A DNA stretch of 64,000 nt, from positions 22,539-86,538 of IMG/VR virus record IMGVR_UViG_3300012920_000025. The stretch is one strand, 5' to 3'. Shown in pieces: positions 1 to 64,000 of the stretch. Source of the stretch: a virus. The position numbers and the translations under genes are program-made. Within the stretch, counting starts at the first letter, position 1; each line of letters opens with the position of its first letter. Below the pieces are notes generated by a model. It had not been told where the DNA came from, did no database searches, and saw nothing but the letters and a program-made list of their open reading frames with translations.

Positions 1-1
1 T

Positions 2-712
2 TATCCACAAGGACATCCCCTTCACAACCAGGAGGTTGTGGAGATTCGCTTCATGACGGCGAGAGACGAAGATATTTTAACTTCGCAAACGTTGTTGAAA
101 AAGGGTGTTGCTATCGACAAGTTGATTCAAAGCGTTATAGTGGATCAGTCCATTGATGCTGATGATTTATTGATTGGTGACAAGACTGCGATCATGATTG
201 CTGCTCGTATCACAGGATATGGACCAGATTATCAAGTGAATGTAACTTGTCCGAACTGTGATTCGAAATCTGATCATCAGTTTGACCTTTCGGATTACAG
301 CAAATACTTCATCAATTCACAAGAAGATGAAAATTTTGAGTTAACTCCTCAAGGCACTTTCTCTACGATACTACCAGTATCAAAGAGAAAGGTTGTTGTT
401 AAGTTATTGACTTCAAATGATGAAAAAAGAGTAAGAAAGATAACAGAAGCAAAAGCAAAGAATAGGTTGGCAGAATCAAACGCAACAGATCTGCTTAAAT
501 CGTTTATCGTTTCGATAGATGGTGTTACGAACAAAGACGAGATCGCAGTAATGGTATTAGATCTACCTGCTCGTGACTCTTTGTTTTTAAGAAAGAACTA
601 CAGCAAACTTGTTCCTAAAGTTGAGATGATAGAGAACTATGAGTGTGTGTATTGCGGCGCAGAGACCGAAATGGAGGTCCCTCTGGGTGCCACGTTTTTT
701 TGGCCTGGGTGA
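2..712 (+). CDS. T4 gp26-like baseplate hub protein, 5' partial
   Basis: The reading frame is open from base 2, so the gene starts upstream of the window and at least 236 residues are visible. A GTG at base 38 is internal: the residues before it (HPLHNQEVVEIRFMTAR) read on in the style I associate with T4 gp26-like hub proteins. Two CxxC pairs, one near the middle (CPNC) and one near the C-terminus (CVYC), probably bind one zinc. In T4-like phages this protein helps assemble the central baseplate hub. The neighbours are tail genes, which fits. The family call comes from remembered sequence style and context. The truncation is seen directly. Confidence 0.6.
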   Translation, partial: YPQGHPLHNQEVVEIRFMTARDEDILTSQTLLKKGVAIDKLIQSVIVDQSIDADDLLIGDKTAIMIAARITGYGPDYQVNVTCPNCDSKSDHQFDLSDYSKYFINSQEDENFELTPQGTFSTILPVSKRKVVVKLLTSNDEKRVRKITEAKAKNRLAESNATDLLKSFIVSIDGVTNKDEIAVMVLDLPARDSLFLRKNYSKLVPKVEMIENYECVYCGAETEMEVPLGATFFWPG

Positions 713-719
713 CGATCAC

Positions 720-896
720 ATGAAATATGTTCATGAGCAGATATTTTATCTTATTCATCATGGCAACTGGAACTATTATGACGTGTATGACCTTCCTATC
801 AAGATTAGGTCATGGTTTGTGCAAAGATTGAGCAAACACTTCGAAGACAAAAACAAAGAAATGGAAAAGATGCACGCCAAGAACAAGCAACGCTAA
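720..896 (+). CDS. Small tail-region protein, possible baseplate assembly factor
   Basis: This 58-residue basic protein follows the gp26-like gene by 7 bp. Its frame opens earlier, at 639, inside the upstream gene, but the ATG at 720 is preferred because it removes the 70 bp overlap. It has an aromatic N-terminal half (YLIHHGNWNYYDVYDLP), an RSWF motif and a charged helix rich in Lys and Glu. Similar short helical proteins sit beside gp26 homologues in other myoviruses. I do not recognise a precise function. Chaperoning of the hub or tape measure is a guess from position. Confidence 0.55.
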   Translation: MKYVHEQIFYLIHHGNWNYYDVYDLPIKIRSWFVQRLSKHFEDKNKEMEKMHAKNKQR

Positions 897-920
897 CTAC
901 TTATTAGTGGAGAATCAGAA

Positions 921-1229
921 ATGAAAGATGAACAACCAATCATAATCGACTTTAATAAAATAGACGAAAGTTTCCTTATAGCAATGGGCGCAAGATTGAG
1001 GTTAGTCTTAAATGCACTATTTACTGGAGAGTTTTTCCCTGTAAAAGTCAGAGGTTCCCAATCACAAATAGACTCCTTTGTTCGAACACTTGCAGGAGAG
1101 AAAAGATATCTCTCCTCGATGTCACAGTATGGGTTAGACAATCCAAAAACATTGCGTGATAAATACAAACTGAAAAAATCAGTTAAATCTTTTGAACGAG
1201 ATACGGGTTTAGTGTGGCCTTTTAAGTAG
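921..1229 (+). CDS. Conserved phage tail-cluster protein of unknown function
   Basis: This 102-residue protein has a good ribosome site (GGAGA) 8 bp before the ATG. It is a basic, mixed alpha/beta sequence ending in WPFK, with no motif I can name. It lies between the gp26-like gene and the tape-measure-like pair and shares their direction and spacing, so it is likely a minor tail or assembly protein. No function is assigned. Confidence 0.7.
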   Translation: MKDEQPIIIDFNKIDESFLIAMGARLRLVLNALFTGEFFPVKVRGSQSQIDSFVRTLAGEKRYLSSMSQYGLDNPKTLRDKYKLKKSVKSFERDTGLVWPFK

Positions 1230-1240
1230 GGGGACCCTAG

Positions 1241-3397
1241 ATGGCGTGGAACGTACAAAAATTTCAACAACTCGCAGACCTTCTCATAACTCTTTCTGGG
1301 CAAGGCAGCAACATAGATGTAGAGTCTCAAAATTATAAAAAAGCGGAAAGATTAATAACACAACTTTTTAATACCAGTGAAAGATCTAGGATTGCGAACA
1401 TCAGTTTGTCTGAAATCTTGGATGATATGGAGAGAAGAAAGGATCTAATAGAAAAAAGAAAATCTGTTTATCTTGAAGAAGATGAAGCCCGACGAGCAAT
1501 CGTTAACGCTAATAGACGCGCCGAAGAAATGATAAGGCAAAAAATCAAGATTCTACTAACATCAGAAGAATATTCTGAGCAAGAACTGGCAGATCTGAGA
1601 GAAGAATTTGAGTTATTAAGAAAGACAAATAAAAAAGCACAAGAGTACGACGAAGGTTTAAAAAAAGGTGCAGCTATTGCTGAATCTATATTACAATCTA
1701 CCTTGGGTATTAGCAAAAATACCGTTAACGTTATGGGCGGCATAAAAGGGTTTGGTAAGGGACTCAAAAAGTCTGTAAATGCTGCAAACATTATGGCGAC
1801 GTTAGTGACGAGAGCACTTGAGATATTCTCATCTGTCGATGGCGCTGCTGCTAACCTTTTTAAAAACCAGGGGACAGACAGGTTTAAAAAAGATGTTCTT
1901 TCTGTAGGCACTGACTTATCGCTTGCGTTTACAACATCAGATTCCGCAGCGGCCGAGATGATTGGTGAACTAAGAAATACACAAAAAACTTTTGACACTC
2001 AATCCCGTGAAGAAGTTAGAAATGCCGCACGAACCGCTGGCAAACTAAGTGCAATGGGAGTATCTGTAAGTGCATATGCTGACTTGGGCAAATTCATGAG
2101 AGCAAACCTTGGTCAGCATATCTTGGAGCAGAATAGAACTTTGGGCAAATTCTATGATTTGGCAAAAAGCACAGAAATGTCTCCTGAGCAGGTTTTTCGA
2201 GAGGTGGCGGAATCAATACCTGTCTACTCAAGGTATGGCCGACAGTTTTCTGATGTTGTTATTGGAATGCAACATGCAGCAAAAAGGACAAATATGAAAA
2301 TGGCAGACCTAGTGACACTAACGGAGTCTTTTGACCAGTCAGAGAATGCTTATAGGCAGGCACAAAAGTTCAATGCACTTCTTGGAGGTAACTTCCTCAA
2401 TCCAGCAGCGCTATTAAGCGCAACACCACACGAAAAAGTCAGATTGATCGCAGAGGCGTATCAGTCAGCGCAGAGGAAGATAGGAGACATACATCCAGAT
2501 ATAGTTAGATCTCTTTACAGCAATTTCAACATGGATGCCCAGCAATTTAATAATATTGTTAATGCTAATTTCGAAGACTTTGATGGGGAAATAAGCAAAA
2601 CAGTATCCGGAACACCAAATTTAATGAAAAAACTTAATGATGATATTAAAAAATCTTTGAGTGTGGGCGATGCACTGGAGAGGTCCCTGGCAACGATGTT
2701 TAGGGCAGTTTTAAAAGATTTAATACCACACATAATGAAAATCGCAAACTTCGCCATAGAACTTTTTAAGATTATTTTAAGATTTAGTCCTGCTGGAATG
2801 TTGTTATCAATATTAGATGGATCAGCGTTACAGTTATTTAAAGATGTTACGGGAATAACCGCAAAAGAGGAAAAACAGAAGGAAAAAGAAGAAGAAAAAC
2901 GACAAGAAAACTTTTCACACGATATGTTGGCAGGACAAATGCTTGAAGATGAGGATGGTGTTTCAAGATTCCTTAACTCGCTACAGGATGTCTCTGCTGT
3001 GGGACCAACCATGGTTAGCGCCGGAGCAGCAGACCCCATGGAAATCGCCGCTGCTCATGTTTTAGATTTACATGATCAGGCGGAGTATGCCAAGCAAGAA
3101 GAGCAACAAAGATACGTTGAATCGAGAAGAACGGGAATAGCACAGAGTATGGCCGCATCAAAGATGGGTGCTTTTAATGACTCTCCGGTGGCAATGAGTA
3201 CCACCAATGCTTCTATGATGGATCTTCTTCCGGCCGGAGTACCAGTCGTTGATGCCAAGATGGAAACGTCCGATAAAGACGATGTTTTGATAGGCAGACT
3301 ACTTAAGTTAAGAGACAAACTACAGGAATATGGAAGTAAACAGATAAAAACTTCTATTAATGTTTCCGGTAGGAGTATAGGAGAGGTTGTAACGTAA
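1241..3397 (+). CDS. Tape-measure-like tail protein, first of two paralogues
   Basis: This 718-residue protein has a charged coiled-coil region (about residues 85-160), then a Gly/Lys linker (IKGFGKGLKKS) and an Ala-rich helical core. A strongly hydrophobic stretch lies near residues 495-530 and is followed by a KEKEEEK helix. That layout suits a tape measure protein, which sets tail length and enters the host membrane during injection. The next gene repeats the same architecture with clear residue matches. The ATG is 7 bp after an AGGGGG ribosome site. A different large baseplate or tail-internal protein remains possible. Confidence 0.55.
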   Translation: MAWNVQKFQQLADLLITLSGQGSNIDVESQNYKKAERLITQLFNTSERSRIANISLSEILDDMERRKDLIEKRKSVYLEEDEARRAIVNANRRAEEMIRQKIKILLTSEEYSEQELADLREEFELLRKTNKKAQEYDEGLKKGAAIAESILQSTLGISKNTVNVMGGIKGFGKGLKKSVNAANIMATLVTRALEIFSSVDGAAANLFKNQGTDRFKKDVLSVGTDLSLAFTTSDSAAAEMIGELRNTQKTFDTQSREEVRNAARTAGKLSAMGVSVSAYADLGKFMRANLGQHILEQNRTLGKFYDLAKSTEMSPEQVFREVAESIPVYSRYGRQFSDVVIGMQHAAKRTNMKMADLVTLTESFDQSENAYRQAQKFNALLGGNFLNPAALLSATPHEKVRLIAEAYQSAQRKIGDIHPDIVRSLYSNFNMDAQQFNNIVNANFEDFDGEISKTVSGTPNLMKKLNDDIKKSLSVGDALERSLATMFRAVLKDLIPHIMKIANFAIELFKIILRFSPAGMLLSILDGSALQLFKDVTGITAKEEKQKEKEEEKRQENFSHDMLAGQMLEDEDGVSRFLNSLQDVSAVGPTMVSAGAADPMEIAAAHVLDLHDQAEYAKQEEQQRYVESRRTGIAQSMAASKMGAFNDSPVAMSTTNASMMDLLPAGVPVVDAKMETSDKDDVLIGRLLKLRDKLQEYGSKQIKTSINVSGRSIGEVVT

Positions 3398-3398
3398 C

Positions 3399-5594
3399 AT
3401 GGCACTATCACTCAATCAAATACTAGAAACGTTGCGAGAAAAAGGTGTCTCTACAGAAATCTTAGAGTCTATAACACAGATGTCTGTGTCCGCCGCAGCA
3501 GATTCATTTGACGCCACCGCCGATCCTGCACAAGTAAGGACTTACTACGCCAATATAAATAGACTTTTAGAAGAAAACAGGTCTTCTCTTGAGGGGGTGA
3601 TTGATATAGATGAGGAGTCGCTTCGTACACTTGAAGAGGAGATGGATGTTTTAAGAGAGATTATTGACAATGAAATTGAATCCGGCAACCTCCAATCTGA
3701 AAGACTTCAGTCCGCAAAAGAAAGATTTAAAGAAGTTTCAAAACTTGCCAAAGAAAAGAAGAATTTTCTTGAAGGCGCAGCAAAGGGCGAAGCGGCCGCC
3801 GAACAACTACTCCAGGCAACTTTTGGATTAAGCACCGAATGGTCCGCGCTTGGATCTAAGGATGGCATGAAGGGACTTGGCAAGGGTTTTGCTGGCGGCA
3901 TAAAAAAAATGTTAAATCCAATGAGCATACTCATCGCTATTGCACAAAAGGTTTTAGAAAGAGCGATGGCATACGATAAAGCATCAGCCGATCTCTTCAA
4001 AAAAACTGCAATTGATCGCGACAAGATTCGTTTATCCACAATGGCTACTGATCTTAAAGGTATGACGATTGATTTAGAGAAAAAAGTTGCAAGTGCTGTA
4101 GGGTCACTGCAGGAAGGTTTCAGGCAGATAGGAGACTTAAGTCAAACTCAATTAGAAACAACCGCAAAAACAATAACTATTTTAGATGGTGTTGGGGTGT
4201 CAAGCAATGATACGGTTGATACTTTTGGTATTCTAACGCAAACATTGGGACAAACCCCAGAACAGGCAAATGAATTTTTAAATAACACAGTTGCAATATC
4301 TCGTGAACTAGGCCGCCCGCCGAGAGAACTAGTAAGCGATTTCGCAAAAAACGCACCTATCTTTGCAAGGTTCGGCAGCAGAAGTGTAAAAATATTCAAA
4401 GATATGGCACTCCAGGCAACACTTCTTGAGATGGACACAGCAAAACTTTTTGGACTTTCTGAAGGTATGGACACTTTCGAAGGCGCAGCAAAGGCTGCGC
4501 AGGCATTTAATGTTGCTGTTGGCGGACCATTCTTGAGCGCACAGGCATTACTGGCAGCAGAAGGTTCAGAAAAATTTGAATTGATTGCCGAAGCATATAA
4601 AAGAGCAAGTGGTGGAAAAGATATTTTATCTGAAAGAGACAAGCGCGGATTGGCCAAAGATCTGCAAATGGCACCTGACGAATTGATGAGGATGCTTAAA
4701 GGCGAAGGCGCGAACTTTAAAACAAAAAGAGAAAAGATGGACGAGGCACAATCAACGATGGCAGAAAATATAGAACTACAATCCAAAAACCAAACGGTAA
4801 TGGATCAGTTGACTGCCCAAATGCAGCGAATAATCGATGGACTCATCAAAGCAACCGGCGCAGACAAGGGTCTTGCATATGTGGCAGAAATTTTAACAGG
4901 TGTGGCCCAAACGCTTGCTCCGGATGAAATGCAAAGAACAATGGAAAACCAAAAGAAGATCAAGGAAGAAGGTGGTCTCATAAGAATAAATGATGAGATG
5001 TTTACTGATCACCTGGGCGATTCAAGTTTTTTTGGAACAACCCATGAGGTTTACTACTCCAAGAAACAAATCACAGATGCAAGAAAGAAGATCAAAGCAG
5101 GTCAGGGAGATGATGTTAAAGATGAGTTGTTGGAGTTCTTAACAACAACATCTGCGGTGATTCAAGATGAAAAGGGCAGAGATCAGTTAATGACACCGCA
5201 GGAGATGACAGATAGGCAATTCGAGCAATATCTTAAAACATTTGGTGGGGTCGACTACACAAAAGAGGGATATAATGTTATTAGTGCAGATCAAACAATG
5301 GGCACGTTTGTACCCGGTGAATTGGGAACAGGTTATCTTGTGCAGAAAAACAACGATGCAATAGTTGGACCCGCGTCATCAGCACAAGGATACATTCAAC
5401 CTGTTTTTAATAAACAAGATAAGTTCTACGCAGCAAAAGACGGCGGAGCGATCGCCAATGCTCTGGATCAGGTCTTGCATGCTGTAGATAAACTGATAGA
5501 AGAAAAACAAGACGTAAACCTAGATATTAATGATAGGAAGTTAGCGCAAGCAGTAGATGGCGCTTTTGCTACTTTGAACGCAAGGAGGGTATAG
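3399..5594 (+). CDS. Tape-measure-like tail protein, second paralogue
   Basis: This 731-residue protein starts 1 bp after its paralogue ends. Shared blocks include the GLGKGF/GFGKGL linker, the ADLFKK.. /ANLFKNQ.. segment followed by an Asp-Arg or Asp-Arg-like turn, an AP-IFARFG/IPVYSRYG block, and an A-Q-AFN/AQKFNALLGG-F block ending EKFELIAEAY / EKVRLIAEAY. Its C-terminal 200 residues differ from the first copy. This points to an old tandem duplication followed by divergence. Tape measure or tail-internal injection protein is the best guess. Both copies appear intact, so one is not simply decaying. Confidence 0.55.
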   Translation: MALSLNQILETLREKGVSTEILESITQMSVSAAADSFDATADPAQVRTYYANINRLLEENRSSLEGVIDIDEESLRTLEEEMDVLREIIDNEIESGNLQSERLQSAKERFKEVSKLAKEKKNFLEGAAKGEAAAEQLLQATFGLSTEWSALGSKDGMKGLGKGFAGGIKKMLNPMSILIAIAQKVLERAMAYDKASADLFKKTAIDRDKIRLSTMATDLKGMTIDLEKKVASAVGSLQEGFRQIGDLSQTQLETTAKTITILDGVGVSSNDTVDTFGILTQTLGQTPEQANEFLNNTVAISRELGRPPRELVSDFAKNAPIFARFGSRSVKIFKDMALQATLLEMDTAKLFGLSEGMDTFEGAAKAAQAFNVAVGGPFLSAQALLAAEGSEKFELIAEAYKRASGGKDILSERDKRGLAKDLQMAPDELMRMLKGEGANFKTKREKMDEAQSTMAENIELQSKNQTVMDQLTAQMQRIIDGLIKATGADKGLAYVAEILTGVAQTLAPDEMQRTMENQKKIKEEGGLIRINDEMFTDHLGDSSFFGTTHEVYYSKKQITDARKKIKAGQGDDVKDELLEFLTTTSAVIQDEKGRDQLMTPQEMTDRQFEQYLKTFGGVDYTKEGYNVISADQTMGTFVPGELGTGYLVQKNNDAIVGPASSAQGYIQPVFNKQDKFYAAKDGGAIANALDQVLHAVDKLIEEKQDVNLDINDRKLAQAVDGAFATLNARRV

Positions 5595-5595
5595 T

Positions 5596-6441
5596 ATGGG
5601 TTTTTATCAAAACTTTGGTCGTGATGCAAAAGGGCAAGATGGTATTCCAAGTATCGATCCAGTGTTGGCAGGGTTCGAAGAAGCGGGGTACTTAATAGAG
5701 GTGCTGCACATCTCTTCAGGCAAGATGGCAGTTTTTCCATCTTGGATTACAGACTTCTCTGATTCTTATGCGAGCAGTTGGAATTCAGAAACCATTTACG
5801 GAAGAAGCGACCCTATTGGTATATACCAAGGAACAACGAGAACTATTTCAGTCGCATTGAGCATTCCTTCTTACAGTGTTGTTGAGGCCAGGGAAAACAT
5901 GCACCAACTAGAGCACCTTATCGCGAACTTGTATCCATCATACAAAAAAGATACCAAAGGCACTCTGACAATGGTCGGATCTCCAATGGTAAAAGTTAAA
6001 TTTGCGAATCTTATTAAAAATGCAGAAAAAAGAAACAATGCAATCTCGGCAGCAGAAGGCGGACTATCTGGATGGATTAACAATGTTACTTTCACGCCCA
6101 ATCTAGAGTCGGGGTTTCATCACATGAGTCCGAACATGTCAGTTTCGGACCAGAATGATTATAATGGAGCACACTCAGTTACTAAGTTTCGAAACAAAAG
6201 TCACACATTACTTCCGAAGGTTATAGATTTTTCTTTTACTCTCACTGTAGTGCACGAACACCCGCTGGGGTGGCAAGGAAAGTCGTGGTTAAATGAAACA
6301 GGACTTTTTCCTTATGGTACAGAGACTATTTCAGGCGGCCAGCATGCAGCGGGAAACCAGGTTGGTGCAACAACAAGAACAGGTGGCAAGGTAGCAAAAG
6401 CACTTGTTGCTAACGCATTTAAGGGGAGACCAAAAGTTTGA
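5596..6441 (+). CDS. Baseplate tube-cap or tail-tube initiator protein
   Basis: This 281-residue protein starts 9 bp after a strong AAGGAGG site. It carries the sequence style seen in baseplate-tube junction proteins of large myoviruses: a W-x-x-E-x-(I/V)-YGR-x-DPI-x-x-Y block followed by TTRTISVALSIPS near residues 58-95, and a YPSYKK segment. Such proteins (T4 gp48/gp54 role) cap the baseplate hub and nucleate tail-tube growth. The next gene is gp53-like, which supports a baseplate role. I cannot separate gp48 from gp54 by eye. Confidence 0.5.
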   Translation: MGFYQNFGRDAKGQDGIPSIDPVLAGFEEAGYLIEVLHISSGKMAVFPSWITDFSDSYASSWNSETIYGRSDPIGIYQGTTRTISVALSIPSYSVVEARENMHQLEHLIANLYPSYKKDTKGTLTMVGSPMVKVKFANLIKNAEKRNNAISAAEGGLSGWINNVTFTPNLESGFHHMSPNMSVSDQNDYNGAHSVTKFRNKSHTLLPKVIDFSFTLTVVHEHPLGWQGKSWLNETGLFPYGTETISGGQHAAGNQVGATTRTGGKVAKALVANAFKGRPKV

Positions 6442-6794
6442 GTTCTAGATACGGATTACGATCTACAAGAGAAAATAAGCATCCACTTTACAAAAGGATG
6501 ATAAAAGATCGTGGTGAAAAAAAGATTACCCACTTTCGAGCGCCAAAGTTTGCAGTTTTGAGTGATGAACTTATTGCAAGCATTGACGTAGAGATGGTCT
6601 ACTGGGGTATTCAAACTAGGTATTGGAAGTTGGCGTCTGAACATTATGGAGATCCATCATTGTGGTGGGTGATTGCATACTTTAACAGAAAACCAACAGA
6701 ATCTCATGTTAAAATAGGAGAGATGATTTTTATCCCTGATCAGTGGGAAGTCATATATAACGCTATCATAGAGGGCGACGAGAGGTTTAGTTAA
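6438..6794 (+). CDS. Baseplate wedge protein, T4 gp53-like
   Basis: This 118-residue protein begins at a TTG whose last two bases lie in the upstream TGA stop, so translation is coupled. It carries the gp53-type core YWKLASEHYGDPSLWWVIA and a short C-terminal LysM-like end (VKIGEMIFIPDQ). In T4, gp53 completes the baseplate wedge and lets wedges join around the hub. The match to the Tyr-Gly-Asp-Pro-x-Leu-Trp-Trp signature is strong for so short a protein. Confidence 0.75.
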   Translation: MSSRYGLRSTRENKHPLYKRMIKDRGEKKITHFRAPKFAVLSDELIASIDVEMVYWGIQTRYWKLASEHYGDPSLWWVIAYFNRKPTESHVKIGEMIFIPDQWEVIYNAIIEGDERFS

Positions 6795-6795
6795 C

Positions 6796-9159
6796 ATGTC
6801 AGGAAATAAAGGTCTCTCAAACCTAAACAAACAAGCATTCGAACTCGCCCGAGGCGACTATCTAAAAATCCAGTCGACAATGACAGACCAATACATCTTA
6901 ACTCAGTTTTTGGGGGACTTGGTAAAGCAGTCTGAAGAGGGAAAAATACCTTCTGCACCTCACTCTGGAGTGACGGTACCTCTTAGGCGTGTTGACCCAT
7001 ATGAGTTGTGTACTTTACTCACAAGATCCGGCGATTCTTTGGCACACAGGAATGTCTTTAATACTTTTAACAATGCGCAACTTTCTTTTTTGACTCCGGA
7101 AATAAAAATGGTGATAAGAAAGAGATCAGGATCAGGTACGACGCTACATTCGATTCCCTTACAAAACATACAACCGAAAATGAAAATCTTTGAGAGTGTT
7201 GAGAAGAGCACTGCGCTCATCGGATTAAAAAATATAAACCTAGAATTTGCTGGTCAGCATTACGCTACCGCAAGAAATGACATTAATGCTACTGCGACTT
7301 TTTATGGTAATACTTTGGCGGCATTTGAAAAGCATCCAATCTATCAAAATCTCATCTTGCCACCTATAGCAACCGAGGGCACAGATAACTCTGCACCTTC
7401 TGAGGTCGAAGTCTTGTTGCATGTAGGGTGGGCCCTGCCCTCCAAGGAAGCAGAAAAATCACTTAATTTTACAGAAATTCAGATGCAGGCACTCACGGCG
7501 CAGTTTCAGTCGTTTGTTATGATGTATACTGGACATTCCTTTTCTTTTAACCAAGACGGCAGCTTTATATTGAATGTAAATTATGTTTCAATGATTGACG
7601 AAATCCTGACCACTGCCAACTACATAACGAATGAGTCTTTTGCAAAAAGAGTGTTTGGAAAGTCGGGAGATAAATCTCCAGACAAACCGCTAACTCCAAA
7701 AGTCAGTAAGTTTGTAAGTAAATTTATAGAAGCGAACTACTCAGCAGCAAAACCAGAGACAAAAACAATGGTAAGAAATGCTCTTCTAGTCCGAGGACCT
7801 GACAAGGTTTCTGAGCAAATAGAAATTTTTAAAAGAAGACAAGCATCGCTGGCACCATCAGAGTTTGCTAAAATGTTTGAAGATCTTAGGTACAAATACC
7901 TAAAGATAAAACGACCAAAGTTAAACTTACTTTTTCTTAAAAAAGCACTTAAGAGGTACGTTCCGAATATATCTAATTCAAATATCAGCACACTTGTTGC
8001 AGAAATAGCAACAGATTCTGAATTCAATGCAAGAGAATTTTATACAAACGCCGAAGCGATCAGGATAAGTGGTCTAAAAATCGCTGGCAAGATAGACGAG
8101 TTTGCAGAGTTCCTCGGTGCTGGCAAAAACATTACAGGAAAAAGACCCCCTAACGCAATTCGAGAAGCAATGTCACCGGCACTACAACAACCAACATACT
8201 TAACGAGAGAACAGTTTTTGAAAGAAACGGTCATCGATCCAAAAGATGACGAAATAGCAGAAACCAAATACATACCGTTTACAACTGTCGGATACTTTAT
8301 ACAGACTTTTTTATCAAAGGTTAAACATCAAATTTCTGGTAGAGATATAAAGGTCGTTCTTGGAACACTCAAGGTAAGCATCCCAGGTGACATAGCAAAT
8401 AAAAAAGTCTATTCAATATTTGATATTCCCATAGCGGAACAATCTATAAAGGAAGTAATCAGAAAACTTTTTACAGGAAGGGTAACTGAAAGAGTTACAT
8501 TTCTGGCATTTATGAGAGTTCTTATGGAAGAGGTGGTTGAAAAATATTACATACAAGGTGATTTTGTTTTTGATGCGGGACTTAAACGGTCTTCAAACAT
8601 TGTCAGAACAGCCCAGTTTACAATCCCAGAAGCAACAGCATCCAAGATAAATTCTTCAACAATAAAGAAGGGATTTAGGCAAGATATAAGATCACTTGCA
8701 ACTGTAGAGAACCCTCCAGAATCAGTAAATCTTTACTTTGTTACTGCTGGTCCTGCTGCAGATCCATCTGAGTTACTGTTAGACAACTATGTTGTATCTT
8801 CTCCAAACAGCGTTATAAAAAAGATTAATTATACAGAGTCCAATATTGCAATCATTGCTGAAAAGCGCAACGATCTTATTGCCAAAGCATACAGGGATGG
8901 AAATTTAGAGATTCTACCGCAAGTCTATAACGTAAAGATGGATATAGTTGGGAACATGATGTTCATACCCGGATATGTATTTAATCTTTGGCCAAACACA
9001 ATGGGACTCAGTGCAGAGTCCAAAGATTCCGTGCTAAAAAAACTTGGATTGTTGGGTAGTTATTGGACAATAGGCGTAGAGCATTCTTTCGGTGAAGGCG
9101 GATTCACTACAACGATAGATGCATACAATGTAACTGTTGGCGAATCACCAACGAGATAG
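6796..9159 (+). CDS. Large baseplate hub-like structural protein
   Basis: This 787-residue protein is separated by 1 bp from the gp53-like gene. The last 100 residues resemble the end of hub proteins of the gp27/gpD type: a PQVYNVKMDIVGNMMFIPG strand pair, then a glycine-rich LGLLGSYWTIGVEHSF segment and a GGFTTTIDAYNV strand. The middle is a helical, Lys-rich insertion. I infer a central hub or spike-holding protein. The N-terminal 600 residues have no motif I recognise, so the exact T4 counterpart is open. Confidence 0.5.
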   Translation: MSGNKGLSNLNKQAFELARGDYLKIQSTMTDQYILTQFLGDLVKQSEEGKIPSAPHSGVTVPLRRVDPYELCTLLTRSGDSLAHRNVFNTFNNAQLSFLTPEIKMVIRKRSGSGTTLHSIPLQNIQPKMKIFESVEKSTALIGLKNINLEFAGQHYATARNDINATATFYGNTLAAFEKHPIYQNLILPPIATEGTDNSAPSEVEVLLHVGWALPSKEAEKSLNFTEIQMQALTAQFQSFVMMYTGHSFSFNQDGSFILNVNYVSMIDEILTTANYITNESFAKRVFGKSGDKSPDKPLTPKVSKFVSKFIEANYSAAKPETKTMVRNALLVRGPDKVSEQIEIFKRRQASLAPSEFAKMFEDLRYKYLKIKRPKLNLLFLKKALKRYVPNISNSNISTLVAEIATDSEFNAREFYTNAEAIRISGLKIAGKIDEFAEFLGAGKNITGKRPPNAIREAMSPALQQPTYLTREQFLKETVIDPKDDEIAETKYIPFTTVGYFIQTFLSKVKHQISGRDIKVVLGTLKVSIPGDIANKKVYSIFDIPIAEQSIKEVIRKLFTGRVTERVTFLAFMRVLMEEVVEKYYIQGDFVFDAGLKRSSNIVRTAQFTIPEATASKINSSTIKKGFRQDIRSLATVENPPESVNLYFVTAGPAADPSELLLDNYVVSSPNSVIKKINYTESNIAIIAEKRNDLIAKAYRDGNLEILPQVYNVKMDIVGNMMFIPGYVFNLWPNTMGLSAESKDSVLKKLGLLGSYWTIGVEHSFGEGGFTTTIDAYNVTVGESPTR

Positions 9160-9168
9160 GAGATTGTT

Positions 9169-10278
9169 ATGGGGAAAATTATTAGCAGCATAACAAATAA
9201 GTCTTCCTACAACAGGGAGTCAAGTATTATAGACAATCTCAATCTTATTGACAACTGGGATCAAAAACAGTTCTTTTATCTTCGACGAAATAACAAAAAT
9301 AGAACTATTGCTGTATGGGACAGGGGAAACATGTCTCAACTTAGCGATACAGAAGTTTGTATAAATTTTGTAGCAGATGCTTTCGCAGATTTTCAAACTC
9401 ATTACCGCAAAAAAGTGGTGAATGGGTTGAAACCTTTTATGGACATGAAGACTCTAAAGGTAGAGAAGGCGTATGTTAGACCAATTGCTGCTTACTTGGA
9501 GCACCAAAAGAGACTAGAAGCGCTTCTGTTAGAAAATGTACTAGTTCCAGATGCCAATAGAATAAAAACATTTGAAGATTACGCGGGATGCTTTGATAAG
9601 TTTGTTAGAGAGTATGGACACAGATACCCAATATTGTATTCGACTTTTGTCAATTCTCATTACTGCTCTCTTTACTCTACTGGTCTCATGATTGAATTGG
9701 GATCACATGGTCACAACAGTGATGAGAAGAGGAGGGAAGCGCTCAATGACGACTCCTTAACGTTCTTTGTTGACTTAGCTAAAGAGTATGGATTTACGGT
9801 TCCAAAGCAGGCACCGTGGTGCATCATTGCAAATTTAGATTCTCAAGCGATGCAGAACTATGCTATAGAATATAACGCATTGACCAAGAAAGAGATAATG
9901 AAAGAATATTTTTATGAATGCAAGAACCACGACATCGATCTCCTTAAGGGACTAATGTTTAATGGATTGGAAGCATTACAAGAAAAGAATCCTTTGATTG
10001 AAATCAATAAAGTGTGTAAGAGTGGAAAACTAAGAAAAGTTACATCCTCAAGAAATCTGCCTGAAACTAAAACATTATTTGATTCTATGTCTTCAAGGCA
10101 TATGCTTAGAGCGTATATCGAAACTTTGTTGATAGAGAGGCGTGTTAAAATAGAGAAACTAAAACTTGACATACTTTTTGAAGAATGTTATTATATGCTT
10201 GAAAAATATAGTTTCGATATCGCCTATACTTTTATCGAGATGAAGATATTAGAAACAAGACCAGACAGGATTAGGTAG
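9169..10278 (+). CDS. Phage protein of unknown function upstream of PolA
   Basis: This 369-residue protein starts 8 bp after a TAGGAG site. It is mostly helical, with scattered Cys and His residues (including VNSHYCSLYSTG and APWCIIANLD). Its stop codon shares one base with the GTG start of the polymerase gene, and 9 bp separate it from the hub gene. It therefore bridges the structural and replication blocks. I recognise no domain. It could belong to either block. Confidence 0.65.
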   Translation: MGKIISSITNKSSYNRESSIIDNLNLIDNWDQKQFFYLRRNNKNRTIAVWDRGNMSQLSDTEVCINFVADAFADFQTHYRKKVVNGLKPFMDMKTLKVEKAYVRPIAAYLEHQKRLEALLLENVLVPDANRIKTFEDYAGCFDKFVREYGHRYPILYSTFVNSHYCSLYSTGLMIELGSHGHNSDEKRREALNDDSLTFFVDLAKEYGFTVPKQAPWCIIANLDSQAMQNYAIEYNALTKKEIMKEYFYECKNHDIDLLKGLMFNGLEALQEKNPLIEINKVCKSGKLRKVTSSRNLPETKTLFDSMSSRHMLRAYIETLLIERRVKIEKLKLDILFEECYYMLEKYSFDIAYTFIEMKILETRPDRIR

Positions 10279-11390
10279 TGTACTTTCAGATTATTGATAA
10301 CAACAAGAAGTGCCTGAAGGTGTTTGCTTCGGGAAACTTTGTTGATTATTCAGGACAAAAAGAATTCTCCAAGACATGGAGACATTCCGCACATCTTTCA
10401 AATAGAGATGATATAGACTATGCTATTCTGTATACAGAACAAGGAGATATATTTGCTTCTTGTCCGGGTTTTGTGCAAGAAGCGTGGCAGTCAAGTTCAG
10501 GTAGAGTTGCCGCGCTAATAAAATCTGCAAAAACCACTCAGTGTGATATCGAAAACAACTGTATTTACGATTTCATTCCCGATAATTTTTTGCGGGATTT
10601 TTTGTCAGACAAGCAAGCGATCATCAGGCATATATTCGAAAGTAAATCAAAACCCTGGCACTACGATGTATTAAGGAAAGCACACATACTCACCGAGGAG
10701 ATGAATGCGAACTACAATATATTCGATGGCAAACTAAGACGAACGAACTATAGCGTGTTCGGTACAAAAACAGGAAGACTATCAAATGCAAAGGCAGGCA
10801 TACCGATACTAACACTGAAGAGGGAAGACAGGCACCTACTTCAACCTACAAATGACTTTTTCTTGGAATTAGACTTCAATGCGGCTGAGTTGCGGACCCT
10901 GCTATCGCTATCGGGACAAGAGCAACCCGAAGAGGACATCCACGAATGGACATCTGCAAAGGCAGGTGTGGACAGAGAAGATATGAAGAAGCGAACGTTC
11001 GCGTGGTTGTACAACCCTGAAGCGTCAGATTCGCTCTTAGAGCGACTTTATGATAGAAATGGTATAAAGGATAGGTTTTATGATAAAAATGCCGTAAAAA
11101 CGCCTTTCTTGCGTCAAATTATGACAGACGACCGCAGAGCACTAAACTACATCATACAAAGCACAAGCAGTGATATATGCATAACACAGGCGTATAGGTT
11201 GCGAGAACTTTTTAAAGAATGTAAAACAAAAATCTGTTATTTAATGCACGATTCTGTTATACTAGATTGTGCAAAAGAAGATAAGGAAAAGTTTCTCGAA
11301 GCAAGAAAAATATTTGCTGATACAAGTTTTGGCCAATATAGAGTCAACATGTCTATGGGTAAAAACTTCGGGGAAATGAAAAGAATATAA
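10278..11390 (+). CDS. Minimal family A DNA polymerase
   Basis: This 370-residue protein holds the palm and fingers motifs of DNA polymerase I. Motif A is DFNAAELR near residue 199 (canonical DYSQIELR), preceded by TGRLS. Motif B is RxxxKxxxFxxxY near residues 236-248, with Phe at the position that selects against dideoxynucleotides. Motif C is LMHDSVILD near residue 325. The usual Gly after the motif B Tyr is Asn. There is no room for a 3'-5' exonuclease domain, and the thumb must be short. The GTG start overlaps the previous stop by one base. It is probably active for gap filling or specialised synthesis, because a DnaE polymerase is also encoded at 24177. Confidence 0.8.
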   Translation: MYFQIIDNNKKCLKVFASGNFVDYSGQKEFSKTWRHSAHLSNRDDIDYAILYTEQGDIFASCPGFVQEAWQSSSGRVAALIKSAKTTQCDIENNCIYDFIPDNFLRDFLSDKQAIIRHIFESKSKPWHYDVLRKAHILTEEMNANYNIFDGKLRRTNYSVFGTKTGRLSNAKAGIPILTLKREDRHLLQPTNDFFLELDFNAAELRTLLSLSGQEQPEEDIHEWTSAKAGVDREDMKKRTFAWLYNPEASDSLLERLYDRNGIKDRFYDKNAVKTPFLRQIMTDDRRALNYIIQSTSSDICITQAYRLRELFKECKTKICYLMHDSVILDCAKEDKEKFLEARKIFADTSFGQYRVNMSMGKNFGEMKRI

Positions 11391-12226
11391 TGTATACTGT
11401 TATTGGTTTAGGTGGAGTGGGGTGTAGAGTGGCAAAGTGCTTCTCTGAGTACTCCCAATACAACGTTCTGTGCATAGATGATCAAAAGACTGGGTGGAAA
11501 GATCAGGTGCTGATTCCAAAGCAAAGTAAACCTGAAGATTATGAGCAATCGTTTAAAAATTTAACGAAAACTAAGTTAGACAAAATAAAAGAAAATGTTA
11601 TTTTTGTATTGAGTGGTGCAAGCATGGTTTCTAGCATCGCGTTGCGATTACTGCACCAAATCAAGAAAAAAAATATTACGATACTTTGTATAAGACCGGA
11701 GTCGGAACTGATGGATGCAACAGAGTCCGCTCAAGAGAGGGTAATATTTTCTGTATTGCAAGAATACACAAGGTCTGGACTTTTTGAAAGAATGTACTTG
11801 ACAAGCAATGAGAAAATGGATACTCTTGTAGAAGATGCGAGTATTAAAGAATATTATCCTACGATGAACAGAATGATTGCGTCTGTATTTCACATGATGA
11901 TGGTCTTTGATCATCAGGATGCAGTTGTTTCCAATTTCTCTGAGACTAATGAAGCAAGGAGAGTGTGCACGCTTGGTATTTTAAATATGGAAAGCGGATC
12001 TGAGACAAGGTTTTTTCCTTTTGAAGATACAATGGAAACAAAACTGTACTATGGTATATCTAAGGATACTCTGAATAATGATAAGAACTTACAAAGAAAC
12101 ATTATAAAATTAATCAAAGATAAAAATGAAGAACTGTGCAAATACAGTTATGGCGTTTACGAAACGCAGTACGATTGGGACTTTTGTTATATAAAATATT
12201 TTTCTTCGAAAGTCCAAGAATTTTAG
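11390..12226 (+). CDS. Divergent FtsZ/tubulin-superfamily-like protein
   Basis: This 278-residue protein starts at an ATG overlapping the polymerase stop. The N-terminus is a beta strand plus glycine loop (VIGLGGVGCRVA), then a short strand YNVLCIDD. A second strand and loop (VIFVLSGASMVSS) lies where FtsZ carries its G-G-G-T-G-T-G signature. After it come a strand (ITILCIRP), a helix starting near the next Ala/Glu pair, and YLTSNEKMDTLV, which parallels the ITIPNDKLL element of FtsZ. The signature glycines are largely lost, so GTP binding may be altered. A different Rossmann-like ATPase is the main alternative. The call is an inference from pattern order. Confidence 0.4.
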   Translation: MYTVIGLGGVGCRVAKCFSEYSQYNVLCIDDQKTGWKDQVLIPKQSKPEDYEQSFKNLTKTKLDKIKENVIFVLSGASMVSSIALRLLHQIKKKNITILCIRPESELMDATESAQERVIFSVLQEYTRSGLFERMYLTSNEKMDTLVEDASIKEYYPTMNRMIASVFHMMMVFDHQDAVVSNFSETNEARRVCTLGILNMESGSETRFFPFEDTMETKLYYGISKDTLNNDKNLQRNIIKLIKDKNEELCKYSYGVYETQYDWDFCYIKYFSSKVQEF

Positions 12227-12255
12227 TTGACAAACAAAAAAACATTTAGTATATT
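12227..12255 (+). promoter_or_regulatory. Sigma-70-type promoter for the ssb-uvsX operon
   Basis: A TTGACA (-35) at 12227 and TATATT (-10) at 12250 are separated by 17 bp. Transcription should start near 12262, giving a leader of about 75 bases before the SSB start. Confidence 0.8.
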
Positions 12256-12265
12256 GTAGAAAGTT

Positions 12266-12285
12266 GGTCGGGAGATTTGCCGACC
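12266..12285 (+). promoter_or_regulatory. 5' leader hairpin of the ssb transcript
   Basis: GGTCGG at 12266 pairs with CCGACC at 12280 across an 8-base loop. It lies at the predicted 5' end of the mRNA, well before the ribosome site at 12323. It may protect the transcript from decay. Confidence 0.5.
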
Positions 12286-12336
12286 TGCTTTAGCCGAAGG
12301 TGCAAAAAAATAACATACCATAAGGAGGTAGTAAAT

Positions 12337-13095
12337 ATGGCACTTAATATTGAACTAATGAAGCAAAAGATGTCTTCATTAACAGGAAAGGGGGACAAAA
12401 AGAATAACTTCTGGCGTCCTCAAGAAGGAGAAAATAATATTCGTATTATTCCCACTCCAGATGGTGACCCATTTAAGGAAAAGTTTTTCCACTATGGCAT
12501 CGGTGAACAATCGTTTTTGTGCCCAAAGCGCAACTTTGGAGATGATTGTCCAGTATGTAATCTGGGTAACGAGTTGTGGAACGAGGGTACCGAAGATAGC
12601 AAGTCTATGGCAAAGACCATGTTTGCAAAGCAGCGATTCTTTTCACCTGTCTTGGTCAGAGGCGAAGAATCAGAAGGTGTAAAGGTGTGGGGGTATGGCA
12701 AGTTGGCATACCAGAAGTTACTTGGTATTGTTCTTGACCCTGATTATGGAGACATTACAGATCCAGAAGATGGTAATGACTTAAAATTGATGTATGGAAA
12801 GCAACCTGGAGCGTCTTACCCAACCACGGACATTCGCCCACGTCCTCGAAAGTCTGTACTTTGCGATGATGCTGTCGGAGGCGATGAAGCATGCGCAGAG
12901 TTGTTGGAAAAGGTTCCAAACCTTGACAATGTTTTTGAGAGAAAAACAACTGCTGAAGTCGCCGCAATCCTTGAGTCCCACTTGAGCACTGGCGAAACAT
13001 CTGGCGAGGTTACCCGAGGAGGCAATAACACTTCTACAGTTAAGGACTCTATTGAGCAAAGTTTCGATGCTGCGTTCAATGAGATTTCTGGTTAG
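12337..13095 (+). CDS. Single-stranded DNA-binding protein, T4 gp32-like
   Basis: This 252-residue protein starts at ATG 12337, 8 bp after a strong AAGGAGG. The frame opens 60 bp upstream but has no better start there. It has the gp32 plan: a basic N-terminal segment (MKQKMSSLTGKG), the FWRPQEGENNIRIIPTP strand pair that opens the OB-fold core, a zinc-type cluster (C-x8-C-x2-C near residues 61-75), and an acidic-ended C-terminal tail after a Ser/Thr/Gly linker. gp32 coats exposed DNA and organises the replisome and UvsX. It has its own strong promoter, as expected for a highly made protein. Confidence 0.85.
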   Translation: MALNIELMKQKMSSLTGKGDKKNNFWRPQEGENNIRIIPTPDGDPFKEKFFHYGIGEQSFLCPKRNFGDDCPVCNLGNELWNEGTEDSKSMAKTMFAKQRFFSPVLVRGEESEGVKVWGYGKLAYQKLLGIVLDPDYGDITDPEDGNDLKLMYGKQPGASYPTTDIRPRPRKSVLCDDAVGGDEACAELLEKVPNLDNVFERKTTAEVAAILESHLSTGETSGEVTRGGNNTSTVKDSIEQSFDAAFNEISG

Positions 13096-13108
13096 TGGAG
13101 TTTAGTTG

Positions 13109-14257
13109 ATGGGGAAGGTAACAAAAATTAAACCTGGTGGTTTATCCACCAAGGATATAATCGCATCTCTTAACAAATCGTCAGGAGGTGTGGTTGCCTA
13201 CAATCTTGGAGAAGAGAACCCAACGGAAGTCAAGGAGTGGATTCCGACTGGTTCCCGATGGTTGGATTCTATTACTTGCAAGGGCAGGTACGCGGGAATC
13301 CCAGTGGGTAAGATCTCTGAGATTGCAGGACTTGAAGCAACGGGTAAATCATTCATGGCTGCTCAAGTTGCCGCTAATGCCCAGAAGATGGGTTGCCGTG
13401 TTGCTTACTTTGATTCAGAGTCTGCTATTGACCCTGACTTTCTCCGGAGAGCAGGATGTGATGTAGACGATGAAGATAGTGGTTTGATTTATATTCAAGC
13501 ACACTCTGTTGAAATGGTGATGGAGACAATTGAGAATCTTTTAAAGATGCCTGAGAAATGGGTTTTTATCTGGGACTCACTTGCGCTCACTCCTTCAGAG
13601 CATGACTTGGAGTCAGACTTCGATCCTCAATCATCTATGGCGATGAAAGCAAGAGTGTTATCAAAGGGCATGCCAAAGTTGGTGCAACCTATTGCTAATG
13701 CTGGCGCAACTTTGTTGGTGTTGAATCAGTTGAAGACCAATATTACTAGGTCTCCTTCCGAGGCAATGACAACGCCATACATGACTCCTGGTGGCAAGAC
13801 ACTACCTTATTCTTATTCCTTAAGAATCTGGTTAACAGGAAGAAAAGCGAAAGCATCTTTCGTTACAGATGAAAACGGATTCAGGATTGGATCAGAGGTA
13901 AAGTGTAAAATTGAAAAGTCTAGATTCGGGTCGACCGGACGTACTTGTAACTTTAAGATCCTTTGGGGCGACTCTGATACTGTTGGTGTTCAGGACAGGG
14001 AAAGTTGGTTTGATGCCATTCAGATTTCAGATAACCTTGAGCAATCTGGCGCTTGGTATGCACTTGTCTATGAAGATGGCACAAGAGAAAAGTTTCAGAG
14101 GGCCCATTGGTTAAAGAAGTTGGAAGATGAGAAATTTCAAAAAAGAGTCTTGCAAATCATGGATGAAGATGTTATTATGAAGTTCAGCGAAAAGACAGGC
14201 AAAGCATCTGATTTCTATGATCAGGAAGAGGATGTCCCACCAAAGACCGACAGCTAG
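13109..14257 (+). CDS. uvsX: UvsX/RecA-like recombinase
   Basis: This 382-residue protein carries a RecA-fold ATPase core. The Walker A loop GLEATGKS lies near residue 75, the catalytic-glutamate region is YFDSESA, the Walker B strand is WVFIWDSLALTPS, and the DNA-binding loop region includes MTTPYMTPGGKTLPY. A TTG one codon upstream (13106) could also serve as start. The ATG at 13109 is chosen, with a GTGGAG site before it. It catalyses strand exchange for recombination-dependent replication and repair. It follows the SSB gene by 13 bp, the same partnership as T4 gp32 and UvsX, and ends at a strong terminator. Confidence 0.9.
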   Translation: MGKVTKIKPGGLSTKDIIASLNKSSGGVVAYNLGEENPTEVKEWIPTGSRWLDSITCKGRYAGIPVGKISEIAGLEATGKSFMAAQVAANAQKMGCRVAYFDSESAIDPDFLRRAGCDVDDEDSGLIYIQAHSVEMVMETIENLLKMPEKWVFIWDSLALTPSEHDLESDFDPQSSMAMKARVLSKGMPKLVQPIANAGATLLVLNQLKTNITRSPSEAMTTPYMTPGGKTLPYSYSLRIWLTGRKAKASFVTDENGFRIGSEVKCKIEKSRFGSTGRTCNFKILWGDSDTVGVQDRESWFDAIQISDNLEQSGAWYALVYEDGTREKFQRAHWLKKLEDEKFQKRVLQIMDEDVIMKFSEKTGKASDFYDQEEDVPPKTDS

Positions 14258-14264
14258 GTTGGTC

Positions 14265-14293
14265 CACCCCTGGGAAACCAGGGGTGTTTTTTT
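14265..14293 (+). terminator. Rho-independent terminator after uvsX
   Basis: A perfect 9 bp stem (CACCCCTGG with CCAGGGGTG) closes on a GAAA tetraloop and is followed by seven T residues. It ends the ssb-uvsX transcript. Confidence 0.93.
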
Positions 14294-14310
14294 ATTTAAA
14301 GGAGAGTAGG

Positions 14311-14406
14311 ATGCTTGAAAACATACTCAACGACAAAGAATTTATTTATACTGCTATTGGTATGGTTATTATAGGACTTGCCTTGCATAAATGGAAAAAG
14401 GACTAG
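14311..14406 (+). CDS. Small single-span membrane peptide
   Basis: This 31-residue peptide has an AAAGGAGAG site 5 bp before its ATG. A polar N-terminus is followed by a hydrophobic helix (FIYTAIGMVIIGLALH) and a Lys-rich end. It ends 1 bp before the exonuclease start. It belongs to a set of very small membrane peptides spread along this genome. Function unknown. Confidence 0.6.
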   Translation: MLENILNDKEFIYTAIGMVIIGLALHKWKKD

Positions 14407-14407
14407 A

Positions 14408-15376
14408 ATGAAAAAACTGCTTATAGTTGATGCACAAAATCAATTTATGCGCTCGTACATTGTTAATCCTACGCTGTCCCCTAATGGAGACCCTCTCGGC
14501 GGCGTAGTTGGATTCTTGCAAACAATGAATAAACTGTGCAGACAGGTCCGCCCAGACGCTTTTGTTGTTGTTTGGGATGGCGATGGTGGATCTTCTAAAA
14601 GAAGGTCAAAAAACAAAAACTATAAGGCAGGCAGAAAACCGCCCAAACTTAACAGGTGGGCGCAGAATATGAACCCTGCTGAGATCCACACCAATCGAGT
14701 GTGGCAGCAGGTTCGTTGTATTGAGTACGTTAATGAGACACCGATCATTCAATTCCGAGAACCGGGTGTTGAAGCGGATGATGTTATATCATATGTTAGC
14801 AGTATGCCCATCTTTAAAGAGTGGAATAAAGCTATAGTTTCGAGTGATAAGGATTTTATTCAATTGCTTGATGACAAAACTTTGTTGATTCGACCTACTC
14901 AACAGGAGATATTAAACTACAAGAGGGTTTTGGATCAGTACTCTATTCACCCAAGAAACTTTGCTATTGCCAGATCTATGGTTGGAGACAAGAGCGATAA
15001 CATCGATGGAATATCGGGCGTCGGACTCAAGACTGTAGCAAAAGCATTTCCCTTTCTTGCTGAAGACAGGGACGTTTACCTTAGCGACATTAAGGAGCAT
15101 GCAGAGACCGTAGATTCTAAATTGTCGGTTTATTCTAAACTTGTTGCAGAATATAAAAAAGTATGCGATAATTATTCAATAATGCAATTGAGCACACCCC
15201 TGATATCAGTTCAGTGTGCACAACATATAAATGATACTTTTGGAGAATACAAACCTTTGTTTAATAAAACAGAAATCAACAAAATGTTATCTGTGGACGG
15301 ACTGATTTCAATCAATATCGACTGCTTAACAACAAGTTTCAACTCTATGGTATCCAACAAAATCGGTTTTAATTAA
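14408..15376 (+). CDS. 5'-3' exonuclease / RNase H-like flap nuclease
   Basis: This 322-residue protein starts at ATG 14408, just after the preceding stop. It shows the FEN/PIN metal ligands in order: LIVDAQN at the N-terminus, VVWDGDGG near residue 50, GVEADDVISY, IVSSDKDFIQL, then the helix-3-turn-helix GDKSDNIDGISGVGLKT. This is the T4 rnh / PolI N-terminal nuclease family, which removes RNA primers and 5' flaps. It complements the short PolA at 10278, which lacks this domain. Confidence 0.9.
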   Translation: MKKLLIVDAQNQFMRSYIVNPTLSPNGDPLGGVVGFLQTMNKLCRQVRPDAFVVVWDGDGGSSKRRSKNKNYKAGRKPPKLNRWAQNMNPAEIHTNRVWQQVRCIEYVNETPIIQFREPGVEADDVISYVSSMPIFKEWNKAIVSSDKDFIQLLDDKTLLIRPTQQEILNYKRVLDQYSIHPRNFAIARSMVGDKSDNIDGISGVGLKTVAKAFPFLAEDRDVYLSDIKEHAETVDSKLSVYSKLVAEYKKVCDNYSIMQLSTPLISVQCAQHINDTFGEYKPLFNKTEINKMLSVDGLISINIDCLTTSFNSMVSNKIGFN

Positions 15377-16755
15377 TGCAAGCAGTCAAAAGAGATTTTT
15401 CCAAGTTTGGGAAAAGTTTTCAAGAAAACTTATGTCACATCATTCTGGACGATAGACCGTTCGCAGAGCAGATATTTGAAGTGCTAGAGGACAACTTTCT
15501 TGAACTCTCCTATCTTCGAGTTTTTGTAAAAAAGATTCGACAGTACAAGGAAAAATATGGAGTCCACCCAACCAGAGATATAATGAAAAGCATAATGCGC
15601 ACTGGCATTGCAGAAGAGCAAGACTCTGTGCAGAAGTTGTTGAGAGATTATTATGCCAGAGTATTATCTAGACAGATACAAACTGAAGAAGTTGGGTACA
15701 TTAAGGATACCGCTTTGGATTTTTGCAGAAAGCAGAAACTCCAAGAAGCAATGATGAGGTGTGTGCCTCTTCTTGAAAAATCTTCTTTTGATGAGATAGC
15801 GAAAAATATAAATGATGCAATAAAACTGGGTATGTCCAATGATGTTGGTTACGACTACATGAAAGACTTCGAACTCAGGTTTATGGAAAAGTCTCGCGAT
15901 CCCGTATCTACAGGGTGGGATACTGTTGATAAGATTACTAAGGGCGGACTTGGTAAAGGAGAACTGGGAGTTGTGATTGCACCAACTGGTGCAGGAAAGT
16001 CAATGGTACTCGTTCATCTTGGTGCACAAGCACTTCAACGTGGCAAAAATGTTGTGCATTACACTCTTGAACTTGGAGATACCGTTGTTGGAACTAGATA
16101 TGATAGTTGTATAACAGGTTATCACCTAACTGGCATTAATGTTTTCAAGGAACAAATCTATGACGACCTCAGAGATTTAGAGGGTAAACTTATTATAAAA
16201 GAATACCCAACTAGATCCGCTACAATAAGCACTATACGAAATCACGTAGAAAAAATGAAAGTTACAGGTTTTGTACCGGACATGATTATTGTTGACTATG
16301 CTGATCTTATAAAACCAACAGGATCATCACGAGAGGAGAAGAGACATCAACTTGAGACGATTTATGAAGAGTTGAGAGGAATATCTCAAGAGGTTGGGTG
16401 TCCTGTGTGGACAGCATCCCAGACTAATAGGTCAGCATTAAATGCAGAAGTTATAACAATGGAATCTATTTCAGAAGCATACAATAAGTGTTTTGTTGCT
16501 GATTTTATCTTCTCTGTCTCTCGTACAATTGACGACAAAGAGATAAATGGTGGAAGAATTTTTATTGCAAAGAACAGAAATGGGCCCGATGGAATGATTT
16601 ACCCTATATTTATGGATACCTCTAATGTCAAGATCAAGATCTTGCCAAAGGTACTCACCACAGAAGAAATGGATGACGTGACTAAAAATGCAGCGAAAAA
16701 ACAAAAAGAATTTATTAGAGAGAGATATCAAAAAATGAAGGGAGGAAGCAAATGA
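15376..16755 (+). CDS. Replicative DNA helicase, DnaB/gp41-like
   Basis: This 459-residue protein has a helical N-terminal domain (about 1-170) and a RecA-type helicase domain. The Walker A loop is APTGAGKS near residue 203, H1a lies in YTLELG, the Walker B strand is DMIIVDYADLI near residue 300, and the H3 region is WTASQTNRSA. The start overlaps the nuclease stop by 1 bp. It unwinds DNA at the fork. No separate primase is seen in the window. Confidence 0.9.
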   Translation: MQAVKRDFSKFGKSFQENLCHIILDDRPFAEQIFEVLEDNFLELSYLRVFVKKIRQYKEKYGVHPTRDIMKSIMRTGIAEEQDSVQKLLRDYYARVLSRQIQTEEVGYIKDTALDFCRKQKLQEAMMRCVPLLEKSSFDEIAKNINDAIKLGMSNDVGYDYMKDFELRFMEKSRDPVSTGWDTVDKITKGGLGKGELGVVIAPTGAGKSMVLVHLGAQALQRGKNVVHYTLELGDTVVGTRYDSCITGYHLTGINVFKEQIYDDLRDLEGKLIIKEYPTRSATISTIRNHVEKMKVTGFVPDMIIVDYADLIKPTGSSREEKRHQLETIYEELRGISQEVGCPVWTASQTNRSALNAEVITMESISEAYNKCFVADFIFSVSRTIDDKEINGGRIFIAKNRNGPDGMIYPIFMDTSNVKIKILPKVLTTEEMDDVTKNAAKKQKEFIRERYQKMKGGSK

Positions 16756-18614
16756 GTTTATCAAATGATATTTTGTCAGAGATCACAGTGCACATGAAGT
16801 ACGCAAAGTACATTCCAGAAAAAAACAGAAGAGAGACATGGGAAGAACTAGTAACAAGGAATATGCAAATGCACCTTAAGAAGTTCCCAGAACTTGAATT
16901 GCAAATAAGAAAAAACTATAAGATGGTTTTCGATAAGAAGGTATTACCCTCTATGAGGTCCCTGCAGTTTGGAGGCAAACCAATTGAAGTTGCCCCTAAC
17001 CGTATTTTCAACTGTGCATTCATGCCGATCGATGACTGGCGCTCATTTGGTGAGGCAATGTTCCTTTTGCTAGGCGGTACTGGTGTTGGTTACAGTGTGC
17101 AGAAGCATCATGTAGAAAAGTTACCAGAGATTCAGAAACCAAACACTAAAAGAACTAGAAGGTTCTTGGTTAATGACTCGATAGAGGGTTGGGCAGATGC
17201 TGTAAAGGCGCTGGTCAGATCCTACTTTAACGGTGGATCTAGACTTAGATTTGATTATACGGACATACGACCCAAGGGTGCAGCACTCGTGACGTCAGGT
17301 GGTAAAGCACCAGGACCCCAACCCCTGCGTGAATGTCTTGTCAAACTAGAAGGTATGTTATCAGAGAAAGAGAACGGAGATAAGTTATCATCTATTGAAG
17401 TTCATGATATGGTGTGCCACATTGCCGACGCTGTGCTTGCAGGTGGTATCAGAAGAGCGGCACTTATTTCACTATTCTCTGCAGATGATGATGATATGAT
17501 TGCGGCCAAGTCCGGTAACTGGTGGGAGACTAACCCACAGCGTGGACGTGCAAATAACTCTGTCGTTTTACTTCGCCACAAGATTGACAAAGAATATTTT
17601 ATGAATCTTTGGGACAGAGTCAAAGCATCAGGGGCGGGAGAACCAGGGTTTTATTTCTCTAACGACAAAGATTGGGGTACGAACCCCTGTTGTGAGATCG
17701 GACTTAGACCTTACCAGTTCTGCAATCTAACAGAAGTGAATGTTTCAGACCTAGAATCACAAGAAGACTTTGAAGAGAGGGTAAAGGCAGCGACTTTCAT
17801 TGGCACGCTGCAAGCAAGTTACACAGACTTTCACTATCTTCGTGATGTTTGGCGCAGAACAACAGAAAGAGATGCACTTATCGGCGTATCAATGACTGGT
17901 ATTGCATCCGGTGCTGTTCTTGATCTTGATATGAAAGCAGCAGCAATCGCAGTTAAGAAAGAGAACTCAAGGGTTGCGGAACTTATTGGTGTTAAACCAG
18001 CAGCAAGAACAACTTGCGTGAAACCAGCAGGTACTACAAGTTTAACTGTTGGGACATCCTCTGGTATCCACGCTTGGCATAACGACTACTATATTCGTCG
18101 CATTCGAGTTGGTAAGAATGAACCAATCTATTCTTACTTGGTAGAGAATCACCCAGAGTTAATCGAGGATGAATACTTCAGTCCCCATAGCACTGCTGTT
18201 ATTTCTATTCCACAAAAGGCACCAGAAAACGCTATTATGAGAACGGAGTCAGCGCTTCAGTTACTTAGAAGAGTTAAGAAAGTAACTGACGAGTGGGTGA
18301 AACCAGGGTTTAGAAAAGGTCAGAATACTCACAATATCTCTGCAACAGTATCAATCAAGGATGCGGAATGGGTCGACGTTGGTGAGTGGATGTGGGAAAA
18401 CAGAGAGAGTTACAACGGACTGTCTGTGCTTCCTTACGACGGTGGTACGTACACCCAAGCACCTTTTGAGGATTGCTCAAAAGAAACCTATGAAGCAATG
18501 ATGGCATCTCTCAGCAATGTTGACCTGACTAGAGTCGTTGAAGAAGAGGACAACACAGATCTTAAGGGTGAAGTTGCTTGTGCAGGCGGTGCTTGTGAGG
18601 TTAAATTTGTATGA
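16752..18614 (+). CDS. nrdJ: Adenosylcobalamin-dependent ribonucleoside-triphosphate reductase (class II)
   Basis: This 620-residue protein matches the monomeric class II reductase plan. It has an N-terminal NCAFMP cysteine block with GGTGVGYS, the active-site finger NPCCEIGL with NLTEVN, a KPAGTTS loop, and a C-terminal redox pair C-A-G-G-A-C. It reduces NTPs to dNTPs with B12, so the phage can make DNA precursors with or without oxygen if the host supplies cobalamin. It overlaps the helicase and iscU genes by 4 bp on each side. The length is shorter than the roughly 740 residues of the Lactobacillus enzyme but matches phage forms. Confidence 0.9.
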   Translation: MSLSNDILSEITVHMKYAKYIPEKNRRETWEELVTRNMQMHLKKFPELELQIRKNYKMVFDKKVLPSMRSLQFGGKPIEVAPNRIFNCAFMPIDDWRSFGEAMFLLLGGTGVGYSVQKHHVEKLPEIQKPNTKRTRRFLVNDSIEGWADAVKALVRSYFNGGSRLRFDYTDIRPKGAALVTSGGKAPGPQPLRECLVKLEGMLSEKENGDKLSSIEVHDMVCHIADAVLAGGIRRAALISLFSADDDDMIAAKSGNWWETNPQRGRANNSVVLLRHKIDKEYFMNLWDRVKASGAGEPGFYFSNDKDWGTNPCCEIGLRPYQFCNLTEVNVSDLESQEDFEERVKAATFIGTLQASYTDFHYLRDVWRRTTERDALIGVSMTGIASGAVLDLDMKAAAIAVKKENSRVAELIGVKPAARTTCVKPAGTTSLTVGTSSGIHAWHNDYYIRRIRVGKNEPIYSYLVENHPELIEDEYFSPHSTAVISIPQKAPENAIMRTESALQLLRRVKKVTDEWVKPGFRKGQNTHNISATVSIKDAEWVDVGEWMWENRESYNGLSVLPYDGGTYTQAPFEDCSKETYEAMMASLSNVDLTRVVEEEDNTDLKGEVACAGGACEVKFV

Positions 18615-19000
18615 GTTACTCGAAGCAAGTGATAGACCATTTTGAGAACCCAAGAAATACGGGATCATTAGATAAGAATGACAACTCTGTAGGAACTGGT
18701 ATTGTCGGCGCACCCGCTTGTGGAGATGTTATGAAATTACAAATCAAAGTAAATGATAACGGAGAAATTGAAGATGCAAAGTTTAAAACATATGGTTGCG
18801 GTTCAGCAATTGCATCTTCATCTCTGGTTACAGAATGGATAAAAGGTAAAACTCTTGACGAAGCGCAAGAGATCAAAAACAAAGACATTGCGGAATACCT
18901 TTCTCTTCCGCCTGTAAAAATTCACTGTTCTGTCTTAGCTGAAGATGCAATCAAATCTGCCATAGAGGATTATAAAAAGAAAAATGATAACTCTAACTGA
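18611..19000 (+). CDS. iscU: IscU/NifU-like iron-sulphur cluster scaffold
   Basis: This 129-residue protein has all three scaffold cysteines: GAPACGD near residue 36, YGCGSA near residue 62 and KIHCSVLAEDA near residue 105. The LPPVK sequence recognised by the HscA chaperone is present as LSLPPVKIHC. It should hold nascent Fe-S clusters made by the host cysteine desulphurase. It overlaps the RNR gene by 4 bp and the IscA gene by 17 bp, so the three are co-translated. Confidence 0.9.
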   Translation: MSYSKQVIDHFENPRNTGSLDKNDNSVGTGIVGAPACGDVMKLQIKVNDNGEIEDAKFKTYGCGSAIASSSLVTEWIKGKTLDEAQEIKNKDIAEYLSLPPVKIHCSVLAEDAIKSAIEDYKKKNDNSN

Positions 19001-19298
19001 ATCTGCTGCAAAAAAGATGAAAGCAATGCTAGACAATAAAGATGAGACGGGAGTGCGCGCCGCTGTACAGGGCGGCGGGTGTTCCGGTTTTACTTATAAG
19101 TTATTGTTCGATTCGGAGAACAAAGGTGATAAAGTAATAACAGACCAGGGCGTTAAGATCTATGTAGACCCTAAGAGTTTTTTGTATTTGATGGGAACGA
19201 CGATAGACTTTGTTGATGAATTGAATCAATCTGGATTTAGATTCGTCAACCCCAACGCAAAAAGAACTTGTGGGTGCGGCGAGAGTTTTTCAATTTAG
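18984..19298 (+). CDS. iscA: IscA/ErpA-type iron-sulphur carrier
   Basis: This 104-residue A-type carrier has the three conserved cysteines, one in GGGCSGF and two in the C-terminal CGCGESF. It would pass Fe-S clusters from a scaffold to target enzymes. It overlaps iscU, and both follow the reductase gene. Possible phage clients include Fe-S proteins outside the window. In the window, the link to the reductase is only by position. Confidence 0.9.
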   Translation: MITLTESAAKKMKAMLDNKDETGVRAAVQGGGCSGFTYKLLFDSENKGDKVITDQGVKIYVDPKSFLYLMGTTIDFVDELNQSGFRFVNPNAKRTCGCGESFSI

Positions 19299-19311
19299 GC
19301 ACAAAAAATAC

Positions 19312-19340
19312 TTGCATTATTTGATATAATCTAGTATTAT
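19312..19340 (+). promoter_or_regulatory. Sigma-70-type promoter
   Basis: A TTGCAT at 19312 and TATTAT at 19335 are 17 bp apart, and the next ATG is 31 bp further on. It would serve the 19371 gene, groES and thyX. Confidence 0.65.
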
Positions 19341-19370
19341 TATTCTACCAACAACAAAGAAGGAGATATT

Positions 19371-19643
19371 ATGTTTGGTGACAAAGAAGAAGATTTGTTG
19401 ACGAAAGACGAACACATCGTCAATTTTATTAAAGCATTTGTTGCTATCGAGCAAGAGATGGAACCCCTGAAGGAACACCTTCGTGATTTGAGATCCAGTT
19501 ATTCTGAGAACGATTGGTTATCCAAAGAGGATATGCGAATGGCAGTTAAGGTATATAGGATGCTGAAATCTGGCGACGACCTTGAAATGATTACAGATTA
19601 CTTTAATCATCTCAAGCAAAACTTTGGGGGTGCAGATGTCTGA
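19371..19643 (+). CDS. Small acidic helical protein, weakly GapR/DUF2312-like
   Basis: This 90-residue protein starts 6 bp after an AAGGAG site. The central part (IKAFVAIEQEMEPLKEHLRDL) and following helix resemble GapR, a coiled-coil protein that clamps overtwisted DNA, but the usual FDTK..R(Q/K)I stretch is replaced by WLSKEDMRMAVKVYRML. It overlaps groES by 8 bp. The resemblance is loose, and a different small DNA-binding or regulatory role is possible. Confidence 0.55.
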   Translation: MFGDKEEDLLTKDEHIVNFIKAFVAIEQEMEPLKEHLRDLRSSYSENDWLSKEDMRMAVKVYRMLKSGDDLEMITDYFNHLKQNFGGADV

Positions 19644-19959
19644 TAGAATCCTAACACTAAAACCTCTCAATAGGTATGTTACAATCGTTCCGCATTTTGT
19701 TACAAAGAAGACTGATAACGGGGTTTTATTGCCTGAAGACTTTAAGCAAGAGGAGTCTAGGTTTGTGAAAGCAACGATTGTAGAGATCGCGTCAGACTGT
19801 AAAGAAGATCTCAAAAGAGTTCAAAGAACTTCCAAGAGTGAAGTCACTGCTATAGTTGATAGGTCTATGATCGAGGTTGTAGAGTTGGCAGATAGAAAGC
19901 ATCATGTTATATTAGAGAACTACATCCTTGGCGTCTACAGGAGACCAGATGAAAATTGA
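19636..19959 (+). CDS. GroES-like co-chaperonin
   Basis: The start is ATG 19636, inside the end of the previous gene. The frame extends 12 bp upstream to a TTG but the ATG is preferred. This 107-residue protein has GroES order: LKPLNRYVTIVP, a mobile-loop region near TDNGVLLPED, and the final strand IVE.. to ILGVYRR. T4 uses gp31 in the same role, closing the GroEL cage so the capsid protein can fold. A GroEL is encoded at 33653, which supports the call. Confidence 0.7.
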   Translation: MSDRILTLKPLNRYVTIVPHFVTKKTDNGVLLPEDFKQEESRFVKATIVEIASDCKEDLKRVQRTSKSEVTAIVDRSMIEVVELADRKHHVILENYILGVYRRPDEN

Positions 19960-20647
19960 TTTATTTGGGGACGATATAGGTGCGGTTGAGTACGTTTCAC
20001 ATATGGGTACGGATCTGTCAGTTGTTAATGCGGCACGAGTGTCCTTTGGAGCAGGAAAAGAAGAAGTAGACGAAAAGGATATTAAACTCATCAACTATCT
20101 TATGCGCCACAATCATAGTTCTCCTTTTGAACATTGTGTGCTTACTTATAAATTTACTGTGCCTTTGTTTATACGCTCCCAACACCACAGACATCGTACT
20201 TGGGCTTATAACGAGATCAGTAGAAGGTACACTTCTGTGGACATGAAGTTTTATGAACCTAGTGAGTTTAGAACTCAGCACAAGTCCAACAGGCAAGCGA
20301 GCAACGTGGAGGGCATGATTGATCCCGACATGTCAAAGGGTATGGCCCCAGGCGTCACAGCATCAAGAATGGTAAAAGACCATCACGCTCAATCCCTGTT
20401 TCTCTATACTAGGTTGGTAGAGGAGGGTGTTTGCCGCGAGCAAGCAAGAGGCGTCTTACCGCAAAACTTATATACACAGTATTATGGGACAGCAAACTTG
20501 CACAACTTACTGAAGTTTGTATCATTGCGCGTGCATGATGGCGCACAGTGGGAAATACAAGAAGTTGCTAAAGCGTGTTTGAGTATTGCGAAGCAGCACT
20601 TTCCTCACTCTGTGGAATCTTTTATGAAGCACAAAATGGAGCACTGA
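19949..20647 (+). CDS. thyX: Flavin-dependent thymidylate synthase
   Basis: This 232-residue protein starts at ATG 19949, overlapping groES by 11 bp. It carries the ThyX motif RHRTWAYNEISRRY near residue 80, with SPFEHCVLTYKF before it and REQARGVLPQNLYT after it. It makes dTMP from dUMP with FAD and methylene-folate. Together with the thymidine kinase (42767), dUTPase (27991) and RNR it gives the phage its own thymidine supply. Confidence 0.93.
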   Translation: MKIDLFGDDIGAVEYVSHMGTDLSVVNAARVSFGAGKEEVDEKDIKLINYLMRHNHSSPFEHCVLTYKFTVPLFIRSQHHRHRTWAYNEISRRYTSVDMKFYEPSEFRTQHKSNRQASNVEGMIDPDMSKGMAPGVTASRMVKDHHAQSLFLYTRLVEEGVCREQARGVLPQNLYTQYYGTANLHNLLKFVSLRVHDGAQWEIQEVAKACLSIAKQHFPHSVESFMKHKMEH

Positions 20648-22668
20648 TGAAGAAACTAACACTTTTACTTTTTCTATTTGCATGTTCAGACAGTAGCGTC
20701 ACCACTGGAGGTCTAGACGCCGAGAGTATCAGAACTCTAATCTCAGATTCAGCATCGGTCGATGTGCAGGTGGTTCAAATACCGGATATTACGGTTGATG
20801 TTTGGGTCGACCCTTGTGCCGATTTGCAAAATACCCACCCAAGGTTTTGCGATTGCAATCCAAATTGTTGCCAACAACAAACTTGGTATTGTCCTCCGCG
20901 AGGTGTAGAAGTGCAGGCAAAGTATGCAGTGTTGGATATTTGTGACGAAAACTTGGTGCCTTGTGATAGAAATCGAGATCCAAATTGCCCCCCGGCACAA
21001 ATAATTGAAGAGACTGGTTGCCAGCATGCCTTTGATTGTCCTCCGGGTATCAATGAAGACTTCACTATGTATTATAATTGCGATATCAATGGTATATCCG
21101 GAACACAACAGGTGCGCTGCGATAAGGGTCGCTTGTATTACGGAGAGTGTGTAACCTGTTATGAAGAAGAAGAGGTTTGTGACAGTGTCGACAATGATTG
21201 TGATGGTAATGTAGATGAAAATCAACTAAATGCTTGTGGTGGTTGCGGACAGGTGCCCGAAGACATTTGTGATGGTTTGGACAATGATTGCGATGGTAAC
21301 ATCGATGAACAACTTATCAGAGAGTGTACAACTATATGCAACACCGGACTTGAGATGTGTGGTAACGGAGACTGGATTGGGTGTACAGCAGATCGGCCGA
21401 CTGATGAAGAGTGTGATGGCGAAGATAACGATTGCGACAATCTTGTGGACGAGGGATTAAACTGTCAATGTCCACCAGAAATGGTTGGTGCTTTAGTTCC
21501 ATGTATGGAGTCTCCTCTTACCTGCGGTATGGGGTTTAAAACTTGCGAGTGTGTGAATGAAGATTGCGAAGTTACTGAGATGACTGAATGTTTTGCTCTT
21601 TGTCACTGGGTTCCAGAGTTATCTGAAGGGGTGCCATGTGATCAGTTTGCGGGTATTGCAACAGATCCGGAAGTATGCAATAACTTCGATGAAGATTGTG
21701 ATTCTTTAATAGATGAGCAACTTACACGACAATGTTATACTGGACCAGAAGGCACCTTGAATGTTGGTGTCTGTAACGAGGGTCAGCAAACCTGCAACAT
21801 GGGGCAGTGGTACGGACAAGATCAGTCCAGAAGGCAGATTGTAGATTTCTGTGGCGGTGAGGTGCTTCCTAGTGATGAGATTTGTGATGGTGCCGACAAC
21901 GACTGCGACGGCATAATAGATTATGGTGAAGAGATACCTGAAACAGATATATTATTTATCGTAGACTGGTCCGGATCTATGGAAAACTATATTAATGCGG
22001 TGAGAATGGCAATGAACAGGTTCGCTCAAGATTTTTCCGCAGAAGATAAGTTGAAGTGGGGTTTAATTGTGGGACCCAAACTTAGGGTGACCCCTACGGA
22101 TAACGAAGAGATGCTGATCCTACAATCAGATATATCAAACTTTGAGGATTTTTTGACAGCGTTTTCGAATGTAGGTCAGTTTGACAATCAGACAGGAAAT
22201 GAGATGCTTAAAGATGCAATATTATTATCGCTCGCTAACATATCCGGAAATGTTGCATATGACTTCGCCCGAGCACGCTGGGCAAACAGAGTAAACTCAC
22301 ACCCAGAACTTAAATTTTTCAAAATCAATTGGCGTACTAACGCCGACAGAATCATTGTAGTGTTCTCTGATGAGCATGCGCAGTCGTTTTTGGTTCCTCG
22401 TGTCAATACGGATGTTGTATGGGATGCATTAGATGCGACACCAAACTTAAAGTTTTATGTTTTTGCGCAGAGGAACGCTAGAGTCTGGGACAACTATGCT
22501 CAACATGGCAATGGTTCAGTCTTTGAATTGTCGCGCAATCAGCAGCAGATGTATGATGATTTGATGTCGATTCTAGATGAGATATGCTTGTCTGCTGATT
22601 CGAGAGATGATTTTGAACCAGTGTCATACAGGCATCGATATGATTATGTTCAGAAAATATGCTACTAG
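20647..22668 (+). CDS. Lipoprotein with MopE-type repeats and a C-terminal VWA domain
   Basis: The start is ATG 20647, overlapping the thyX stop (ATGA). The first 13 residues form a lipoprotein signal (MKKLTLLLFLFAC), so the mature protein would be anchored at Cys13. Five Cys/Asp motifs of the type C-D-G-x-D-N-D-C-D-G-x-x-D-E occur near residues 177, 207, 254, 342 and 412. These are known as putative metal-binding (MopE-like) repeats and are common in Myxococcota. A von Willebrand A domain follows with the MIDAS motif DWSGS near residue 435. It has 673 residues. Such a secreted, adhesion-like protein is foreign to a replication operon and may be a host-derived surface or exclusion factor. Confidence 0.85.
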   Translation: MKKLTLLLFLFACSDSSVTTGGLDAESIRTLISDSASVDVQVVQIPDITVDVWVDPCADLQNTHPRFCDCNPNCCQQQTWYCPPRGVEVQAKYAVLDICDENLVPCDRNRDPNCPPAQIIEETGCQHAFDCPPGINEDFTMYYNCDINGISGTQQVRCDKGRLYYGECVTCYEEEEVCDSVDNDCDGNVDENQLNACGGCGQVPEDICDGLDNDCDGNIDEQLIRECTTICNTGLEMCGNGDWIGCTADRPTDEECDGEDNDCDNLVDEGLNCQCPPEMVGALVPCMESPLTCGMGFKTCECVNEDCEVTEMTECFALCHWVPELSEGVPCDQFAGIATDPEVCNNFDEDCDSLIDEQLTRQCYTGPEGTLNVGVCNEGQQTCNMGQWYGQDQSRRQIVDFCGGEVLPSDEICDGADNDCDGIIDYGEEIPETDILFIVDWSGSMENYINAVRMAMNRFAQDFSAEDKLKWGLIVGPKLRVTPTDNEEMLILQSDISNFEDFLTAFSNVGQFDNQTGNEMLKDAILLSLANISGNVAYDFARARWANRVNSHPELKFFKINWRTNADRIIVVFSDEHAQSFLVPRVNTDVVWDALDATPNLKFYVFAQRNARVWDNYAQHGNGSVFELSRNQQQMYDDLMSILDEICLSADSRDDFEPVSYRHRYDYVQKICY

Positions 22669-23420
22669 ATAGTGTGGTGGTGGGTCGTGGTTTTCACTCA
22701 CTGCTGAAATCATATACAGAAAAGATTCCTATGGTTTTGGTTAATCACGATTCCCCAACTATCGATTTAAAACTCTCCGATACATTTCACATAGAAAACC
22801 TATCAACAGTAAGAGAACTGGAAGCGTGGCAAATGTTAAAGTTCCTTTGTTCAATGGAGGGTTTGATTGTAAATCCTAACCCACTCTCTTATCTTAGGAT
22901 GGAAGAGGATACTTTGCGCTTTAATGGAGGGCATATTCAATTCAAAAAGTGCCACCTCTTTTCATGTCCAGACTTAAAAACCGACCTTCCGATAGTCAGA
23001 ATAGATAACGATGATTTATACAGGGTTCTGGATTTTATGAGGTTAAAAATATGTAATGCGTCTAATATAGATACAATATTTCCAAAAGACACATTTATAG
23101 ACAAGATAGAGTGTTTTGGAAAGAAAGAAGTCGTGGCAGTTTCTACACTTTCAAAAGAACAGTTGACAACTTTTGACTATTCTGATACTATTGTTAGATT
23201 CATAACTCAAAAAGTTCTTTTATCTAGCAATGGTCTACACAGACCGCTGATATCAAAAGACTCGGAGAGGAGAAGAAACCCTATACTGACAGTGCTCGAA
23301 AGATCGGTCGTACCTATTTCAGAGACAGTATACAGGAGTTCTAGAAAGGTAAAATATTATGACAGAAAAAAGCGAGATGACATCTTCAAAGCATATTGCA
23401 GGGATAATACCTGTATCTAA
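22659..23420 (+). CDS. Unknown protein upstream of nucleotidyltransferase-like gene
   Basis: This 253-residue protein overlaps the lipoprotein gene by 10 bp. The N-terminus (MLLDSVVVGRGFHSLLKSY) looks like the first strand-loop-helix of a nucleotide- or flavin-binding fold, but the full GxGxxG pattern is absent. The C-terminus is basic (KKRDDIFKAY). Its last 62 bp lie under the next gene. I do not recognise the family. Confidence 0.6.
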   Translation: MLLDSVVVGRGFHSLLKSYTEKIPMVLVNHDSPTIDLKLSDTFHIENLSTVRELEAWQMLKFLCSMEGLIVNPNPLSYLRMEEDTLRFNGGHIQFKKCHLFSCPDLKTDLPIVRIDNDDLYRVLDFMRLKICNASNIDTIFPKDTFIDKIECFGKKEVVAVSTLSKEQLTTFDYSDTIVRFITQKVLLSSNGLHRPLISKDSERRRNPILTVLERSVVPISETVYRSSRKVKYYDRKKRDDIFKAYCRDNTCI

Positions 23421-24180
23421 AGTGCAAACTGATATTGATCTTGTCTTACATCCCAGTATGTTACCTATTGCAAACAACTACTATGCTGTGCAGAGAAGTA
23501 TCGTGGAGTGCTCCTACATGGGGTGCAAAACTATATGGATTGTTTGTGACGACTCAATCGCACCTTTACTCAAAGAGGCATGCGGCGATTTTGTTCTGAG
23601 TTTAACACAGCACGAGCGAGCAAAGTTTGCTAATTTTTCTAATGAGATGAAGAGGTATGTACCAATATTTTATGTTCCAATATCATATAAACATATGAAC
23701 AAGAAAGGGTTGGGCGTATCTGTCATGGAGGGTGTCTATGCGAGTTACACAGTTAGTGACAAGTTAAGTAAGTGGATTTCACCATACAGGTATTATGTCT
23801 CTATGCCATATGGAGTATACAACCCAAGAAATGTAGAACTTAGATCGCTTGTTAAAAGCAATGACTCGGTGTTCTTAACACACAATGGAGAAAGTGCTAG
23901 AACCGGCGCACATCTTGGGTTTAGTTTTAACATTCGTCAGTTTAAGCACTGCTCCTATCTATTTAAAAGAATGAACGTAAAGAGTCATTATAGTGTTGAC
24001 AAAGTTTTCGGTGATGATATAATGATAAACAACAGTGAGACATATGAAATAGATTACTACCACGATATTTCTACTTGGCAAGGATATCAGGACATGATGT
24101 CGGATCCAATAGCAGTCAATAGTGACTGGAGATATTGTTTTAGTAATGCTTTTAAGAAAGATGAAAGGAAGATAGTTTGA
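23359..24180 (+). CDS. Nucleotidyltransferase-like protein
   Basis: This 273-residue protein begins 9 bp after AGAAAGG. The pattern HIAGIIPVSK, then LHPSMLPIANNYYAVQRSI and CKTIWIVCDD, resembles the start of GT-A nucleotidyltransferases (activation of sugars or choline-type groups). The usual G-x-G-x-R loop is not seen. It could modify surface sugars or nucleotides, or be inactive. A second ATG at 23377 is possible. Its stop overlaps the DnaE start. Confidence 0.45.
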   Translation: MTEKSEMTSSKHIAGIIPVSKVQTDIDLVLHPSMLPIANNYYAVQRSIVECSYMGCKTIWIVCDDSIAPLLKEACGDFVLSLTQHERAKFANFSNEMKRYVPIFYVPISYKHMNKKGLGVSVMEGVYASYTVSDKLSKWISPYRYYVSMPYGVYNPRNVELRSLVKSNDSVFLTHNGESARTGAHLGFSFNIRQFKHCSYLFKRMNVKSHYSVDKVFGDDIMINNSETYEIDYYHDISTWQGYQDMMSDPIAVNSDWRYCFSNAFKKDERKIV

Positions 24181-27100
24181 GAGAACAACCGACAATACCA
24201 TTCGTGGGACTACACGCCCACTCGGTAGCAGGATCAATATTCGATGCATTGGGTTATCCCCAGCAGCATATGGATTTCGCTTTTGATAACGGCATGGATG
24301 CTTTGGCTTTGACGGACCATGGAAATGCCAATGGACTTGCATATCAAGTACTGCATGCCAAAAAGATGAAGTCAGAAGGAAAGGAGTTCAAACCAATCTT
24401 TGGTTGTGAGGCATACTTTGTGCCAAGTATCGCCAATTGGAAGATTGACTACGAAAAAGCAAGAGAGGAAGCAAAGAACAAAAAAGCACTTGAGTCTATG
24501 CAGTCAGGGGCAACAGTTGAGGCAGAGGGGGTCTCTAAAAAGAAAATGAAGTCCATCCTCAACAGAAGAAGTCACATGATTCTTCTTGCAATGAACCAAA
24601 CAGGACTGCAAAATATCTACAAGATGATTTCTAAGTCTTATACTGGAGATCATTTTTATCGCTATCCACGCATCGACTATGCACTTTTGAAAAAGCACGG
24701 TGAAGGCGTCATCGCTGCCTCTGCTTGTCTTGGCGGAGTTTATGCTGGCGACTTCTGGCAAAACAGAGATTTTGGAGAGGATGCAGTACTGGATGCCATG
24801 AGGACAACAACTCAGAAGATGCAATCAATCTTTGGAGACCGCTGGTATGGAGAACTTCAGTGGAACAACGTACCAGAACAACACAAGTTAAACCAATTTA
24901 TTATACAAATGCATTATGAGTTTGGCATTGAACTTATCTCAACAGCGGATTCGCACTACTACTCTCCCGATGCCTGGAAAGATAGAGAACTATATAAGCG
25001 ACTTGGGTTCCTTGGTCGTAAAGTGGAGTGGTTATCTGACGAGTTACCCATAGATGTTGATGATATTGGTTATGAACTTTACCCAAAGAATGGCGACCAG
25101 ATGTGGGAGAGTTACAAGAAGTATTCCAAAGAGTGCAATGTGGAGTATGATGACGATGTTGTTCTTAACTCTATTAAGCGCACGTATGATATCGCGCACA
25201 ATAGGATTGAATCTTTCTTGCCAGACAATGAAGTGCGACTACCAGACTTCGTGGTACCCGATGGATCAACTGCCGGAGAAACTTTGATTGCCCTGTCTGT
25301 CGCGGGTGCAAGAAATCTTGGTTTTGCAGATAATCCTGAATATGTTGATAGACTAAAGTACGAAGTAAAGATTATTGAAGACAGAGGTTTCAGTAAGTAC
25401 TTCTTAACAATGAAAAAGATTGCAGACGAGGCGACGAAGATGCAACTTGCAGGCGCAGGACGCGGTTCTGCTGCGGGTTCTCTAGTTGCCTATGCCTTGG
25501 GTATCACCCAAATAGATCCCATCCGTTACGGACTTCAATTTGAGCGTTTTTTGACAAAAGGTGGTTCTGGTTATCCTGATATTGATTACGATGTTTCTGA
25601 CCCGATGGTTTTGAAAGAGCACTTAATAAATGAGTGGGGTGATAATGTGGTGGTCCCTATCACAAACTGGAATACATTACAGTTAAGGTCTTTGGTCAAA
25701 GATATATCAAAGTTTTATGGTATTGAGTTCTCTGAGGTCAATGCTGTAACGAACAAAATGGTGTACGAGGCAACTCCACTTGCGAAGAAGGAACACGGCA
25801 TCACAGCGGGTGTCTACAACCCTACTTTCGAAGAGTTGATGAAGTATTCGGACTCGTTGCAAAAGTTCTTGCAGAAATATCCAGAAGTTAAGACTCACGT
25901 TGACGCACTTTACGGACAGACTCGTTCAGCATCCCGCCACGCTGGTGGAGTGGTGGTGGGCGAGAATCTAAACCAGTGGATGCCCTTGATTAACTCGGGT
26001 GGAGTTAGGCAAACCCCATGGTCGGAGGGTCAGAACGTTCGCCACCTTGAACCAATGGGTTTTATTAAGTTTGATATTTTAGGATTGGCATCACTGCGCA
26101 TGATAGAAGATGCCATCAGGCATGTACTAGTTAGGTATGAGGGTGTCGAAGATCCTACGTTTGATGATATTAAGAATTTTTATGAAGAGAGGTTGCACCC
26201 CGAAAAGATTGATCTTGATGATAGGGAGGTGTGGGAAAGTGTATTCCATGAAGGGAAGTGGGCAGGGATATTCCAGTTCACAGAGGGCGGCGCACAGTCA
26301 TTCTGCAAGAATGCTAAACCAAATAATATTACAGACCTTGCTGCAATTACTTCTATATATCGCCCTGGTCCATTGTCTGCAGGCGTTGACAAGATGTATG
26401 TTGGGGCAAAAGAAAACCCAGAAGAGGTAGACTACCTCAACAGTCACGTGCGGGAAGTAACAGAGGAGACATATGGGTTCCTGATCTTTCAAGAACAGAT
26501 TGCTATGCTTGCTCACAAACTCGGCAAAGATCTATCTCTTGATGAGGGTAATAAGTTGCGCAAACTCCTAACAAAGAAGGGCACTGGTTCTGCCTCGGCA
26601 GAGAAGGACAAGATTTACGATAAGTTCAGGCGTGGTTGCCTTGAGAAAGGAATGAAAGAGTATGAAGCTAAGGAGTTATGGGGTAAGTTCGAGTACTTTT
26701 CTGGTTACGGTTTTAATAAATCTCATGCCGTTTCCTACTGTGTATTGTCTTTTCAATGCGCTTATCTTCTACATTATTATCCTGAATGCTGGTTAGCAGC
26801 GTTCTTAGATAAAGAACCGGACAAGAGGAAAGAGAGGGCGATCAACATTGCAAAGTCGTATGGATATAAGATCGAACCTTTAAATGTTAATACTTCTGGT
26901 GTGCGCTGGGAGATCAGCGAGGATGGCAAGACTTTAATCCAACCACTGTCTTCTATCAAGGGACTGGGCGCAACCGCTATTCATCAGATAATGAGCAATA
27001 GACCTTTTAACAATATAGAGGAGTTTCTTTTCAGTGAGGACATTGTTTATTCTAAACTAAACAAGAAGGCAATAAACGCACTTTGTTTAAGTCAGGCGCT

Positions 27101-27602
27101 TAACTGTCTGATGGATGATCGGTTTACAGGACTAAAGCACTTCTGGACCTCAATCGCTATCAAGAGACCAAGAAAGGAAAAGAATCTAATTGAAAACATA
27201 GAGTTGTATGCACCAGAGGGCGACCTTACAGAGGAAGAAAAACTTCAGCACCTCGTAAACTTAACAGGTATTTTCCCCGTGAGTATGGTTGTTAATGAGA
27301 GGTTGCAGCAGTTGTTTGATGAGCGTATGGTGCCACCTATATCTGAGTACGATGCTGAACTTGGTTACTGTTGGTTCATTCCAAGACAAGTCATCGAAAA
27401 GAAAACAAGAAACGGAAAGGATTTTTATCTTGTCAAAGTTATTGACTCGAACTCAGAAGAGAACACTATCAAATGCTGGGGCGTCGACCCCAAGAAAGAT
27501 AAAGTATATGTCAACAGACCTTATATGGCAAGACTCAACTGGGACCCACAGTGGGGATTTAGCACTAGGTCAGTTAGGAAGATGTTCAAGATGTTAGCAT
27601 AG
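24177..27602 (+). CDS. dnaE: DNA polymerase III alpha subunit, DnaE type
   Basis: This 1141-residue protein is close to bacterial DnaE length. An N-terminal PHP domain shows GLHAHS near residue 13, LTDHGNANG near residue 47 and FGCEAYF. The polymerase core holds AGRGSAAGSLVAY near residue 430 and the catalytic pair PDIDYD near residue 467. FNKSHAVSYC and an HhH-like GLGATA segment follow. The start is a TTG overlapping the previous stop, with GGAAG before it. The first PHP motif lies only 10 residues in, so no longer N-terminus is needed. It is the likely replicative polymerase of this phage. No clamp or clamp loader is seen here. Confidence 0.95.
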   Translation: MREQPTIPFVGLHAHSVAGSIFDALGYPQQHMDFAFDNGMDALALTDHGNANGLAYQVLHAKKMKSEGKEFKPIFGCEAYFVPSIANWKIDYEKAREEAKNKKALESMQSGATVEAEGVSKKKMKSILNRRSHMILLAMNQTGLQNIYKMISKSYTGDHFYRYPRIDYALLKKHGEGVIAASACLGGVYAGDFWQNRDFGEDAVLDAMRTTTQKMQSIFGDRWYGELQWNNVPEQHKLNQFIIQMHYEFGIELISTADSHYYSPDAWKDRELYKRLGFLGRKVEWLSDELPIDVDDIGYELYPKNGDQMWESYKKYSKECNVEYDDDVVLNSIKRTYDIAHNRIESFLPDNEVRLPDFVVPDGSTAGETLIALSVAGARNLGFADNPEYVDRLKYEVKIIEDRGFSKYFLTMKKIADEATKMQLAGAGRGSAAGSLVAYALGITQIDPIRYGLQFERFLTKGGSGYPDIDYDVSDPMVLKEHLINEWGDNVVVPITNWNTLQLRSLVKDISKFYGIEFSEVNAVTNKMVYEATPLAKKEHGITAGVYNPTFEELMKYSDSLQKFLQKYPEVKTHVDALYGQTRSASRHAGGVVVGENLNQWMPLINSGGVRQTPWSEGQNVRHLEPMGFIKFDILGLASLRMIEDAIRHVLVRYEGVEDPTFDDIKNFYEERLHPEKIDLDDREVWESVFHEGKWAGIFQFTEGGAQSFCKNAKPNNITDLAAITSIYRPGPLSAGVDKMYVGAKENPEEVDYLNSHVREVTEETYGFLIFQEQIAMLAHKLGKDLSLDEGNKLRKLLTKKGTGSASAEKDKIYDKFRRGCLEKGMKEYEAKELWGKFEYFSGYGFNKSHAVSYCVLSFQCAYLLHYYPECWLAAFLDKEPDKRKERAINIAKSYGYKIEPLNVNTSGVRWEISEDGKTLIQPLSSIKGLGATAIHQIMSNRPFNNIEEFLFSEDIVYSKLNKKAINALCLSQALNCLMDDRFTGLKHFWTSIAIKRPRKEKNLIENIELYAPEGDLTEEEKLQHLVNLTGIFPVSMVVNERLQQLFDERMVPPISEYDAELGYCWFIPRQVIEKKTRNGKDFYLVKVIDSNSEENTIKCWGVDPKKDKVYVNRPYMARLNWDPQWGFSTRSVRKMFKMLA

Positions 27603-27610
27603 GAGGAATA

Positions 27611-27994
27611 ATGGTAGAAAAAAATAGAACTATATTTTGTGACATAGACGGTACGATATTTAAGTATCGCAAGTTTGAGACACTAAAAACGACAAAACCT
27701 GAGTTTACCCCAGGTGCGCTAGGTAAGTTAAAAAAGTGGAAAAGAGAGAAGTGTATGATTGTCTTTACTACTGCACGACCAGAAGAATTGAGAGACCACA
27801 CTGTAAAGGAACTCTTGACTATGGGCGTGCCTTGGGATAAACTGGTCATGGGTATTGAGCGAGGACCAAGGTACTTGATTAATGACATGGACCCAGAGAA
27901 ACCAGGTATAAGAGCAATAGCATATAGCATCGAGAGAGATAAGGGATTAAAACGAGTTGTTGTAGGAGCAACGGAGGAGATTACAAAGAGATGA
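27611..27994 (+). CDS. HAD-superfamily phosphatase
   Basis: This 127-residue protein has the HAD nucleophile motif FCDIDGT near residue 9, motif II TTARPE near residue 55, and a late acidic INDMDP. The size and the TTARPE..LRDHTV segment recall the 3'-phosphatase domain of polynucleotide kinase, without the kinase half. It could repair 3'-phosphate ends together with the RNA ligase at 51258, or hydrolyse nucleotides. It starts 4 bp after an AGGAGG site and overlaps the dUTPase. Confidence 0.75.
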   Translation: MVEKNRTIFCDIDGTIFKYRKFETLKTTKPEFTPGALGKLKKWKREKCMIVFTTARPEELRDHTVKELLTMGVPWDKLVMGIERGPRYLINDMDPEKPGIRAIAYSIERDKGLKRVVVGATEEITKR

Positions 27995-28440
27995 CAGTAA
28001 ATATTTATAGAGTAAGACCGGACGTGAAGTTGCCGGTCAGAGCGCACAATACAGATGCTGGGTTAGACTTGTTCTTCTGCCCAGTGGAGGGTGCAGCGGT
28101 TAGGATTAATCCAGGACAAAGCGTCTTGCTGGATACTGGTATTAAGATGGAAGTGCCATCAAACTGCATGCTTCAGATTATGAATAAGTCAGGGATCGCA
28201 AGCAAGAACCATTTGATTACCGGTGCTTGTGTTGTGGATGAGGGATACACGGGTGAAATATTCGTGAATCTCCATAACATAGGTAAAGACGTTGAATTTA
28301 TCGAACCTGGTCAAAAAATCGCCCAGGCAATTTTTGTGAGAATTGAAAAACCTGCTTTGCTTGAGATTTGGGAAGATAACATCTATGGCAGCGAGACCTC
28401 TCGTGGCGGCGGTGGACTTGGATCTACAGGTTTGGAATGA
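27991..28440 (+). CDS. dut: dUTPase
   Basis: This 149-residue protein carries all five trimeric dUTPase motifs: NTDAGLDL, NKSGIA, a CVVDEGYTGEI block with the catalytic Asp region, GQKIAQ and the C-terminal SRGGGGLGSTG. It hydrolyses dUTP to dUMP, keeping uracil out of DNA and feeding ThyX. It overlaps its neighbours by 4 bp on each side. Confidence 0.95.
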   Translation: MTVNIYRVRPDVKLPVRAHNTDAGLDLFFCPVEGAAVRINPGQSVLLDTGIKMEVPSNCMLQIMNKSGIASKNHLITGACVVDEGYTGEIFVNLHNIGKDVEFIEPGQKIAQAIFVRIEKPALLEIWEDNIYGSETSRGGGGLGSTGLE

Positions 28441-28709
28441 ACGCCAAGAGAAAACTAAAAAGGACAAAGCAAAAGCAAGCAAAGAAAGATGTTGAAGTTA
28501 CGTTAGGTCTTTTTGATAAATTGCCAGACCATTGCTTGACTTGCTTTGCGCCTTATGATAGACTAAATAAAGAACAAGTGAAAACATGGAATGTTGTGGT
28601 CAGAGAGAAAGAAGGTAAAGTAAACCTTTATTGTCCAGATTGCTGGAATAAGGCAACAAATCTCATAAAGGAAATACAAAAGGAAACAAATGAAAAGGCA
28701 AACACATAG
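28437..28709 (+). CDS. Small zinc-ribbon-like protein
   Basis: This 90-residue protein has a very basic N-terminus (KRKLKRTKQKQAKK) and two cysteine pairs, CLTC near residue 37 and CPDC near residue 67, spaced as in a zinc ribbon. It lies between dut and guaB with overlaps of 4 and 20 bp. Nucleic-acid binding is likely but not specific. Confidence 0.65.
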   Translation: MNAKRKLKRTKQKQAKKDVEVTLGLFDKLPDHCLTCFAPYDRLNKEQVKTWNVVVREKEGKVNLYCPDCWNKATNLIKEIQKETNEKANT

Positions 28710-29688
28710 TTTTGATGATGTGTTACTGATACCCCAATACAGTGACATAGAATCTAGATCGGAGATAGACTTATCGAGACAATTGGGAAGGAGGATACTT
28801 AGTATACCCATTATTACCAGTCCGATGGATACGGTCACTGAATCCGCAATGGCTGCTGCCTTCGGTGAGATGGGAGGATTAGCTATAACACACAGGTATT
28901 GTGACATGGTAGAGCAATCTAAGATGACTCCTTTTAGTGCGGCCGCTGCTATTGGCGTCACAGGTGACTTTATGAAAAGGATTGAATTCCTTATGGCAGA
29001 TTCTAGGATTGATACGTTTTGCCTGGATGTAGCACACGGACACCACATATTGGTTGAAAGAGCATTGAAATCTATAAGAGATAAGTGGGGTAATGATGTC
29101 AACATTATTGCTGGTAATGTTGCAACACCAAAGGCATACGTAGATCTGTCTGATTGGGGCGCTGATGCTGTTCGTGTAGGTATAGGTGGTGGATCTATTT
29201 GCTCTACGAGGATCCAGACGGGTCATGGCGTCCCGACTTTTGAGTCCGTTTTAACCTGTAGTTACGAGGACGGTGCTACCATCATCGCCGACGGTGGCAT
29301 TAAAACAGCGGGAGATATTGTTAAAGCGCTTGCCGCTGGCGCAGATTTTGTCATGCTCGGTTCGATGCTTGCAGGCACAGATGAAAGTCCGGGTGATGTA
29401 TTCGTCAGCAATAATGGCAAGTCTTTTAAGGTCTATCGAGGTATGGCATCTAAAGAAGCGCAAAGAGACTGGAGGGGTGAGGCGCGCTCACTGGAGGGCA
29501 TTTCGACCACCATATCAGCAAAGGGTTCGGTTGTTGATGTGGTGGCGGACTTACTTCAAAACATAAGATCAGGACTGTCTTACTCTGGTGCTAGAAACAT
29601 AACCCAGTTGCAGGCAAAGGCAGAGTTTATTGTTCAGTCTGCTGCTTCTCAGGTAGAAAGCAGTACTCATATTTTGAGGACTAAATGA
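28690..29688 (+). CDS. guaB: IMP dehydrogenase / GMP reductase
   Basis: This 332-residue (beta/alpha)8 enzyme has the N-terminal [12 protein letters not shown], the catalytic-Cys loop GGGSICSTR near residue 171, an [13 protein letters not shown] phosphate site and a VMLGSMLAG strand. It has no CBS pair, since the IMPDH insertion is missing. Both IMPDH-like (SYSGARN) and GMP-reductase-like traits are present. It would steer purine nucleotides toward or between IMP, XMP and GMP. The gene overlaps the zinc-ribbon gene by 20 bp. Confidence 0.88.
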
Positions 29689-30020
29689 GTTACTATAGAT
29701 ATGGAAAAGAAGAGAAAAAGATAACGTTCGCTGATACAGATAAGCGCCATGCAGAATTAAGATTAAAACTTCGAAGAGATGGAATAAGTCAGGTTGACTT
29801 TTTTAAGTCAATGGTGACTGGATATATTGATAACGATCCAAATATATTGATGTATATTACAAAAGTAAAACAGGAGAAACAGAAAGTTGGAAAAAAGAAA
29901 ATTGCTAGACAAAATGAAGACATCAAACAAGGAAATCAGACCCTTCAAGATCTTGGGATCACCGAGAGGGATATTGACTTTGTCTTTGATCTGATTGAGA
30001 ATGGAGATGAAGATATTTAA
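29685..30020 (+). CDS. Small basic protein, possible ribbon-helix-helix DNA binder
   Basis: This 111-residue protein has a KKITFADTDKRHAELRLKL segment, which could be the strand and first helix of an Arc-type domain, followed by a second helix (SQVDFFKSMVTGYI). The C-terminal half is a charged coiled coil. It overlaps guaB by 4 bp and the next regulator by 1 bp. Regulation is a guess. Confidence 0.55.
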   Translation: MSYYRYGKEEKKITFADTDKRHAELRLKLRRDGISQVDFFKSMVTGYIDNDPNILMYITKVKQEKQKVGKKKIARQNEDIKQGNQTLQDLGITERDIDFVFDLIENGDEDI

Positions 30021-30304
30021 TGAGTACATTACCAGAGTGTGCTGAGAAGTGCAAACAGGAAACAAAGTCGTGTTCGAACAAGGAGTGCAGAATGTGGATC
30101 GACTACGAAAAAGAAAAGAACTGCTGTCTTATTTCGATACAGGAAAAGCAAATAAAGTCTGCAGGCAAATCCCTAACTTTACATGAGGTAGGGGAAAGAC
30201 TTGGCATCAATTATTTGAAAGTCAGGCAGATTGAGATGGCAGCGTTGAAAAAACTGTCAAATAAAATGGAGGTAAAAGAACTTTTTGCCGAAATTGAAGA
30301 CTAA
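30020..30304 (+). CDS. Zinc-cluster protein with sigma-70 region 4 helix-turn-helix
   Basis: The N-terminal half of this 94-residue protein has six cysteines (C-x3-C, C-x4-C and a CC pair) around a KECRMWIDY segment. The C-terminal half reads LTLHEVGERLGINYLKVRQIE, a close match to the -35-binding helix-turn-helix of sigma factors, followed by AALKKLS. It has no region 2, so it cannot act as a full sigma factor. It could be an activator or an anti-sigma-like adapter for host RNA polymerase. It is the best transcription regulator candidate in the window. Confidence 0.75.
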   Translation: MSTLPECAEKCKQETKSCSNKECRMWIDYEKEKNCCLISIQEKQIKSAGKSLTLHEVGERLGINYLKVRQIEMAALKKLSNKMEVKELFAEIED

Positions 30305-30381
30305 ATTAATATACTTTTAGGAAAAAATAATTCTATTTATTATTGTTAACACAAAACTACATTTGTTATAAGGAGAATGAC

Positions 30382-31215
30382 ATGTCAAATAACAAGAAGA
30401 AAGCGCTTTTAAACGAAGCAGCAACCAGAAGATTTTGGAAGTTGGCGGGACTCAAGCCAATCCATGAAAAAGCATTTGTCTTCGAAGAGGAAGAAGAACT
30501 CGAAGAGATGCGTGCCAAGAAGGAAGACGAGAAAGATGAAGTCGACGAAGGCATGCGCGGTAAGAAAGAAGACGAAGACCTTGATGAAGGTATGCGCGGA
30601 AAGAAAGAAGACGAAGACCTCGATGAAGGTATGCGCGGAAAGAAAGAAGACAAACAAGAAGTCGACGAGGAATTTGGCGGGTTGAAGTCGAGCGGAATCA
30701 AAGGCGTTTACGATATGACTGCCAGGATGAAAGAATTAGACGACGAACCAGAGGTAGAAGTAACTCCCTCGGGAACAAAAATAACCACTGCCAAACTACG
30801 CTCAATGGATGGCAAACCTGTGAAGAAGAAGACAAACGAGCAAGATCTTGAAGAAGAGATGGAAATCGATGAGATGGGTATGGATGCAGCAGCAGAAGAC
30901 GAACCAGAGATGGACATGGGTGCTGAAGAAGGTCCAGAAGACGGTCAGGATGTAGAGGTAGATGTACCAGAGGGCGATGTTGCTTCTCTTAGAACTGCTC
31001 GTGATATCCTTGATCAGATTCTTTCCGCAGTTGATGGTGGCGATGCAGAACCAGAGATGGATGCAGAAGAACCAGCAATGGATGACGAACCAGAGATGGA
31101 CATGGGTGATGATGACGAACTTAACGAGGTCGATCAGGAAGAACTTGAAGAAGTCGCTGAGAGAATCGCTCAACGTGTTGCAAAGCGCATTGCAGAGTCA
31201 CTCAAAAGAAAGTAA
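30382..31215 (+). CDS. Acidic repeat protein of unknown function
   Basis: The ATG at 30382 is 3 bp after an AAGGAGAATGA site. The frame opens 39 bp upstream but the site favours 30382. This 277-residue protein starts with a positively charged helix (LLNEAATRRFWKLAGLKP), seen at the start of many marine phage proteins. Three tandem 13-residue repeats (DEGMRGKKEDEDL) follow, then Glu/Asp/Met-rich tracts (EPEMDMG). The end is a basic helix (AQRVAKRIAESLKRK). The overall charge is very acidic. It may be a capsid-core or scaffold protein, but no family is certain. Confidence 0.7.
   Translation: MSNNKKKALLNEAATRRFWKLAGLKPIHEKAFVFEEEEELEEMRAKKEDEKDEVDEGMRGKKEDEDLDEGMRGKKEDEDLDEGMRGKKEDKQEVDEEFGGLKSSGIKGVYDMTARMKELDDEPEVEVTPSGTKITTAKLRSMDGKPVKKKTNEQDLEEEMEIDEMGMDAAAEDEPEMDMGAEEGPEDGQDVEVDVPEGDVASLRTARDILDQILSAVDGGDAEPEMDAEEPAMDDEPEMDMGDDDELNEVDQEELEEVAERIAQRVAKRIAESLKRK
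30544..30660 (+). repeat. Three 39 bp tandem repeats within the acidic protein gene
   Basis: Units start at 30544, 30583 and 30622. Units 2 and 3 are identical for about 30 bases and unit 1 differs at a few third positions. Each encodes 13 residues. Confidence 0.9.
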
Positions 31216-31224
31216 TCATTTTAC

Positions 31225-31253
31225 TTGACTCATCAGAAAGGAACTGTTAGTCT
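31225..31253 (+). promoter_or_regulatory. Possible weak promoter
   Basis: TTGACT at 31225 and TAGTCT at 31248 are 17 bp apart. The -10 is poor and the ATG at 31260 would lie almost at the start of the RNA. Confidence 0.35.
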
Positions 31254-31259
31254 AATAGC

Positions 31260-31604
31260 ATGAAGACCGAATTTATATACGCACTCTTTTGGTTCTCAAT
31301 GGGTGCGTTCCTACACCATGCAATATTTATTTTTCGCTCAATAAAAGAGAAGCAGGAGTTCTACGCTGAATTCGCGAAGAACATGTCTGCTCTCTCTTCT
31401 ATATTTTTAGGTCAACTTAAAAATGTCATAGATATCAAAAAATCTGTTATGAAAGAGATGGGGTTAGATGATGAAAAGATAGAAGAAGAGTGTCAAGTGG
31501 AGGAAGCATTTGTAAAAAATTGGAAAGTATTGTATGCTACCACCATATTAACAAACATACCGAGAGACATCGCATCAAAAATAGTAAAAAAGGAGTTACC
31601 ATGA
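31260..31604 (+). CDS. Small membrane protein of unknown function
   Basis: This 114-residue protein has one N-terminal hydrophobic helix (ALFWFSMGAFLHHAIFIF), then a charged cytoplasmic domain with a short coiled coil. It overlaps the next start (ATGA). I do not recognise it. Confidence 0.7.
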   Translation: MKTEFIYALFWFSMGAFLHHAIFIFRSIKEKQEFYAEFAKNMSALSSIFLGQLKNVIDIKKSVMKEMGLDDEKIEEECQVEEAFVKNWKVLYATTILTNIPRDIASKIVKKELP

Positions 31605-31900
31605 TCGACGTTGTTTGCTGGAAAGAACTAAAGAGAGAAGACAACACTATTGCCTGTAGATTACAGGTGCACTACACCGACCAACGCAGAGTTAAAACTG
31701 TATTAAAAGAACTGCAAGAGTGGGATGAATCGGGCAGTGGTTTCAATCCCAAGAAAAAGGAGTCGCTACTTATTTTTACAAGGAACTTTCCAGATGATGG
31801 TAAGTGGAGAAGTTTTCTTAAGAGTTTCCCGTATAGAATCACAGAAAAGACAATGACAGGAAAGGAGAAAGTATACAATGCCAAAAAAGTTATCGGATAA
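31601..31900 (+). CDS. Small phage protein of unknown function
   Basis: This 99-residue protein starts at ATG 31601 after AAAAAGGAG and overlaps the upstream stop. The frame opens 111 bp earlier inside the upstream gene, but the ribosome site fixes this start. It is a beta-rich sequence (IACRLQVHYTDQRRVKTVL) with a Lys/Gly-rich end. No family is known to me. Its end overlaps clpP by 23 bp. Confidence 0.6.
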   Translation: MIDVVCWKELKREDNTIACRLQVHYTDQRRVKTVLKELQEWDESGSGFNPKKKESLLIFTRNFPDDGKWRSFLKSFPYRITEKTMTGKEKVYNAKKVIG

Positions 31901-32624
31901 GGATTTAAAGAACTTTGAAGACTTCGTGATTGTAAATGAAACCACCAAGAAGAAAAAGAAAGAAAAGAAAAAAGAAGAGCAAATATTAGAAGAGTTTGTT
32001 GATGAATCTACCGGGAAGGAAGGCAAGCAACCAATCTATATCATCAACAATATCGCTGGTAAGGACGATAAGGATGACATCAGGGCAATCAATTGTTATG
32101 GCGACATAACAGAAAGAATGGGTTCCGAGGTTGTTCAGGCAATGCTGTACTTCAATCACTCAAGACTTGATATTATTGAAGATGCAGAAGGCAATACACA
32201 CGAGGTGGTAAGACCATTTAGGATGTACATCTCCACTCATGGTGGCATAGTCTCTGATATGTTCTCCATTCTTGATGTTATGGACATGATTAAAGAAGAC
32301 TGTGTTATTGAGACAGTCGGTCTTGGCAAGGTAATGTCAGCGGGTGTTCTAATGCTTGCGAACGGGACTAAGGGCAGAAGAAAGATTGGAAAGAACTGCA
32401 GGGTGATGCTTCACAGTGTCATCAGTGGACACCATGGTTCTTTCCCTAACGTAGAGAATCAAATGCGTGAAACAAAGGCATTGCAAGATATGTATTTTGA
32501 CTACCTCTGCTCATGCACCAAGTTGACTAGGAAGAAGATTAAAAAGTTACTTTTAAACAACGTTGATGTCTATTTATCTGCAGAGGAAGCAATCGAATAT
32601 GGCATTGCTGATGAGTTTCTATGA
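31878..32624 (+). CDS. clpP: ClpP-like serine protease
   Basis: The catalytic triad of this 248-residue protein can be placed: Ser154 in KVMSAG, His179 in RVMLHS and Asp230 in NVDVYLSAEEA. An N-terminal extension of about 50 residues is Lys/Glu-rich (KKKKKEKKKEE) and atypical for ClpP. Phage ClpP-like enzymes may serve as prohead proteases or work with a host ClpX. The gene overlaps the next by 4 bp. Confidence 0.85.
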   Translation: MPKKLSDKDLKNFEDFVIVNETTKKKKKEKKKEEQILEEFVDESTGKEGKQPIYIINNIAGKDDKDDIRAINCYGDITERMGSEVVQAMLYFNHSRLDIIEDAEGNTHEVVRPFRMYISTHGGIVSDMFSILDVMDMIKEDCVIETVGLGKVMSAGVLMLANGTKGRRKIGKNCRVMLHSVISGHHGSFPNVENQMRETKALQDMYFDYLCSCTKLTRKKIKKLLLNNVDVYLSAEEAIEYGIADEFL

Positions 32625-33592
32625 GTGATTTAGACCTTTTAGTTGAAATGTTTGCCAAGGTGGGTCGACCCGTTGTTGAGAAGAAGTCTGCTGGTAAAAA
32701 ACCAACCATAACTTATGAACCAATTGTTTTGGACCTCAGTTGGATGAACGACTACGACGCGGCAACTGCTCCAGAATCTCAAAGAAGGTTTGAGACGGCC
32801 GTAGCAAACATTGCCCCTGGTGACATATCACAACTTGGTGAATTGGTATCCAACCTTAACAACTTCCTAAATACACCCGCCAAGCAGTTGATCAATGATC
32901 ACGTCACTGCTATCGCAATGGTGGATGTTATGAGGACGTTGTATCACCTATTAACGTCACCCAACCCGTCTGTAAAGGGGTATACTTTTGAGCAGTTCAT
33001 CGCAAAACTCTTCGGCGGCAAAGTTATAAAAGGAATCGCAGACAACATTGCTGACGTTGAGTTTCCGCAGGGTAATGTGTCGCTAAAGTTTGTAAAACCG
33101 AAGTCATCAGTAAAAGGTTCCTATGCGAATCTAAGTGCAGAGGTTCAGAAGAATGAAGAGATAAGGTATTATGTCGGAGAGAAGATCTTAGACAAGAAGA
33201 ATCCGAAGATTCGATTCTATACCTTCGTAATCACTCGCGAACAAGCCATATACATGCTCCGAACAATTAAGAAAAACAAGATGAGTCCACTATTGGATAA
33301 GAAAGGTAACGCGTTCTCTCTTTCACCAACTGAGTTGAATAAAGGTGTCTATCAGATGAAAGAACTTGGGGTCCTTAACATGGGAGACATGGTCGGTAAG
33401 ACTGACGCGATCTTTCGGTTGCTGGATCAGAAGTTTCAAGGATTGTTTTCCACCCTACAGGAACTCGCAGAGGCAGCGGATAGATTTAAGACAGACTCCG
33501 CTACAACATCAGACCCTGGTAAAAGACAGCAGTCCAAGCAAGACACGATAAAGAAGACTGACGCTACAAAGGCAGCAGCACAAAAAATCTAA
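32621..33592 (+). CDS. Possible restriction-endonuclease-fold protein
   Basis: This 323-residue protein has a region with the order G-Y-T-F-E-x-F, an Asp in the IADVEF block and VSLKFVKPK near residues 127-165. That matches a PD-(D/E)xK nuclease core in which Ser replaces the second acid. The N-terminus is helical and the C-terminus is a Lys/Gln/Thr tail. It could cut DNA in repair or packaging, but a structural role beside ClpP is equally possible. Confidence 0.5.
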   Translation: MSDLDLLVEMFAKVGRPVVEKKSAGKKPTITYEPIVLDLSWMNDYDAATAPESQRRFETAVANIAPGDISQLGELVSNLNNFLNTPAKQLINDHVTAIAMVDVMRTLYHLLTSPNPSVKGYTFEQFIAKLFGGKVIKGIADNIADVEFPQGNVSLKFVKPKSSVKGSYANLSAEVQKNEEIRYYVGEKILDKKNPKIRFYTFVITREQAIYMLRTIKKNKMSPLLDKKGNAFSLSPTELNKGVYQMKELGVLNMGDMVGKTDAIFRLLDQKFQGLFSTLQELAEAADRFKTDSATTSDPGKRQQSKQDTIKKTDATKAAAQKI

Positions 33593-33600
33593 CAAACCAC

Positions 33601-33629
33601 TTGACATCTAGTATATACTTGTTTATAAT
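33601..33629 (+). promoter_or_regulatory. Strong sigma-70 promoter for groEL
   Basis: The consensus TTGACA at 33601 and TATAAT at 33624 are 17 bp apart. The start codon lies 24 bp further on, after GTGAGG. Confidence 0.92.
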
Positions 33630-33652
33630 ATAATCATACAAAGTGAGGTTAA

Positions 33653-35242
33653 ATGAAACACTATTCAGACGGTAAGGATTTACATCAACTGATGCTTGAT
33701 GGGGTCAATCAACTTGCCGACAATGTAGCATCAACATATGGACCCAAGGGTCGTAACGTAATATTAAGGAAGAAAGATGGCAAACCGATCATCACCAAAG
33801 ATGGAGTCACTGTTGCGAGATTTGTATCTCTCGAAGATCCGTTCCAGGATGCAGCAGTTGAAATTGTCAAGCAAGCATCAGAGAAAACGAACTCCGATGC
33901 GGGAGACGGCACCACTACATCAACAATCCTAGCAAGAGCAATCTTTGCAAAGTCTCTTGAACTTATTGAAAGAGGATTAAGTCCTGTGGAGGTCAAGCGT
34001 GGTTTAGATAAGGTATGTAAACTTGTCTGTGAGAAGATAGAGGAAAAGTCTAAACCAATCTCTAGCGCAGAAGATGTGGCATTTGTTGCAAAGATCTCTG
34101 CCAACAATGATCAGGTCATTGGTGATCTTATCTCCACTGCTGTAGACAAAGTGGGCAAGGGAGGTTCAGTAACTATTGAAGATGGTAGGTCAACTGAAAC
34201 AACTCTTGATTTAGTCGAGGGTTTTAGGTTTCAGTCAGGATACTTATCGAACTACTTTGTAACGGATGAAAGAAGAAATGTTTGTAGATATGAGAATGCT
34301 TTACTTTTCCTGTGCGACGCCCAAGTCGACCAGGTCCAAGTTATTTTACCAGTACTGGAAATTGCTGCAAGAGAACAGAAACCAATCGTATTAATTTGCG
34401 ATGATGTCGAGGGACAAGCACTATCTGCGCTTGTTATGAACTCTGCGCGAGGATCAATGAAGGTTGCCGCTGTAAAATCTCCCAAGTACGGTGAAGAGCG
34501 CAGAGCAGTCATGCAGGATCTTGCTATTGCTACCGGTGCCAGGTACTTTAGAACAATGATGGGCGATCAAGTTAGGGATGTAACTATTAATGATTTGGGA
34601 ACCTGTCACAACATAGAGATCTCTAAGTACGGTACGATCATTGTCGGCGGCGGAGGAGATACCGAAGAGATGTCTCAGCGGATTGAGGATCTGAAGCAAC
34701 AAGTTAAGGATGCAGAGTCTCTTGTTGATGCAGAACAGATTCAGGAGCGAGTAACCAGATTGTCTAGTGGTGTTGCTATTGTTCGTGTTGGCGCAGCAAC
34801 AGAGATAGAAATGATTGAAAAGAAGCATCGCATAGAAGATGCGCTAGAAGCGGTCAGGTCTGCACAACAAGAAGGCATCGTTCCAGGTGGAGGACTGACG
34901 CTATATAGAATCTCTCAAACGATTTTGGATGACATCAGGAATGTTGAGTTGACGGAAGATCAGAAGTTTGCTGCGGAAATCTTTTATGATGTTCTTAGGT
35001 CTCCGATCAAAGAGATGGCAGAGAATGCAGGGTTTACATTTGATGAGGTTGACGGAGTTTTGTCTAATGAATCAGACAATACCGGATTTAATTTCTTGAC
35101 AGGACAACCCGTAGATATGTATAATAGTGGTGTTGTTGACCCAGCAAAGGTTACTAAAAACGCACTGAGAAATGCAGTCTCGGCTGCGGGTACATTGCTG
35201 ACAACTAATTTTGCAATTATTGAAGAACGAGGAACTCCATAG
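33653..35242 (+). CDS. groEL: GroEL-like chaperonin
   Basis: This 529-residue protein is colinear with GroEL. It has TYGPKGRNVIL, the ATPase motif GDGTTTST near residue 86, KISANND, the GGSVTIEDG equatorial-intermediate junction, and VPGGGLTLYR near residue 415. It lacks the Gly-Gly-Met tail that projects into the ring cavity. It probably works with the GroES-like protein at 19636 to fold virion proteins. A consensus promoter sits directly upstream, so expression is likely strong. Confidence 0.95.
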   Translation: MKHYSDGKDLHQLMLDGVNQLADNVASTYGPKGRNVILRKKDGKPIITKDGVTVARFVSLEDPFQDAAVEIVKQASEKTNSDAGDGTTTSTILARAIFAKSLELIERGLSPVEVKRGLDKVCKLVCEKIEEKSKPISSAEDVAFVAKISANNDQVIGDLISTAVDKVGKGGSVTIEDGRSTETTLDLVEGFRFQSGYLSNYFVTDERRNVCRYENALLFLCDAQVDQVQVILPVLEIAAREQKPIVLICDDVEGQALSALVMNSARGSMKVAAVKSPKYGEERRAVMQDLAIATGARYFRTMMGDQVRDVTINDLGTCHNIEISKYGTIIVGGGGDTEEMSQRIEDLKQQVKDAESLVDAEQIQERVTRLSSGVAIVRVGAATEIEMIEKKHRIEDALEAVRSAQQEGIVPGGGLTLYRISQTILDDIRNVELTEDQKFAAEIFYDVLRSPIKEMAENAGFTFDEVDGVLSNESDNTGFNFLTGQPVDMYNSGVVDPAKVTKNALRNAVSAAGTLLTTNFAIIEERGTP

Positions 35243-35278
35243 TACTACTTATAATAGGCACGTTGTGGAGGGTTTATA

Positions 35279-35551
35279 ATGTCTGATAGTGATCTTTCCC
35301 GAGATTTGATGGTTGAGTTAACTAGAAAGTTAGATAAGTTATGTCTTACTATGGAAGCGGTTAGAGAAAAGCAAGACGAAATGATAGAGAACGTTTCTAA
35401 GATAAAAGAAGCAGTCTATAACCCCGACGAAGGTCTCTACGCCAGAATCAGAGCACTAGAAGCATGGAAGAACACCTCCTCTAAAATTTTATGGATACTA
35501 TTCACTGGAATTGTCGGTTTGGCAAGTGCAGTAGTTATTAAGTTGCTTTAA
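35279..35551 (+). CDS. Coiled-coil protein with C-terminal membrane anchor
   Basis: This 90-residue protein is a coiled coil (ELTRKLDKLCLTMEAVREKQ...), followed by an LEAWKNTSSK turn and one membrane span (ILWILFTGIVGLASAVVIKLL). The architecture recalls XhlA-type proteins that assist holins, which would fit a lysis role with the endolysin at 39680. The similarity is structural only. The site GGAGGG is 8 bp before the start. Confidence 0.65.
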   Translation: MSDSDLSRDLMVELTRKLDKLCLTMEAVREKQDEMIENVSKIKEAVYNPDEGLYARIRALEAWKNTSSKILWILFTGIVGLASAVVIKLL

Positions 35552-35565
35552 AACAAAGGAGAGAA

Positions 35566-35853
35566 ATGAAAGTTAAAGTTTCGTATACGGTTGATTTCAA
35601 TGACATCCCCGATGTTGTGAGGGATATCGTTAGCAAGGCGCAGACTTTGCAGCAGGAGATGTGTGAACTATCTGAGGGATTACACAGTGGTGATCTTGGA
35701 GTTAGATCTCTGAAAGATCTTGGTAGGTTGAGAGAAATCTCTTCTGAACTAACAGAAAGTTACTCTGACTGTGAGTCTATTCTATCTGGATTCTTCGGTG
35801 CAGTATTTAATCCGCAAGAGACCAGAGAGGAGGAGTCGGATGATAACACTTAA
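35566..35853 (+). CDS. Conserved small phage protein of unknown function
   Basis: This 95-residue protein begins MKVKVSYTVDFNDIPDVV, a pattern I associate with a group of myovirus proteins. A helical segment and an acidic tail follow. It starts 6 bp after AAGGAGAG. Function unknown. Confidence 0.7.
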   Translation: MKVKVSYTVDFNDIPDVVRDIVSKAQTLQQEMCELSEGLHSGDLGVRSLKDLGRLREISSELTESYSDCESILSGFFGAVFNPQETREEESDDNT

Positions 35854-36115
35854 TGTAATCCGGAGAGGCGGACCTCCACTTTTTAATCACAGAACAGAGA
35901 CTCTGTGCCTTAATCCAACCAGCATTGTTTCAATTGCACCCGCAAATCATAACAGATCTATCATTAAAGAAGTTAATGGTTCACCCTCAGATTCAATTGA
36001 CATCTCAGAGGTGGAATATACCATCGGGTCTAGGGCAGAAAAGATATTAGTTGTTGGTAGTTATGAAGAGATATTGAGGGAGACCAGAGGTAGCAGGAGA
36101 CTTTTGAATGGATAG
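35840..36115 (+). CDS. Small phage protein of unknown function
   Basis: This 91-residue protein begins at ATG 35840 after GAGGAG. The frame opens 69 bp earlier, but the site sets the start. It is beta-rich (LNPTSIVSIAP, EKILVVGSYEEI). It overlaps both neighbours by 8-14 bp. No family recognised. Confidence 0.65.
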   Translation: MITLNVIRRGGPPLFNHRTETLCLNPTSIVSIAPANHNRSIIKEVNGSPSDSIDISEVEYTIGSRAEKILVVGSYEEILRETRGSRRLLNG

Positions 36116-36362
36116 GGGTGATCAGTACATTGTTTTTGGATTATCTACATGCCCCTTTTGTGAGGAAGCAGTTGCGCTTTTGTCGTTTTTGGGTTATAAT
36201 CACGAATACTACACTCTTGATGACAACCCTGAGTATTTAAAAGAACTGAAAGAGTTTTATCAACAAAGGACGGTGCCAATGATTCTTCGGGTCGGTGGAG
36301 AGGATTCGATAGTTAGGTTTATTGGTGGATGTGACGACCTAAAGAGAGAGTTAAATGATTAA
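36108..36362 (+). CDS. grx: Glutaredoxin
   Basis: This 84-residue thioredoxin-fold protein has the active site CPFC near residue 15, the cis-proline TVPMI and the C-terminal GGCDDL glutathione-binding turn. It would reduce disulphides with glutathione, possibly re-reducing the C-terminal Cys pair of the RNR, though class II enzymes usually use thioredoxin. It overlaps the previous and next genes. Confidence 0.9.
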   Translation: MDRGDQYIVFGLSTCPFCEEAVALLSFLGYNHEYYTLDDNPEYLKELKEFYQQRTVPMILRVGGEDSIVRFIGGCDDLKRELND

Positions 36363-36750
36363 GTGTGATCTACAAGAAATAAAAGAACATGAGATTCTAG
36401 CAGAGAAAAAGAAAAAGCGATTCGGAAGATATCACGGGTCTATGTTTTGGAACTTGCCAGGATTTGGCAAAAAGAAGTGGATAGTCGCGACCAGAATAGA
36501 ATTCAAAGAAGATGTCCCTGATGGATTAACAGATAAAGAGGTGATTGATAGGTGTGTGGATTACTTGAATACTCCGCCCCCAAGAAGAAAGTTCCAAAGA
36601 AGGATTACCAAACCAAAGTACGGTATGTTAGAACTGTACAGTGGAAAGATAATCACAAAAGATGGAGAGAAATATATTAGTGCACTTTTGATTACTGATC
36701 AGAGAACTAATAAGCACTTCTGGGGTCGCGGCATTGTCACAGCAAAATGA
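36355..36750 (+). CDS. Basic phage protein of unknown function
   Basis: This 131-residue basic protein has KKKRFGRYHGSMFW and GFGKKKWIVATRIEF near the start. A central proline run (NTPPPRR) and a C-terminal beta segment follow. It overlaps the glutaredoxin gene by 8 bp and the next gene by 17 bp. Nucleic-acid binding is possible from charge alone. Confidence 0.6.
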   Translation: MIKCDLQEIKEHEILAEKKKKRFGRYHGSMFWNLPGFGKKKWIVATRIEFKEDVPDGLTDKEVIDRCVDYLNTPPPRRKFQRRITKPKYGMLELYSGKIITKDGEKYISALLITDQRTNKHFWGRGIVTAK

Positions 36751-37072
36751 TTTTAAGTACAAGTTCAGAAGAAAATCTTATGAAGAGTGGAGGCAGATGG
36801 CATCCCAACACTCTCTCGTATCCGGAGAGGTGCTTAAGTTAGAGGAACTGAAACTGTCAGAGCATGTTCAGATAGAACTAAGTAAGTTAAACATCAACTC
36901 ATATTTGTTCAAAGAATATATGAGTAGTCTTGATCCGTTCCTAGAGGAGGATGCTGATGGGTACTTAGATCTTACAGAGGTTGAGGTTGCTAATATATGG
37001 AAGTGTCTTACTGCTCTCTCTGAATCTAAAAAAGAATTAATAAAGTCTTCTATAAGTTTGGAAGTGCACTGA
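36734..37072 (+). CDS. Small phage protein with an EF-hand-like loop
   Basis: This 112-residue protein starts at a TTG inside the previous gene. An ATG 63 bp later (36797) is the alternative. Residues near 75-86 read EEDADGYLDLTE, which follows the EF-hand pattern except that Glu replaces Asp at position 1. Whether it binds calcium is uncertain. Its stop overlaps the next start (ATGA). Confidence 0.55.
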   Translation: MSQQNDFKYKFRRKSYEEWRQMASQHSLVSGEVLKLEELKLSEHVQIELSKLNINSYLFKEYMSSLDPFLEEDADGYLDLTEVEVANIWKCLTALSESKKELIKSSISLEVH

Positions 37073-37410
37073 TGAATTTATATATTGGAATAGTTCTCGT
37101 GTTTCTTGGGCAAGCAATCGGGTGGTTTCAGTTAAATGCTCAATATATTTCAGAGTGGTGGAAAGATAAACCCATCGCTGCAGCATTTTTCCTGGGTGTT
37201 CCATGTTCTATTGCTTTTTGGTATTCCTGGAAACTTATAGTGGACGAGACAGGTTCAGTGTGGACCGCTAGATTTATAGGATCATCCGCTGGTTTAATAT
37301 TGTTCCCCGTTTTAACTTGGTTTCTTCTAGGGGAGTCTATGTTTAATCCGAAAACTTTGATATGTTTTGGATTGGCAATTATAATAATTTTAATTCAACT
37401 TTTCTATTGA
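37072..37410 (+). CDS. Multi-span membrane protein of unknown function
   Basis: This 112-residue protein has about four hydrophobic spans and few charges. The plan resembles half of an EamA/DMT transporter or a small holin-like protein. It comes before the Hsp20 promoter, which overlaps its end by 4 bp. Function unknown. Confidence 0.65.
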   Translation: MNLYIGIVLVFLGQAIGWFQLNAQYISEWWKDKPIAAAFFLGVPCSIAFWYSWKLIVDETGSVWTARFIGSSAGLILFPVLTWFLLGESMFNPKTLICFGLAIIIILIQLFY

Positions 37411-37434
37411 CACGACAAATCTAGTGTTTATAAT
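37407..37434 (+). promoter_or_regulatory. Sigma-70 promoter for hsp20
   Basis: TTGACA at 37407 and TATAAT at 37429 are 16 bp apart, both consensus. The -35 overlaps the stop of the upstream membrane gene. Confidence 0.9.
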
Positions 37435-37439
37435 ATTAG

Positions 37440-37470
37440 TATGGTTGTGTTGCTTCGGGACTCAACCATA
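37440..37470 (+). promoter_or_regulatory. 5' leader hairpin of the hsp20 transcript
   Basis: TATGGTTG at 37440 and CAACCATA at 37463 form an 8 bp stem with a 15-base loop at the very 5' end of the predicted RNA. The ribosome site (AAGGAGG) lies 20 bases downstream and is free. Confidence 0.6.
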
Positions 37471-37502
37471 AATTGCAACTTGCTTAATAAGGAGGATATA
37501 AT

Positions 37503-37931
37503 ATGACACACGCAATTGCTACATATCGACCAGGACTACTTGGTCACAAAGTTATCAATGAGGTCTTTGATAATTTCTTCAATGACTTCCCAACACACTT
37601 GAAGGCATCTACACAGGGATACCCCGTTGCCGACATTTATCGAGACGATGATGGTTCCACTGTGCTAGAGTTTGCATTGGCAGGGTTCAAGAAGAAAGAA
37701 CTCTCTATTGACATTCAGCCGGATAAGAGAAGTATTACTATTGCTGGACAAGTTGATGAAAATAATCAAAAGAGGCAGAGGATTGCTCGTAGGAACTTTA
37801 CAAGAACGTACGTTAACTATGATGACAACCTAGACTTGTCACAAGCTAAAGCATCGTTCGAGAATGGTTTGTTATCAGTTAGAGTCCCACAGCGACCAGA
37901 AGTCCAACCACTGTCAATTAAGATTGACTAA
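37503..37931 (+). CDS. Small heat-shock protein, Hsp20/alpha-crystallin
   Basis: This 142-residue protein has the alpha-crystallin core: VADIYRDDDGSTVLEFALAG, a central KRSITIAGQVD strand, FTRTYVNYDDNLDL and ASFENGLLSVRVP. The N-terminus has the PGLLGHKVINEVFDNFF arm. Phage Hsp20 proteins are common in cyanophages and related marine myoviruses and hold unfolded proteins for GroEL. A strong own promoter and hairpin leader suggest high, separate expression. Confidence 0.93.
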   Translation: MTHAIATYRPGLLGHKVINEVFDNFFNDFPTHLKASTQGYPVADIYRDDDGSTVLEFALAGFKKKELSIDIQPDKRSITIAGQVDENNQKRQRIARRNFTRTYVNYDDNLDLSQAKASFENGLLSVRVPQRPEVQPLSIKID

Positions 37932-37937
37932 ATGAAG

Positions 37938-37959
37938 CGGAGGGGCATTTGCCCCTCCG
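37938..37959 (+). terminator. Terminator-like hairpin after hsp20
   Basis: A perfect 9 bp GC-rich stem (CGGAGGGGC with GCCCCTCCG) closes on ATTT. The following T run is interrupted (TTACTTCT), so termination may be partial. Confidence 0.7.
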
Positions 37960-38009
37960 TTACTTCTATCACCTACTAATTACTACAACGCAAAAAAGAC
38001 GGTTTAATC

Positions 38010-38393
38010 ATGAATGAAATAGAAGATTACTTTGATTCCTTAGTCAGTGAGAAAGAAGAGCGCTCAAGACAGACGGGCGTATTTCAGTTTTATTTGATGT
38101 TAGGGTATAAGGCAGAGACAGCAGGAGAAAAAGGATATAGAGGTCTTGAGGACATCGTTGCAGACATTCGTGCTATCCCTAGCGTAACTGTTGTCACAAT
38201 AATGGTAAAAAATCAAAAGATTTCCGATACAGATTATATTGCAGGTTTGAGAATCAAGTTCATACCAAGTTTGCCCGGAATGCTTCGTTCGCCAGAGGAT
38301 GCAAAACTAAAGATTCTCAGAACGATAAAGCAAACTAAAGGTGTCCGTAAAATATTTAAAATTTCACAAGGATTTGAAAAGACTACGGTATGA
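38010..38393 (+). CDS. Conserved phage protein of unknown function
   Basis: This 127-residue protein has a ferredoxin-like pattern: YRGLEDIVADIRAIPSVTVV, then LRIKFIPSLPG and a late VRKIFKISQGF strand. I recall similar proteins near structural genes of other myoviruses, but cannot name a function. It overlaps the next gene (ATGA). Confidence 0.7.
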   Translation: MNEIEDYFDSLVSEKEERSRQTGVFQFYLMLGYKAETAGEKGYRGLEDIVADIRAIPSVTVVTIMVKNQKISDTDYIAGLRIKFIPSLPGMLRSPEDAKLKILRTIKQTKGVRKIFKISQGFEKTTV

Positions 38394-38947
38394 ATACTGA
38401 TCTTATTTTGGAATACTTTTTAGAATATCTGACAGAAAGAAAAACACTGCAACTAAAATCCTATCACTTGACAGAAGAACCTGACTCATCTATCATTAGA
38501 CTTGATCTGAAAGATGACGGTGACGACAGGTCTGTTGAGGCATCGGGCGTAGGCATGATAGATGCCGGTTTTAACTCGTTGATTAGTTATTTCTCAACAA
38601 AGTACCCATCACTCAACACAGTAAAACTAGAAGATGTTTATTTTCAGGTCGACCATCGTTCTGGTAGAGACGTTTCATTTAAATCAAAGATGGAAATCAA
38701 ACTAGAGTTTAGTAATCACTGCAAAGATAAATCATTGTTTTCAGGCAAGACTAGATCAATGGGTTACACAGGAGTTAGTGTTCTTGTTTCCGCTATTGAG
38801 TTCTACATAAACTGTGAACTTTTGTTTAAGAGAATGAAATTTCTTTTAGAGGATGCTGAACAACGCGGCCGCTTTGACGTTGCTTCTAGATACAAATACA
38901 TTCTCTCCAGGGTTGTGGAGGTGACAAACTATCAAACTATCGCATAA
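38390..38947 (+). CDS. Phage protein of unknown function
   Basis: This 185-residue protein has a mixed fold with a C-terminal helix (KFLLEDAEQRGRFDVASRYKYIL) that faintly resembles the UvrB/UvrC interaction motif. The similarity is too short to rely on. It is coupled to the upstream gene by a 4 bp overlap. Confidence 0.65.
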   Translation: MNTDLILEYFLEYLTERKTLQLKSYHLTEEPDSSIIRLDLKDDGDDRSVEASGVGMIDAGFNSLISYFSTKYPSLNTVKLEDVYFQVDHRSGRDVSFKSKMEIKLEFSNHCKDKSLFSGKTRSMGYTGVSVLVSAIEFYINCELLFKRMKFLLEDAEQRGRFDVASRYKYILSRVVEVTNYQTIA

Positions 38948-38948
38948 A

Positions 38949-39062
38949 TTGTTAGAAACCATATCGCTTTTGTTATGGTCAGCAATACTAACTGGCGGCA
39001 TCATTCTTCTCAAACATCACTTTGAAGGTAAGACCGAACAAACTAAATGTATCTGCCCCTAG
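38949..39062 (+). CDS. Possible small membrane peptide
   Basis: A TTG-started frame gives 37 residues with one hydrophobic helix (ETISLLLWSAILTGGIILL). There is no ATG or close ribosome site, since the GGAGG at 38917 is about 30 bp away. It fits the general pattern of small membrane peptides here but may be chance. Confidence 0.3.
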   Translation: MLETISLLLWSAILTGGIILLKHHFEGKTEQTKCICP

Positions 39063-39069
39063 TTAGTGT

Positions 39070-39312
39070 ATGAGGTCAAGGAAGCCGCAAATCGGAGACA
39101 TCGTTCATCATTGCCTGTTTTTGCGCTATGAATGGTCTGCTCTTCTGTTAAAAATAGAAAAACAACAAGGAGACACAGAAAAAGGGTTCGTAAAGATGAT
39201 TCCAGGAACTAAATATGAAGACTACTTCTTAAGAATAAAAGAGTCATCCAATGGTTACGGATGGGTCTACAAGAAGTGGTTGTGGGTCTATATTCAGGAG
39301 GAATCAACATGA
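39070..39312 (+). CDS. Small GDIV-type SH3-like protein
   Basis: This 80-residue protein opens with QIGDIVHHCLF, the G-D-(I/L)-V start shared by about 20 small proteins in this window. Alternating strands and a final Trp-rich segment (YKKWLWVYI) follow. A small SH3-like barrel is inferred. It overlaps the next gene by 4 bp. Confidence 0.6.
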   Translation: MRSRKPQIGDIVHHCLFLRYEWSALLLKIEKQQGDTEKGFVKMIPGTKYEDYFLRIKESSNGYGWVYKKWLWVYIQEEST

Positions 39313-39683
39313 ATTTAAAGAAATTAAAACCTATATTTTATGAAAACTCAAGAGTTCCCATCTGGTTGTCGAAGATCGCACCTATCAATGTGTGGGCAAA
39401 TTCATTTGCAATCTGGGTTTGGTGCAGAGGAGAGATGTCAGAAAAAACTAAGAGGCACGAGACGATCCATTTTCAGCAGCAACTGGAACTTGGATTCGCC
39501 TTACATTGGATATTGTACGCCTTATCGTGGACAGCGGGTTACATCAGGTATGGAAATGGTCGAGATGCATACTACAATTGTATGTTCGAAAGAGAGGCAT
39601 ATGACAATGACCAGGATGAAGATTACCTTGAAAACAGACCACGCTTTGCATGGATTAAATATATCGGGAGACCAGTGTTATGA
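39309..39683 (+). CDS. Small membrane protein with HExxH metallopeptidase-like motif
   Basis: The start is ATG 39309, 5 bp after AGGAGG and overlapping the upstream stop. This 124-residue protein has KRHETIHFQQQLE near residue 45, a hydrophobic span (HWILYALSWTAGYI), then CMFEREAYDND with a later Glu that could be a third zinc ligand. The combination HExxH plus downstream FERE suggests a membrane zinc protein. It overlaps the endolysin start, so it may act in wall exit, but that is only position. Confidence 0.65.
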   Translation: MNLKKLKPIFYENSRVPIWLSKIAPINVWANSFAIWVWCRGEMSEKTKRHETIHFQQQLELGFALHWILYALSWTAGYIRYGNGRDAYYNCMFEREAYDNDQDEDYLENRPRFAWIKYIGRPVL

Positions 39684-40594
39684 TTATCAAGAATGGATCA
39701 AGAGGTGAAGACGTCAAAGAACTTCAGCGAGCACTTAAAGTCCTTGGATACAACGTTGGTGTGTCGGACGGTATCTTCGGCACCGCTACAGAGATACAAG
39801 TAGAGAAGTTCCAAGAATCGGTAGAACTACATCCAGATGGAATTGTTGGGAAGGGCACACTCAAAGAAATAAATGAGGCACTCGACAAATCTGGAAACTC
39901 TAACTTGAAGTTCGAACTAGGGGACTATCCAGACCCAGAAGAACCATCAAATAGAATGTCTTGGACAAAAGTAGAGGCGGACCAAGTGGAAGGTAGTAAG
40001 GGTTATTCATACTTCAGGTTGCGAGAGGACGCAGCAAAAGCGTACAATGCGCTCAGGTATGAAGTCTTGTCTTTGGGTGGCGTCATCACTAGTGCTGGCG
40101 CTAAGAGACCACTATCTGATAGCAAGAGGATGAAAAGTAGGTCAATTAAGTCGCTACACTACACCGGACTTGCGTTTGATATGGCACTTGACTCCGGTAT
40201 GAATAACCCAAAAAGGGAAAGGTTTGTTATCGAGGAACTAGATGATAGAGAGTGGAACGTTTGGTGTAGAACCAGCAAAGAAAGTGTCGACATCAGGAAG
40301 ATACAGGGTTATACTTACAACAACACTAAAGTAACGGTTGAAGATAGGTTCTTTTCTTTTACTGATATTGCGAAGAAGCATGGGTTTCACCCTATCAAGT
40401 CCAGAAGATCTTTTAAGAAGGGTGGTAGTTATCTCGGAGCAGAATGGTGGCACTTCCAGTATGAGAAGGCACTAGAACCAGGTACATCAACCTTTGGCGG
40501 AGAACTGTTGAAGATTTACACTCTTGCAGAATGCAGGAACTTTGGTCCATGGGAAACTGTAAAGCACTGTACGTGGCAAGAAAGTTGGTGGTAA
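39680..40594 (+). CDS. Endolysin: peptidoglycan-binding domain plus M15 peptidase
   Basis: This 304-residue protein begins with a peptidoglycan-binding type 1 domain (residues 1-70, with GSRGEDVKELQRAL and DGIFGTAT). An M15/VanY-like peptidase domain follows, with SLHYTGLAFDMAL giving His160 and Asp167 and EWWHFQY near residue 255 giving the last His. It should cut peptide cross-links in the host wall for lysis. It has no signal peptide, so it needs a holin; candidates are the nearby membrane proteins. Its stop precedes a new promoter. Confidence 0.9.
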   Translation: MIIKNGSRGEDVKELQRALKVLGYNVGVSDGIFGTATEIQVEKFQESVELHPDGIVGKGTLKEINEALDKSGNSNLKFELGDYPDPEEPSNRMSWTKVEADQVEGSKGYSYFRLREDAAKAYNALRYEVLSLGGVITSAGAKRPLSDSKRMKSRSIKSLHYTGLAFDMALDSGMNNPKRERFVIEELDDREWNVWCRTSKESVDIRKIQGYTYNNTKVTVEDRFFSFTDIAKKHGFHPIKSRRSFKKGGSYLGAEWWHFQYEKALEPGTSTFGGELLKIYTLAECRNFGPWETVKHCTWQESWW

Positions 40595-40604
40595 AGAAAA
40601 TAGC

Positions 40605-40633
40605 TTGACATTCAATCAAAGATTCCCTATATT
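40605..40633 (+). promoter_or_regulatory. Sigma-70 promoter for uvdE
   Basis: TTGACA at 40605 and TATATT at 40628 are 17 bp apart. The start codon is 31 bp further, after AAAGG. Confidence 0.85.
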
Positions 40634-40663
40634 ATATAAACAGCAACAAGAAAGGAATAGAGT

Positions 40664-41623
40664 ATGAATCTCGGATATGCATGCATTAACATGAACCTAT
40701 CTACACTTCCCAAATCAAAGCGAGTCACGACGAATCGCTCCATGATCAAGAAGACCTTCCAGCAGAAGGGTATTGCCTACGCATCAGAGTTGGGATTGCA
40801 GAACTGCAGAGACCTTCTGACTATTCTGCAGTGGAACGAAGCAAACGGTATCAAGTTTTTCCGAATGACTTCGGATCTCCTACCTTGGTCTTCAGAGTAC
40901 AACCTCAAAGACTTGCCTGACTATGAAGACATATGCTATTGGCTTTGCGAAGCAGGGATGTTCGCAGAAGAACATGGACATCGTATCACTACACACCCTG
41001 GTCCGTTCAACGTGCTTGGTTCACCAAATGAGAACACGGTTCGTAAAACTATCAAAGACCTTGAAACACACTCAGAAGTGTTCGACCTGATGGGTCTACC
41101 TGATACCCCTTATGCTAAGATTAATATTCACATCGGTGGTACATATGGTGGCGACTTCTCAAATACAGCAGACCGTTGGTGTCGCAACTTCCTAAAGTTA
41201 TCGCCCAACTGTCAAAACCGCATCACGGTGGAGAACGACGATAAGGCATCAATGTGGTCTACTCGCCATCTGTATGATTACATTCATAAAGTAATTCACA
41301 TTCCTATTGTGTTTGACTATCATCATCATCGATTTTGCACAGGTGGACAGACTGAAGGCGAGGCACTACAACTTGCAGCATCAACTTGGCACGGCGTGAC
41401 ACCGGTCGTACACCTATCTGAGTCTCGCCGCGAGGAACAGGGCGATGTGAAGATCAAAGAACAAGCACATTCAGATTATATTTACAAACCAGTTGATAAT
41501 TATGGTGTCAACTATGATATGATGCTAGAATGCAAGAAGAAAGAACTTGCATTGATTAAGTATCGAGCAATACTAAACATGGAGATGATAATAAGTGGTT
41601 CAGAAGAAAAGGCATATTGCTAA
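40664..41623 (+). CDS. uvdE: UV damage endonuclease UvdE
   Basis: This 319-residue TIM-barrel enzyme has the N-terminal LGYACINMNLS, RMTSDLLPW, ITTHPGP, a HIGGTYGG metal loop, TVENDD and FDYHHH. These are the metal ligands of the UVDE family. It nicks DNA beside UV photoproducts, useful for a phage in sunlit water. It has its own promoter. The last 29 bp overlap the DUF2061 gene. Confidence 0.93.
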   Translation: MNLGYACINMNLSTLPKSKRVTTNRSMIKKTFQQKGIAYASELGLQNCRDLLTILQWNEANGIKFFRMTSDLLPWSSEYNLKDLPDYEDICYWLCEAGMFAEEHGHRITTHPGPFNVLGSPNENTVRKTIKDLETHSEVFDLMGLPDTPYAKINIHIGGTYGGDFSNTADRWCRNFLKLSPNCQNRITVENDDKASMWSTRHLYDYIHKVIHIPIVFDYHHHRFCTGGQTEGEALQLAASTWHGVTPVVHLSESRREEQGDVKIKEQAHSDYIYKPVDNYGVNYDMMLECKKKELALIKYRAILNMEMIISGSEEKAYC

Positions 41624-41801
41624 AGCGCTTACATGGAGATTAGTCGGGACAATGGATACGTTCCTATTGGCATGGTTCTTGACAGGTAGTATAGAATTGG
41701 GCGCTGCTTTTAGTGGTATTGAAATATTAACAAAGACAATCCTTTATTATATTCACGAGAGAACGTGGTATAGTTTTAAGTGGGGCGTGGACAAAGATTG
41801 A
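41595..41801 (+). CDS. DUF2061-type two-span membrane protein
   Basis: This 68-residue protein starts at GTG 41595 inside uvdE. It matches the DUF2061 pattern: a basic start, KALTWRLVGTMDTFLLAWFLTG, a second span and a conserved YYIHERTW. Function of the family is unknown. It overlaps the next gene by 4 bp (TTGA). Confidence 0.8.
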   Translation: MVQKKRHIAKALTWRLVGTMDTFLLAWFLTGSIELGAAFSGIEILTKTILYYIHERTWYSFKWGVDKD

Positions 41802-41983
41802 AAAAAGGCGACCTTGTTGAATACACACACTGGGAAGACGATCCTCTGCTCACACCAAGGACAAAGGTGGGAATAATATTGGAGGAACCAAACGAGGTTG
41901 GCAAGTTGCGCGTCTTGTTTGGTAACATAAAGATGTGGGTATGGTCCGGTGACATAAGGATATTAAGCAATGTTGGTGGATGA
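41798..41983 (+). CDS. Small GDLV-type SH3-like protein
   Basis: The TTG at 41798 overlaps the upstream stop. It gives 61 residues: LKKGDLVEYTHW, then VGIILEEPNEVGKLRVLFG and a Trp pair (MWVWSGDI). It belongs to the same small family as 39070 and the 54-61 kb set. Function unknown. Confidence 0.65.
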   Translation: MKKGDLVEYTHWEDDPLLTPRTKVGIILEEPNEVGKLRVLFGNIKMWVWSGDIRILSNVGG

Positions 41984-42092
41984 GATAGAGTGGCAAAATG
42001 TTGTCACTATGGAAAACAAAGAGTGGTATATAGGAGCGGTTGTGCTCTTGTTGTTGTTGCAGGCATATATATTTTGGAAAACTAGACCATGA
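41970..42092 (+). CDS. Small single-span membrane peptide
   Basis: This 40-residue peptide has an acidic start and one hydrophobic helix (WYIGAVVLLLLLQAYIFW). It overlaps the previous gene by 14 bp and the next by 4 bp, so it sits in a coupled chain. Function unknown. Confidence 0.6.
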   Translation: MLVDEIEWQNVVTMENKEWYIGAVVLLLLLQAYIFWKTRP

Positions 42093-42523
42093 AGTATGAG
42101 AACAATGTTAAAAAAGGTGACATGATTTTGACTGAGATTGGTTCTGCTGTGCTTGTGAGAGAAACAAGAGCTAAGTGGTTTTACTTGTTCAGGAGCAAGA
42201 TCATAGGTATCCGTAAGTCAGAGTTTTGGGAAATGGTAGATATGGGAAAGTTGGGCATTTCATATGCCTCCAATAAAAAATATAGAACAAAGCAAAGAAA
42301 ATACAGGACTCTTGATCTAACAAAGACACACGCAACTGAAGATCATGAGGGATTGTTTTTAGACTTTTTGGATTTCGCTAAACCTCCTTTTAATATTGCG
42401 TACAATGTATATTCGGACCTTGACCTTGACTTTTTTGTTGACAAAGCAAGCAAACTTGGGTTAGAATATGAAATAGATAGAGCGAGATTTGGGACAAACT
42501 TATTAAGGATATATGATGCTTGA
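42089..42523 (+). CDS. Phage protein with GDMI start, unknown function
   Basis: This 144-residue protein begins VKKGDMILTEIGSAVLVRE, like the SH3-like family. A longer C-terminal half follows (YSDLDLDFFVDKASKLGLEY). It is coupled to both neighbours by overlap. No function assigned. Confidence 0.65.
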   Translation: MKYENNVKKGDMILTEIGSAVLVRETRAKWFYLFRSKIIGIRKSEFWEMVDMGKLGISYASNKKYRTKQRKYRTLDLTKTHATEDHEGLFLDFLDFAKPPFNIAYNVYSDLDLDFFVDKASKLGLEYEIDRARFGTNLLRIYDA

Positions 42524-42770
42524 AGCAACAATTTACCTCTTCAGCGATGGAGAGTGGACAACTAGAACTACAACATTTCCATTCAAAACTGAAGCAACCC
42601 TAAAAAAGCACTTGACTTCAATCTACGGAAAGAGTAAGATGGAAGATGTGTTTTGGGACATTATTGAACCCGAACCAGAAGAGGGTCTTGAAGAAATTGA
42701 AACAGAACCAGACACAGAACTCGGTCTATATTTTAAAAAGAAAGGCATAAAAAAGAAGGTCAATAAGTGA
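42513..42770 (+). CDS. Small acidic phage protein
   Basis: This 85-residue protein has a beta-rich first half (EATIYLFSDGEWTTRTTTFPF), an acidic PEPEEGLEEIETEPD stretch and a Lys-rich end. The start may be 42513 or 42516. It overlaps the thymidine kinase start by 4 bp. Confidence 0.6.
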   Translation: MMLEATIYLFSDGEWTTRTTTFPFKTEATLKKHLTSIYGKSKMEDVFWDIIEPEPEEGLEEIETEPDTELGLYFKKKGIKKKVNK

Positions 42771-43327
42771 AACCACCTGAGTTAAAAATATTTACTGGTC
42801 CGATGTTTGGTGGCAAAACAACAAGGATGCTTGCAGTACTGGAGAGGTACAGATATCAGCACAGGAACGTTGTATTGTTTAAACCAAATGTTGACAAGAG
42901 ATATTCTGATAGCAAGGTGGTAACACATAAAGGGCAGGAGCACACCTCTATACTAGTGAGTGTTGGATCGGAGATCCTTGAGCAGGCACTGAACGCCGAT
43001 GTCGTGGCAGTAGATGAACTGTTTATGATTCCTGGTTCTGCTGATGCTTGTCTTGAGTTATACAAGATGGGAAAGACTGTGTTGGTTTCAACGCTACAAC
43101 TCTCCTCTCATCCTGACGGATATAACTCTTTTAGGGAAGTGAAGGACTTGATGCCATGGGCAACTAAGATAGAGGTGTGCCCTGCAGTTTGCTCGGAGTG
43201 TGACAGGGATGCCTATTACACAAAAAGGTTGGAGGGTAAGCAGGACAGTGATATATTGGTTGGAGGCGCTGAGTCTTATCAACCTGTGTGCTGGAAACAT
43301 TCCATTATAGGCAAAACAAAGATATGA
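42767..43327 (+). CDS. tdk: Thymidine kinase
   Basis: This 186-residue type II enzyme starts at GTG 42767. It has the P-loop GPMFGGKTTR near residue 12, the catalytic-Glu strand VVAVDELFM, and four zinc cysteines in CPAVCSEC and the later PVCWKH. It salvages thymidine to dTMP alongside ThyX. It follows the small acidic gene by overlap. Confidence 0.95.
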   Translation: MKPPELKIFTGPMFGGKTTRMLAVLERYRYQHRNVVLFKPNVDKRYSDSKVVTHKGQEHTSILVSVGSEILEQALNADVVAVDELFMIPGSADACLELYKMGKTVLVSTLQLSSHPDGYNSFREVKDLMPWATKIEVCPAVCSECDRDAYYTKRLEGKQDSDILVGGAESYQPVCWKHSIIGKTKI

Positions 43328-43417
43328 AAAGCGCAAGGAGAAATCAGTGAAGATTTAAAAAAGCAAAATTATGTTTAGATAAAATGATTGAAAAAATAAC
43401 CAAACAGGAGAAATAAA

Positions 43418-43855
43418 ATGGGAAAGAAAACAATCGCAAAAGCAGGACGCAGTGTTCAAGTTCATTACAAGGGCACATTTAAGGACGGAACTACGTTTGA
43501 TAGTTCTTATGAGAGAGGAGAACCGATTAGTTTTACTGTAGGTGCAGGTGAGATGATTCCTGGATTTGATAGTGCTGTCACAGGCATGAAGGTAGGACAA
43601 ACAAAAAACATATCAATCGCTTCAGATGAAGCGTACGGTGCTCACAATCCAGAAGGAGTACAGGAAGTAAACAAGGAACACTTTCCTGAGAATTTTGAGT
43701 TTGAGACTGGAGTTGTCATTGAGGGTCAAGTGGGCACTCAACCAGTCAGGGGTATCATTAACTCAATCAACGAAAGCACTGTGACAGTTGATTTTAATCA
43801 TCCGATGGCAGGCAAGGATCTTAACTTTGAAATAGAGTTGGTGAAAGTTGTCTAA
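43418..43855 (+). CDS. FKBP-type prolyl isomerase, SlyD-like
   Basis: This 145-residue protein has the FKBP fold with an IF-domain insert: VQVHYKGTFKDGTTFDSS, GEMIPGFDSAV, SDEAYGAHNPE, then HPMAGKDLNFEIELV. It lacks the His-rich tail of E. coli SlyD. It would speed proline isomerisation in folding and joins the other phage chaperones. It starts 6 bp after a CAGGAG site. Confidence 0.93.
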   Translation: MGKKTIAKAGRSVQVHYKGTFKDGTTFDSSYERGEPISFTVGAGEMIPGFDSAVTGMKVGQTKNISIASDEAYGAHNPEGVQEVNKEHFPENFEFETGVVIEGQVGTQPVRGIINSINESTVTVDFNHPMAGKDLNFEIELVKVV

Positions 43856-43856
43856 A

Positions 43857-43874
43857 ATACTCTATTTAGAGTAT
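43857..43874. repeat. 18 bp near-perfect palindrome overlapping a start codon
   Basis: ATACTCTA and TAGAGTAT are exact inverted copies around TT. The last two bases are the AT of the next ATG (43873). It could be an operator or an RNA hairpin that hides the start. Confidence 0.7.
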
Positions 43875-44136
43875 GGATAGAGCATTTAAGGTTGGTCAAA
43901 AGGTCTATCTCAGGGACTATCCCTGGGGTAAACCTTTAAATATATTTGGTAAAATTGTTGGATATATTAGCAAGGATACATACAATGTCCTCTTATCCAA
44001 CGGAATAAACGCAGGGACAATAAGATCCTTTAGAGAGTGGAGTTTAACGAAAGAAGAATGTCCCGCAACAGTTCAGAAACAAGAAGAGGTAGGGGATACC
44101 ACTGGAAATCATTTCACGCTGACCGATATGGAATAA
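43873..44136 (+). CDS. Small VGQKV-type SH3-like protein
   Basis: This 87-residue protein opens FKVGQKVYLRDY, then IFGKIVGYISKDTYNVLLSNG and a C-terminal acidic tail. The pattern fits the GDLV family. The start lies in the palindrome at 43857, and no strong ribosome site is visible. It overlaps the next gene by 1 bp. Confidence 0.6.
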   Translation: MDRAFKVGQKVYLRDYPWGKPLNIFGKIVGYISKDTYNVLLSNGINAGTIRSFREWSLTKEECPATVQKQEEVGDTTGNHFTLTDME

Positions 44137-44336
44137 TGCAATCAGAGTGTTCAGGTTATTTTATTGACAACCTAGACACCAAGTCTATCGAAGAGGCGAA
44201 AGGTACATTTGAAAAAATATTTATTCACATCCGAGAGGTAATGAGTGGTTTAAGAGGGACACCACTTGAAGATGAAGATTTAAATATCTGCCACCAGATC
44301 GCACGAACTCTATCAAGGAAATTTAAAGAGATTTGA
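44136..44336 (+). CDS. Small phage protein of unknown function
   Basis: The ATG at 44136 shares a base with the upstream stop. The protein has 66 residues with one helix (FEKIFIHIREVMSGL). The frame is open 99 bp upstream, but the overlap style favours this start. Function unknown. Confidence 0.55.
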   Translation: MQSECSGYFIDNLDTKSIEEAKGTFEKIFIHIREVMSGLRGTPLEDEDLNICHQIARTLSRKFKEI

Positions 44337-44539
44337 GAATTAGGAAGAAAGATCTGAAAAGGGGTATGCTCGTCAAGTTAGATGACAGAGACTGGTCTAA
44401 TTTTGTCGATACCTCAAACATTGGTGTGGTTATGTCCTGGGAAGGAAAGTCGGTAGACGTGCTTTTTGTTAACGGTGTTCGTGAAAAGCATTGGATCTGG
44501 AGTTTATGTGAAGTAGGTGATAGTTGGAGATCTTGTTAG
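44333..44539 (+). CDS. Small SH3-like protein
   Basis: This 68-residue protein starts at TTG 44333, overlapping the upstream TGA. LKRGMLVKLDDRDW, NIGVVMSWEGKSVDVLFVNG and HWIW repeat the family pattern (glycine-led strand, GVV strand, Trp-rich end). Function unknown. Confidence 0.6.
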   Translation: MRIRKKDLKRGMLVKLDDRDWSNFVDTSNIGVVMSWEGKSVDVLFVNGVREKHWIWSLCEVGDSWRSC

Positions 44540-44699
44540 ATGGGTGCATGAATACACGGGTGAGACAAGCATATTGTATATTGTGGAAGTTGTTGATGAA
44601 AACACAATCAAATGCTTATTCCCTTATGGTGCATACCAGACCATGAAAAAATCAAGGGTAACTCTGTTCGATGATTATAAAGATCACAAACCTACATAA
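44517..44699 (+). CDS. Small GDLV-type SH3-like protein
   Basis: This 60-residue protein begins at GTG 44517, 22 bp inside the previous gene: IVGDLVRWVHEY, then ILYIVEVVDENTIKCLFPYG. It is the closest neighbour of the 44333 family member. Function unknown. Confidence 0.6.
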   Translation: MIVGDLVRWVHEYTGETSILYIVEVVDENTIKCLFPYGAYQTMKKSRVTLFDDYKDHKPT

Positions 44700-44717
44700 T
44701 ATAGGGGGTTTGTTGTA

Positions 44718-44840
44718 ATGTGGTTTTGGAATTTGGTTAAGATAAATGCTTTTCTTGACATTTTCAGTGTGGTGTGTATAATAGGATTAATACTGAAAGT
44801 CAGATCATTAGAAAAAAGGATAGAGAATGAAAGATTGTAA
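44718..44840 (+). CDS. Small single-span membrane peptide
   Basis: This 40-residue peptide has an AGGGGG site 9 bp before the ATG. One hydrophobic helix (LDIFSVVCIIGLILKV) is followed by a charged tail. A promoter for the next gene lies inside its coding region. Function unknown. Confidence 0.55.
   Translation: MWFWNLVKINAFLDIFSVVCIIGLILKVRSLEKRIENERL
44755..44782 (+). promoter_or_regulatory. Internal sigma-70 promoter
   Basis: TTGACA at 44755 and TATAAT at 44777 are 16 bp apart, both consensus, and lie within the 44718 membrane peptide gene. It would drive the 44827 gene and those after it. Confidence 0.75.
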
Positions 44841-45081
44841 ACGGGGCGAAGCAGTTCTTTTTGTAGAAGATTATGATTTGTTTCATACAAATGTTAAAGA
44901 TTGCGAAGCAATGTTTTACAAGTATTCAACAATAGATGGCAAATGTCTTGTATATGTACCAATGGTAGAAGAATGGGCGGAACCACAGTTGTGCGCCTTA
45001 AAACAAAAAAAACCTGGACATGTGCCACAAAAGTATGCTAATTTATGCAAGCGTATTAAAGAGTTAGAGATCACAGCATAA
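44827..45081 (+). CDS. Small phage protein of unknown function
   Basis: This 84-residue protein has a KRGEAVLFVEDYD start that may be a remote SH3-like family member, then a cysteine-dotted middle and a Lys-rich end. It starts 14 bp inside the membrane-peptide gene. Function unknown. Confidence 0.6.
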   Translation: MKDCKRGEAVLFVEDYDLFHTNVKDCEAMFYKYSTIDGKCLVYVPMVEEWAEPQLCALKQKKPGHVPQKYANLCKRIKELEITA

Positions 45082-45095
45082 GTTTGGAGTTAGAG

Positions 45096-45320
45096 ATGAA
45101 GAGTTTGGTCTTGTTATTTTTGCTACTACAGGGTTGTTTGATTGTTCTAGACGAAGAGTGCGACCCCTATCACCCTGACTATGAATATACCGAGACGGAT
45201 TGTTATTACACTACGGGTACTTATAGGGTATGCAACAGGTACTATTGTTGGAATGAAACCAGAGAAACTCAGGTGTGTGATGAGTATCATGTTTGTCGCG
45301 AAGGGGTCTGGATACGATGA
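45096..45320 (+). CDS. Small cysteine-rich lipoprotein
   Basis: ATG 45096 follows GGAG. This 74-residue protein has a lipoprotein signal (SLVLLFLLLQGC, Cys14). The mature part is rich in Cys, Tyr and Asp (EECDPYHPDYEYTETDCYY). It resembles the lipoprotein at 61131 in layout (an acidic ECD/DCS..DPNY segment after the lipid Cys). It may be displayed on the host surface, for example to block other phages. Confidence 0.7.
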   Translation: MKSLVLLFLLLQGCLIVLDEECDPYHPDYEYTETDCYYTTGTYRVCNRYYCWNETRETQVCDEYHVCREGVWIR

Positions 45321-45763
45321 CTAAACTCAAAGACAGTAGAACCATTAAACAAATTTCATATCTTCGTGATGGAGAAAGGAAAATTATAAACGCGACTGTT
45401 AGCGGAACTTTCAATCACCACTGGGTAGAAGAAACCAGCAGCGGCAGAAGGGTGGTCAGTAAAGAGTTGACAGCGAGAGAGTTGATAAGTCATCCTGATA
45501 TTATCTCTTGTGATCCGGTAATCACACTGAAGACAGGCGAAAAGATCAGAGTATTTGCAGGGGGAGACTCATCCTACTTGCCAGCAGTTGTAGATGGAAT
45601 CATTGAAAAAAATGATAAGTTTGAGATTATGAGGAGAAAGTTTCTTCAAAGCAAGAAAGATAGAGAGTCTGCTCGCACTAAAAACAAAGAAAAAGAGAAA
45701 ACAGCGTATGATACTGATGAATACGAAAATCCCTTTTGGGGATGGGATGATTACCATGATTAG
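45317..45763 (+). CDS. Phage protein of unknown function
   Basis: ATG 45317 overlaps the lipoprotein stop by 4 bp. The protein has 148 residues with a beta-rich N-terminal half, a VDGIIEKNDKFEIMRRKFL helix and a Trp/Asp end (NPFWGWDDYHD). I do not recognise it. Confidence 0.65.
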   Translation: MTKLKDSRTIKQISYLRDGERKIINATVSGTFNHHWVEETSSGRRVVSKELTARELISHPDIISCDPVITLKTGEKIRVFAGGDSSYLPAVVDGIIEKNDKFEIMRRKFLQSKKDRESARTKNKEKEKTAYDTDEYENPFWGWDDYHD

Positions 45764-45989
45764 ACAGGAGTTTGACATTGGAGATTTAGTCAAACTTGTT
45801 GGACCAATCGGAGCAGCAGGAGAAATCGGACTTGTTACCGCAAGTAAAAGGATATCACCCCTGCCAGAAGATAAAGACTATCAATGGCATAGGGATGAAT
45901 ACAGATGTCGCATTAAGTTACCCACAGGTGAATGCGAGTGGGTAAGAGCAAAGTTCTTAAAAATATTTTCAAGAGCAAAAAACTCTTGA
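45756..45989 (+). CDS. Small GDLV-type SH3-like protein
   Basis: ATG 45756 overlaps the previous gene by 8 bp. The 77-residue protein reads FDIGDLVKLVGPIGAAGEIGLV, then CRIKLPTGECEWVRAKFL. It fits the small family. Its last codons run into a promoter. Confidence 0.65.
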   Translation: MIRQEFDIGDLVKLVGPIGAAGEIGLVTASKRISPLPEDKDYQWHRDEYRCRIKLPTGECEWVRAKFLKIFSRAKNS

Positions 45990-46014
45990 CTTTTAAATAA
46001 ACAAAGGATATAAT
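45986..46014 (+). promoter_or_regulatory. Sigma-70 promoter
   Basis: TTGACT at 45986 and TATAAT at 46009 are 17 bp apart. The -10 overlaps the ATG of the 46013 peptide, so it more likely drives the 46123 gene. Confidence 0.75.
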
Positions 46015-46108
46015 GATGTTAGAAGTTTTTGGAGAGATTGTTGTCTTAGCGGCAGCGATATTTATTGGTAGCGCCGCCTTTGATTGGTGGCGTAGAAGAA
46101 GCATGTAA
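46013..46108 (+). CDS. Small single-span membrane peptide
   Basis: This 31-residue peptide has one hydrophobic helix (EIVVLAAAIFIGSAAF) and a basic end (WWRRRSM). Two Met codons are possible (46013, 46016). The overlapping promoter means it would need RNA from further upstream. Function unknown. Confidence 0.45.
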   Translation: MMLEVFGEIVVLAAAIFIGSAAFDWWRRRSM

Positions 46109-46122
46109 TAAAAGGAGGAAAC

Positions 46123-46299
46123 ATGAAGAGTTCTTTATCAAAATTTTGTTTTTATGCCTCACTGATGTCAGTGACGGTTTCAATTTTAACCTGGGTATCT
46201 GTCGGTGACGCAGATCCTGCCCACGCTGAGAGGTTCGGTATTTTTATTGGTCTTTGGGCCCCGACCTTGATGGGTTTGGCAAACTTTTACAAGGAGTAA
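46123..46299 (+). CDS. Small two-span membrane protein
   Basis: This 58-residue protein follows a near-ideal AAAGGAGGAA site. Two hydrophobic segments (CFYASLMSVTVSILTWV and FGIFIGLWAPTLMGL) suggest a hairpin in the membrane. A holin-like role is possible. It ends 1 bp before the next start. Confidence 0.65.
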   Translation: MKSSLSKFCFYASLMSVTVSILTWVSVGDADPAHAERFGIFIGLWAPTLMGLANFYKE

Positions 46300-46300
46300 T

Positions 46301-46528
46301 ATGACAGTTAATTTAGAAGAGTTCGCGAAGGTGTTTACCATTGTGTTTACAATGTCGGGTGTTATATTGATTTTAAGGCACCTCATTACAAACTATGAAG
46401 AAGAACAACCAGAGGAACTTGACAATCTTATTGATGTAGAGTTTAAACAGAACAGTTCAGACTTCATTGATTATGATGGCATGGGGAACCAAGGACGGTT
46501 CCCCGTTTCTAAAGCACGTCGGCAATAA
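46301..46528 (+). CDS. Small membrane protein of unknown function
   Basis: This 75-residue protein has one N-terminal span (VFTIVFTMSGVILIL) and an acidic tail. It starts 4 bp after AAGGAG. The tRNA gene follows within 6 bp of its stop. Confidence 0.65.
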   Translation: MTVNLEEFAKVFTIVFTMSGVILILRHLITNYEEEQPEELDNLIDVEFKQNSSDFIDYDGMGNQGRFPVSKARRQ

Positions 46529-46534
46529 TAGCAC

Positions 46535-46608
46535 GCCTCGGTAGCTCAGTTGGATAGAGCAACAGACTTCTAATCTGTGGGTCATAGGTTCGAATCCTAT
46601 CCGAGGTG
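46535..46608 (+). tRNA. tRNA-Arg (anticodon UCU)
   Basis: A full cloverleaf can be folded: acceptor GCCTCGG with CCGAGGT, D-stem GCTC/GAGC, anticodon stem ACAGA/TCTGT around loop CTTCTAA, and T-arm ATAGG/CCTAT with TTCGAAT. No CCA is encoded, and a T run follows. It reads AGA, a codon used heavily in this genome. Confidence 0.93.
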
Positions 46609-46630
46609 CTTTTTTTAAAAAAGGATTAAC

Positions 46631-46837
46631 ATGAAAACATACAAGATAGAATATGTTCGTGTAGATAAAAAGTATGCAAGTGTTGTTGTAGAGGCGGATA
46701 GTAAAAAACAAGCAATCGAAAAAGCAAAAAGTATTGAATGGGAAGAGTTTGACGAGACAGAGACCGGTTTGCACACTTCGTGGGAAGTTAAAAAACAGTG
46801 GTGCTTTTTCAAGTTTGTAATCGGTCTTTTCAAGTAA
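46631..46837 (+). CDS. DpnD/PcfM-like small protein
   Basis: The pattern of this 68-residue protein is KTYKIEYVRVDKKYASVVVEADSKKQAIEKAK, a strand-strand-helix seen in the DpnD/PcfM family of unknown role. A related protein lies at 60405. It ends with a Trp/Phe-rich tail. Confidence 0.55.
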   Translation: MKTYKIEYVRVDKKYASVVVEADSKKQAIEKAKSIEWEEFDETETGLHTSWEVKKQWCFFKFVIGLFK

Positions 46838-46855
46838 TACGGGAGAACAATAAGT

Positions 46856-47035
46856 ATGAGTTGGTTTTATATAATGTGGACTGTATGTGCGCTGTGTTTT
46901 GTCGCATCTCTTTATCTAACTGTAAAAGCGTTACACAAAGTTGCAAACATAAATACCGTTAGAATTAATGAAAACAAGAAAAGACTTGAAGAATTTGCAA
47001 AGAGGGTTCACGGAGTAGACGAAAATGAATCTTAA
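46856..47035 (+). CDS. Small membrane protein, unknown function
   Basis: This 59-residue protein has one span (MWTVCALCFVASLYLTV) and a helix rich in Asn and Lys. It starts after GGGAG and overlaps the first methylase by 11 bp, so it may be co-translated with it. Confidence 0.6.
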   Translation: MSWFYIMWTVCALCFVASLYLTVKALHKVANINTVRINENKKRLEEFAKRVHGVDENES

Positions 47036-47918
47036 AACACCACTGAGATACCCAGGAGGAAAGTCCAGGGCAATCAAGAAACTAAGTCCAGATTTGCCAA
47101 AGAGTTTCAAAGAGTTCAGAGAACCGTTCCTCGGAGGAGGTTCGATGGCGCTGCACATAACTCAGGACAGACCTGGTACTAAGGTGTGGGTAAATGATGC
47201 GTACTACAACCTATACAACTTTTGGGTTCAGTTGAGGGATAAAGGTGCAGCACTGCATCAGGAGTTAGCAAATATTAAAACACCCATTGAATACGTGTCC
47301 AAACCTCTACGAAAGAAGAAAGTTGACAAGTCACAATGGGATAAGTCTATCGTTGATAATATTGACAGACATAGATCTCTTTTCAACAAGGCGAGAGAGG
47401 AGATCTCTACAGTGGATGACTTTACCAAAGCAGTATACTTTTTCATACTAAATAAGTGTAGTTTTTCAGGTCTTGGTGAGAGTAGTTCATTCTCAGAGCA
47501 GGCATCAGAGCAAAACTTCAGTATGACTGGTATCAATAAGTTGCCGCTATACTCTAAATTAATCAAAGATTGGAAGATTACTAATCTTGACTATAATCAG
47601 GTAATGAGTATGCAAGGTGATAGTTGCTTTGTGTTTCTTGACCCTCCCTATGACATCAAGGATGATTTGTATGGAAAGAATGGCAATATGCACTCAGGTT
47701 TCGATCACATGAGATTCTATGAGGATGTCGTTAAGTGTGACCATGACTGGATGATTACATACAATTCAAACGAAGTTTTAAGAAAGAGGTTTTCAGATTA
47801 TTATTTCAACGATTGGGACTTGACATACACGATGAGATCTAGTAAAACATATACAGAAGCACAGAAAGACCGCAAAGAATTGTTAATAACAAACTATGAG
47901 AGGGGTAGTGGTGTCTAA
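47025..47918 (+). CDS. DNA adenine methyltransferase of the Dam/D12 class, module 1
   Basis: This 297-residue protein has PGGKSR near residue 10, the AdoMet motif EPFLGGGS near residue 35 and the catalytic DPPY near residue 207. That gives alpha-class N6-adenine methylation of a short target. It overlaps the EcoRI-like nuclease gene downstream, so it likely protects the phage genome from that enzyme. Its target site cannot be read from sequence. Confidence 0.93.
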   Translation: MNLKTPLRYPGGKSRAIKKLSPDLPKSFKEFREPFLGGGSMALHITQDRPGTKVWVNDAYYNLYNFWVQLRDKGAALHQELANIKTPIEYVSKPLRKKKVDKSQWDKSIVDNIDRHRSLFNKAREEISTVDDFTKAVYFFILNKCSFSGLGESSSFSEQASEQNFSMTGINKLPLYSKLIKDWKITNLDYNQVMSMQGDSCFVFLDPPYDIKDDLYGKNGNMHSGFDHMRFYEDVVKCDHDWMITYNSNEVLRKRFSDYYFNDWDLTYTMRSSKTYTEAQKDRKELLITNYERGSGV

Positions 47919-48435
47919 TATTTCACAGAGAGACGAAGGATTTAATGGCGGTATCCAGTCGGGTACCACTGCATTTGACGAGGAAAGCAAGACGTTAGAT
48001 AGATACTTGAAGGTTGCAAGAGACAGACTTGCAGGTGAGTTTCCAAATCTGACGATGGTTAAAATGTTCGGTGAAGAACATAAAGAAAAATACCTTGGCG
48101 GTAACTTGACAGGATTCTCTCCCGATGGGGGAGCATGGTTTGATTCTAATGAAAACCTCGTCGCAGCATTTGAAGGCAAGAAGCAGAACAAGAGAGGCAA
48201 CGCCTACGAGCGATGGTTTAAAAATGCTCAAGTTGCTAACCTCTGTAATAAAGATGTGACATATGTTACGCTCTGCACAGGTACAGGTGCTCAGAAGGGC
48301 GAATGTTTAGATAAACTCAGGAAACTCGGTAAACTATTTTTTACATCTAAATACAAATTTTTTATGAAACCAGAGGGGATGACCTATCGCGAAGTGGAGG
48401 ATATTATGAGGTCTACTTTGAGAGGGTTGGCATGA
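47911..48435 (+). CDS. EcoRI-family restriction endonuclease, module 1
   Basis: The GTG at 47911 follows GAGGGG; an ATG at 47896 gives five more residues. The 174-residue protein has PDGG (Asp72) and FEGKKQ (Glu88, Lys90), the D..ExK catalytic centre. Residues 96-101 are GNAYER, matching the GNAIER motif with which EcoRI reads its target; MunI-like enzymes share it. It is shorter than EcoRI (277 residues). Overlap with methylases on both sides makes a restriction-modification role likely. The target may contain AATT, by analogy only. Confidence 0.8.
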   Translation: MSNISQRDEGFNGGIQSGTTAFDEESKTLDRYLKVARDRLAGEFPNLTMVKMFGEEHKEKYLGGNLTGFSPDGGAWFDSNENLVAAFEGKKQNKRGNAYERWFKNAQVANLCNKDVTYVTLCTGTGAQKGECLDKLRKLGKLFFTSKYKFFMKPEGMTYREVEDIMRSTLRGLA

Positions 48436-49451
48436 CTCCACTCTTCATGTGGGCAGGTGGTAAGACAAAACTCATAGACAACCACTACGGACCCTTCCTT
48501 CCAGAATGCTTTGACAAATATCACGAACCTTTCTTTGGCGGCGGCGCTATGTTCATTTGGGCATATAAGCAAAACCCTAATGCAAGTTTCTATATTAACG
48601 ACATTAACCATGATATTGTTAAGGTATACCAGACCATCAAGAACGATGTGTCAAACTTTATAAATATTGTTGATGACTATGAAGCAAAATATATCTCTCT
48701 TGATCCCCCGAAGATGAGGGATAAGTCATCCGGTAAAACAGTGTGGGTCGACCACCCAACTGGAAAGAAGGACGCAGACCTTGAGACTAAACATAAGTTG
48801 CCAAAGAACAAATATGATTGGCACAAGATATATGCAGAGAAGCAAACAAGAAGGACGTTCTTCTTTAAGACTAGGCAGACTTACCAGCAAGATTATAGGA
48901 AGTGGTCTAAGACTGAAGAGGCAGCGTGTCTTTACTTCCTGATGAAGACAGCATTCAATGGCGTCTGGCAGTTAGGTAAAGATGAGTACGGAAGATTTAA
49001 TACACCATGTGGTCTGATGCGTCACGACAATGACATCTACGATAAACAGAACGTCATGCAGTGGCATCAAGCATTACAGAACTGCAAGATTACCAGTCAT
49101 GACTTCTCAGATACAATTAGTGATATTAGTGGCGGGTCTTATGTTTTCTTAGATCCTCCCTATCGTTCGGCATCCGATGCAGAGCGAACCTTCGCTGACT
49201 ATGGAACTGAACTTGGTGACGAATTTCAACAAAAAGTTCTTGACTTCTTTCATGAATCATGGAATAATGGAGCATATTCTTTGTTATCGAACCGTGACTG
49301 GGGAGATAACTTCTTTGAAGATAGAAATAAAGGTTGCAAAATAGAATACTTTGATGTAACATATACCGTGGGTAGAAAAAAGAAGCAGGAAGACGACACC
49401 CACACAGCAACTAAGGCAACAGAGATTCTGATGATTGGAGAGCGAAAGTGA
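48432..49451 (+). CDS. DNA adenine methyltransferase of the Dam/D12 class, module 2
   Basis: This 339-residue protein has the parts of a D12 methylase: WAGGKTKLI near the start, EPFFGGGAMF, NDINHD and a VFLDPPYRS block near residue 240. It differs clearly from module 1, so it is not a recent duplicate. It overlaps the nucleases on both sides by 4 bp, so this four-gene run is one translational unit. Confidence 0.93.
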   Translation: MTPLFMWAGGKTKLIDNHYGPFLPECFDKYHEPFFGGGAMFIWAYKQNPNASFYINDINHDIVKVYQTIKNDVSNFINIVDDYEAKYISLDPPKMRDKSSGKTVWVDHPTGKKDADLETKHKLPKNKYDWHKIYAEKQTRRTFFFKTRQTYQQDYRKWSKTEEAACLYFLMKTAFNGVWQLGKDEYGRFNTPCGLMRHDNDIYDKQNVMQWHQALQNCKITSHDFSDTISDISGGSYVFLDPPYRSASDAERTFADYGTELGDEFQQKVLDFFHESWNNGAYSLLSNRDWGDNFFEDRNKGCKIEYFDVTYTVGRKKKQEDDTHTATKATEILMIGERK

Positions 49452-49975
49452 TTGATCTTAAAAAAGATGTAGACTGGAAGAAAGTGTTCGGTGTCATTAA
49501 CTCAGTGAGTACACTAACTCGTAATCAAACCAGACCACTCCGCACTGAGATTGTGGAAATGGCTATTGCAAAATACAGTGGCGGTAAGTTGAAGTATGTC
49601 GGTGATTCTGCCGATGGTATGGACTTCGAAGGTTCTGATGGTCTTCGGTATGAGTGCAAGATGCAAGGTACAATCTTTCAACCAACTACACCACACAGTG
49701 CTAAGGTTGTTTTAAAGAATCACTACTCAACCAAGAAACAGAATGTCAAGAAGACGTTTGACAAGATGATCTTTATTGATACCAAGAAGAGAAAGGTCGG
49801 CGTTGTAGACTTCGAGCAACTCTCAATAGAGAACAAGTCTGCTGATGTTAAATGTTGGGTAAAAGATCAAAGCGTTGTGAACATCGTTGCTGATGGCATA
49901 ACCGCTGATAAGGGTTATGACGGATTAAACATGGAAAAAGTTATTTTTGAAGCAATACAAAATAGTTTAAAATAA
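49448..49975 (+). CDS. Probable restriction endonuclease, module 2
   Basis: This 175-residue protein starts at GTG 49448, overlapping the second methylase stop. A PD-(D/E)xK-type core is visible: DGMDFEG (Asp59) then RYECKMQ (Glu69, Lys71), followed by a helix. It lacks the EcoRI GNAxER motif, so it is another specificity. Its place directly after a methylase is the main evidence that it restricts DNA. Confidence 0.7.
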   Translation: MIDLKKDVDWKKVFGVINSVSTLTRNQTRPLRTEIVEMAIAKYSGGKLKYVGDSADGMDFEGSDGLRYECKMQGTIFQPTTPHSAKVVLKNHYSTKKQNVKKTFDKMIFIDTKKRKVGVVDFEQLSIENKSADVKCWVKDQSVVNIVADGITADKGYDGLNMEKVIFEAIQNSLK

Positions 49976-49978
49976 GTC

Positions 49979-50007
49979 TTGACAAAACAATAAACAAATT
50001 ATATGAT
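49979..50007 (+). promoter_or_regulatory. Sigma-70 promoter
   Basis: TTGACA at 49979 and TATGAT at 50002 are 17 bp apart, just after the restriction-modification genes. It would drive the ParB-like gene. Confidence 0.85.
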
Positions 50008-50032
50008 GATTAAAAGAAAAGGAGGTGAAGCG

Positions 50033-51190
50033 ATGAACACAGCACAAGTTATACCTATCTCACGCGCACAGCGATTGCCGACGGCTGCAATTAAGGAGGT
50101 CATTGAATACGTTGAGAAAGTAGCAGTTAAAATCAGAGAAAATCAATGTCCTGTACGAACCCAGTATTATGGAAGTCCAACGCTTATACGAGAGTATTTG
50201 GTGCCGGTTGACCTACTCTCAACAGACATTAAGTCACAAAAGCGAAGAAAGGGCAAAAACTCAGCAATTGTATCTCAACTATCGAAACAGTTTGAGCGTG
50301 ATGGCCAGAGTAAGGGTATTTGTTGTAAGGTTGTACAAGATGAAGACGGTAACTGGGAGATTATTATCAGGTGGGGTAACCACCGTTGGAAAGCAGTCTT
50401 GAACTTGGTATCGAGAGGTTCGAATATTCTTGGTGTAGATCAAGGTTATGTTTGGATTTCTATATTCAACGAGTATCATGCAGATCATGAACTTAATGGT
50501 TTGCAAACAATCGAAAACAACCTACAAGAAGCATCGGAACCTGCTGATGATGAGGATAACCTAGATTCTTTAGATCAAGCGTGGAAGGATGGAGAACTTG
50601 ATACCACCGAGAAGTTCTCGAAACTGTCTCAAGAAGACAAGCAAGAGCAACTAAAAAAGTGGATTGAATCTTTCATGGGTGCAAACGTAAAGCAACCATC
50701 TAGGTTAATCAAAAAGTTCTTTAAAAGAAACTCTGCAAAAGTTAGAACTGATACGAAAGAAGCAGAAGATCATCAGGATCACTGGAATCTTTATGAAAGT
50801 CATAACTTTGGTGGAATTAAGTTTACGAATGCTGGAAAAAGGAACAACACGGTATACTACAATGGGAAGACCCATGCTCAATACCACATGAACGGTGATT
50901 TCTGGGCAGGAGCAACCATTCAGCAGATGAGTCATGCCAAACTTGGACTGCTCCCGAATCAGAACCCAAAGGCAGACGTTGTACATCTTGTCGTCTCACT
51001 GCCCTTAAATGTACTGAAAGATGGTCAAGCAAAAATACAAAGTCGAAGACAGGAATGGGAAAACGCTGTTAAGCATTGGAATCAAACACTTGGCAAGATT
51101 GTTGACTATCTTTACATTATGCCCCAGACTGGTCCAGAAGAGTTGAACTCAAAGAAGGGGAACCCTTGGATTAAAAAGATTAAATTTTAA
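50033..51190 (+). CDS. ParB-like N-terminal domain protein
   Basis: ATG 50033 follows AAAGGAGGTG. The frame also opens at 50003, inside the promoter, which is therefore rejected. The 385-residue protein has a ParB/Srx-like region near residues 50-125: REYLVPVDLL, then QLSKQFERDG, then WEIIIRWGNHRWKAVL. A charged linker and a C-terminal domain with YNGKTHAQYHMNG follow. ParB-like phage proteins include DNA-binding and nuclease factors. It has its own promoter after the restriction-modification block, so any link to restriction is open. Confidence 0.65.
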   Translation: MNTAQVIPISRAQRLPTAAIKEVIEYVEKVAVKIRENQCPVRTQYYGSPTLIREYLVPVDLLSTDIKSQKRRKGKNSAIVSQLSKQFERDGQSKGICCKVVQDEDGNWEIIIRWGNHRWKAVLNLVSRGSNILGVDQGYVWISIFNEYHADHELNGLQTIENNLQEASEPADDEDNLDSLDQAWKDGELDTTEKFSKLSQEDKQEQLKKWIESFMGANVKQPSRLIKKFFKRNSAKVRTDTKEAEDHQDHWNLYESHNFGGIKFTNAGKRNNTVYYNGKTHAQYHMNGDFWAGATIQQMSHAKLGLLPNQNPKADVVHLVVSLPLNVLKDGQAKIQSRRQEWENAVKHWNQTLGKIVDYLYIMPQTGPEELNSKKGNPWIKKIKF

Positions 51191-51197
51191 ATAAATC

Positions 51198-51226
51198 TTG
51201 ACAAACAAATAAAACATTTATATAAT
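51198..51226 (+). promoter_or_regulatory. Strong sigma-70 promoter for the RNA ligase
   Basis: The consensus TTGACA at 51198 and TATAAT at 51221 are 17 bp apart. Confidence 0.92.
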
Positions 51227-51257
51227 ACTTTCACAACTTAAATGAAAGGACATGATT

Positions 51258-52409
51258 ATGTCAGTACATGCTAATGTGCCAAAGATTGCTAAACTTATCA
51301 CCTCAGAGATTCGTACTATTGAGGACAAGAAAACAAAGTGGGCATCGTTTAAGAGAGAGAACGCTCAGTTATTCAAGGAACTACTACACCTTGAGCACAC
51401 TGACATGCAGAACCCAGGTGAGTTACTCGGGTTTGACATTGATGAGGAGCGTCAACTTATTCTTTTAAATTATACTGGACAGGCACATAATGTACTGCAC
51501 GAAGTAGACAGAGGTTGGTCCCAACCCCTGCGCGATATGCGCGGTATGATCTACGACTTCAGTGTGGAGGAACCGGTTCTCGTTAGTCGCGGGTTCGAGA
51601 AGTTCTTCAACTATAGTGAGTTGCCAGAAAATACTTATGAGGCGCTTATTGGTAAGTTTGGAACAGAGAAATACCTTGCTCGTGAGAAAGCGGATGGACA
51701 TATGATTGAATACTTTGTCCACAACGGTGAACTGTGTTCCTCCACCCGAGGCAAATTTGGAACAGTTAGTGCGGAGATTGCAAACGATATGCTTTCTCTT
51801 TCGGACTTTCAACAGGTAGAAAAGACTGTAGGAAAGAAACTAATGACCATTGTAGTGGAGTTGATCCATCCCTACACTAAGGTCTTTGTTGATTATGACA
51901 ACGCGGAAACGCTATACCTGTTGAACGCTTATGACTCCGATGGCAACTCCCTTGATGTTGCAGAGTTGGAGTATATTTGTGAGTCAATGCCGCACCTCTT
52001 TATTTGTCCTGAGTCTCGTGAGATGACTCTGAATGAAATCGTTGACGAAGTTAGCAGTCGTTCAGTGTCAAATCACGAGGGTTGGGTCATGAACTTTAAT
52101 GGTCAACTCATTAAGTTTAAATATATTAACTACGTTGGCGAAATGGTCAAGAGTAAGTTGAGTTACAAGTATATCATGAACTGTATGATCAAGGGTCGCT
52201 TAGATAAAATGATGTTCATGCTACCAGAAGAAATTCGTGATGCGGCATACAGGATGGTTGACGTTGTGAATGAGACTATGGACAATGCTTACGATTCAGG
52301 TGATCACAAGGTTTTGTATGAGTTACACAATGACAACGAGGGAGGCGTCAATTACTTCAGGACTGTTTGCAGAAACTTCTACAGGTTTATAGCAGCACAT
52401 GAAGTTTGA
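51258..52409 (+). CDS. RNA ligase, T4 Rnl1-like
   Basis: The ATG at 51258 has 7 bp to the AAAGGA site. An ATG at 51252 would leave only 1 bp. This 383-residue protein has LRDMRGMIYDF, RGFEKFFNYSE and the nucleotidyl-lysine motif EKADG (Lys144), then VELIHPY, EGWVMNF and LIKFKY. It joins RNA 5'-phosphate and 3'-OH ends with ATP. In T4 this repairs tRNAs cut by host defence; the two phage tRNAs and the HAD phosphatase fit such a role. It has a consensus promoter. Confidence 0.9.
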   Translation: MSVHANVPKIAKLITSEIRTIEDKKTKWASFKRENAQLFKELLHLEHTDMQNPGELLGFDIDEERQLILLNYTGQAHNVLHEVDRGWSQPLRDMRGMIYDFSVEEPVLVSRGFEKFFNYSELPENTYEALIGKFGTEKYLAREKADGHMIEYFVHNGELCSSTRGKFGTVSAEIANDMLSLSDFQQVEKTVGKKLMTIVVELIHPYTKVFVDYDNAETLYLLNAYDSDGNSLDVAELEYICESMPHLFICPESREMTLNEIVDEVSSRSVSNHEGWVMNFNGQLIKFKYINYVGEMVKSKLSYKYIMNCMIKGRLDKMMFMLPEEIRDAAYRMVDVVNETMDNAYDSGDHKVLYELHNDNEGGVNYFRTVCRNFYRFIAAHEV

Positions 52410-52551
52410 ACACATACTTTTAGTAGGGTGCTATGCCTACACTCTATCTGCGATAGTGAGGTTTGTCATCTCAAGGAGCAAACCATCACCTGACCAAGAG
52501 AGGAAGGAAAGGTTAGATATTTTGTATGGCAGAAGAAAAACAGATAGTTGA
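52399..52551 (+). CDS. Small membrane peptide, unknown function
   Basis: This 50-residue peptide has a short hydrophobic N-terminus (ILLVGCYAYTLSAIV) and a basic charged tail. It overlaps both neighbours (11 and 26 bp). It may be real, but no strong site supports it. Confidence 0.45.
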   Translation: MKFEHILLVGCYAYTLSAIVRFVISRSKPSPDQERKERLDILYGRRKTDS

Positions 52552-53032
52552 TAAGATCTTATACTATCTGAAAAATGTTGTCGAACCCCAGAGAGATGAG
52601 TTTTCTGGTTTTGCGACGTGTCCATTCTCAAAAGCAGAACGAACACAAAACAAGGTTTGGATAACAAAGTTTGACATAACCGAGGTGTCCGTACTTGATA
52701 TGGTTGAAGGCATGTTATCTAGGGAGTATGAGTCAGGACTGTTCGCTTTGTTTGAAGGTGACTTGCCACTGAATTTAGATCCAGACGAGACTAGAAAGTT
52801 TCAAAACTTTATAAACAATTTGTTAAGGCAGGCGGGATTCAATGAATATAAAAGTATTTGTTTTAATCCCAATGATGAGTTGGACGTTTGCGGGTACAAT
52901 CCAAGATCAAAAGCACCATACTTTTTAATAAACATAGCAAGAAGAGAAATCTTAGAAAAAGCAAACAAATCATTGAAAAAAACAAATTATTATGATAAAC
53001 TTCCAAAGAAATATAGAGATTACTTAAAATAA
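52526..53032 (+). CDS. Conserved phage protein of unknown function
   Basis: This 168-residue protein has VVEPQRDEFSGFATCPFSKAE, a segment I associate with a marine phage family with a fixed CPF motif. An acidic helical core and a Lys-rich end follow. The tRNA-Met gene starts 1 bp after its stop codon. Confidence 0.7.
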   Translation: MAEEKQIVDKILYYLKNVVEPQRDEFSGFATCPFSKAERTQNKVWITKFDITEVSVLDMVEGMLSREYESGLFALFEGDLPLNLDPDETRKFQNFINNLLRQAGFNEYKSICFNPNDELDVCGYNPRSKAPYFLINIARREILEKANKSLKKTNYYDKLPKKYRDYLK

Positions 53033-53033
53033 T

Positions 53034-53109
53034 GGACCTGTAGCTCAGGGGTTAGAGCAGTCGGCTCATAACCGATCGGTCCTCGGTTCAAATCCGAGCG
53101 GGTCCACCA
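53034..53109 (+). tRNA. tRNA with CAU anticodon (Met or lysidine Ile)
   Basis: The acceptor GGACCTG pairs with CGGGTCC, the D-stem is GCTC/GAGC, the anticodon loop is CTCATAA in a GTCGG/CCGAT stem, and the T-arm is CTCGG/CCGAG. CCA is encoded. The first pair is G-C and the anticodon stem lacks three G-C pairs, so it is not initiator tRNA. Either elongator Met or the AUA-reading Ile2 type is possible. Confidence 0.93.
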
Positions 53110-53132
53110 CTTTATTTTATAAGGAGTGCGAT

Positions 53133-53357
53133 ATGGTAAAGAGAATGATAATGGAGAACCTACCATCAGATCAAAGGCACGTAGACCTAGATTTAACTGC
53201 TACCAACGTCTTCCATGATCTAAAGTCTGTAGGTCGCGACGTAGAGTTACGACACATCTTTGTTGCTTTTAAGGAACTGAACGACACACAAGACCTAGTT
53301 ATCTTCAGTAATGGTAAAGTCGCAGCAACAAGAAAAGGACTTAGGTCTTATGAGTAG
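53133..53357 (+). CDS. Small phage protein of unknown function
   Basis: This 74-residue protein starts 6 bp after AAGGAG. It is mixed alpha/beta (ELRHIFVAFKELNDTQDLVIF) with a basic end. No family recognised. Confidence 0.6.
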   Translation: MVKRMIMENLPSDQRHVDLDLTATNVFHDLKSVGRDVELRHIFVAFKELNDTQDLVIFSNGKVAATRKGLRSYE

Positions 53358-53368
53358 GGGGATTAGCA

Positions 53369-53548
53369 ATGCTATCGGATACATGGTGTTATTACCTGGA
53401 CCCAGACTCTGCCCACAGGGTGTTGAGAGTTGATAGACCCATATCAAAACAGCAAGCGATATTCATTTTAAAAAAAAGATTGCAAATTCCAAAAATATAC
53501 TTTATTATTAGTTGTAACAAAATGGTGGAAGGAAAGAATAATGCTTGA
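53369..53548 (+). CDS. Small phage protein of unknown function
   Basis: This 59-residue frame has AGGGGGA before its ATG. The protein is beta-rich with a Lys helix (ILKKRLQIPKIYFII). A promoter for the next gene lies within it. Its stop overlaps the next start by 8 bp. Confidence 0.45.
   Translation: MLSDTWCYYLDPDSAHRVLRVDRPISKQQAIFILKKRLQIPKIYFIISCNKMVEGKNNA
53480..53508 (+). promoter_or_regulatory. Sigma-70 promoter within the 53369 gene
   Basis: TTGCAA at 53480 and TATTAT at 53503 are 17 bp apart. The next ATG is at 53541 after GGAAGGA. Confidence 0.7.
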
Positions 53549-54239
53549 ACGAATCCAAGAACTTCTTATAAAGGTAGATCGAGCGACTGCTGCGGGTGTC
53601 ATACTTGAAACAACTAACGGCCGTTTTAAGGACTTTCTCAAGAATATGAGAACCCAGGTGGCGACTGGTCGTTCACTATCCCCTGGTCAAAACAAGTATC
53701 TTGTTGACATAGAAAATACCTGTTCCGATGAGACTATCAGGGAGGCGGACCAATGGTCTGCAAACTACAATGACGAACTTAGGGAAGTCGCTGTTGTTTG
53801 TGCTGAGTATTATGAAACAAGTCCCGAGAGTTCTAACTACTTTAAGAGAGAAAGAGCAAAAGTCTTATCAAACCCAACTGGTCATGTGTTGAGCAAACGA
53901 GAGTTTGCAAGAATGTGCATGAACAAGTATGCTGATAAAGTTATCAACGAAATGAAAACTGAACCGAGATTCTCAGTCGGACAGATTGTGGAGGTTCGCA
54001 CAACAAATAGACTAGATATGACTCCCTATTACGACAAGCAGAAAGCAAGAAGTGCTTACGACCTATTCAGGAGAGCGATGCGCGGAGAGCGAGTCATGGC
54101 ACTTGTTACTAAGGTTAACGCCATGCCAATGTACCGCGCTGTTGCTGGTGGCAAGGTATACTCCATTGTTCCTCTTGGTTCAATGAACAGTTATTATGCT
54201 TGCGAAAAAGATCTAAAGAAATCAAGAAAGGTTAAGTAA
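53541..54239 (+). CDS. Phage protein with SH3-like C-terminal segment
   Basis: The first 140 residues of this 232-residue protein are helical (including FARMCMNKYADKVI). Residues from about 145 read FSVGQIVEVRTT, then VMALVTKVNA and YSIVPLGSMNSYY, which resembles the small GDLV family attached to a larger domain. It overlaps the next gene by 1 bp. Function unknown. Confidence 0.65.
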   Translation: MLERIQELLIKVDRATAAGVILETTNGRFKDFLKNMRTQVATGRSLSPGQNKYLVDIENTCSDETIREADQWSANYNDELREVAVVCAEYYETSPESSNYFKRERAKVLSNPTGHVLSKREFARMCMNKYADKVINEMKTEPRFSVGQIVEVRTTNRLDMTPYYDKQKARSAYDLFRRAMRGERVMALVTKVNAMPMYRAVAGGKVYSIVPLGSMNSYYACEKDLKKSRKVK

Positions 54240-54460
54240 TGTTTAGTAACGACGGCAAGCGCCACCTGATAAAGCAAGCGTGGCCAGGCACTATGGTGTA
54301 CATCCATCCGCACTCTGATTTGTCTGGCGGTGGATGGGCAATGGTAACTGAAGTTTCAGTAAAGGATCTTCAAGGGAATCCAAATGTGGTTGAGGTAATC
54401 TACCCTAGCGGCCGCTGTGCTCCTGCTGATGAGTTCATGATAACGGAGGTAAGAAAATGA
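54239..54460 (+). CDS. Small SH3-like protein
   Basis: This 73-residue protein reads WPGTMVYIHPHSDLSGGGWAMVTEV, then VVEVIYPSGRCAPADEFMI. It fits the pattern of a glycine-led strand, turn and edge strand. It overlaps its neighbours by 1-4 bp. Function unknown. Confidence 0.6.
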   Translation: MFSNDGKRHLIKQAWPGTMVYIHPHSDLSGGGWAMVTEVSVKDLQGNPNVVEVIYPSGRCAPADEFMITEVRK

Positions 54461-54681
54461 TAAAACTAGATAGTTTCGCAAAGTTGTTGGAGATGGAAGT
54501 GAGCATCATCCAAGAATTGATTAGGAAATACTCTGTTGAGGTTCTCAATGGAGACATTAGTTTCCCCCGCGCCATTAAGAGGTTGCATTACGATACCGGT
54601 CTTGAGGAGTCTTTATTAGAGGAAAAGATTGCAGAAGAGGTTCATCATCTCTGCCCAGTGTACCCAGGAGTTAACCCTTGA
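54457..54681 (+). CDS. Small acidic phage protein
   Basis: This helical 74-residue protein (FAKLLEMEVSIIQELIRKYS) has a Glu-rich middle. Overlaps of 4 bp on both sides place it in a coupled chain. Function unknown. Confidence 0.6.
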   Translation: MIKLDSFAKLLEMEVSIIQELIRKYSVEVLNGDISFPRAIKRLHYDTGLEESLLEEKIAEEVHHLCPVYPGVNP

Positions 54682-54785
54682 AAGAGTTTGTGTTAGTTGC
54701 CATAGGGTTTATACTAGGGTGCGCTCTTGGCGTCCAAGGTTTGGTCGAACTGTCCCATAAAGTATTGAAAGTATTCAACATTTAA
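54678..54785 (+). CDS. Small single-span membrane peptide
   Basis: This 35-residue peptide starts at a TTG overlapping the upstream TGA, with CAGGAG 9 bp before. One span (FVLVAIGFILGCALGVQGL) is followed by a basic tail. Function unknown. Confidence 0.5.
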   Translation: MKEFVLVAIGFILGCALGVQGLVELSHKVLKVFNI

Positions 54786-54791
54786 ATTTAT

Positions 54792-54820
54792 TTGCATTTC
54801 TACTTTTATTATGTTCTAAT
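54792..54820 (+). promoter_or_regulatory. Repeated accessory promoter, copy 1
   Basis: TTGCAT at 54792 and TCTAAT at 54815 are 17 bp apart. The T-rich spacer and the TATTTGCAT lead-in match copies at 55614, 56767 and 59242. Confidence 0.8.
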
Positions 54821-54844
54821 ACAAACATAACAAAGGAGGCAGCA

Positions 54845-55090
54845 ATGGAGAGTTTTGACAAGTACGGTCAACCATGCGGTGAATACTGGACACACCCTGG
54901 CATGTTCATTGGTGATTTGGTCTTCTACAAAGAAGAGAGTTGGTGTGTAGGTGCTAAGGAGGAACATGGTGTCGGTGTTGTAGTAGACTTCGATGGGTAT
55001 GATAAATACAAAGTACGATGGTCAAAAACTATGCACTGGGTAACACAATATGAGAGTCATCACTTGGAGTTAGCAAATGAAAGTCGGTGA
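54845..55090 (+). CDS. Small GDLV-type SH3-like protein
   Basis: This 81-residue protein follows AAAGGAGG. FIGDLVFYKEESW, HGVGVVVDFDGYDKYKVRWS and HWVTQYESHHLEL are the full family pattern: GDLV strand, GVVV strand, V(R/L)W strand and a Trp-led final strand. It heads a run of four such genes. Confidence 0.7.
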   Translation: MESFDKYGQPCGEYWTHPGMFIGDLVFYKEESWCVGAKEEHGVGVVVDFDGYDKYKVRWSKTMHWVTQYESHHLELANESR

Positions 55091-55232
55091 CACGGTAAGA
55101 CACAGGATCTATGGACTCTGCATATTGTTGAGTAAAGACATCACACTTCACGATGGGGATTGGTTGGTATACACTCCCAAACATCATGGTAAGAAAACTA
55201 GAGTTCGTAAGAGTTGGTTGGAGGCACTATGA
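55077..55232 (+). CDS. Small GDTV-type SH3-like protein
   Basis: This 51-residue protein reads MKVGDTVRHRIYGLCILLS, then DWLVYTPKH and a SWLEAL end. It overlaps the previous gene by 14 bp and the next by 4 bp. It lies in the same family as its neighbours. Confidence 0.65.
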   Translation: MKVGDTVRHRIYGLCILLSKDITLHDGDWLVYTPKHHGKKTRVRKSWLEAL

Positions 55233-55423
55233 AAGCAGGCGACTTGGTAATGTGGAAGTGGAATGGGGAAGTGAGTTCTCATAAAATGGGTCTTATTGTT
55301 TCAGATTATACATTGTCTCTCGCACCAGATGGTTCTAGTTACAAGAATGTTTATTGGTTTGACCAACAGTGGGTTAGACCCATTGAGCAGCAATACTTGG
55401 AGGTTATCAGTGAAGGTCGGTGA
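55229..55423 (+). CDS. Small GDLV-type SH3-like protein
   Basis: ATG 55229 overlaps the previous stop (ATGA). The 64-residue protein reads MKAGDLVMWKWNGEVSSH, MGLIVSDYT, VYWFDQQWV and YLEVISE. It fits the family. It overlaps the next gene by 14 bp. Confidence 0.7.
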   Translation: MKAGDLVMWKWNGEVSSHKMGLIVSDYTLSLAPDGSSYKNVYWFDQQWVRPIEQQYLEVISEGR

Positions 55424-55589
55424 TTTGGTAAGAGATATGGACTCTTACACTGATCAGAACGGGTACACTGGTGAGTATGGAATTATCATAGAAGTAGATG
55501 AACCCGAAGGAATGTATAAGGTCATCTGGAATACTCGCGGTAGTGAGTGGTTGACCGAAATGTATCTTGAAGTTGTTGTAAGTTCTTAA
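55410..55589 (+). CDS. Small GDLV-type SH3-like protein
   Basis: The GTG at 55410 overlaps the previous gene by 14 bp, exactly as that gene overlaps its own upstream partner. The 59-residue protein reads KVGDLVRDMDSYT, GIIIEVDEPEGMYKVIWN and EWLTEMYLEVV. It shows the family pattern in full. Confidence 0.65.
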   Translation: MKVGDLVRDMDSYTDQNGYTGEYGIIIEVDEPEGMYKVIWNTRGSEWLTEMYLEVVVSS

Positions 55590-55600
55590 AATCATTTAAC

Positions 55601-55642
55601 TTTTCATTTTTATTTGCATTTTGTTTTTTATTATGGTCTAAT
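55601..55642 (+). repeat. 42 bp promoter repeat, copy A
   Basis: This stretch is identical over 42 bases to 56754-56795 and contains the promoter TTGCAT (55614) and TCTAAT (55637), 17 bp apart. It drives the 55666 gene. Confidence 0.9.
55614..55642 (+). promoter_or_regulatory. Repeated accessory promoter, copy 2
   Basis: TTGCAT and TCTAAT, 17 bp apart, lie 24 bp before the ATG at 55666, which has a strong AAGGAGG site. Confidence 0.82.
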
Positions 55643-55665
55643 ACAAACATATCGAAGGAGGCAAA

Positions 55666-55854
55666 ATGAAAATAGGTGATTTAGTCAAAGGTGCTTACGA
55701 CAAGAACAAGTATCGCACTGGTATTATAGTACGCATATCACACCCAGACGAATACGGATCATTCGGTGAAGTTGCTCATGTATTGTGGACATCAACACCC
55801 GTGGGTTTATCACAAACCGGCCCTGCTTGGGTAAGTGACTTGGAGAAACTATGA
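55666..55854 (+). CDS. Small GDLV-type SH3-like protein
   Basis: This 62-residue protein reads MKIGDLVKGAYDKNKYRTG, IIVRISHPDEYGSFGEVAHVLW and AWVSDLEKL. It shows the clear family pattern. Own promoter and AAGGAGG site 5 bp before the ATG. Confidence 0.7.
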   Translation: MKIGDLVKGAYDKNKYRTGIIVRISHPDEYGSFGEVAHVLWTSTPVGLSQTGPAWVSDLEKL

Positions 55855-56033
55855 CAGTCGGTGATTCAGTTAGACCTAAGCATGACCTGTACAACAGAGG
55901 CATTGGAGTTATTGTCAACGTCGAACCATCAGTAAAGTTTCCTAACGGTCAAATCGCATCTGCTCGTTACTGGGTATTGTATGCGAAAGGTGACAGAGAA
56001 GTAGCAACCGGATTAGCATTGGAGAAAATATAA
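55851..56033 (+). CDS. Small GDSV-type SH3-like protein
   Basis: This 60-residue protein reads MTVGDSVRPKHDLYNRG, IGVIVNVEPSV, ARYWVLYAKGD. It overlaps the previous gene by 4 bp. It belongs to the same family. Confidence 0.65.
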   Translation: MTVGDSVRPKHDLYNRGIGVIVNVEPSVKFPNGQIASARYWVLYAKGDREVATGLALEKI

Positions 56034-56185
56034 TGATTAGTTTGGTGTTTTTCATGGTTTGCTTGACATTTAGCACCACTGTCTATATTATCTTGAGGTT
56101 ATCTCAAATTGAACAAGATATGATCGAAGCAAAACTTCAGTATGACGTAACGCAACAAATACCAGTAAGAAAGAGGAAAGTATAA
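56033..56185 (+). CDS. Small single-span membrane peptide
   Basis: This 50-residue peptide begins MISLVFFMVCLTFSTTVYI and then has a charged helix. It shares one base with each neighbour, so it is locked in a coupled chain. Function unknown. Confidence 0.6.
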   Translation: MISLVFFMVCLTFSTTVYIILRLSQIEQDMIEAKLQYDVTQQIPVRKRKV

Positions 56186-56511
56186 TGGGATATAGATCAG
56201 AAGTTTATCTTAGAATCGCGGAACCTTTAGTCGAGGTAGTTGATGCTGCTCGCAAACTAGACGAAAATCTTGACAAGATGTTATCTGTCGCCGAAGTGGA
56301 AAGGGTTGATGAAGCAAAGACAGACTTTCATTGGGAGTACACAAAGTGGTACGACACCTACCCAGAGGTTAGAGCAGTAGAGAGTCTATTGGATATGCTA
56401 CAGGATGATGACTATGGGTTTATCATATTAGGTGAGGAGCAGGGTGACATCGAGCAAAAGGGGTATCCAAGCGATTACGATATGTATACTAACACAAGTG
56501 TTGATTGGTAG
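56185..56511 (+). CDS. Conserved phage protein of unknown function (GYRSEV family)
   Basis: This 108-residue protein starts MGYRSEVYLRIAEPLVEVV, a start I recall from several phage and prophage proteins. A central helical region and an acidic DDYGFIILGEEQGDIEQ stretch follow. Own function is unknown. It has GAGGAAAG before the ATG. Confidence 0.7.
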   Translation: MGYRSEVYLRIAEPLVEVVDAARKLDENLDKMLSVAEVERVDEAKTDFHWEYTKWYDTYPEVRAVESLLDMLQDDDYGFIILGEEQGDIEQKGYPSDYDMYTNTSVDW

Positions 56512-56730
56512 GTGAGTATGGGACTAAAAGTAAAGAGTGATTTTATTGGTAGAACGGTCAAGCACAAGTTTGGAGACAAAGTTGGCGTTGTTATTGACGG
56601 GTATAAGATCGACAACAAAGACTCACTTTACACTGATGTGTTCAAGGTACTGTATAGCGATAAGAGTGTAGAGGTGCTTATCTTTCATGAGACTGCTTCC
56701 CAGTATGAACCTTGGCAAATCTTAGATTAA
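56512..56730 (+). CDS. Small SH3-like protein
   Basis: This 72-residue protein starts at GTG 56512 directly after the previous stop; ATG 56518 is an alternative. FIGRTVKHKFGDKVGVVIDGY, VFKVLYSDKSVEVLIFH and EPWQILD follow the family pattern. A promoter copy lies after it. Confidence 0.6.
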   Translation: MSMGLKVKSDFIGRTVKHKFGDKVGVVIDGYKIDNKDSLYTDVFKVLYSDKSVEVLIFHETASQYEPWQILD

Positions 56731-56753
56731 ATAAGTTATTGAAATCATTTAGT

Positions 56754-56795
56754 TTTTCATTTTTATTTGCATTTTGTTTTTTATTATGGTCTAAT
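56754..56795 (+). repeat. 42 bp promoter repeat, copy B
   Basis: Identical to 55601-55642. Contains TTGCAT (56767) and TCTAAT (56790), 17 bp apart. Confidence 0.9.
56767..56795 (+). promoter_or_regulatory. Repeated accessory promoter, copy 3, for the MoxR gene
   Basis: The promoter of copy B leads to an untranslated stretch of about 55 bases before the MoxR start at 56851, which has an AGGAG site. Confidence 0.8.
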
Positions 56796-56850
56796 GTATT
56801 TGTTCGTTGGGAACACAACTTTAACTGCTAATTACAACAGGAGATAAATC

Positions 56851-57918
56851 ATGGCAGTAGATTTCAAAACCTTTGGCAAGATGGTCAAGCATGTTACCGC
56901 AGTTCGCAAACCAGTTCTGCTACGTGGTCGTCACGGTATTGGTAAATCTACCGTGGTTTACCAGTATGCCAACCACATTGGGAAACCTGTTGTTGAGCGT
57001 CGTGCATCACAGATGACTGAGGGTGACTTGGTTGGTCTGCCATCCGTTGAGGGTAACTCTACTCGGTTCAATCCTCCTGATTGGTTCAAGACCGCTTGCG
57101 ATATACCATGCGTCTTGTTCTTGGATGAGGTGGATCGTGCTACTCTTGAGGTCCGTCAGGGTATCTTCGAGTTGACTGACAGTCGCAAGTTGAACGGTCA
57201 TCATTTGCATGAGGACACTATTGTCTTCGCAGCAGTTAACGGTGGTGAGCATGGGTCACAGTATCAGGTAGGTGAGATGGACCCAGCAGAGTTAGACCGA
57301 TGGACTGTCTTTGACATTGAACCATCTATTGATGACTGGTTGAATTGGGCCAAGGACGCTGGTATCTCCGATGAGGTATGGAACTTTATCAACCAGAACC
57401 ATGCACACCTTGAGCATACGGATGACTTTGAACCAAACAAGGTCTACCCTTCACGTCGTTCATGGGAACGTCTTGATGAGTGCTTGTCACAAGGTAAGTT
57501 GTTTAGTGACCACAATGCTTTGTATCACTTGACCAACGCTTTTGTTGGGTTTGAGGCAGCGGTGGCATTCCGTGACTTTGTTGTCAACTTTGACAAGCAA
57601 GTAACTGTAGAAGACATACTGATTAAGGGTGATTTCTCTAAGGTTCGCAACTTCGAGATTAACGACTACTCTGCACTTGTTTCAAAGTTCGAGGCAGAGG
57701 AAGTGTTCAAGAGTGAACTATCCGATGACTTGATCGAGAATGTTGCTACGTTCATGATGACGGGTATGCCCTCAGAGGTAGTGATGAAGATGTGGTCACT
57801 GCTAGGACAGACTGGTGGTGATGAACAGAAGAACCTACTGAAGATTCATCAGGTGTCAGTTGAGGGTAGGACGTTCTCTGACTTCTTGGTAGAGATGTTA
57901 GGGAGCGAAGATAAATAA
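56851..57918 (+). CDS. MoxR-family AAA+ ATPase
   Basis: This 355-residue protein has the Walker A loop RGRHGIGKST near residue 25, a MxxGDLVGLP loop that is typical of MoxR, the Walker B strand CVLFLDEVDRA near residue 88 and sensor 1 VFAAVNGG. MoxR ATPases remodel or activate partner proteins, usually with a VWA-domain protein encoded next door, as here. In phages they may act in late assembly or metal loading. The clear pairing with 57989 is the main context. Confidence 0.92.
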   Translation: MAVDFKTFGKMVKHVTAVRKPVLLRGRHGIGKSTVVYQYANHIGKPVVERRASQMTEGDLVGLPSVEGNSTRFNPPDWFKTACDIPCVLFLDEVDRATLEVRQGIFELTDSRKLNGHHLHEDTIVFAAVNGGEHGSQYQVGEMDPAELDRWTVFDIEPSIDDWLNWAKDAGISDEVWNFINQNHAHLEHTDDFEPNKVYPSRRSWERLDECLSQGKLFSDHNALYHLTNAFVGFEAAVAFRDFVVNFDKQVTVEDILIKGDFSKVRNFEINDYSALVSKFEAEEVFKSELSDDLIENVATFMMTGMPSEVVMKMWSLLGQTGGDEQKNLLKIHQVSVEGRTFSDFLVEMLGSEDK

Positions 57919-57920
57919 AT

Positions 57921-57949
57921 TTGACTTTCTTTGAATGTTCAACTATCAT
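57921..57949 (+). promoter_or_regulatory. Sigma-70 promoter before the VWA metallopeptidase gene
   Basis: TTGACT at 57921 and TATCAT at 57944 are 17 bp apart, starting 2 bp after the MoxR stop codon. Confidence 0.65.
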
Positions 57950-57988
57950 TGTTTGTAAGTTAGAAAAACATTGGCTACGAGGTGTATT

Positions 57989-59209
57989 ATGAATAACCAA
58001 ACCAAAGACTTTGACTTGAACATGCACACTGCACGTTTGTTGATGGAGGAACCGTTCTTCGCAGCGATCTCTCGACGCATCAACAAGCGGGCATCATTCG
58101 GTGTACCAACAGCAGGTGTTATCGTCAATCAGGACACTGCACAGTTTGAAATGCTTTACAATCCTATGTTCTTTGAGGGTTTAAGTGACCGAGAGCGTCG
58201 TGCAGTGTTGATACACGAGTTCTATCATATTATCTTCAAGCATGTTACGGATCGTTTGCCTGATAGTGGTATGACTATGGCATGGAACATCGCAGCAGAC
58301 CTCGCTATCAACTCCCATATTCAAGGACTACCCGAAGGTGGGTGTATTCCTGGTGTTGATAAGTTTGCTGATTTCCCTCCATACATGACAGCAGAATGGT
58401 ACTTACCGAAAGTTGAAGAGTTATTAAAAAAGCAGAAAGACAGCGCCCAGAGCGACAAAAACAGTTCAGACAAGCAGGGACAAGGACAACAGGGTCAAAG
58501 TCCAACAGACGGCGATTCTGGTATCACAACGCTTGATGACCATAGTGGTTGGGGTAAACCAAACCAAGAAGTAAAGGATATTGCCAGTGAGAGACTTAAA
58601 GATATTGTCAAGGAGGCATCAGAAGACGCCGCCAAGTGTAACTCGTGGGGATCGGTATCATCGAATGTCAGGCAAGAGATACTTGACTCTCTTAAAACAA
58701 AGATTGATTGGAAAAAAGTATTACGATTCTTTGTAAAGGCATCGCAACGTGCAAACAAGACAAGCACTATTCGACGTATCAATCGTAGGTATCCCTATGT
58801 TCATGCTGGGCGCAAATCTAACCGTGTTGCTAACATTGCAGTAAGTATCGACCAGTCGGGGTCAGTAGATGACAAGATGTTGGGGATGTTCTTTGCAGAA
58901 TTGAATAAACTTTCAGAGGTAGCATCATTCACGGTGATACCCTTTGATACCAGGGTAGATGAAGACAAGGTATACCAGTGGCGCAAGGGTGAGACTCGCA
59001 AGGTAGAGCGCGTGCTGAACGGTGGCACCTGCTTTGATGCACCCACAGAGTATGTCAACAGGGGTAACTTCGATGGCCACATTGTCTTAACAGATATGTG
59101 TGCTCCCAAACCCAAGTCTAGCAAGTGTCAGCGTATGTGGATGACAACACAACAGTATGCTGATCGGGGATACTTTGACACCAAAGAGCGAATTGTTGTT
59201 GTTGACTAA
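57989..59209 (+). CDS. VWA-like metallopeptidase partner of MoxR
   Basis: ATG 57989 is 18 bp into the open frame. The 406-residue protein has HEFYHIIFKH (HExxH, residues 76-80), then a Gln/Ser/Gly linker (GQGQQGQSPTDGD), and a VWA-like domain with IDQSGSVDD near residue 287, GGTCFDAP and VLTDMCAP. This is the DUF2201/VWA-like metallopeptidase plan. It should be the protein partner of the MoxR ATPase. It has its own promoter as well. Confidence 0.88.
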   Translation: MNNQTKDFDLNMHTARLLMEEPFFAAISRRINKRASFGVPTAGVIVNQDTAQFEMLYNPMFFEGLSDRERRAVLIHEFYHIIFKHVTDRLPDSGMTMAWNIAADLAINSHIQGLPEGGCIPGVDKFADFPPYMTAEWYLPKVEELLKKQKDSAQSDKNSSDKQGQGQQGQSPTDGDSGITTLDDHSGWGKPNQEVKDIASERLKDIVKEASEDAAKCNSWGSVSSNVRQEILDSLKTKIDWKKVLRFFVKASQRANKTSTIRRINRRYPYVHAGRKSNRVANIAVSIDQSGSVDDKMLGMFFAELNKLSEVASFTVIPFDTRVDEDKVYQWRKGETRKVERVLNGGTCFDAPTEYVNRGNFDGHIVLTDMCAPKPKSSKCQRMWMTTQQYADRGYFDTKERIVVVD

Positions 59210-59241
59210 ACTACCGGAATCATTGAACATTTCATTTTTAT

Positions 59242-59270
59242 TTGCATTTTCTTTTTAACTTTGATTTAAT
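59242..59270 (+). promoter_or_regulatory. Repeated accessory promoter, copy 4
   Basis: TTGCAT at 59242 and TTTAAT at 59265 are 17 bp apart, with the same TTTATTTGCAT lead-in as copies 2 and 3. Confidence 0.78.
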
Positions 59271-59298
59271 AGAAACATAACAAACGTTGGAGAAAACA

Positions 59299-59499
59299 AT
59301 GATTGCAGTTTGTGTTGAATGTTGGGATGAGTATCCAGTGGCAAGAAAGAATTTGGGTTATAAGACTTGCTTAGAGTGTGGCGAGGCGAACGCTAGGGTA
59401 GAGATTGCCAGGAAAGCAAAGTGTACAGCACCAGCGTTCAACAAGGGTGCTTATCAATATGTTGGTAGCGTTGAGGTAGCGAGGAGTGTTGGTCGATGA
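59299..59499 (+). CDS. Small C4 zinc-finger protein
   Basis: ATG 59299 follows GGAGAA. The 66-residue protein has CVECWDEYPVARKNLG then CLECGEA, a four-cysteine knuckle near the N-terminus. Such zinc knuckles are common in phage transcription or repair factors. Specific function unknown. Confidence 0.7.
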   Translation: MIAVCVECWDEYPVARKNLGYKTCLECGEANARVEIARKAKCTAPAFNKGAYQYVGSVEVARSVGR

Positions 59500-59648
59500 A
59501 CAAGGGAACACTCGTAAGGTATGACCACAAGTTGAAACCCATTGTTGGCATTGTGAGATACGTTTGCGATGACACGGGGTTAACTAAGGTAAGGACAACG
59601 TGTGGCGACTGTATATGGGCAGTAACAAGTCAGTTAAGGATATTATAA
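59496..59648 (+). CDS. Small SH3-like protein
   Basis: This 50-residue protein reads MNKGTLVRYDHKLKPIV, GIVRYVCDD, VRTTCGDCIWAV. It overlaps the zinc-finger gene by 4 bp. It shows the family pattern with a GTLV start. Confidence 0.6.
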   Translation: MNKGTLVRYDHKLKPIVGIVRYVCDDTGLTKVRTTCGDCIWAVTSQLRIL

Positions 59649-59887
59649 TGAGATTAACTAAGGGCAGCATTATGAGAACACCCGAACCTGCGGGCAAGTG
59701 GAACGCACACGCTTATGGCGTCTTGCTTTACCGTAAGGGCAACAAGTGGTATTATTCACTAACGAGTCCTCACGATGAAACAGGTAAGATAGTCACAAGC
59801 ATTCAATCAGCCACTCGACAGCAGATTGTTGGCAGTGTTGAAAAAGGTCTTATCAACTACTATCCAGCATCAAGGGGTAAAAGATGA
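59648..59887 (+). CDS. Small phage protein of unknown function
   Basis: ATG 59648 overlaps the previous stop. The 79-residue protein reads RLTKGSIMRTPEPAG, AYGVLLYRKGNKWYYSL and a basic end. It could be a distant SH3-like family member. Overlap with the next gene is 4 bp. Confidence 0.6.
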   Translation: MRLTKGSIMRTPEPAGKWNAHAYGVLLYRKGNKWYYSLTSPHDETGKIVTSIQSATRQQIVGSVEKGLINYYPASRGKR

Positions 59888-60042
59888 ACAAGGGTGTGAC
59901 ATTTAAGCATGACAATCAGGTGTGGTTAGTCATCGGGGAGGGCGCATACGATGGTTTTTATCGGTGCATCAATCCTCATGGTGAGATAAGACAGTTCAAT
60001 AAACACGTAAGCACCATCCTTGGTAAGTATGCAAGTAGTTGA
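59884..60042 (+). CDS. Small SH3-like protein
   Basis: This 52-residue protein reads MNKGVTFKHDNQVWLVIGEG then YRCINPHGEI. It repeats the MNKG start of 59496 and lies one gene after it. Function unknown. Confidence 0.55.
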   Translation: MNKGVTFKHDNQVWLVIGEGAYDGFYRCINPHGEIRQFNKHVSTILGKYASS

Positions 60043-60077
60043 TTTTATTGGCGTTTCACGATTTCGCGATTTTTTTG

Positions 60078-60106
60078 TTGCGCGAGTTTTTTTTCTTTGT
60101 TAAGAT
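60078..60106 (+). promoter_or_regulatory. Accessory promoter of the TTGCGC/TAAGAT type, copy 1
   Basis: TTGCGC at 60078 and TAAGAT at 60101 are 17 bp apart, with an 11-base TTTTTTTTCTTTG-type spacer core like the copy at 61071. Confidence 0.7.
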
Positions 60107-60133
60107 GTATTCAAGTTGATGGAAGGAAAATAA

Positions 60134-60412
60134 ATGCAAGACGTAAAACCAGCAAAAGCAGGTGACTTGATACAGATCTGGGACTTCTACGCAGAGCGAA
60201 CAGACGATCCAGCAAAGATTAGTGACCACGGTAAGTTTGGTTACATCATAGGAGAGAGCAAGCGCACCGATACTTTCTTAGATGGCGAGGGCAACACCAA
60301 ACACCTAAACAGTATTGTAGAGGGTGATGTCTTCAAGATTATATTATTCGAGGGTGACGCATCAAACATCATCCACGTTCACAAAGATAACATCAGGAGG
60401 TTAAATGCGTAG
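60134..60412 (+). CDS. Small GDLI-type SH3-like protein
   Basis: This 92-residue protein reads AKAGDLIQIWDFYAE, KFGYIIGESKRTDTF, VFKIILFEGD and a C-terminal VHKDNIRRL. It is a longer family member. Overlap with the next gene is 8 bp. Confidence 0.65.
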   Translation: MQDVKPAKAGDLIQIWDFYAERTDDPAKISDHGKFGYIIGESKRTDTFLDGEGNTKHLNSIVEGDVFKIILFEGDASNIIHVHKDNIRRLNA

Positions 60413-60593
60413 GTATCGCGTCAAGAAGTTTGGAGAGTTTGTATCAACGATTGTTATAGAGGCGGATTGCGAGGATGACGCCTACCTAGAAGCAAAAACA
60501 GCACTACCCGAATCTTGGAGCGAATGGGAATCCACATCGGATGAGGGTTACATTGAATACGATTTCATTGAAGAGGTAAAGAATGAAAGTTAG
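60405..60593 (+). CDS. DpnD/PcfM-like small protein
   Basis: This 62-residue protein reads MRRYRVKKFGEFVSTIVIEAD then a helix with CEDDAYLEAKTALP. It matches the 46631 protein in plan. Function unknown. Confidence 0.55.
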   Translation: MRRYRVKKFGEFVSTIVIEADCEDDAYLEAKTALPESWSEWESTSDEGYIEYDFIEEVKNES

Positions 60594-60783
60594 AAAAGCA
60601 GGCAAGGTAGAAACAATCTTTGGCACCAAGCGGTTTATGTCAGTTGCAACGATTAACCGTATGCGTAAGGCAGACTTGGATGACTGGTTGTTTCAACGGG
60701 GATTCATGCCAGAGGCATTCGATAACAACAAAGAAAAGCGGGAAGTCTTACTAGAAGACTTGAAAGGCGAATTGAATGCTTAA
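60583..60783 (+). CDS. Small basic phage protein
   Basis: This 66-residue protein reads VETIFGTKRFMSVATINRMRKA followed by an acidic helical half. Overlaps of 8-11 bp with both neighbours. Function unknown. Confidence 0.6.
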   Translation: MKVRKAGKVETIFGTKRFMSVATINRMRKADLDDWLFQRGFMPEAFDNNKEKREVLLEDLKGELNA

Positions 60784-61042
60784 AGTACATTACCCATTAG
60801 GCACCTGCGGAACCAAGTTTGTGTTCAAGGATGTTAACAGCAACAACAAAGTGTTGGCATCATACAGTACAGCATGGGGTACGCCAGAGATCCTATTGCT
60901 TGAATGTGATGGCATGGGGGAGGTAACGAACTGGCGTGAACTATACGGGGAAAAGGGCAGTGATCTAACCCCATCAGATATATTCAAGGTTGTGGAGCGA
61001 TTCAACAATGATCCTCGTACAACGGTTTGGGGTCTAAAGTAG
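60776..61042 (+). CDS. Small phage protein of unknown function
   Basis: This 88-residue protein is beta-rich (VLASYSTAWGTPEILLLEC) with a C-terminal helix. It ends the chain before the next promoter. Function unknown. Confidence 0.6.
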   Translation: MLKVHYPLGTCGTKFVFKDVNSNNKVLASYSTAWGTPEILLLECDGMGEVTNWRELYGEKGSDLTPSDIFKVVERFNNDPRTTVWGLK

Positions 61043-61070
61043 CAAAATCATTGACGATTGTCGATTTTTC

Positions 61071-61099
61071 TTGCGGGATTTTTTTTCTTATGGTAAGAT
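61071..61099 (+). promoter_or_regulatory. Accessory promoter of the TTGCGC/TAAGAT type, copy 2
   Basis: TTGCGG at 61071 and TAAGAT at 61094 are 17 bp apart. The two copies share the TAAGATGTATT extension. Confidence 0.7.
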
Positions 61100-61130
61100 G
61101 TATTTGTAAGTTGATGAGGAGATAAAACAC

Positions 61131-61409
61131 ATGATGAAGTTAATCCTAGCACTAATCGCCTTAACATTCGTTGCTTGTGGTGATGTTACAGAGGAAGATT
61201 GCAGCATTTACGATCCTAACTACTCGCACACTACCGTTCGTTGTGGATTGAGTCTAAAGAACGGGGAACCAGAAGTAGTCGCAGCAGATATTATCTGTGA
61301 CCCGTCGAGGACATATGAAAGAGATATGTGTATTCCGTTTCATGAAATGCCAGAACTAGCACCTGATTGTGGACACTTCAATATATGTTGGAAGGACATC
61401 AATGAGTAG
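61131..61409 (+). CDS. Small cysteine-rich lipoprotein
   Basis: This 92-residue protein follows GAGGAGA. The signal ends in LTFVAC, so Cys16 would carry the lipid. The mature part starts GDVTEEDCSIYDPNYSH, parallel to the 45096 lipoprotein, and holds eight cysteines in all. An outer-surface role is likely for both. It overlaps the next gene by 8 bp. Confidence 0.7.
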   Translation: MMKLILALIALTFVACGDVTEEDCSIYDPNYSHTTVRCGLSLKNGEPEVVAADIICDPSRTYERDMCIPFHEMPELAPDCGHFNICWKDINE

Positions 61410-61686
61410 ACTTACAGTAGGAACTCTCGTGAGATTATCTCGTAAAGGTAAGGATTGCCCAGATCTTAGAGCAATACCGAGAGATGACATCGGGATGGTT
61501 ATGGACACTAGAACAGATAACGTACATGGGATTGTATACAAGGTAAGATGGATGCAGGGATACTACCCGCACCATGATTGTTATCGCTCAGAATTGAAGT
61601 TTGCCGATGGCCACCAAATGAGGTTAAATAAAGAAAGAATCAGGAGAGATATTTATGCTACCAAGTACAAAAGCACTGGCAAGTGA
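61402..61686 (+). CDS. SH3-like protein, longer form
   Basis: ATG 61402 is chosen over an upstream in-frame Met in the lipoprotein. The 94-residue protein reads LTVGTLVRLSRKGKDC, DIGMVMDTRTDNVHGIVYKVRW, with a His/Tyr turn (GYYPHHDCYRS) and a basic C-terminal helix. The last family member in the window. Confidence 0.65.
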   Translation: MSRLTVGTLVRLSRKGKDCPDLRAIPRDDIGMVMDTRTDNVHGIVYKVRWMQGYYPHHDCYRSELKFADGHQMRLNKERIRRDIYATKYKSTGK

Positions 61687-61858
61687 CTTGAAGTTTGCAG
61701 TGGTGGATTCACTAAGGCACCAAGGGATAGACAAGCACCAAGCACTATTGGCAGTGCTAGACCTTGTAGAGGACAGGGAAGCACTAAAGCAAACACTCCA
61801 CAGTGGTTTGGATGATTATTGTAACTACTTGAAAAGATTGAAGAAATACGATTTCTAA
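61655..61858 (+). CDS. Small helical phage protein
   Basis: This 67-residue protein starts 32 bp inside the previous gene, after AGGAGAG. It is fully helical (KHQALLAVLDLVEDREALKQ) and slightly basic at the end. Function unknown. Confidence 0.55.
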   Translation: MLPSTKALASDLKFAVVDSLRHQGIDKHQALLAVLDLVEDREALKQTLHSGLDDYCNYLKRLKKYDF

Positions 61859-61866
61859 AAAAAGTT

Positions 61867-61895
61867 TTGACTTTTGCAAAATGATTTGCGATAAT
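61867..61895 (+). promoter_or_regulatory. Sigma-70 promoter
   Basis: TTGACT at 61867 and GATAAT at 61890 are 17 bp apart, and the next good ATG is at 61929. Confidence 0.72.
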
Positions 61896-61928
61896 GTTAA
61901 AACAACGTCGAGGGAAGGAAAAAAGATT

Positions 61929-62201
61929 ATGTCAAAATCAACCAATGAGCAAATCGTTCACGCTTGGTCAACAGGTAGAGCAGCACAGAACCACAGAGGT
62001 TCATTCACTACCGATGGCAAAGACCTTTACTCGTACCGCCTAATGATAGGCACGACGAATGAGGAGAACGAGAAAGTATTGTTTAACTATACATCAGGTG
62101 GCATGGGGTATTACTCACAGACAACATCCTGTCACGTAGGCAAAGCAAGACTCGCTGCTGATTGGATTCAGATCAACGACGTTGAACTCGTAAGGGTATA
62201 A
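61929..62201 (+). CDS. Conserved small phage protein
   Basis: ATG 61929 is chosen; the frame is open 48 bp further back, into the promoter. The 90-residue protein reads FTTDGKDLYSYRLMIG, then YYSQTTSCHVGKARL, a pattern I associate with several phage proteins of unknown function. It ends before the basic peptides. Confidence 0.65.
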   Translation: MSKSTNEQIVHAWSTGRAAQNHRGSFTTDGKDLYSYRLMIGTTNEENEKVLFNYTSGGMGYYSQTTSCHVGKARLAADWIQINDVELVRV

Positions 62202-62259
62202 ATAAAAAACACAACCAAGCACAACGCAAGTGTTACAGATAACGCACGGAGGATAGGCA

Positions 62260-62331
62260 ATGGCACCACGGGATAAAGACCGTAACGGGAATCGGTCCCC
62301 CGCTCATATAAAAAAACCTTATATAAATTAA
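62260..62331 (+). CDS. 23-residue basic peptide
   Basis: This short frame has an excellent GGAGGATA site 7 bp before ATG. The peptide is polar and basic (RDKDRNGNRSPAHIKK). Whether it is used is uncertain. It precedes a second basic peptide. Confidence 0.35.
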   Translation: MAPRDKDRNGNRSPAHIKKPYIN

Positions 62332-62347
62332 GCATTTAGGAGTGCCT

Positions 62348-62419
62348 ATGAGTAGACGTAAGAGAAAAAAGACAACGGTTAGTAGTGCATGGTCACGTAC
62401 ACGTAAGCGTAGAAAATAG
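62348..62419 (+). CDS. 23-residue Arg/Lys-rich peptide
   Basis: This frame has TAGGAG 7 bp before ATG. Thirteen of 23 residues are Arg or Lys (starts MSRRKRKKTT, ends TRKRRK). It looks like a nucleic-acid-binding tail. It is too short for recognition. Confidence 0.45.
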   Translation: MSRRKRKKTTVSSAWSRTRKRRK

Positions 62420-62491
62420 AAAAAACGCAGTGTTTTCAATATGTTACAATGGGTATGTGTATATAAAGGGTATATAGTGTAAAGCGGTGTA

Positions 62492-62563
62492 GGGTAGTGT
62501 TACAGGGTGTATCTAGCGCAGTGGCGTTAACACCCTAACTACCCCAACCGTTAGAAAACTAAC
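62492..62563 (+). promoter_or_regulatory. Structured leader with two hairpins
   Basis: GGGTAGT and AGGGTGT (62492-62510) pair with ACACCCT and ACTACCC (62530-62544), with a small bulge on each side. A second hairpin GTTAG/CTAAC with an AAAA loop follows at 62550-62563. There is no T run, so it is not a plain terminator. Confidence 0.55.
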
Positions 62564-62577
62564 AGGAAAACGACACA

Positions 62578-62832
62578 ATGTTAACATGGGAACACTTCAA
62601 AGATAAAGACGGCGACCAAACCTGGTACTGCGACTGGCCAGAAATAGACCGCGTAGCCCTCATAAAAATGACAGATAAAAAACAGGACTACGCCGTAGTC
62701 GTTGGCACCCTAACGGATGCCGAGTACATGACCCGGGCCGAAACCCTATCCAACGCTAAAGCAAAAGCTATGCGTTTCATGCTGCTAGTACTTAATGATG
62801 TTGATATAGAGAGATTAAAATGGAAGATTTAG
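62578..62832 (+). CDS. Small phage protein of unknown function
   Basis: This 84-residue protein has a WEHFKDKDGDQTWYCDWPE start and a helical C-terminus. It starts after AACAGGAA, following the structured leader. No family recognised. Confidence 0.6.
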   Translation: MLTWEHFKDKDGDQTWYCDWPEIDRVALIKMTDKKQDYAVVVGTLTDAEYMTRAETLSNAKAKAMRFMLLVLNDVDIERLKWKI

Positions 62833-62945
62833 AAGGGCATCGCGCCCTGGTTAATTATCGGTATACCATATGGGATCTACTTATGGCCCTAACGGGTACT
62901 GCGCTATATATGTTTTTGGTATTCGGAGCGCTGGCAAGTATGTGA
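62820..62945 (+). CDS. Small single-span membrane peptide
   Basis: This 41-residue peptide has a basic start and a span (WDLLMALTGTALYMFLVFGAL). It overlaps the previous gene by 13 bp. Function unknown. Confidence 0.55.
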   Translation: MEDLEGHRALVNYRYTIWDLLMALTGTALYMFLVFGALASM

Positions 62946-62970
62946 TATTATTAAGTTTTTACGATTTATG

Positions 62971-62999
62971 TTGACTTTTATTTTTGGTTATGGTTTAAT
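62971..62999 (+). promoter_or_regulatory. Sigma-70 promoter
   Basis: TTGACT at 62971 and TTTAAT at 62994 are 17 bp apart, with a T-rich spacer ending TTATGG, as in copies 2 and 3. Confidence 0.78.
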
Positions 63000-63042
63000 G
63001 TTTCCAGAAGTTGAGGCGAAAACAAAAACGAAAGGAAACGCC

Positions 63043-63252
63043 ATGAATAACCCTATCGCAAAGAACAAACTGTTCGCTACCCTTAACGCTAACGATGTGG
63101 CTGGCATCATTGCTGGTCTACCTGAGAAGCACCGAATGGACGCCTACCTTATATACTTTGGTACTGTTAACATGCTCTCAGAGTGTGTTGATGCTGCAAT
63201 TGAAGTATACAATCACCGCGACGCAGAAGAATATCCAGTTGTAAGTAACTGA
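63043..63252 (+). CDS. Small phage protein of unknown function
   Basis: ATG 63043 follows GAAAGGAAA. The frame opens upstream at 62968 in the promoter, which is rejected. The 69-residue protein is helical (KLFATLNANDVAGIIAGLP). Function unknown. Confidence 0.6.
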   Translation: MNNPIAKNKLFATLNANDVAGIIAGLPEKHRMDAYLIYFGTVNMLSECVDAAIEVYNHRDAEEYPVVSN

Positions 63253-63286
63253 TATCATTGAGGTAATACGATTTATTAAAAAAGTT

Positions 63287-63315
63287 TTGACTTAGTAACC
63301 ATCATTTAGTACATT
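63287..63315 (+). promoter_or_regulatory. Sigma-70 promoter
   Basis: TTGACT at 63287 and TACATT at 63310 are 17 bp apart. Confidence 0.75.
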
Positions 63316-63321
63316 ATAAGA

Positions 63322-63338
63322 GTGGACAGGGGGTTCAC
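63322..63338 (+). promoter_or_regulatory. 5' leader hairpin
   Basis: GTGGAC at 63322 pairs with GTTCAC at 63333 (one G-U pair) across a five-base loop at the predicted RNA start. Confidence 0.45.
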
Positions 63339-63368
63339 ACTTAACAACTACCTTGAAAGGGTAACATT

Positions 63369-63809
63369 ATGAGCAACTCAGGTAACGTAGCAAACTTCAG
63401 TGATATGAACGAGATGAACGACATTGCAGCACAGATGGCTGCATTGAAGGCACGTGCCGCTGAACTCAAGGCACGTAACAAGAACAAGATTTCAATGAAG
63501 GTATCAACCAAGGGCGGTATCTCTATTTATGGTCTTCAGCGAATGCCTGTTACCCTGTATGCAGAGCAGTGGGAGCGCATCATTGACATTTGCAAGTCTG
63601 GTGACCTTGGCACGTTTATCAGTGACAATGAAGCAATCCTTACTCGTAAGGAGACAAAACAGGAGGCTGCACCAGTAGTCGCCAAGAAACCTGCCAAGGC
63701 CAAGAAGGCAACCAAGAAGAACGGACCTACCAGCGCGGACCTTGCCAAGATTGAAGCGCTAAACGCTAAAGTATCCCGCATGCCTGCCAGCGATTTATTC
63801 GAAGATTAA
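63369..63809 (+). CDS. Conserved phage protein with basic tail
   Basis: The central part of this 146-residue protein reads ISMKVSTKGGISIYGLQRMPVTLY, a well-conserved stretch of a marine phage family without known role. The start is helical (KARAAELKARNK). Near residues 100-120 there is an Ala/Lys-rich linker (PAKAKKATKKNG). A nucleoprotein role is possible. It starts after GAAAGGG and ends at a hairpin. Confidence 0.7.
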   Translation: MSNSGNVANFSDMNEMNDIAAQMAALKARAAELKARNKNKISMKVSTKGGISIYGLQRMPVTLYAEQWERIIDICKSGDLGTFISDNEAILTRKETKQEAAPVVAKKPAKAKKATKKNGPTSADLAKIEALNAKVSRMPASDLFED

Positions 63810-63828
63810 AAAGAAATAGTTTCAAAAA

Positions 63829-63852
63829 GGGGTTGCAATCGCAGCCCCGTTT
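63829..63852 (+). terminator. Terminator-like hairpin overlapping a promoter
   Basis: GGGGTTGC pairs with GCAGCCCC (one G-U pair) across AATC, then GTTTCCC. The stem contains the -35 element of the promoter at 63833. Confidence 0.6.
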
Positions 63853-63861
63853 CCCTATACT
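63833..63861 (+). promoter_or_regulatory. Sigma-70 promoter
   Basis: TTGCAA at 63833 and TATACT at 63856 are 17 bp apart, driving the last small genes. Confidence 0.78.
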
Positions 63862-63867
63862 CTAAGA

Positions 63868-63885
63868 GTAGTCAATGGAGACTAC
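63868..63885 (+). promoter_or_regulatory. 5' leader hairpin
   Basis: GTAGTC at 63868 pairs with GACTAC at 63880 across a six-base loop, at the 5' end of the predicted RNA. Confidence 0.45.
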
Positions 63886-63904
63886 CATTTTTGAAAGGGT
63901 CCTT

Positions 63905-63988
63905 ATGGATACTTTGATTATCGCTTTCTTCCCTATTACTCTTTACTTCGGTTTCATGACCGCTTGTCTCGTTAGCATTGGAGGTTAA
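63905..63988 (+). CDS. 27-residue membrane peptide
   Basis: One hydrophobic span (LIIAFFPITLYFGFMTACLV) in 27 residues, after GAAAGGG. Its end contains the GGAGG site of the next gene. Function unknown. Confidence 0.5.
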   Translation: MDTLIIAFFPITLYFGFMTACLVSIGG

Positions 63989-63992
63989 TCAG

Positions 63993-64000
63993 ATGAATAA
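63993..64000 (+). CDS. Start of a gene cut by the window edge
   Basis: An ATG at 63993 follows GGAGG by 8 bp. Only eight bases are visible, so nothing can be said of the product. Confidence 0.3.

Follow-up and report, generated by a model that had tools for sequence, protein, structure and literature searches.

A predicted AATT-specific restriction-modification module nested within a second type II module in a tailed phage

Four overlapping genes of a tailed phage appear to form two type II restriction-modification modules, one inside the other. We consider it probable (about 0.72) that an AATT nuclease and its methylase (R1-M2) are nested in a second module (M1-R2), and that both are expressed in lytic infection, leaving the phage protected while unmodified host or competitor DNA is cut. 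The analysed stretch, hereafter the window, has 64,000 nucleotides and spans positions 22539-86538 of a virus record that is 86,538 bases long. Its relevant features are as follows.

46856..47035, + strand: short ORF whose N-terminus is hydrophobic; overlaps the beginning of M1 (relatives: L074, L073)
47025..47918, + strand: M1, D12 N6-adenine methyltransferase of the outer module (297 aa; MethyltransfD12; R2 is the next gene in eight relatives)
47911..48435, + strand: R1, EcoRI-like nuclease of the inner module with predicted AATT specificity (phrog_2400, motifs, hhalign, AATT avoidance)
48432..49451, + strand: M2, Dam-like D12 N6-adenine methyltransferase of the inner module (339 aa; TIGR00571; downstream of R1)
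49448..49975, + strand: R2, PD-(D/E)xK nuclease of the outer module (175 aa; AF2 model, Foldseek, invariant residues)
47911..49447, + strand: R1-M2 cassette, inserted between the M1 tail and the R2 start (empty sites in relatives; filled site in L013)

Gene layout and pairing of the modules

ORF calls confirmed four overlapping genes on one strand, as a previous sequence-only reading had described, with overlaps of 8 bp at M1/R1, 4 bp (ATGA) at R1/M2 and 4 bp (GTGA) at M2/R2. All four reading frames were intact. Both nuclease genes start with GTG; R1 could alternatively begin at an in-frame ATG (47896). Because the same genes are found in an overlapping layout in other contigs, the four-gene layout is not due to chance. 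The small ORF that overlaps M1 is 59-60% identical to its relatives in L074 and L073 and is possibly co-transcribed. R2 is followed by a weakly ParB-like ORF at 50003-51190 (phrog_1033, E 0.008).

The record encodes a tail tube protein, a head-tail adaptor and a head maturation protease, as well as UvsX, ribonucleotide reductase and DNA polymerase. No integrase or repressor was found among the proteins of the record that were checked, and the phage is therefore likely to be lytic. Its relatives among Synechococcus phages point to a marine origin. GroEL (33653-35242), an Hsp20-family chaperone (37503-37931), UvdE endonuclease (40664-41623) and thymidine kinase (42767-43327) are also encoded in the window.

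Relatives of R1 and R2 were collected from viral contigs, and all four genes were mapped around each locus. In eight distinct close relatives (L072, L073, L075 and L077-L081; L076 has the same R2 as L075 and was left out of the count), R2 comes immediately after M1, and R1 and M2 are both absent. The order was R2-M1 in another clade (L084-L096) and R2, a gap and M1 in L082. An M2-class methylase was located downstream of R1 in 41 of the 45 distinct loci with enough flanking sequence, sometimes separated from it by an extra ORF, as in S-RIM2. By eye, an ORF between R1 and M2 is ParB-like (weak DUF6551 match) in L011 (4135-5187; S-RIM2), L036, L044, L045 and L064. Nuclease and methylase are linked and co-inherited in the inner module (the 41 loci) and in the outer one (the eight relatives and the R2-M1 clade). 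These adjacencies in homologous loci indicate that M1+R2 and R1+M2 are the cognate pairs, and thus that the order in the window is nested, M1-[R1-M2]-R2. In S-SCSM1, the M1 relative (73 kb of the record) and R2 (221 kb) are far apart, and no adjacent methylase was mapped near the most distant R2 relatives. One scan of genome contigs with R2 returned a single MAG contig carrying relatives of R2 and M1.

The sequence-only reading had proposed two complete nuclease-methylase pairs of the type II kind in a phage, and this was supported, one nuclease being EcoRI-like and the other of the PD-(D/E)xK kind. It had also paired M1 with R1 and M2 with R2 as adjacent, back-to-back modules. Gene order within the window alone favours that pairing, which we regard as extremely improbable, since homologous loci join R1 to M2 and R2 to M1, and M1-R2 is present as an intact empty site.

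Comparison of the junctions showed that the insert is flanked by an intact M1 tail and an intact R2 start, the eight uninterrupted M1-R2 loci being empty sites and L013 a filled site. One system sits inside the other through a scarless insertion of R1-M2. The same nesting was found in a second contig (L013/L074). M2 of the window and M2 of this second contig are sisters (100/100), but this does not hold for M1 and R2; the R1-M2 cassette would either have moved between phages or have been lost in relatives. The orders R1-M2-R2 in L056, L057 and L061 and M1-R1-M2 in L031 suggest that the two modules were brought together repeatedly.

The inner module and its predicted target

R1 matched one family only, phrog_2400 (5e-28), annotated as "unknown function". 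The motifs PDGG, ExKxQ and GNAxER, which are the catalytic and base-reading motifs of EcoRI, were kept in 44/44 aligned R1 relatives and occur in R1 in the same order as in EcoRI (GAATTC; PDB 1eri, 2oxv). A profile of the R1 family aligned with EcoRI by hhalign (E 4.1e-5, 36% identity) over 58 columns spanning the catalytic and recognition motifs, and the EcoRI letters in this comparison were checked against the PDB. The description of R1 as EcoRI-like was upheld by the motifs and this alignment. R1 differs from EcoRI in its length (174 aa versus 277), in having about 20 residues fewer between ExK and GNAxER, in appearing to read four bases, and in its partner, a Dam-type D12 methylase.

AF2 models of R1 and R2 were built with alignments of the window and viral-contig sequences alone. 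The R1 model (pLDDT 86.6) gave weak PD-(D/E)xK matches in Foldseek, the best being BbvCI (E 0.05) and Hef (E 0.07), and EcoRI was not among them; the fold evidence for R1 is therefore weaker than the motif evidence. Sequence searches of the PDB with R1 and R2, as single sequences and as profiles, returned nothing useful, and tblastn against plasmids gave chance-level matches only. One of these, on an Azospirillum plasmid, was rejected as a nuclease because it falls on a methylase gene. The window R1 lies on a long branch (1.52 versus 0.49 for the L074 R1), and its activity or specificity may have shifted accordingly, although 34 of 36 near-invariant columns and every catalytic residue are retained. 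Identity between the window and L074 is 52% for R1 and 71-82% for M1, M2 and R2.

The homology of R1 to EcoRI predicts an AATT core as the target. Tsp509I/MluCI are bacterial AATT-specific enzymes, to which R1 is likened by this predicted target alone. We counted four-base palindromes in 41 phage records or record parts against a maximal-order Markov expectation. The observed/expected ratio (O/E) of AATT was 0.00-0.82 (median 0.30) in 18 phages with R1 and 0.69-1.10 (median 0.94) in 23 phages without it (Mann-Whitney p=1.6e-7), and the difference persisted after related phages were merged at three thresholds (p=9.4e-6, 8.2e-5 and 4e-4). S-RIM2, whose R1 homolog is SWTG_00030, showed an O/E of 0.27, versus 0.97 in its relative syn9, with no R1 in the 50 kb checked. 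The related R1 contigs G019 and G020 contain 0 AATT against 195 and 311 expected (about 506 in total), and a search for a D12 methylase in both found none.

Depletion was intermediate in the nested phages, with 264 sites against 443 expected in the window (0.60) and 103 against 137 in L013/L074; recent acquisition or good protection by the methylase would explain this. Several R1-M2 phages were mildly depleted (0.58-0.82). Contrary to the trend, the short R1 fragments L052 and L055 (10.9 and 23.5 kb) had near-normal AATT (39 against 51 and 57 against 71), and no methylase was found in them. Surviving AATT sites occurred in all flanking contexts with no G/C flank bias, so the avoided word is the tetranucleotide. 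Tetranucleotide AATT is most likely the target of R1, and its avoidance indicates that R1 would act on AATT DNA in infected cells.

M1 and M2 are both D12 methylases, as first proposed (Pfam MethyltransfD12, E 7e-29 and 2.9e-28); EPFLGGG/EPFFGGG and DPPY in their translations satisfy the FxGGG and DPPY motifs of that profile. M2 also passes the TIGR00571 (dam) cut-off (E 9.6e-43) and matches DpnM (1.9e-23). Dam-type enzymes methylate the A of GATC, and in Dam a lysine before WxGGK reads the G. This lysine is present in Dam and DpnM, whereas M, I or V takes its place in 40/40 members of the M2 family, whose partner is an EcoRI-like nuclease. GATC was therefore dropped as the M2 site, and the substituted residue is consistent with a non-GATC site. 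M2 presumably makes A-m6A-T-T, which has the same central A-T as GATC.

The outer module and other avoided words

The best solved relative of M1 is 7m6b, an adenine methyltransferase. R2 had no significant family match. Its AF2 model (pLDDT 92.7) matched restriction enzymes best in Foldseek (NhoI, NaeI, Eco15I and PvuII; best E 2e-3), and E37, D59, E69 and K71 were invariant in 68/68 sequences. This fold, together with an active-site D and ExK kept throughout, bears out the classification of R2 as PD-(D/E)xK-like. The likeness to NhoI, NaeI and PvuII lies in the first matches of the model (E 2e-3 to 0.15) and the PD-(D/E)xK active site; there is no detectable sequence similarity, and TM-scores are only 0.25-0.45. 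Structure comparison of both nucleases, part of the check attached to the earlier reading, gave restriction enzymes as the best matches for R2, and for R1 weak PD-(D/E)xK matches that did not include EcoRI.

Word counts in the sampled phage records revealed no word depleted specifically in M1-R2 phages. AGCT looked good at first as the R2 site and was rejected, as controls showed RGCY-wide avoidance, also in phages without R2. GGCC was rejected as the M1/R2 site because it has no adenine for M1 to methylate. The RGCY words AGCT, AGCC and GGCC are strongly avoided in most phage records, whether R1 or R2 is present or not. TTAA has an O/E of 0.00 in G015 and G016 (loci L180-L185), both with R2-M1 in reverse order; another nuclease or an altered R2 target may be behind its absence. 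CCGG has an O/E of 0.00 in every sampled stretch of the cyanophage-type records S-PM2, syn9, P-SSM2 and S-RSM4 (L248-L251), S-RIM2, S-SCSM1, G019 and G020. In G008 (L167-L170), CCGG, CGCG, GATC and GGCC all have an O/E of 0.00 in 75 kb.

Role in infection and relation to known systems

In the proposed mechanism, both pairs would be expressed during lytic infection. The methylases would protect phage DNA, aided by the AATT sites having been lost from the genome of the phage, and the nucleases would cut up host DNA that is unmodified, along with the DNA of any competing phage, as proposed for chlorovirus restriction enzymes. According to the cited passages on chloroviruses, the sites of those enzymes are 2-4 bp long, and rapid degradation of host DNA, but not mutual exclusion, is ascribed to them (PMC7019647). 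The resemblance to the window system lies in virus-coded enzymes with short sites, adjacent nuclease and methylase genes and the proposed degradation of host DNA; the chloroviruses are eukaryotic algal viruses, and a nested module is not described in those passages. By analogy with them, cutting of host or competitor DNA in lytic growth is likely, and it is plausible, as the earlier reading suggested, that the phage cuts the DNA of its host or of rivals and protects its own.

The modules might instead serve superinfection exclusion, mainly destroying the DNA of co-infecting competitor phages with little effect on the host chromosome. Two specificities would suit attack on varied rivals, and phages without R1 retain normal AATT and hence would be vulnerable. 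However, an AATT cutter would hit unmodified host DNA too, and in chloroviruses exclusion was shown not to result from the restriction enzymes (PMC7019647); we consider exclusion as the main role rather doubtful. The nucleases could also be inactive or decaying in the window phage, so that only the methylases matter, as anti-restriction enzymes. The unusually long branch of the window R1 and its only partial AATT depletion would fit, but four intact, overlapping frames, the conserved columns and catalytic residues of R1 and the invariant active site of R2 make this improbable.

It is slightly more improbable still that a host-encoded AATT restriction enzyme drives the avoidance, R1 and M2 being bystanders or a counter-defence in which M2 shields the phage from that enzyme. 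Host-driven avoidance does exist, many words being avoided and some without a linked phage gene (RGCY, CCGG). Nevertheless, AATT alone among the palindromes tested tracks R1 this strongly, and it does so across several unrelated clusters; AATT contents differ between the relatives S-RIM2 and syn9; and AATT was predicted from the EcoRI motifs of R1 before counting. The preferred reading thus remains that of two nested modules acting on unmodified host and competitor DNA. More tentatively, lytic marine phages could use phage-borne AATT cutters on foreign DNA, some having lost the methylase and erased every AATT of their own, a modification-free protection.

Phage-borne type II systems are already known. 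In one bacterial phage, the temperate NrS-3, a complete type II system (R.Nph3I/M.Nph3I) has been proven in vitro; the authors of that work remark that phages had been considered to lack such systems almost entirely (PMC10734518). That system differs in being a single module with the site RGATCY in a temperate phage and is thought to benefit the lysogen (PMC10734518). Nearly all methylases of lytic marine phages had been reported as orphans, all but two in a marine survey (PMC9516812). The sequence-only reading had called complete pairs rare in phages, which does not hold for this group, as cultured Synechococcus phages and dozens of phage contigs carry the families. Searches of the open-licence literature yielded no previous account of AATT enzymes in cyanophages.

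What is new here is the nesting, the AATT assignment for phrog_2400 and the presence of phrog_2400 in cultured Synechococcus phages; the enzyme chemistry is ordinary, the nesting unusual and the phage nuclease family newly assigned. The locus provides an example of a restriction-modification system nested within another. phrog_2400 gains a likely function and target and, being carried by cultured Synechococcus phages such as S-RIM2, can be tested on isolates. It is probable that some lytic viruses attack non-self DNA with bacterial-style restriction enzymes of their own. These results suggest that restriction enzymes encoded by viruses, for which algal viruses are the best-known source, are common among lytic phages of marine type.

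Follow-up and report, generated by a model that had tools for sequence, protein, structure and literature searches.

The window analyzed here, a 64-kb stretch of DNA that is part of an 86,538-base IMG/VR virus record, codes for a protein set that includes, among others, a DNA polymerase, a DnaB-like helicase, a ribonucleotide reductase, and GroEL. Between positions 47025 and 49975, it carries four overlapping genes on the plus strand in the order M1, R1, M2, and R2. M1 (47025 to 47918) encodes a D12 methylase, the likely partner of R2. It is followed by R1 (47911 to 48435), which, on the basis of its motifs, a structural model, and a profile alignment, is predicted to be an AATT endonuclease with the EcoRI fold; by M2 (48432 to 49451), a D12/Dam-class N6-adenine methylase and putative AATT protector; and by R2 (49448 to 49975), a second PD-(D/E)xK restriction endonuclease-like protein. 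The M1 stop at 47918 lies downstream of either candidate start of R1 (GTG at 47911 or ATG at 47896), the M2 start at 48432 spans the R1 stop, and the R2 start at 49448 spans the M2 stop. The gene 3' of R2 (50003 to 51190) gives a weak ParB-like match, and genes for tRNA-Arg (tct) and tRNA-Met (cat) lie at 46535 to 46609 and 53034 to 53109, respectively.

The R1 open reading frame extends from 47896 to 48435 on the plus strand and would encode 179 aa from the ATG or 174 aa from the GTG. The latter is the likelier start because a GAGGGG lies just 5' of it and the ATGTCTAAC start of a relative (L107) is in register with it. The preliminary description had viewed R1 as a shortened nuclease, with 174 residues against the 277 of EcoRI, and this length holds for the likelier start. 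Residues are numbered below from 47896, so that five must be subtracted for the 174-aa form. Three segments characterize the protein: P76-D77-G78-G79, with the predicted catalytic D77 (48121 to 48132); the predicted catalytic pair E93-x-K95 (48172 to 48180); and GNAYER (residues 101 to 106; 48196 to 48213), the candidate base-reading segment. To collect homologues, only the patterns PDGGAWF and A[VA]FEGKK were used, so that the conservation of GNAxER does not depend on the way in which the sequences were collected. The resulting alignment of 48 sequences comprises the window protein and 47 of the 50 distinct sequences recovered; two shorter than 150 aa (L044 and L066) and a copy of the window protein (L007) were dropped, and one cut by a contig end (L019) was kept. 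In all 48, the PDGG, E-x-K-K-Q, and GNAxERW motifs are invariant, including G101, N102, A103, E105, and R106, with the Y of GNAYER as the variable position; the cyanophage homologues have exactly GNAIER.

Homologues of R1 are found at 59 loci in IMG/VR and in 65 annotated phage records, all of them Synechococcus phages. The protein falls in PHROG 2400, which is labeled as being of unknown function (E = 5e-28). No relatives were recovered in a genome scan of bacteria and archaea, in a tblastn search of plasmids, or in a viral scan with the single protein as the query, and NCBIfam and PADLOC returned no match. A Pfam scan up to an E value of 10 matched no restriction enzyme family, which places R1 outside what we take to be the Pfam EcoRI sequence family.

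An AlphaFold2 model of R1 built on 37 sequences from the window and the viral loci (pLDDT 85.3, pTM 0.78) places E93 and K95 in a strand spanning residues 88 to 96 and GNAYER at the N terminus of a helix spanning residues 104 to 117. When this model was compared with solved chains by VIA-align, EcoRI entries occupied ranks 1 to 5 among the chains compared (Z, 11.6 to 11.9; rmsd, 3.1 to 3.2; 145 residues aligned at 16 to 17% identity), ahead of the next entry at 10.3; lower-ranking entries included the nuclease Can2 (up to 10.3), BstEII (9.5), BsoBI (7.9), and MunI (7.5; rmsd 3.7 over 135 residues). Foldseek searches of PDB with the same model yielded nothing at E <= 0.001, the best match being BbvCI at 0.017, and EcoRI was not among the best 50 rows; in the viral structure library, a homologue from S-RIM2 was the sole match at E <= 0.001. 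The R1 sequence profile likewise did not retrieve EcoRI or MunI from PDB at E <= 10. In a single direct comparison by hhalign, the R1 family aligned with the real EcoRI, as represented by an annotated plasmid gene, with a probability of 81.6 and an E value of 1.1e-5. This alignment brings PDGG, the E-A-K of EcoRI, and GNAIER all into register, with EcoRI having about 21 more residues between E-A-K and GNAIER. In the account of EcoRI given in section 20 of PMC4081073, Asn141, Ala142, and Arg145 of GNAIER contact the bases of AATT, and Ala142 wedges the two central pairs apart. The equivalents of these readers in R1 are N102, A103, and R106, which are among the residues invariant in 48/48 sequences. 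Thus, the EcoRI-like motif order proposed in the preliminary description is borne out by both conservation and alignment, and the model positions the catalytic strand and the start of the GNAYER helix as in the EcoRI-type catalytic and reading loops that it had anticipated. Together, these results support R1 being a PD-(D/E)xK endonuclease whose predicted fold is closest to that of EcoRI among the chains compared.

The M2 protein matches TIGR00571 with 146.8 bits, above the Dam family cutoff of 114.85, and its best solved relative is DpnM. An M2-type gene lies 3' of R1 in 52 of the 59 viral loci. In 37 of these, it begins 25 bp or less from the aligned ends, whereas the other 15 have an insert of 0.9 to 1.5 kb; two of the seven loci without such a follower (L019 and L066) end at a contig edge just after R1. 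S-RIM2 and several other loci have another uncharacterized gene between R1 and its methylase (L002:6620-7675). In EcoDam, according to PMC10073500, K9 contacts the guanine in the first base pair of GATC, L122 and P134 read the third pair, and R124 reads the fourth. All 42 M2-type orthologues have I, M, or V in place of K9 and Q in place of R124; the S-CREM2 methylase retains a K9-like lysine. M2 therefore remains within the enzyme class but lacks both of the residues with which Dam reads the outer G:C pairs, as a change of specificity from GATC to AATT would need. We infer that M2 is the cognate methylase of R1 and would methylate AATT, with the Q at the R124 position possibly reading adenine.

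The genome sequences of R1 carriers show a corresponding bias. The 59 carrier loci (380 kb) were taken without deduplication, and counts are identical or close to it within L013/L014/L020, within L054/L055, and within L060/L061. None of the 16 4-bp palindromes is depleted more strongly over these loci than AATT, which occurs 820 times against 2,075 expected from trinucleotides (z = -36.8). The per-locus ratio has a median of 0.37 and lies below 0.5 in 40 loci and above 0.8 in a single one. Depletion in the window is moderate, with 202 occurrences against 327 expected, and when a further 20 kb of its record is included, the count is 258/430 (0.60). When synonymous codons were shuffled with protein sequence and codon usage held fixed, the observed-to-expected ratios ranged from 0.00 to 0.57 in 9 sets with R1 and from 0.60 to 1.10 in 11 sets without it, these 20 sets including five of 13 named R1-less cyanophages. 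The two groups overlap by the Markov measure, where one carrier (G014) has a ratio of 0.75 against 0.70 and 0.78 in two records without R1 (G013 and G019). In the lineage of the window operon, to which these three belong, four more records without R1 have ratios of 0.96 to 1.08. Among the named phages, for each of which a single 30-kb stretch was used for counting and the whole record for checking the absence of R1, the carriers S-RIM2, S-BM1, and S-CREM2 have ratios of 0.24, 0.27, and 0.67, respectively, and the 13 R1-less cyanophages have ratios of 0.77 to 1.00. The suggestion that the target may hold AATT is thus strongly supported by genome statistics.

The most extreme bias is found in three related records (G001 to G003; 73.9, 111.9, and 90.0 kb) that carry R1 and in which our searches found neither a D12 nor an N6_N4 methylase. 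They are 82.9 to 87.2% identical where aligned, G002 and G003 share identical stretches, and the records may be incomplete. In the 77,044 nonredundant bases of G001 and G002, AATT occurs 0 times against 247 expected, and the stretches of G003 likewise lack it. Of 136 tetramers, the AATT-free stretches lack just two, AATT and CCGG, and 9 of the 10 R1-less phages compared alongside them lack CCGG as well. Carriers of M2 retain some AATT (e.g., 19/89, 7/79, 13/130, and 78/135). Complete loss in the one group and partial loss in the other are as an AATT cutter without and with a methylase, respectively, would leave, which suggests that in these carriers a restriction enzyme is used without its antidote. 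A countercase is provided by two further fragments (G006 and G007) that have R1 and no D12 methylase within the fragment and yet contain AATT (28/39.5 in L047, 45/57 in L052, and 137/197 in L095). It is possible, though we put it somewhat short of probable, that some phages possess an AATT cutter, have no methylase, and are immune solely through an AATT-free genome, and that the same strategy with other unrecognized 4-bp cutters would explain the loss of one further palindrome each (GTAC, TTAA, CTAG, or GATC) from other marine phages.

On the basis of these observations, we consider it very likely that R1 and M2 constitute an AATT restriction-modification pair of a marine phage, in which R1 is a type II (IIP-like) cutter with an EcoRI-like fold and M2 protects by methylating an adenine of AATT. 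By analogy with EcoRI, R1 would act as a homodimer on the 4-bp palindrome, with the start of one GNAxER helix entering the major groove at each half-site, and would cut both strands using D77, E93, K95, and Mg2+. Methylation by M2 would mark and protect newly made phage DNA; the carriers have in addition thinned out AATT, and the three in which no methylase was found have purged it. The DNA broken by R1 would most likely be unmodified host DNA and/or that of competing phages, the sequence being compatible with either as the main target.

A different reading of the likeness to EcoRI and, to a lesser degree, MunI is that R1 recognizes six base pairs built around AATT, for example, GAATTC or CAATTG. 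The preliminary description had held that the bases flanking AATT could not be guessed and, from the presence of both hexamers in the window, that neither is obviously avoided. Both do occur there, 6 and 19 times, respectively, including at positions 10362 and 13527, close to the places it had named, but it is AATT itself that is depleted in the window and wholly lost from three carriers. Counts of AATT with each flanking pair, of the kind that it had proposed, show depletion whatever the flanks: over the 59 loci, GAATTC (35/40.6), AAATTT, and TAATTA are not lost beyond the loss of AATT, and CAATTG is only slightly depleted (44/58.5), while AATT is missing in every context from the carriers in which no methylase was detected. 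A 6-bp site was rejected on these hexamer counts and appears quite improbable; R1 seems to read no bases flanking AATT. A methylase above the Dam family cutoff, with DpnM as its best solved relative, could also mean that M2 is an ordinary GATC methylase and that R1 cuts GATC. This idea, to which we give almost no credence, conflicts with the replacement of both outer-base readers in the 42 orthologues and with the role of GNAxER as the AATT reader in EcoRI (PMC4081073, section 20). It is likewise at odds with the counts, since GATC is only mildly depleted in the 59 loci (1,589/2,209) and is present at 110 to 124 copies per 20 kb where AATT is at zero; GATC was rejected as the R1 target on the grounds of the counts and the M2 residues together.

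It could further be argued that AATT is lost to host restriction and that R1 is a co-occurring general or structure-specific nuclease involved in recombination or host DNA turnover. Phages without R1 do lose other palindromes (GTAC, TTAA, CTAG, CCGG, and GATC), and the CRISPR nuclease Can2 is a structural match to R1, if a weaker one than EcoRI. However, a structure-specific nuclease would not be expected to have a motif that reads sequence or to be linked to a methylase, and phages recorded on the same strain, Synechococcus WH7803, split by the presence of R1: S-PM2 (0.97), S-SCSM1 (0.95), and S-RIM8 (0.80) lack it, and S-RIM2 and S-BM1, with the low ratios given above, have it. As both groups are recorded on one strain, restriction by the host does not account for this contrast, and we regard this explanation, too, as unlikely. 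The loss of AATT is tied to R1, in keeping with an AATT-specific R1-M2 pair.

The flanking genes M1 and R2 probably form a second restriction-modification pair, given the likeness of the R2 model to restriction enzymes and its invariant D59, E69, and K71. The model (pLDDT 90.7) resembles 3ndh most closely (Z, 9.9), followed by DpnI (9.6) and NaeI (9.1), and the three residues, of which the latter two form an E-x-K motif, are conserved in all 34 sequences aligned; 341 relatives of R2 are present in the viral collection. The best solved relative of M1 is 7m6b (E = 3.5e-60), which we take to be a Burkholderia enzyme acting on GTWWAC. Eight close operon relatives retain both M1 and R2; in seven of them, M1 runs directly into R2, and the whole record contains no R1. 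We considered M1 as the partner of R1 and rejected it on account of this direct abutment and of the M2-like partner in 52 of the 59 loci. In the six of these seven that were aligned, the match to the window ends at 47903 and picks up again at 49449 (at 49460 in L105). Because homology breaks at both of its edges, the R1-M2 segment (47904 to 49448, plus strand) looks like a cassette inserted between an older M1 and R2. Among palindromes in R2 carriers, AGCT ranks first or close to first in depletion by ratio (14/121 in the eight close relatives and 180/995 in 70 others, where CCGG stands at 49/292); it is also depleted in most cyanophages tested regardless of R2. CGCG is absent from some R2 carriers.

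With EcoRI and RsrI, R1 shares the fold, as judged by its best structural match, the PDGG...E-x-K arrangement, the GNAIER-type reader, and the AATT core. It differs in its smaller size, in missing the approximately 21 residues between E-x-K and GNAIER, in showing no sign of reading the outer G:C pair, and in its Dam-class (D12) partner, the partner of EcoRI being annotated as EcoRI family. MunI likewise has a PD-(D/E)xK site and an AATT core (CAATTG) but is the weaker structural match and has a 6-bp site. MluCI, Tsp509I, and Sse9I are AATT cutters of bacterial origin that would share the target proposed for R1 and are likened to it by specificity. The review PMC4081073 groups MluCI with EcoRI and MunI as a possible case of a mosaic. 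According to the same review, bacteriophages rarely carry type II enzymes. Chlorella viruses also encode type II restriction and methylase genes (e.g., CviAII), but they are viruses of eukaryotic algae (PMC4081073). Among phages, gp11 of S-CREM2 is an R1 homologue with an intact GNAIER that GenBank labels "restriction endonuclease EcoRI"; this label, which is annotation only, indicates that the resemblance had already been seen. The associated methylase differs from M2 at the K9 position. The accessible text of the S-CREM2 paper (PMC10665884) does not discuss the likeness to EcoRI and gives no specificity for gp11. The neighborhood of the R1 homologue in S-CREM2 (L073) includes genes annotated as a Cas9-like nuclease and a SAM hydrolase. 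In the open-license literature searched, we found no report on AATT in cyanophages.

The R1-M2 family is thus probably a phage-borne, reduced, 4-bp-specific version of type II restriction-modification, in which the Dam-class partner is altered and some forms appear to lack a methylase. It would represent a type II family in marine phages, including cultured cyanophages, whose specificity can be deduced from the site that is missing. Since R1 lacks the EcoRI loop and appears to read four rather than six base pairs, and the outer-base readers of M2 are changed, the pair may offer a natural case of a change in recognition length. If other phages do rely on losing the site of an unrecognized 4-bp cutter, the palindrome that a genome lacks would show what its weapon recognizes. 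Several 30-kb cyanophage stretches wholly lack one palindrome, namely, GTAC in S-SM1 (L077) and Syn1 (L079), TTAA in S-ShM2 (L076), and CTAG in S-SM2 (L075), and such losses are possible signs of other unrecognized 4-bp cutters. GATC is missing from R1-less relatives of the window operon (L186 of G013 and L191/L192 of G019; 0 against 57 and 106 expected, respectively). CCGG is absent from nearly all of the cyanophage stretches examined (e.g., L068, L070, and L074), with 13 copies present in S-SM2.
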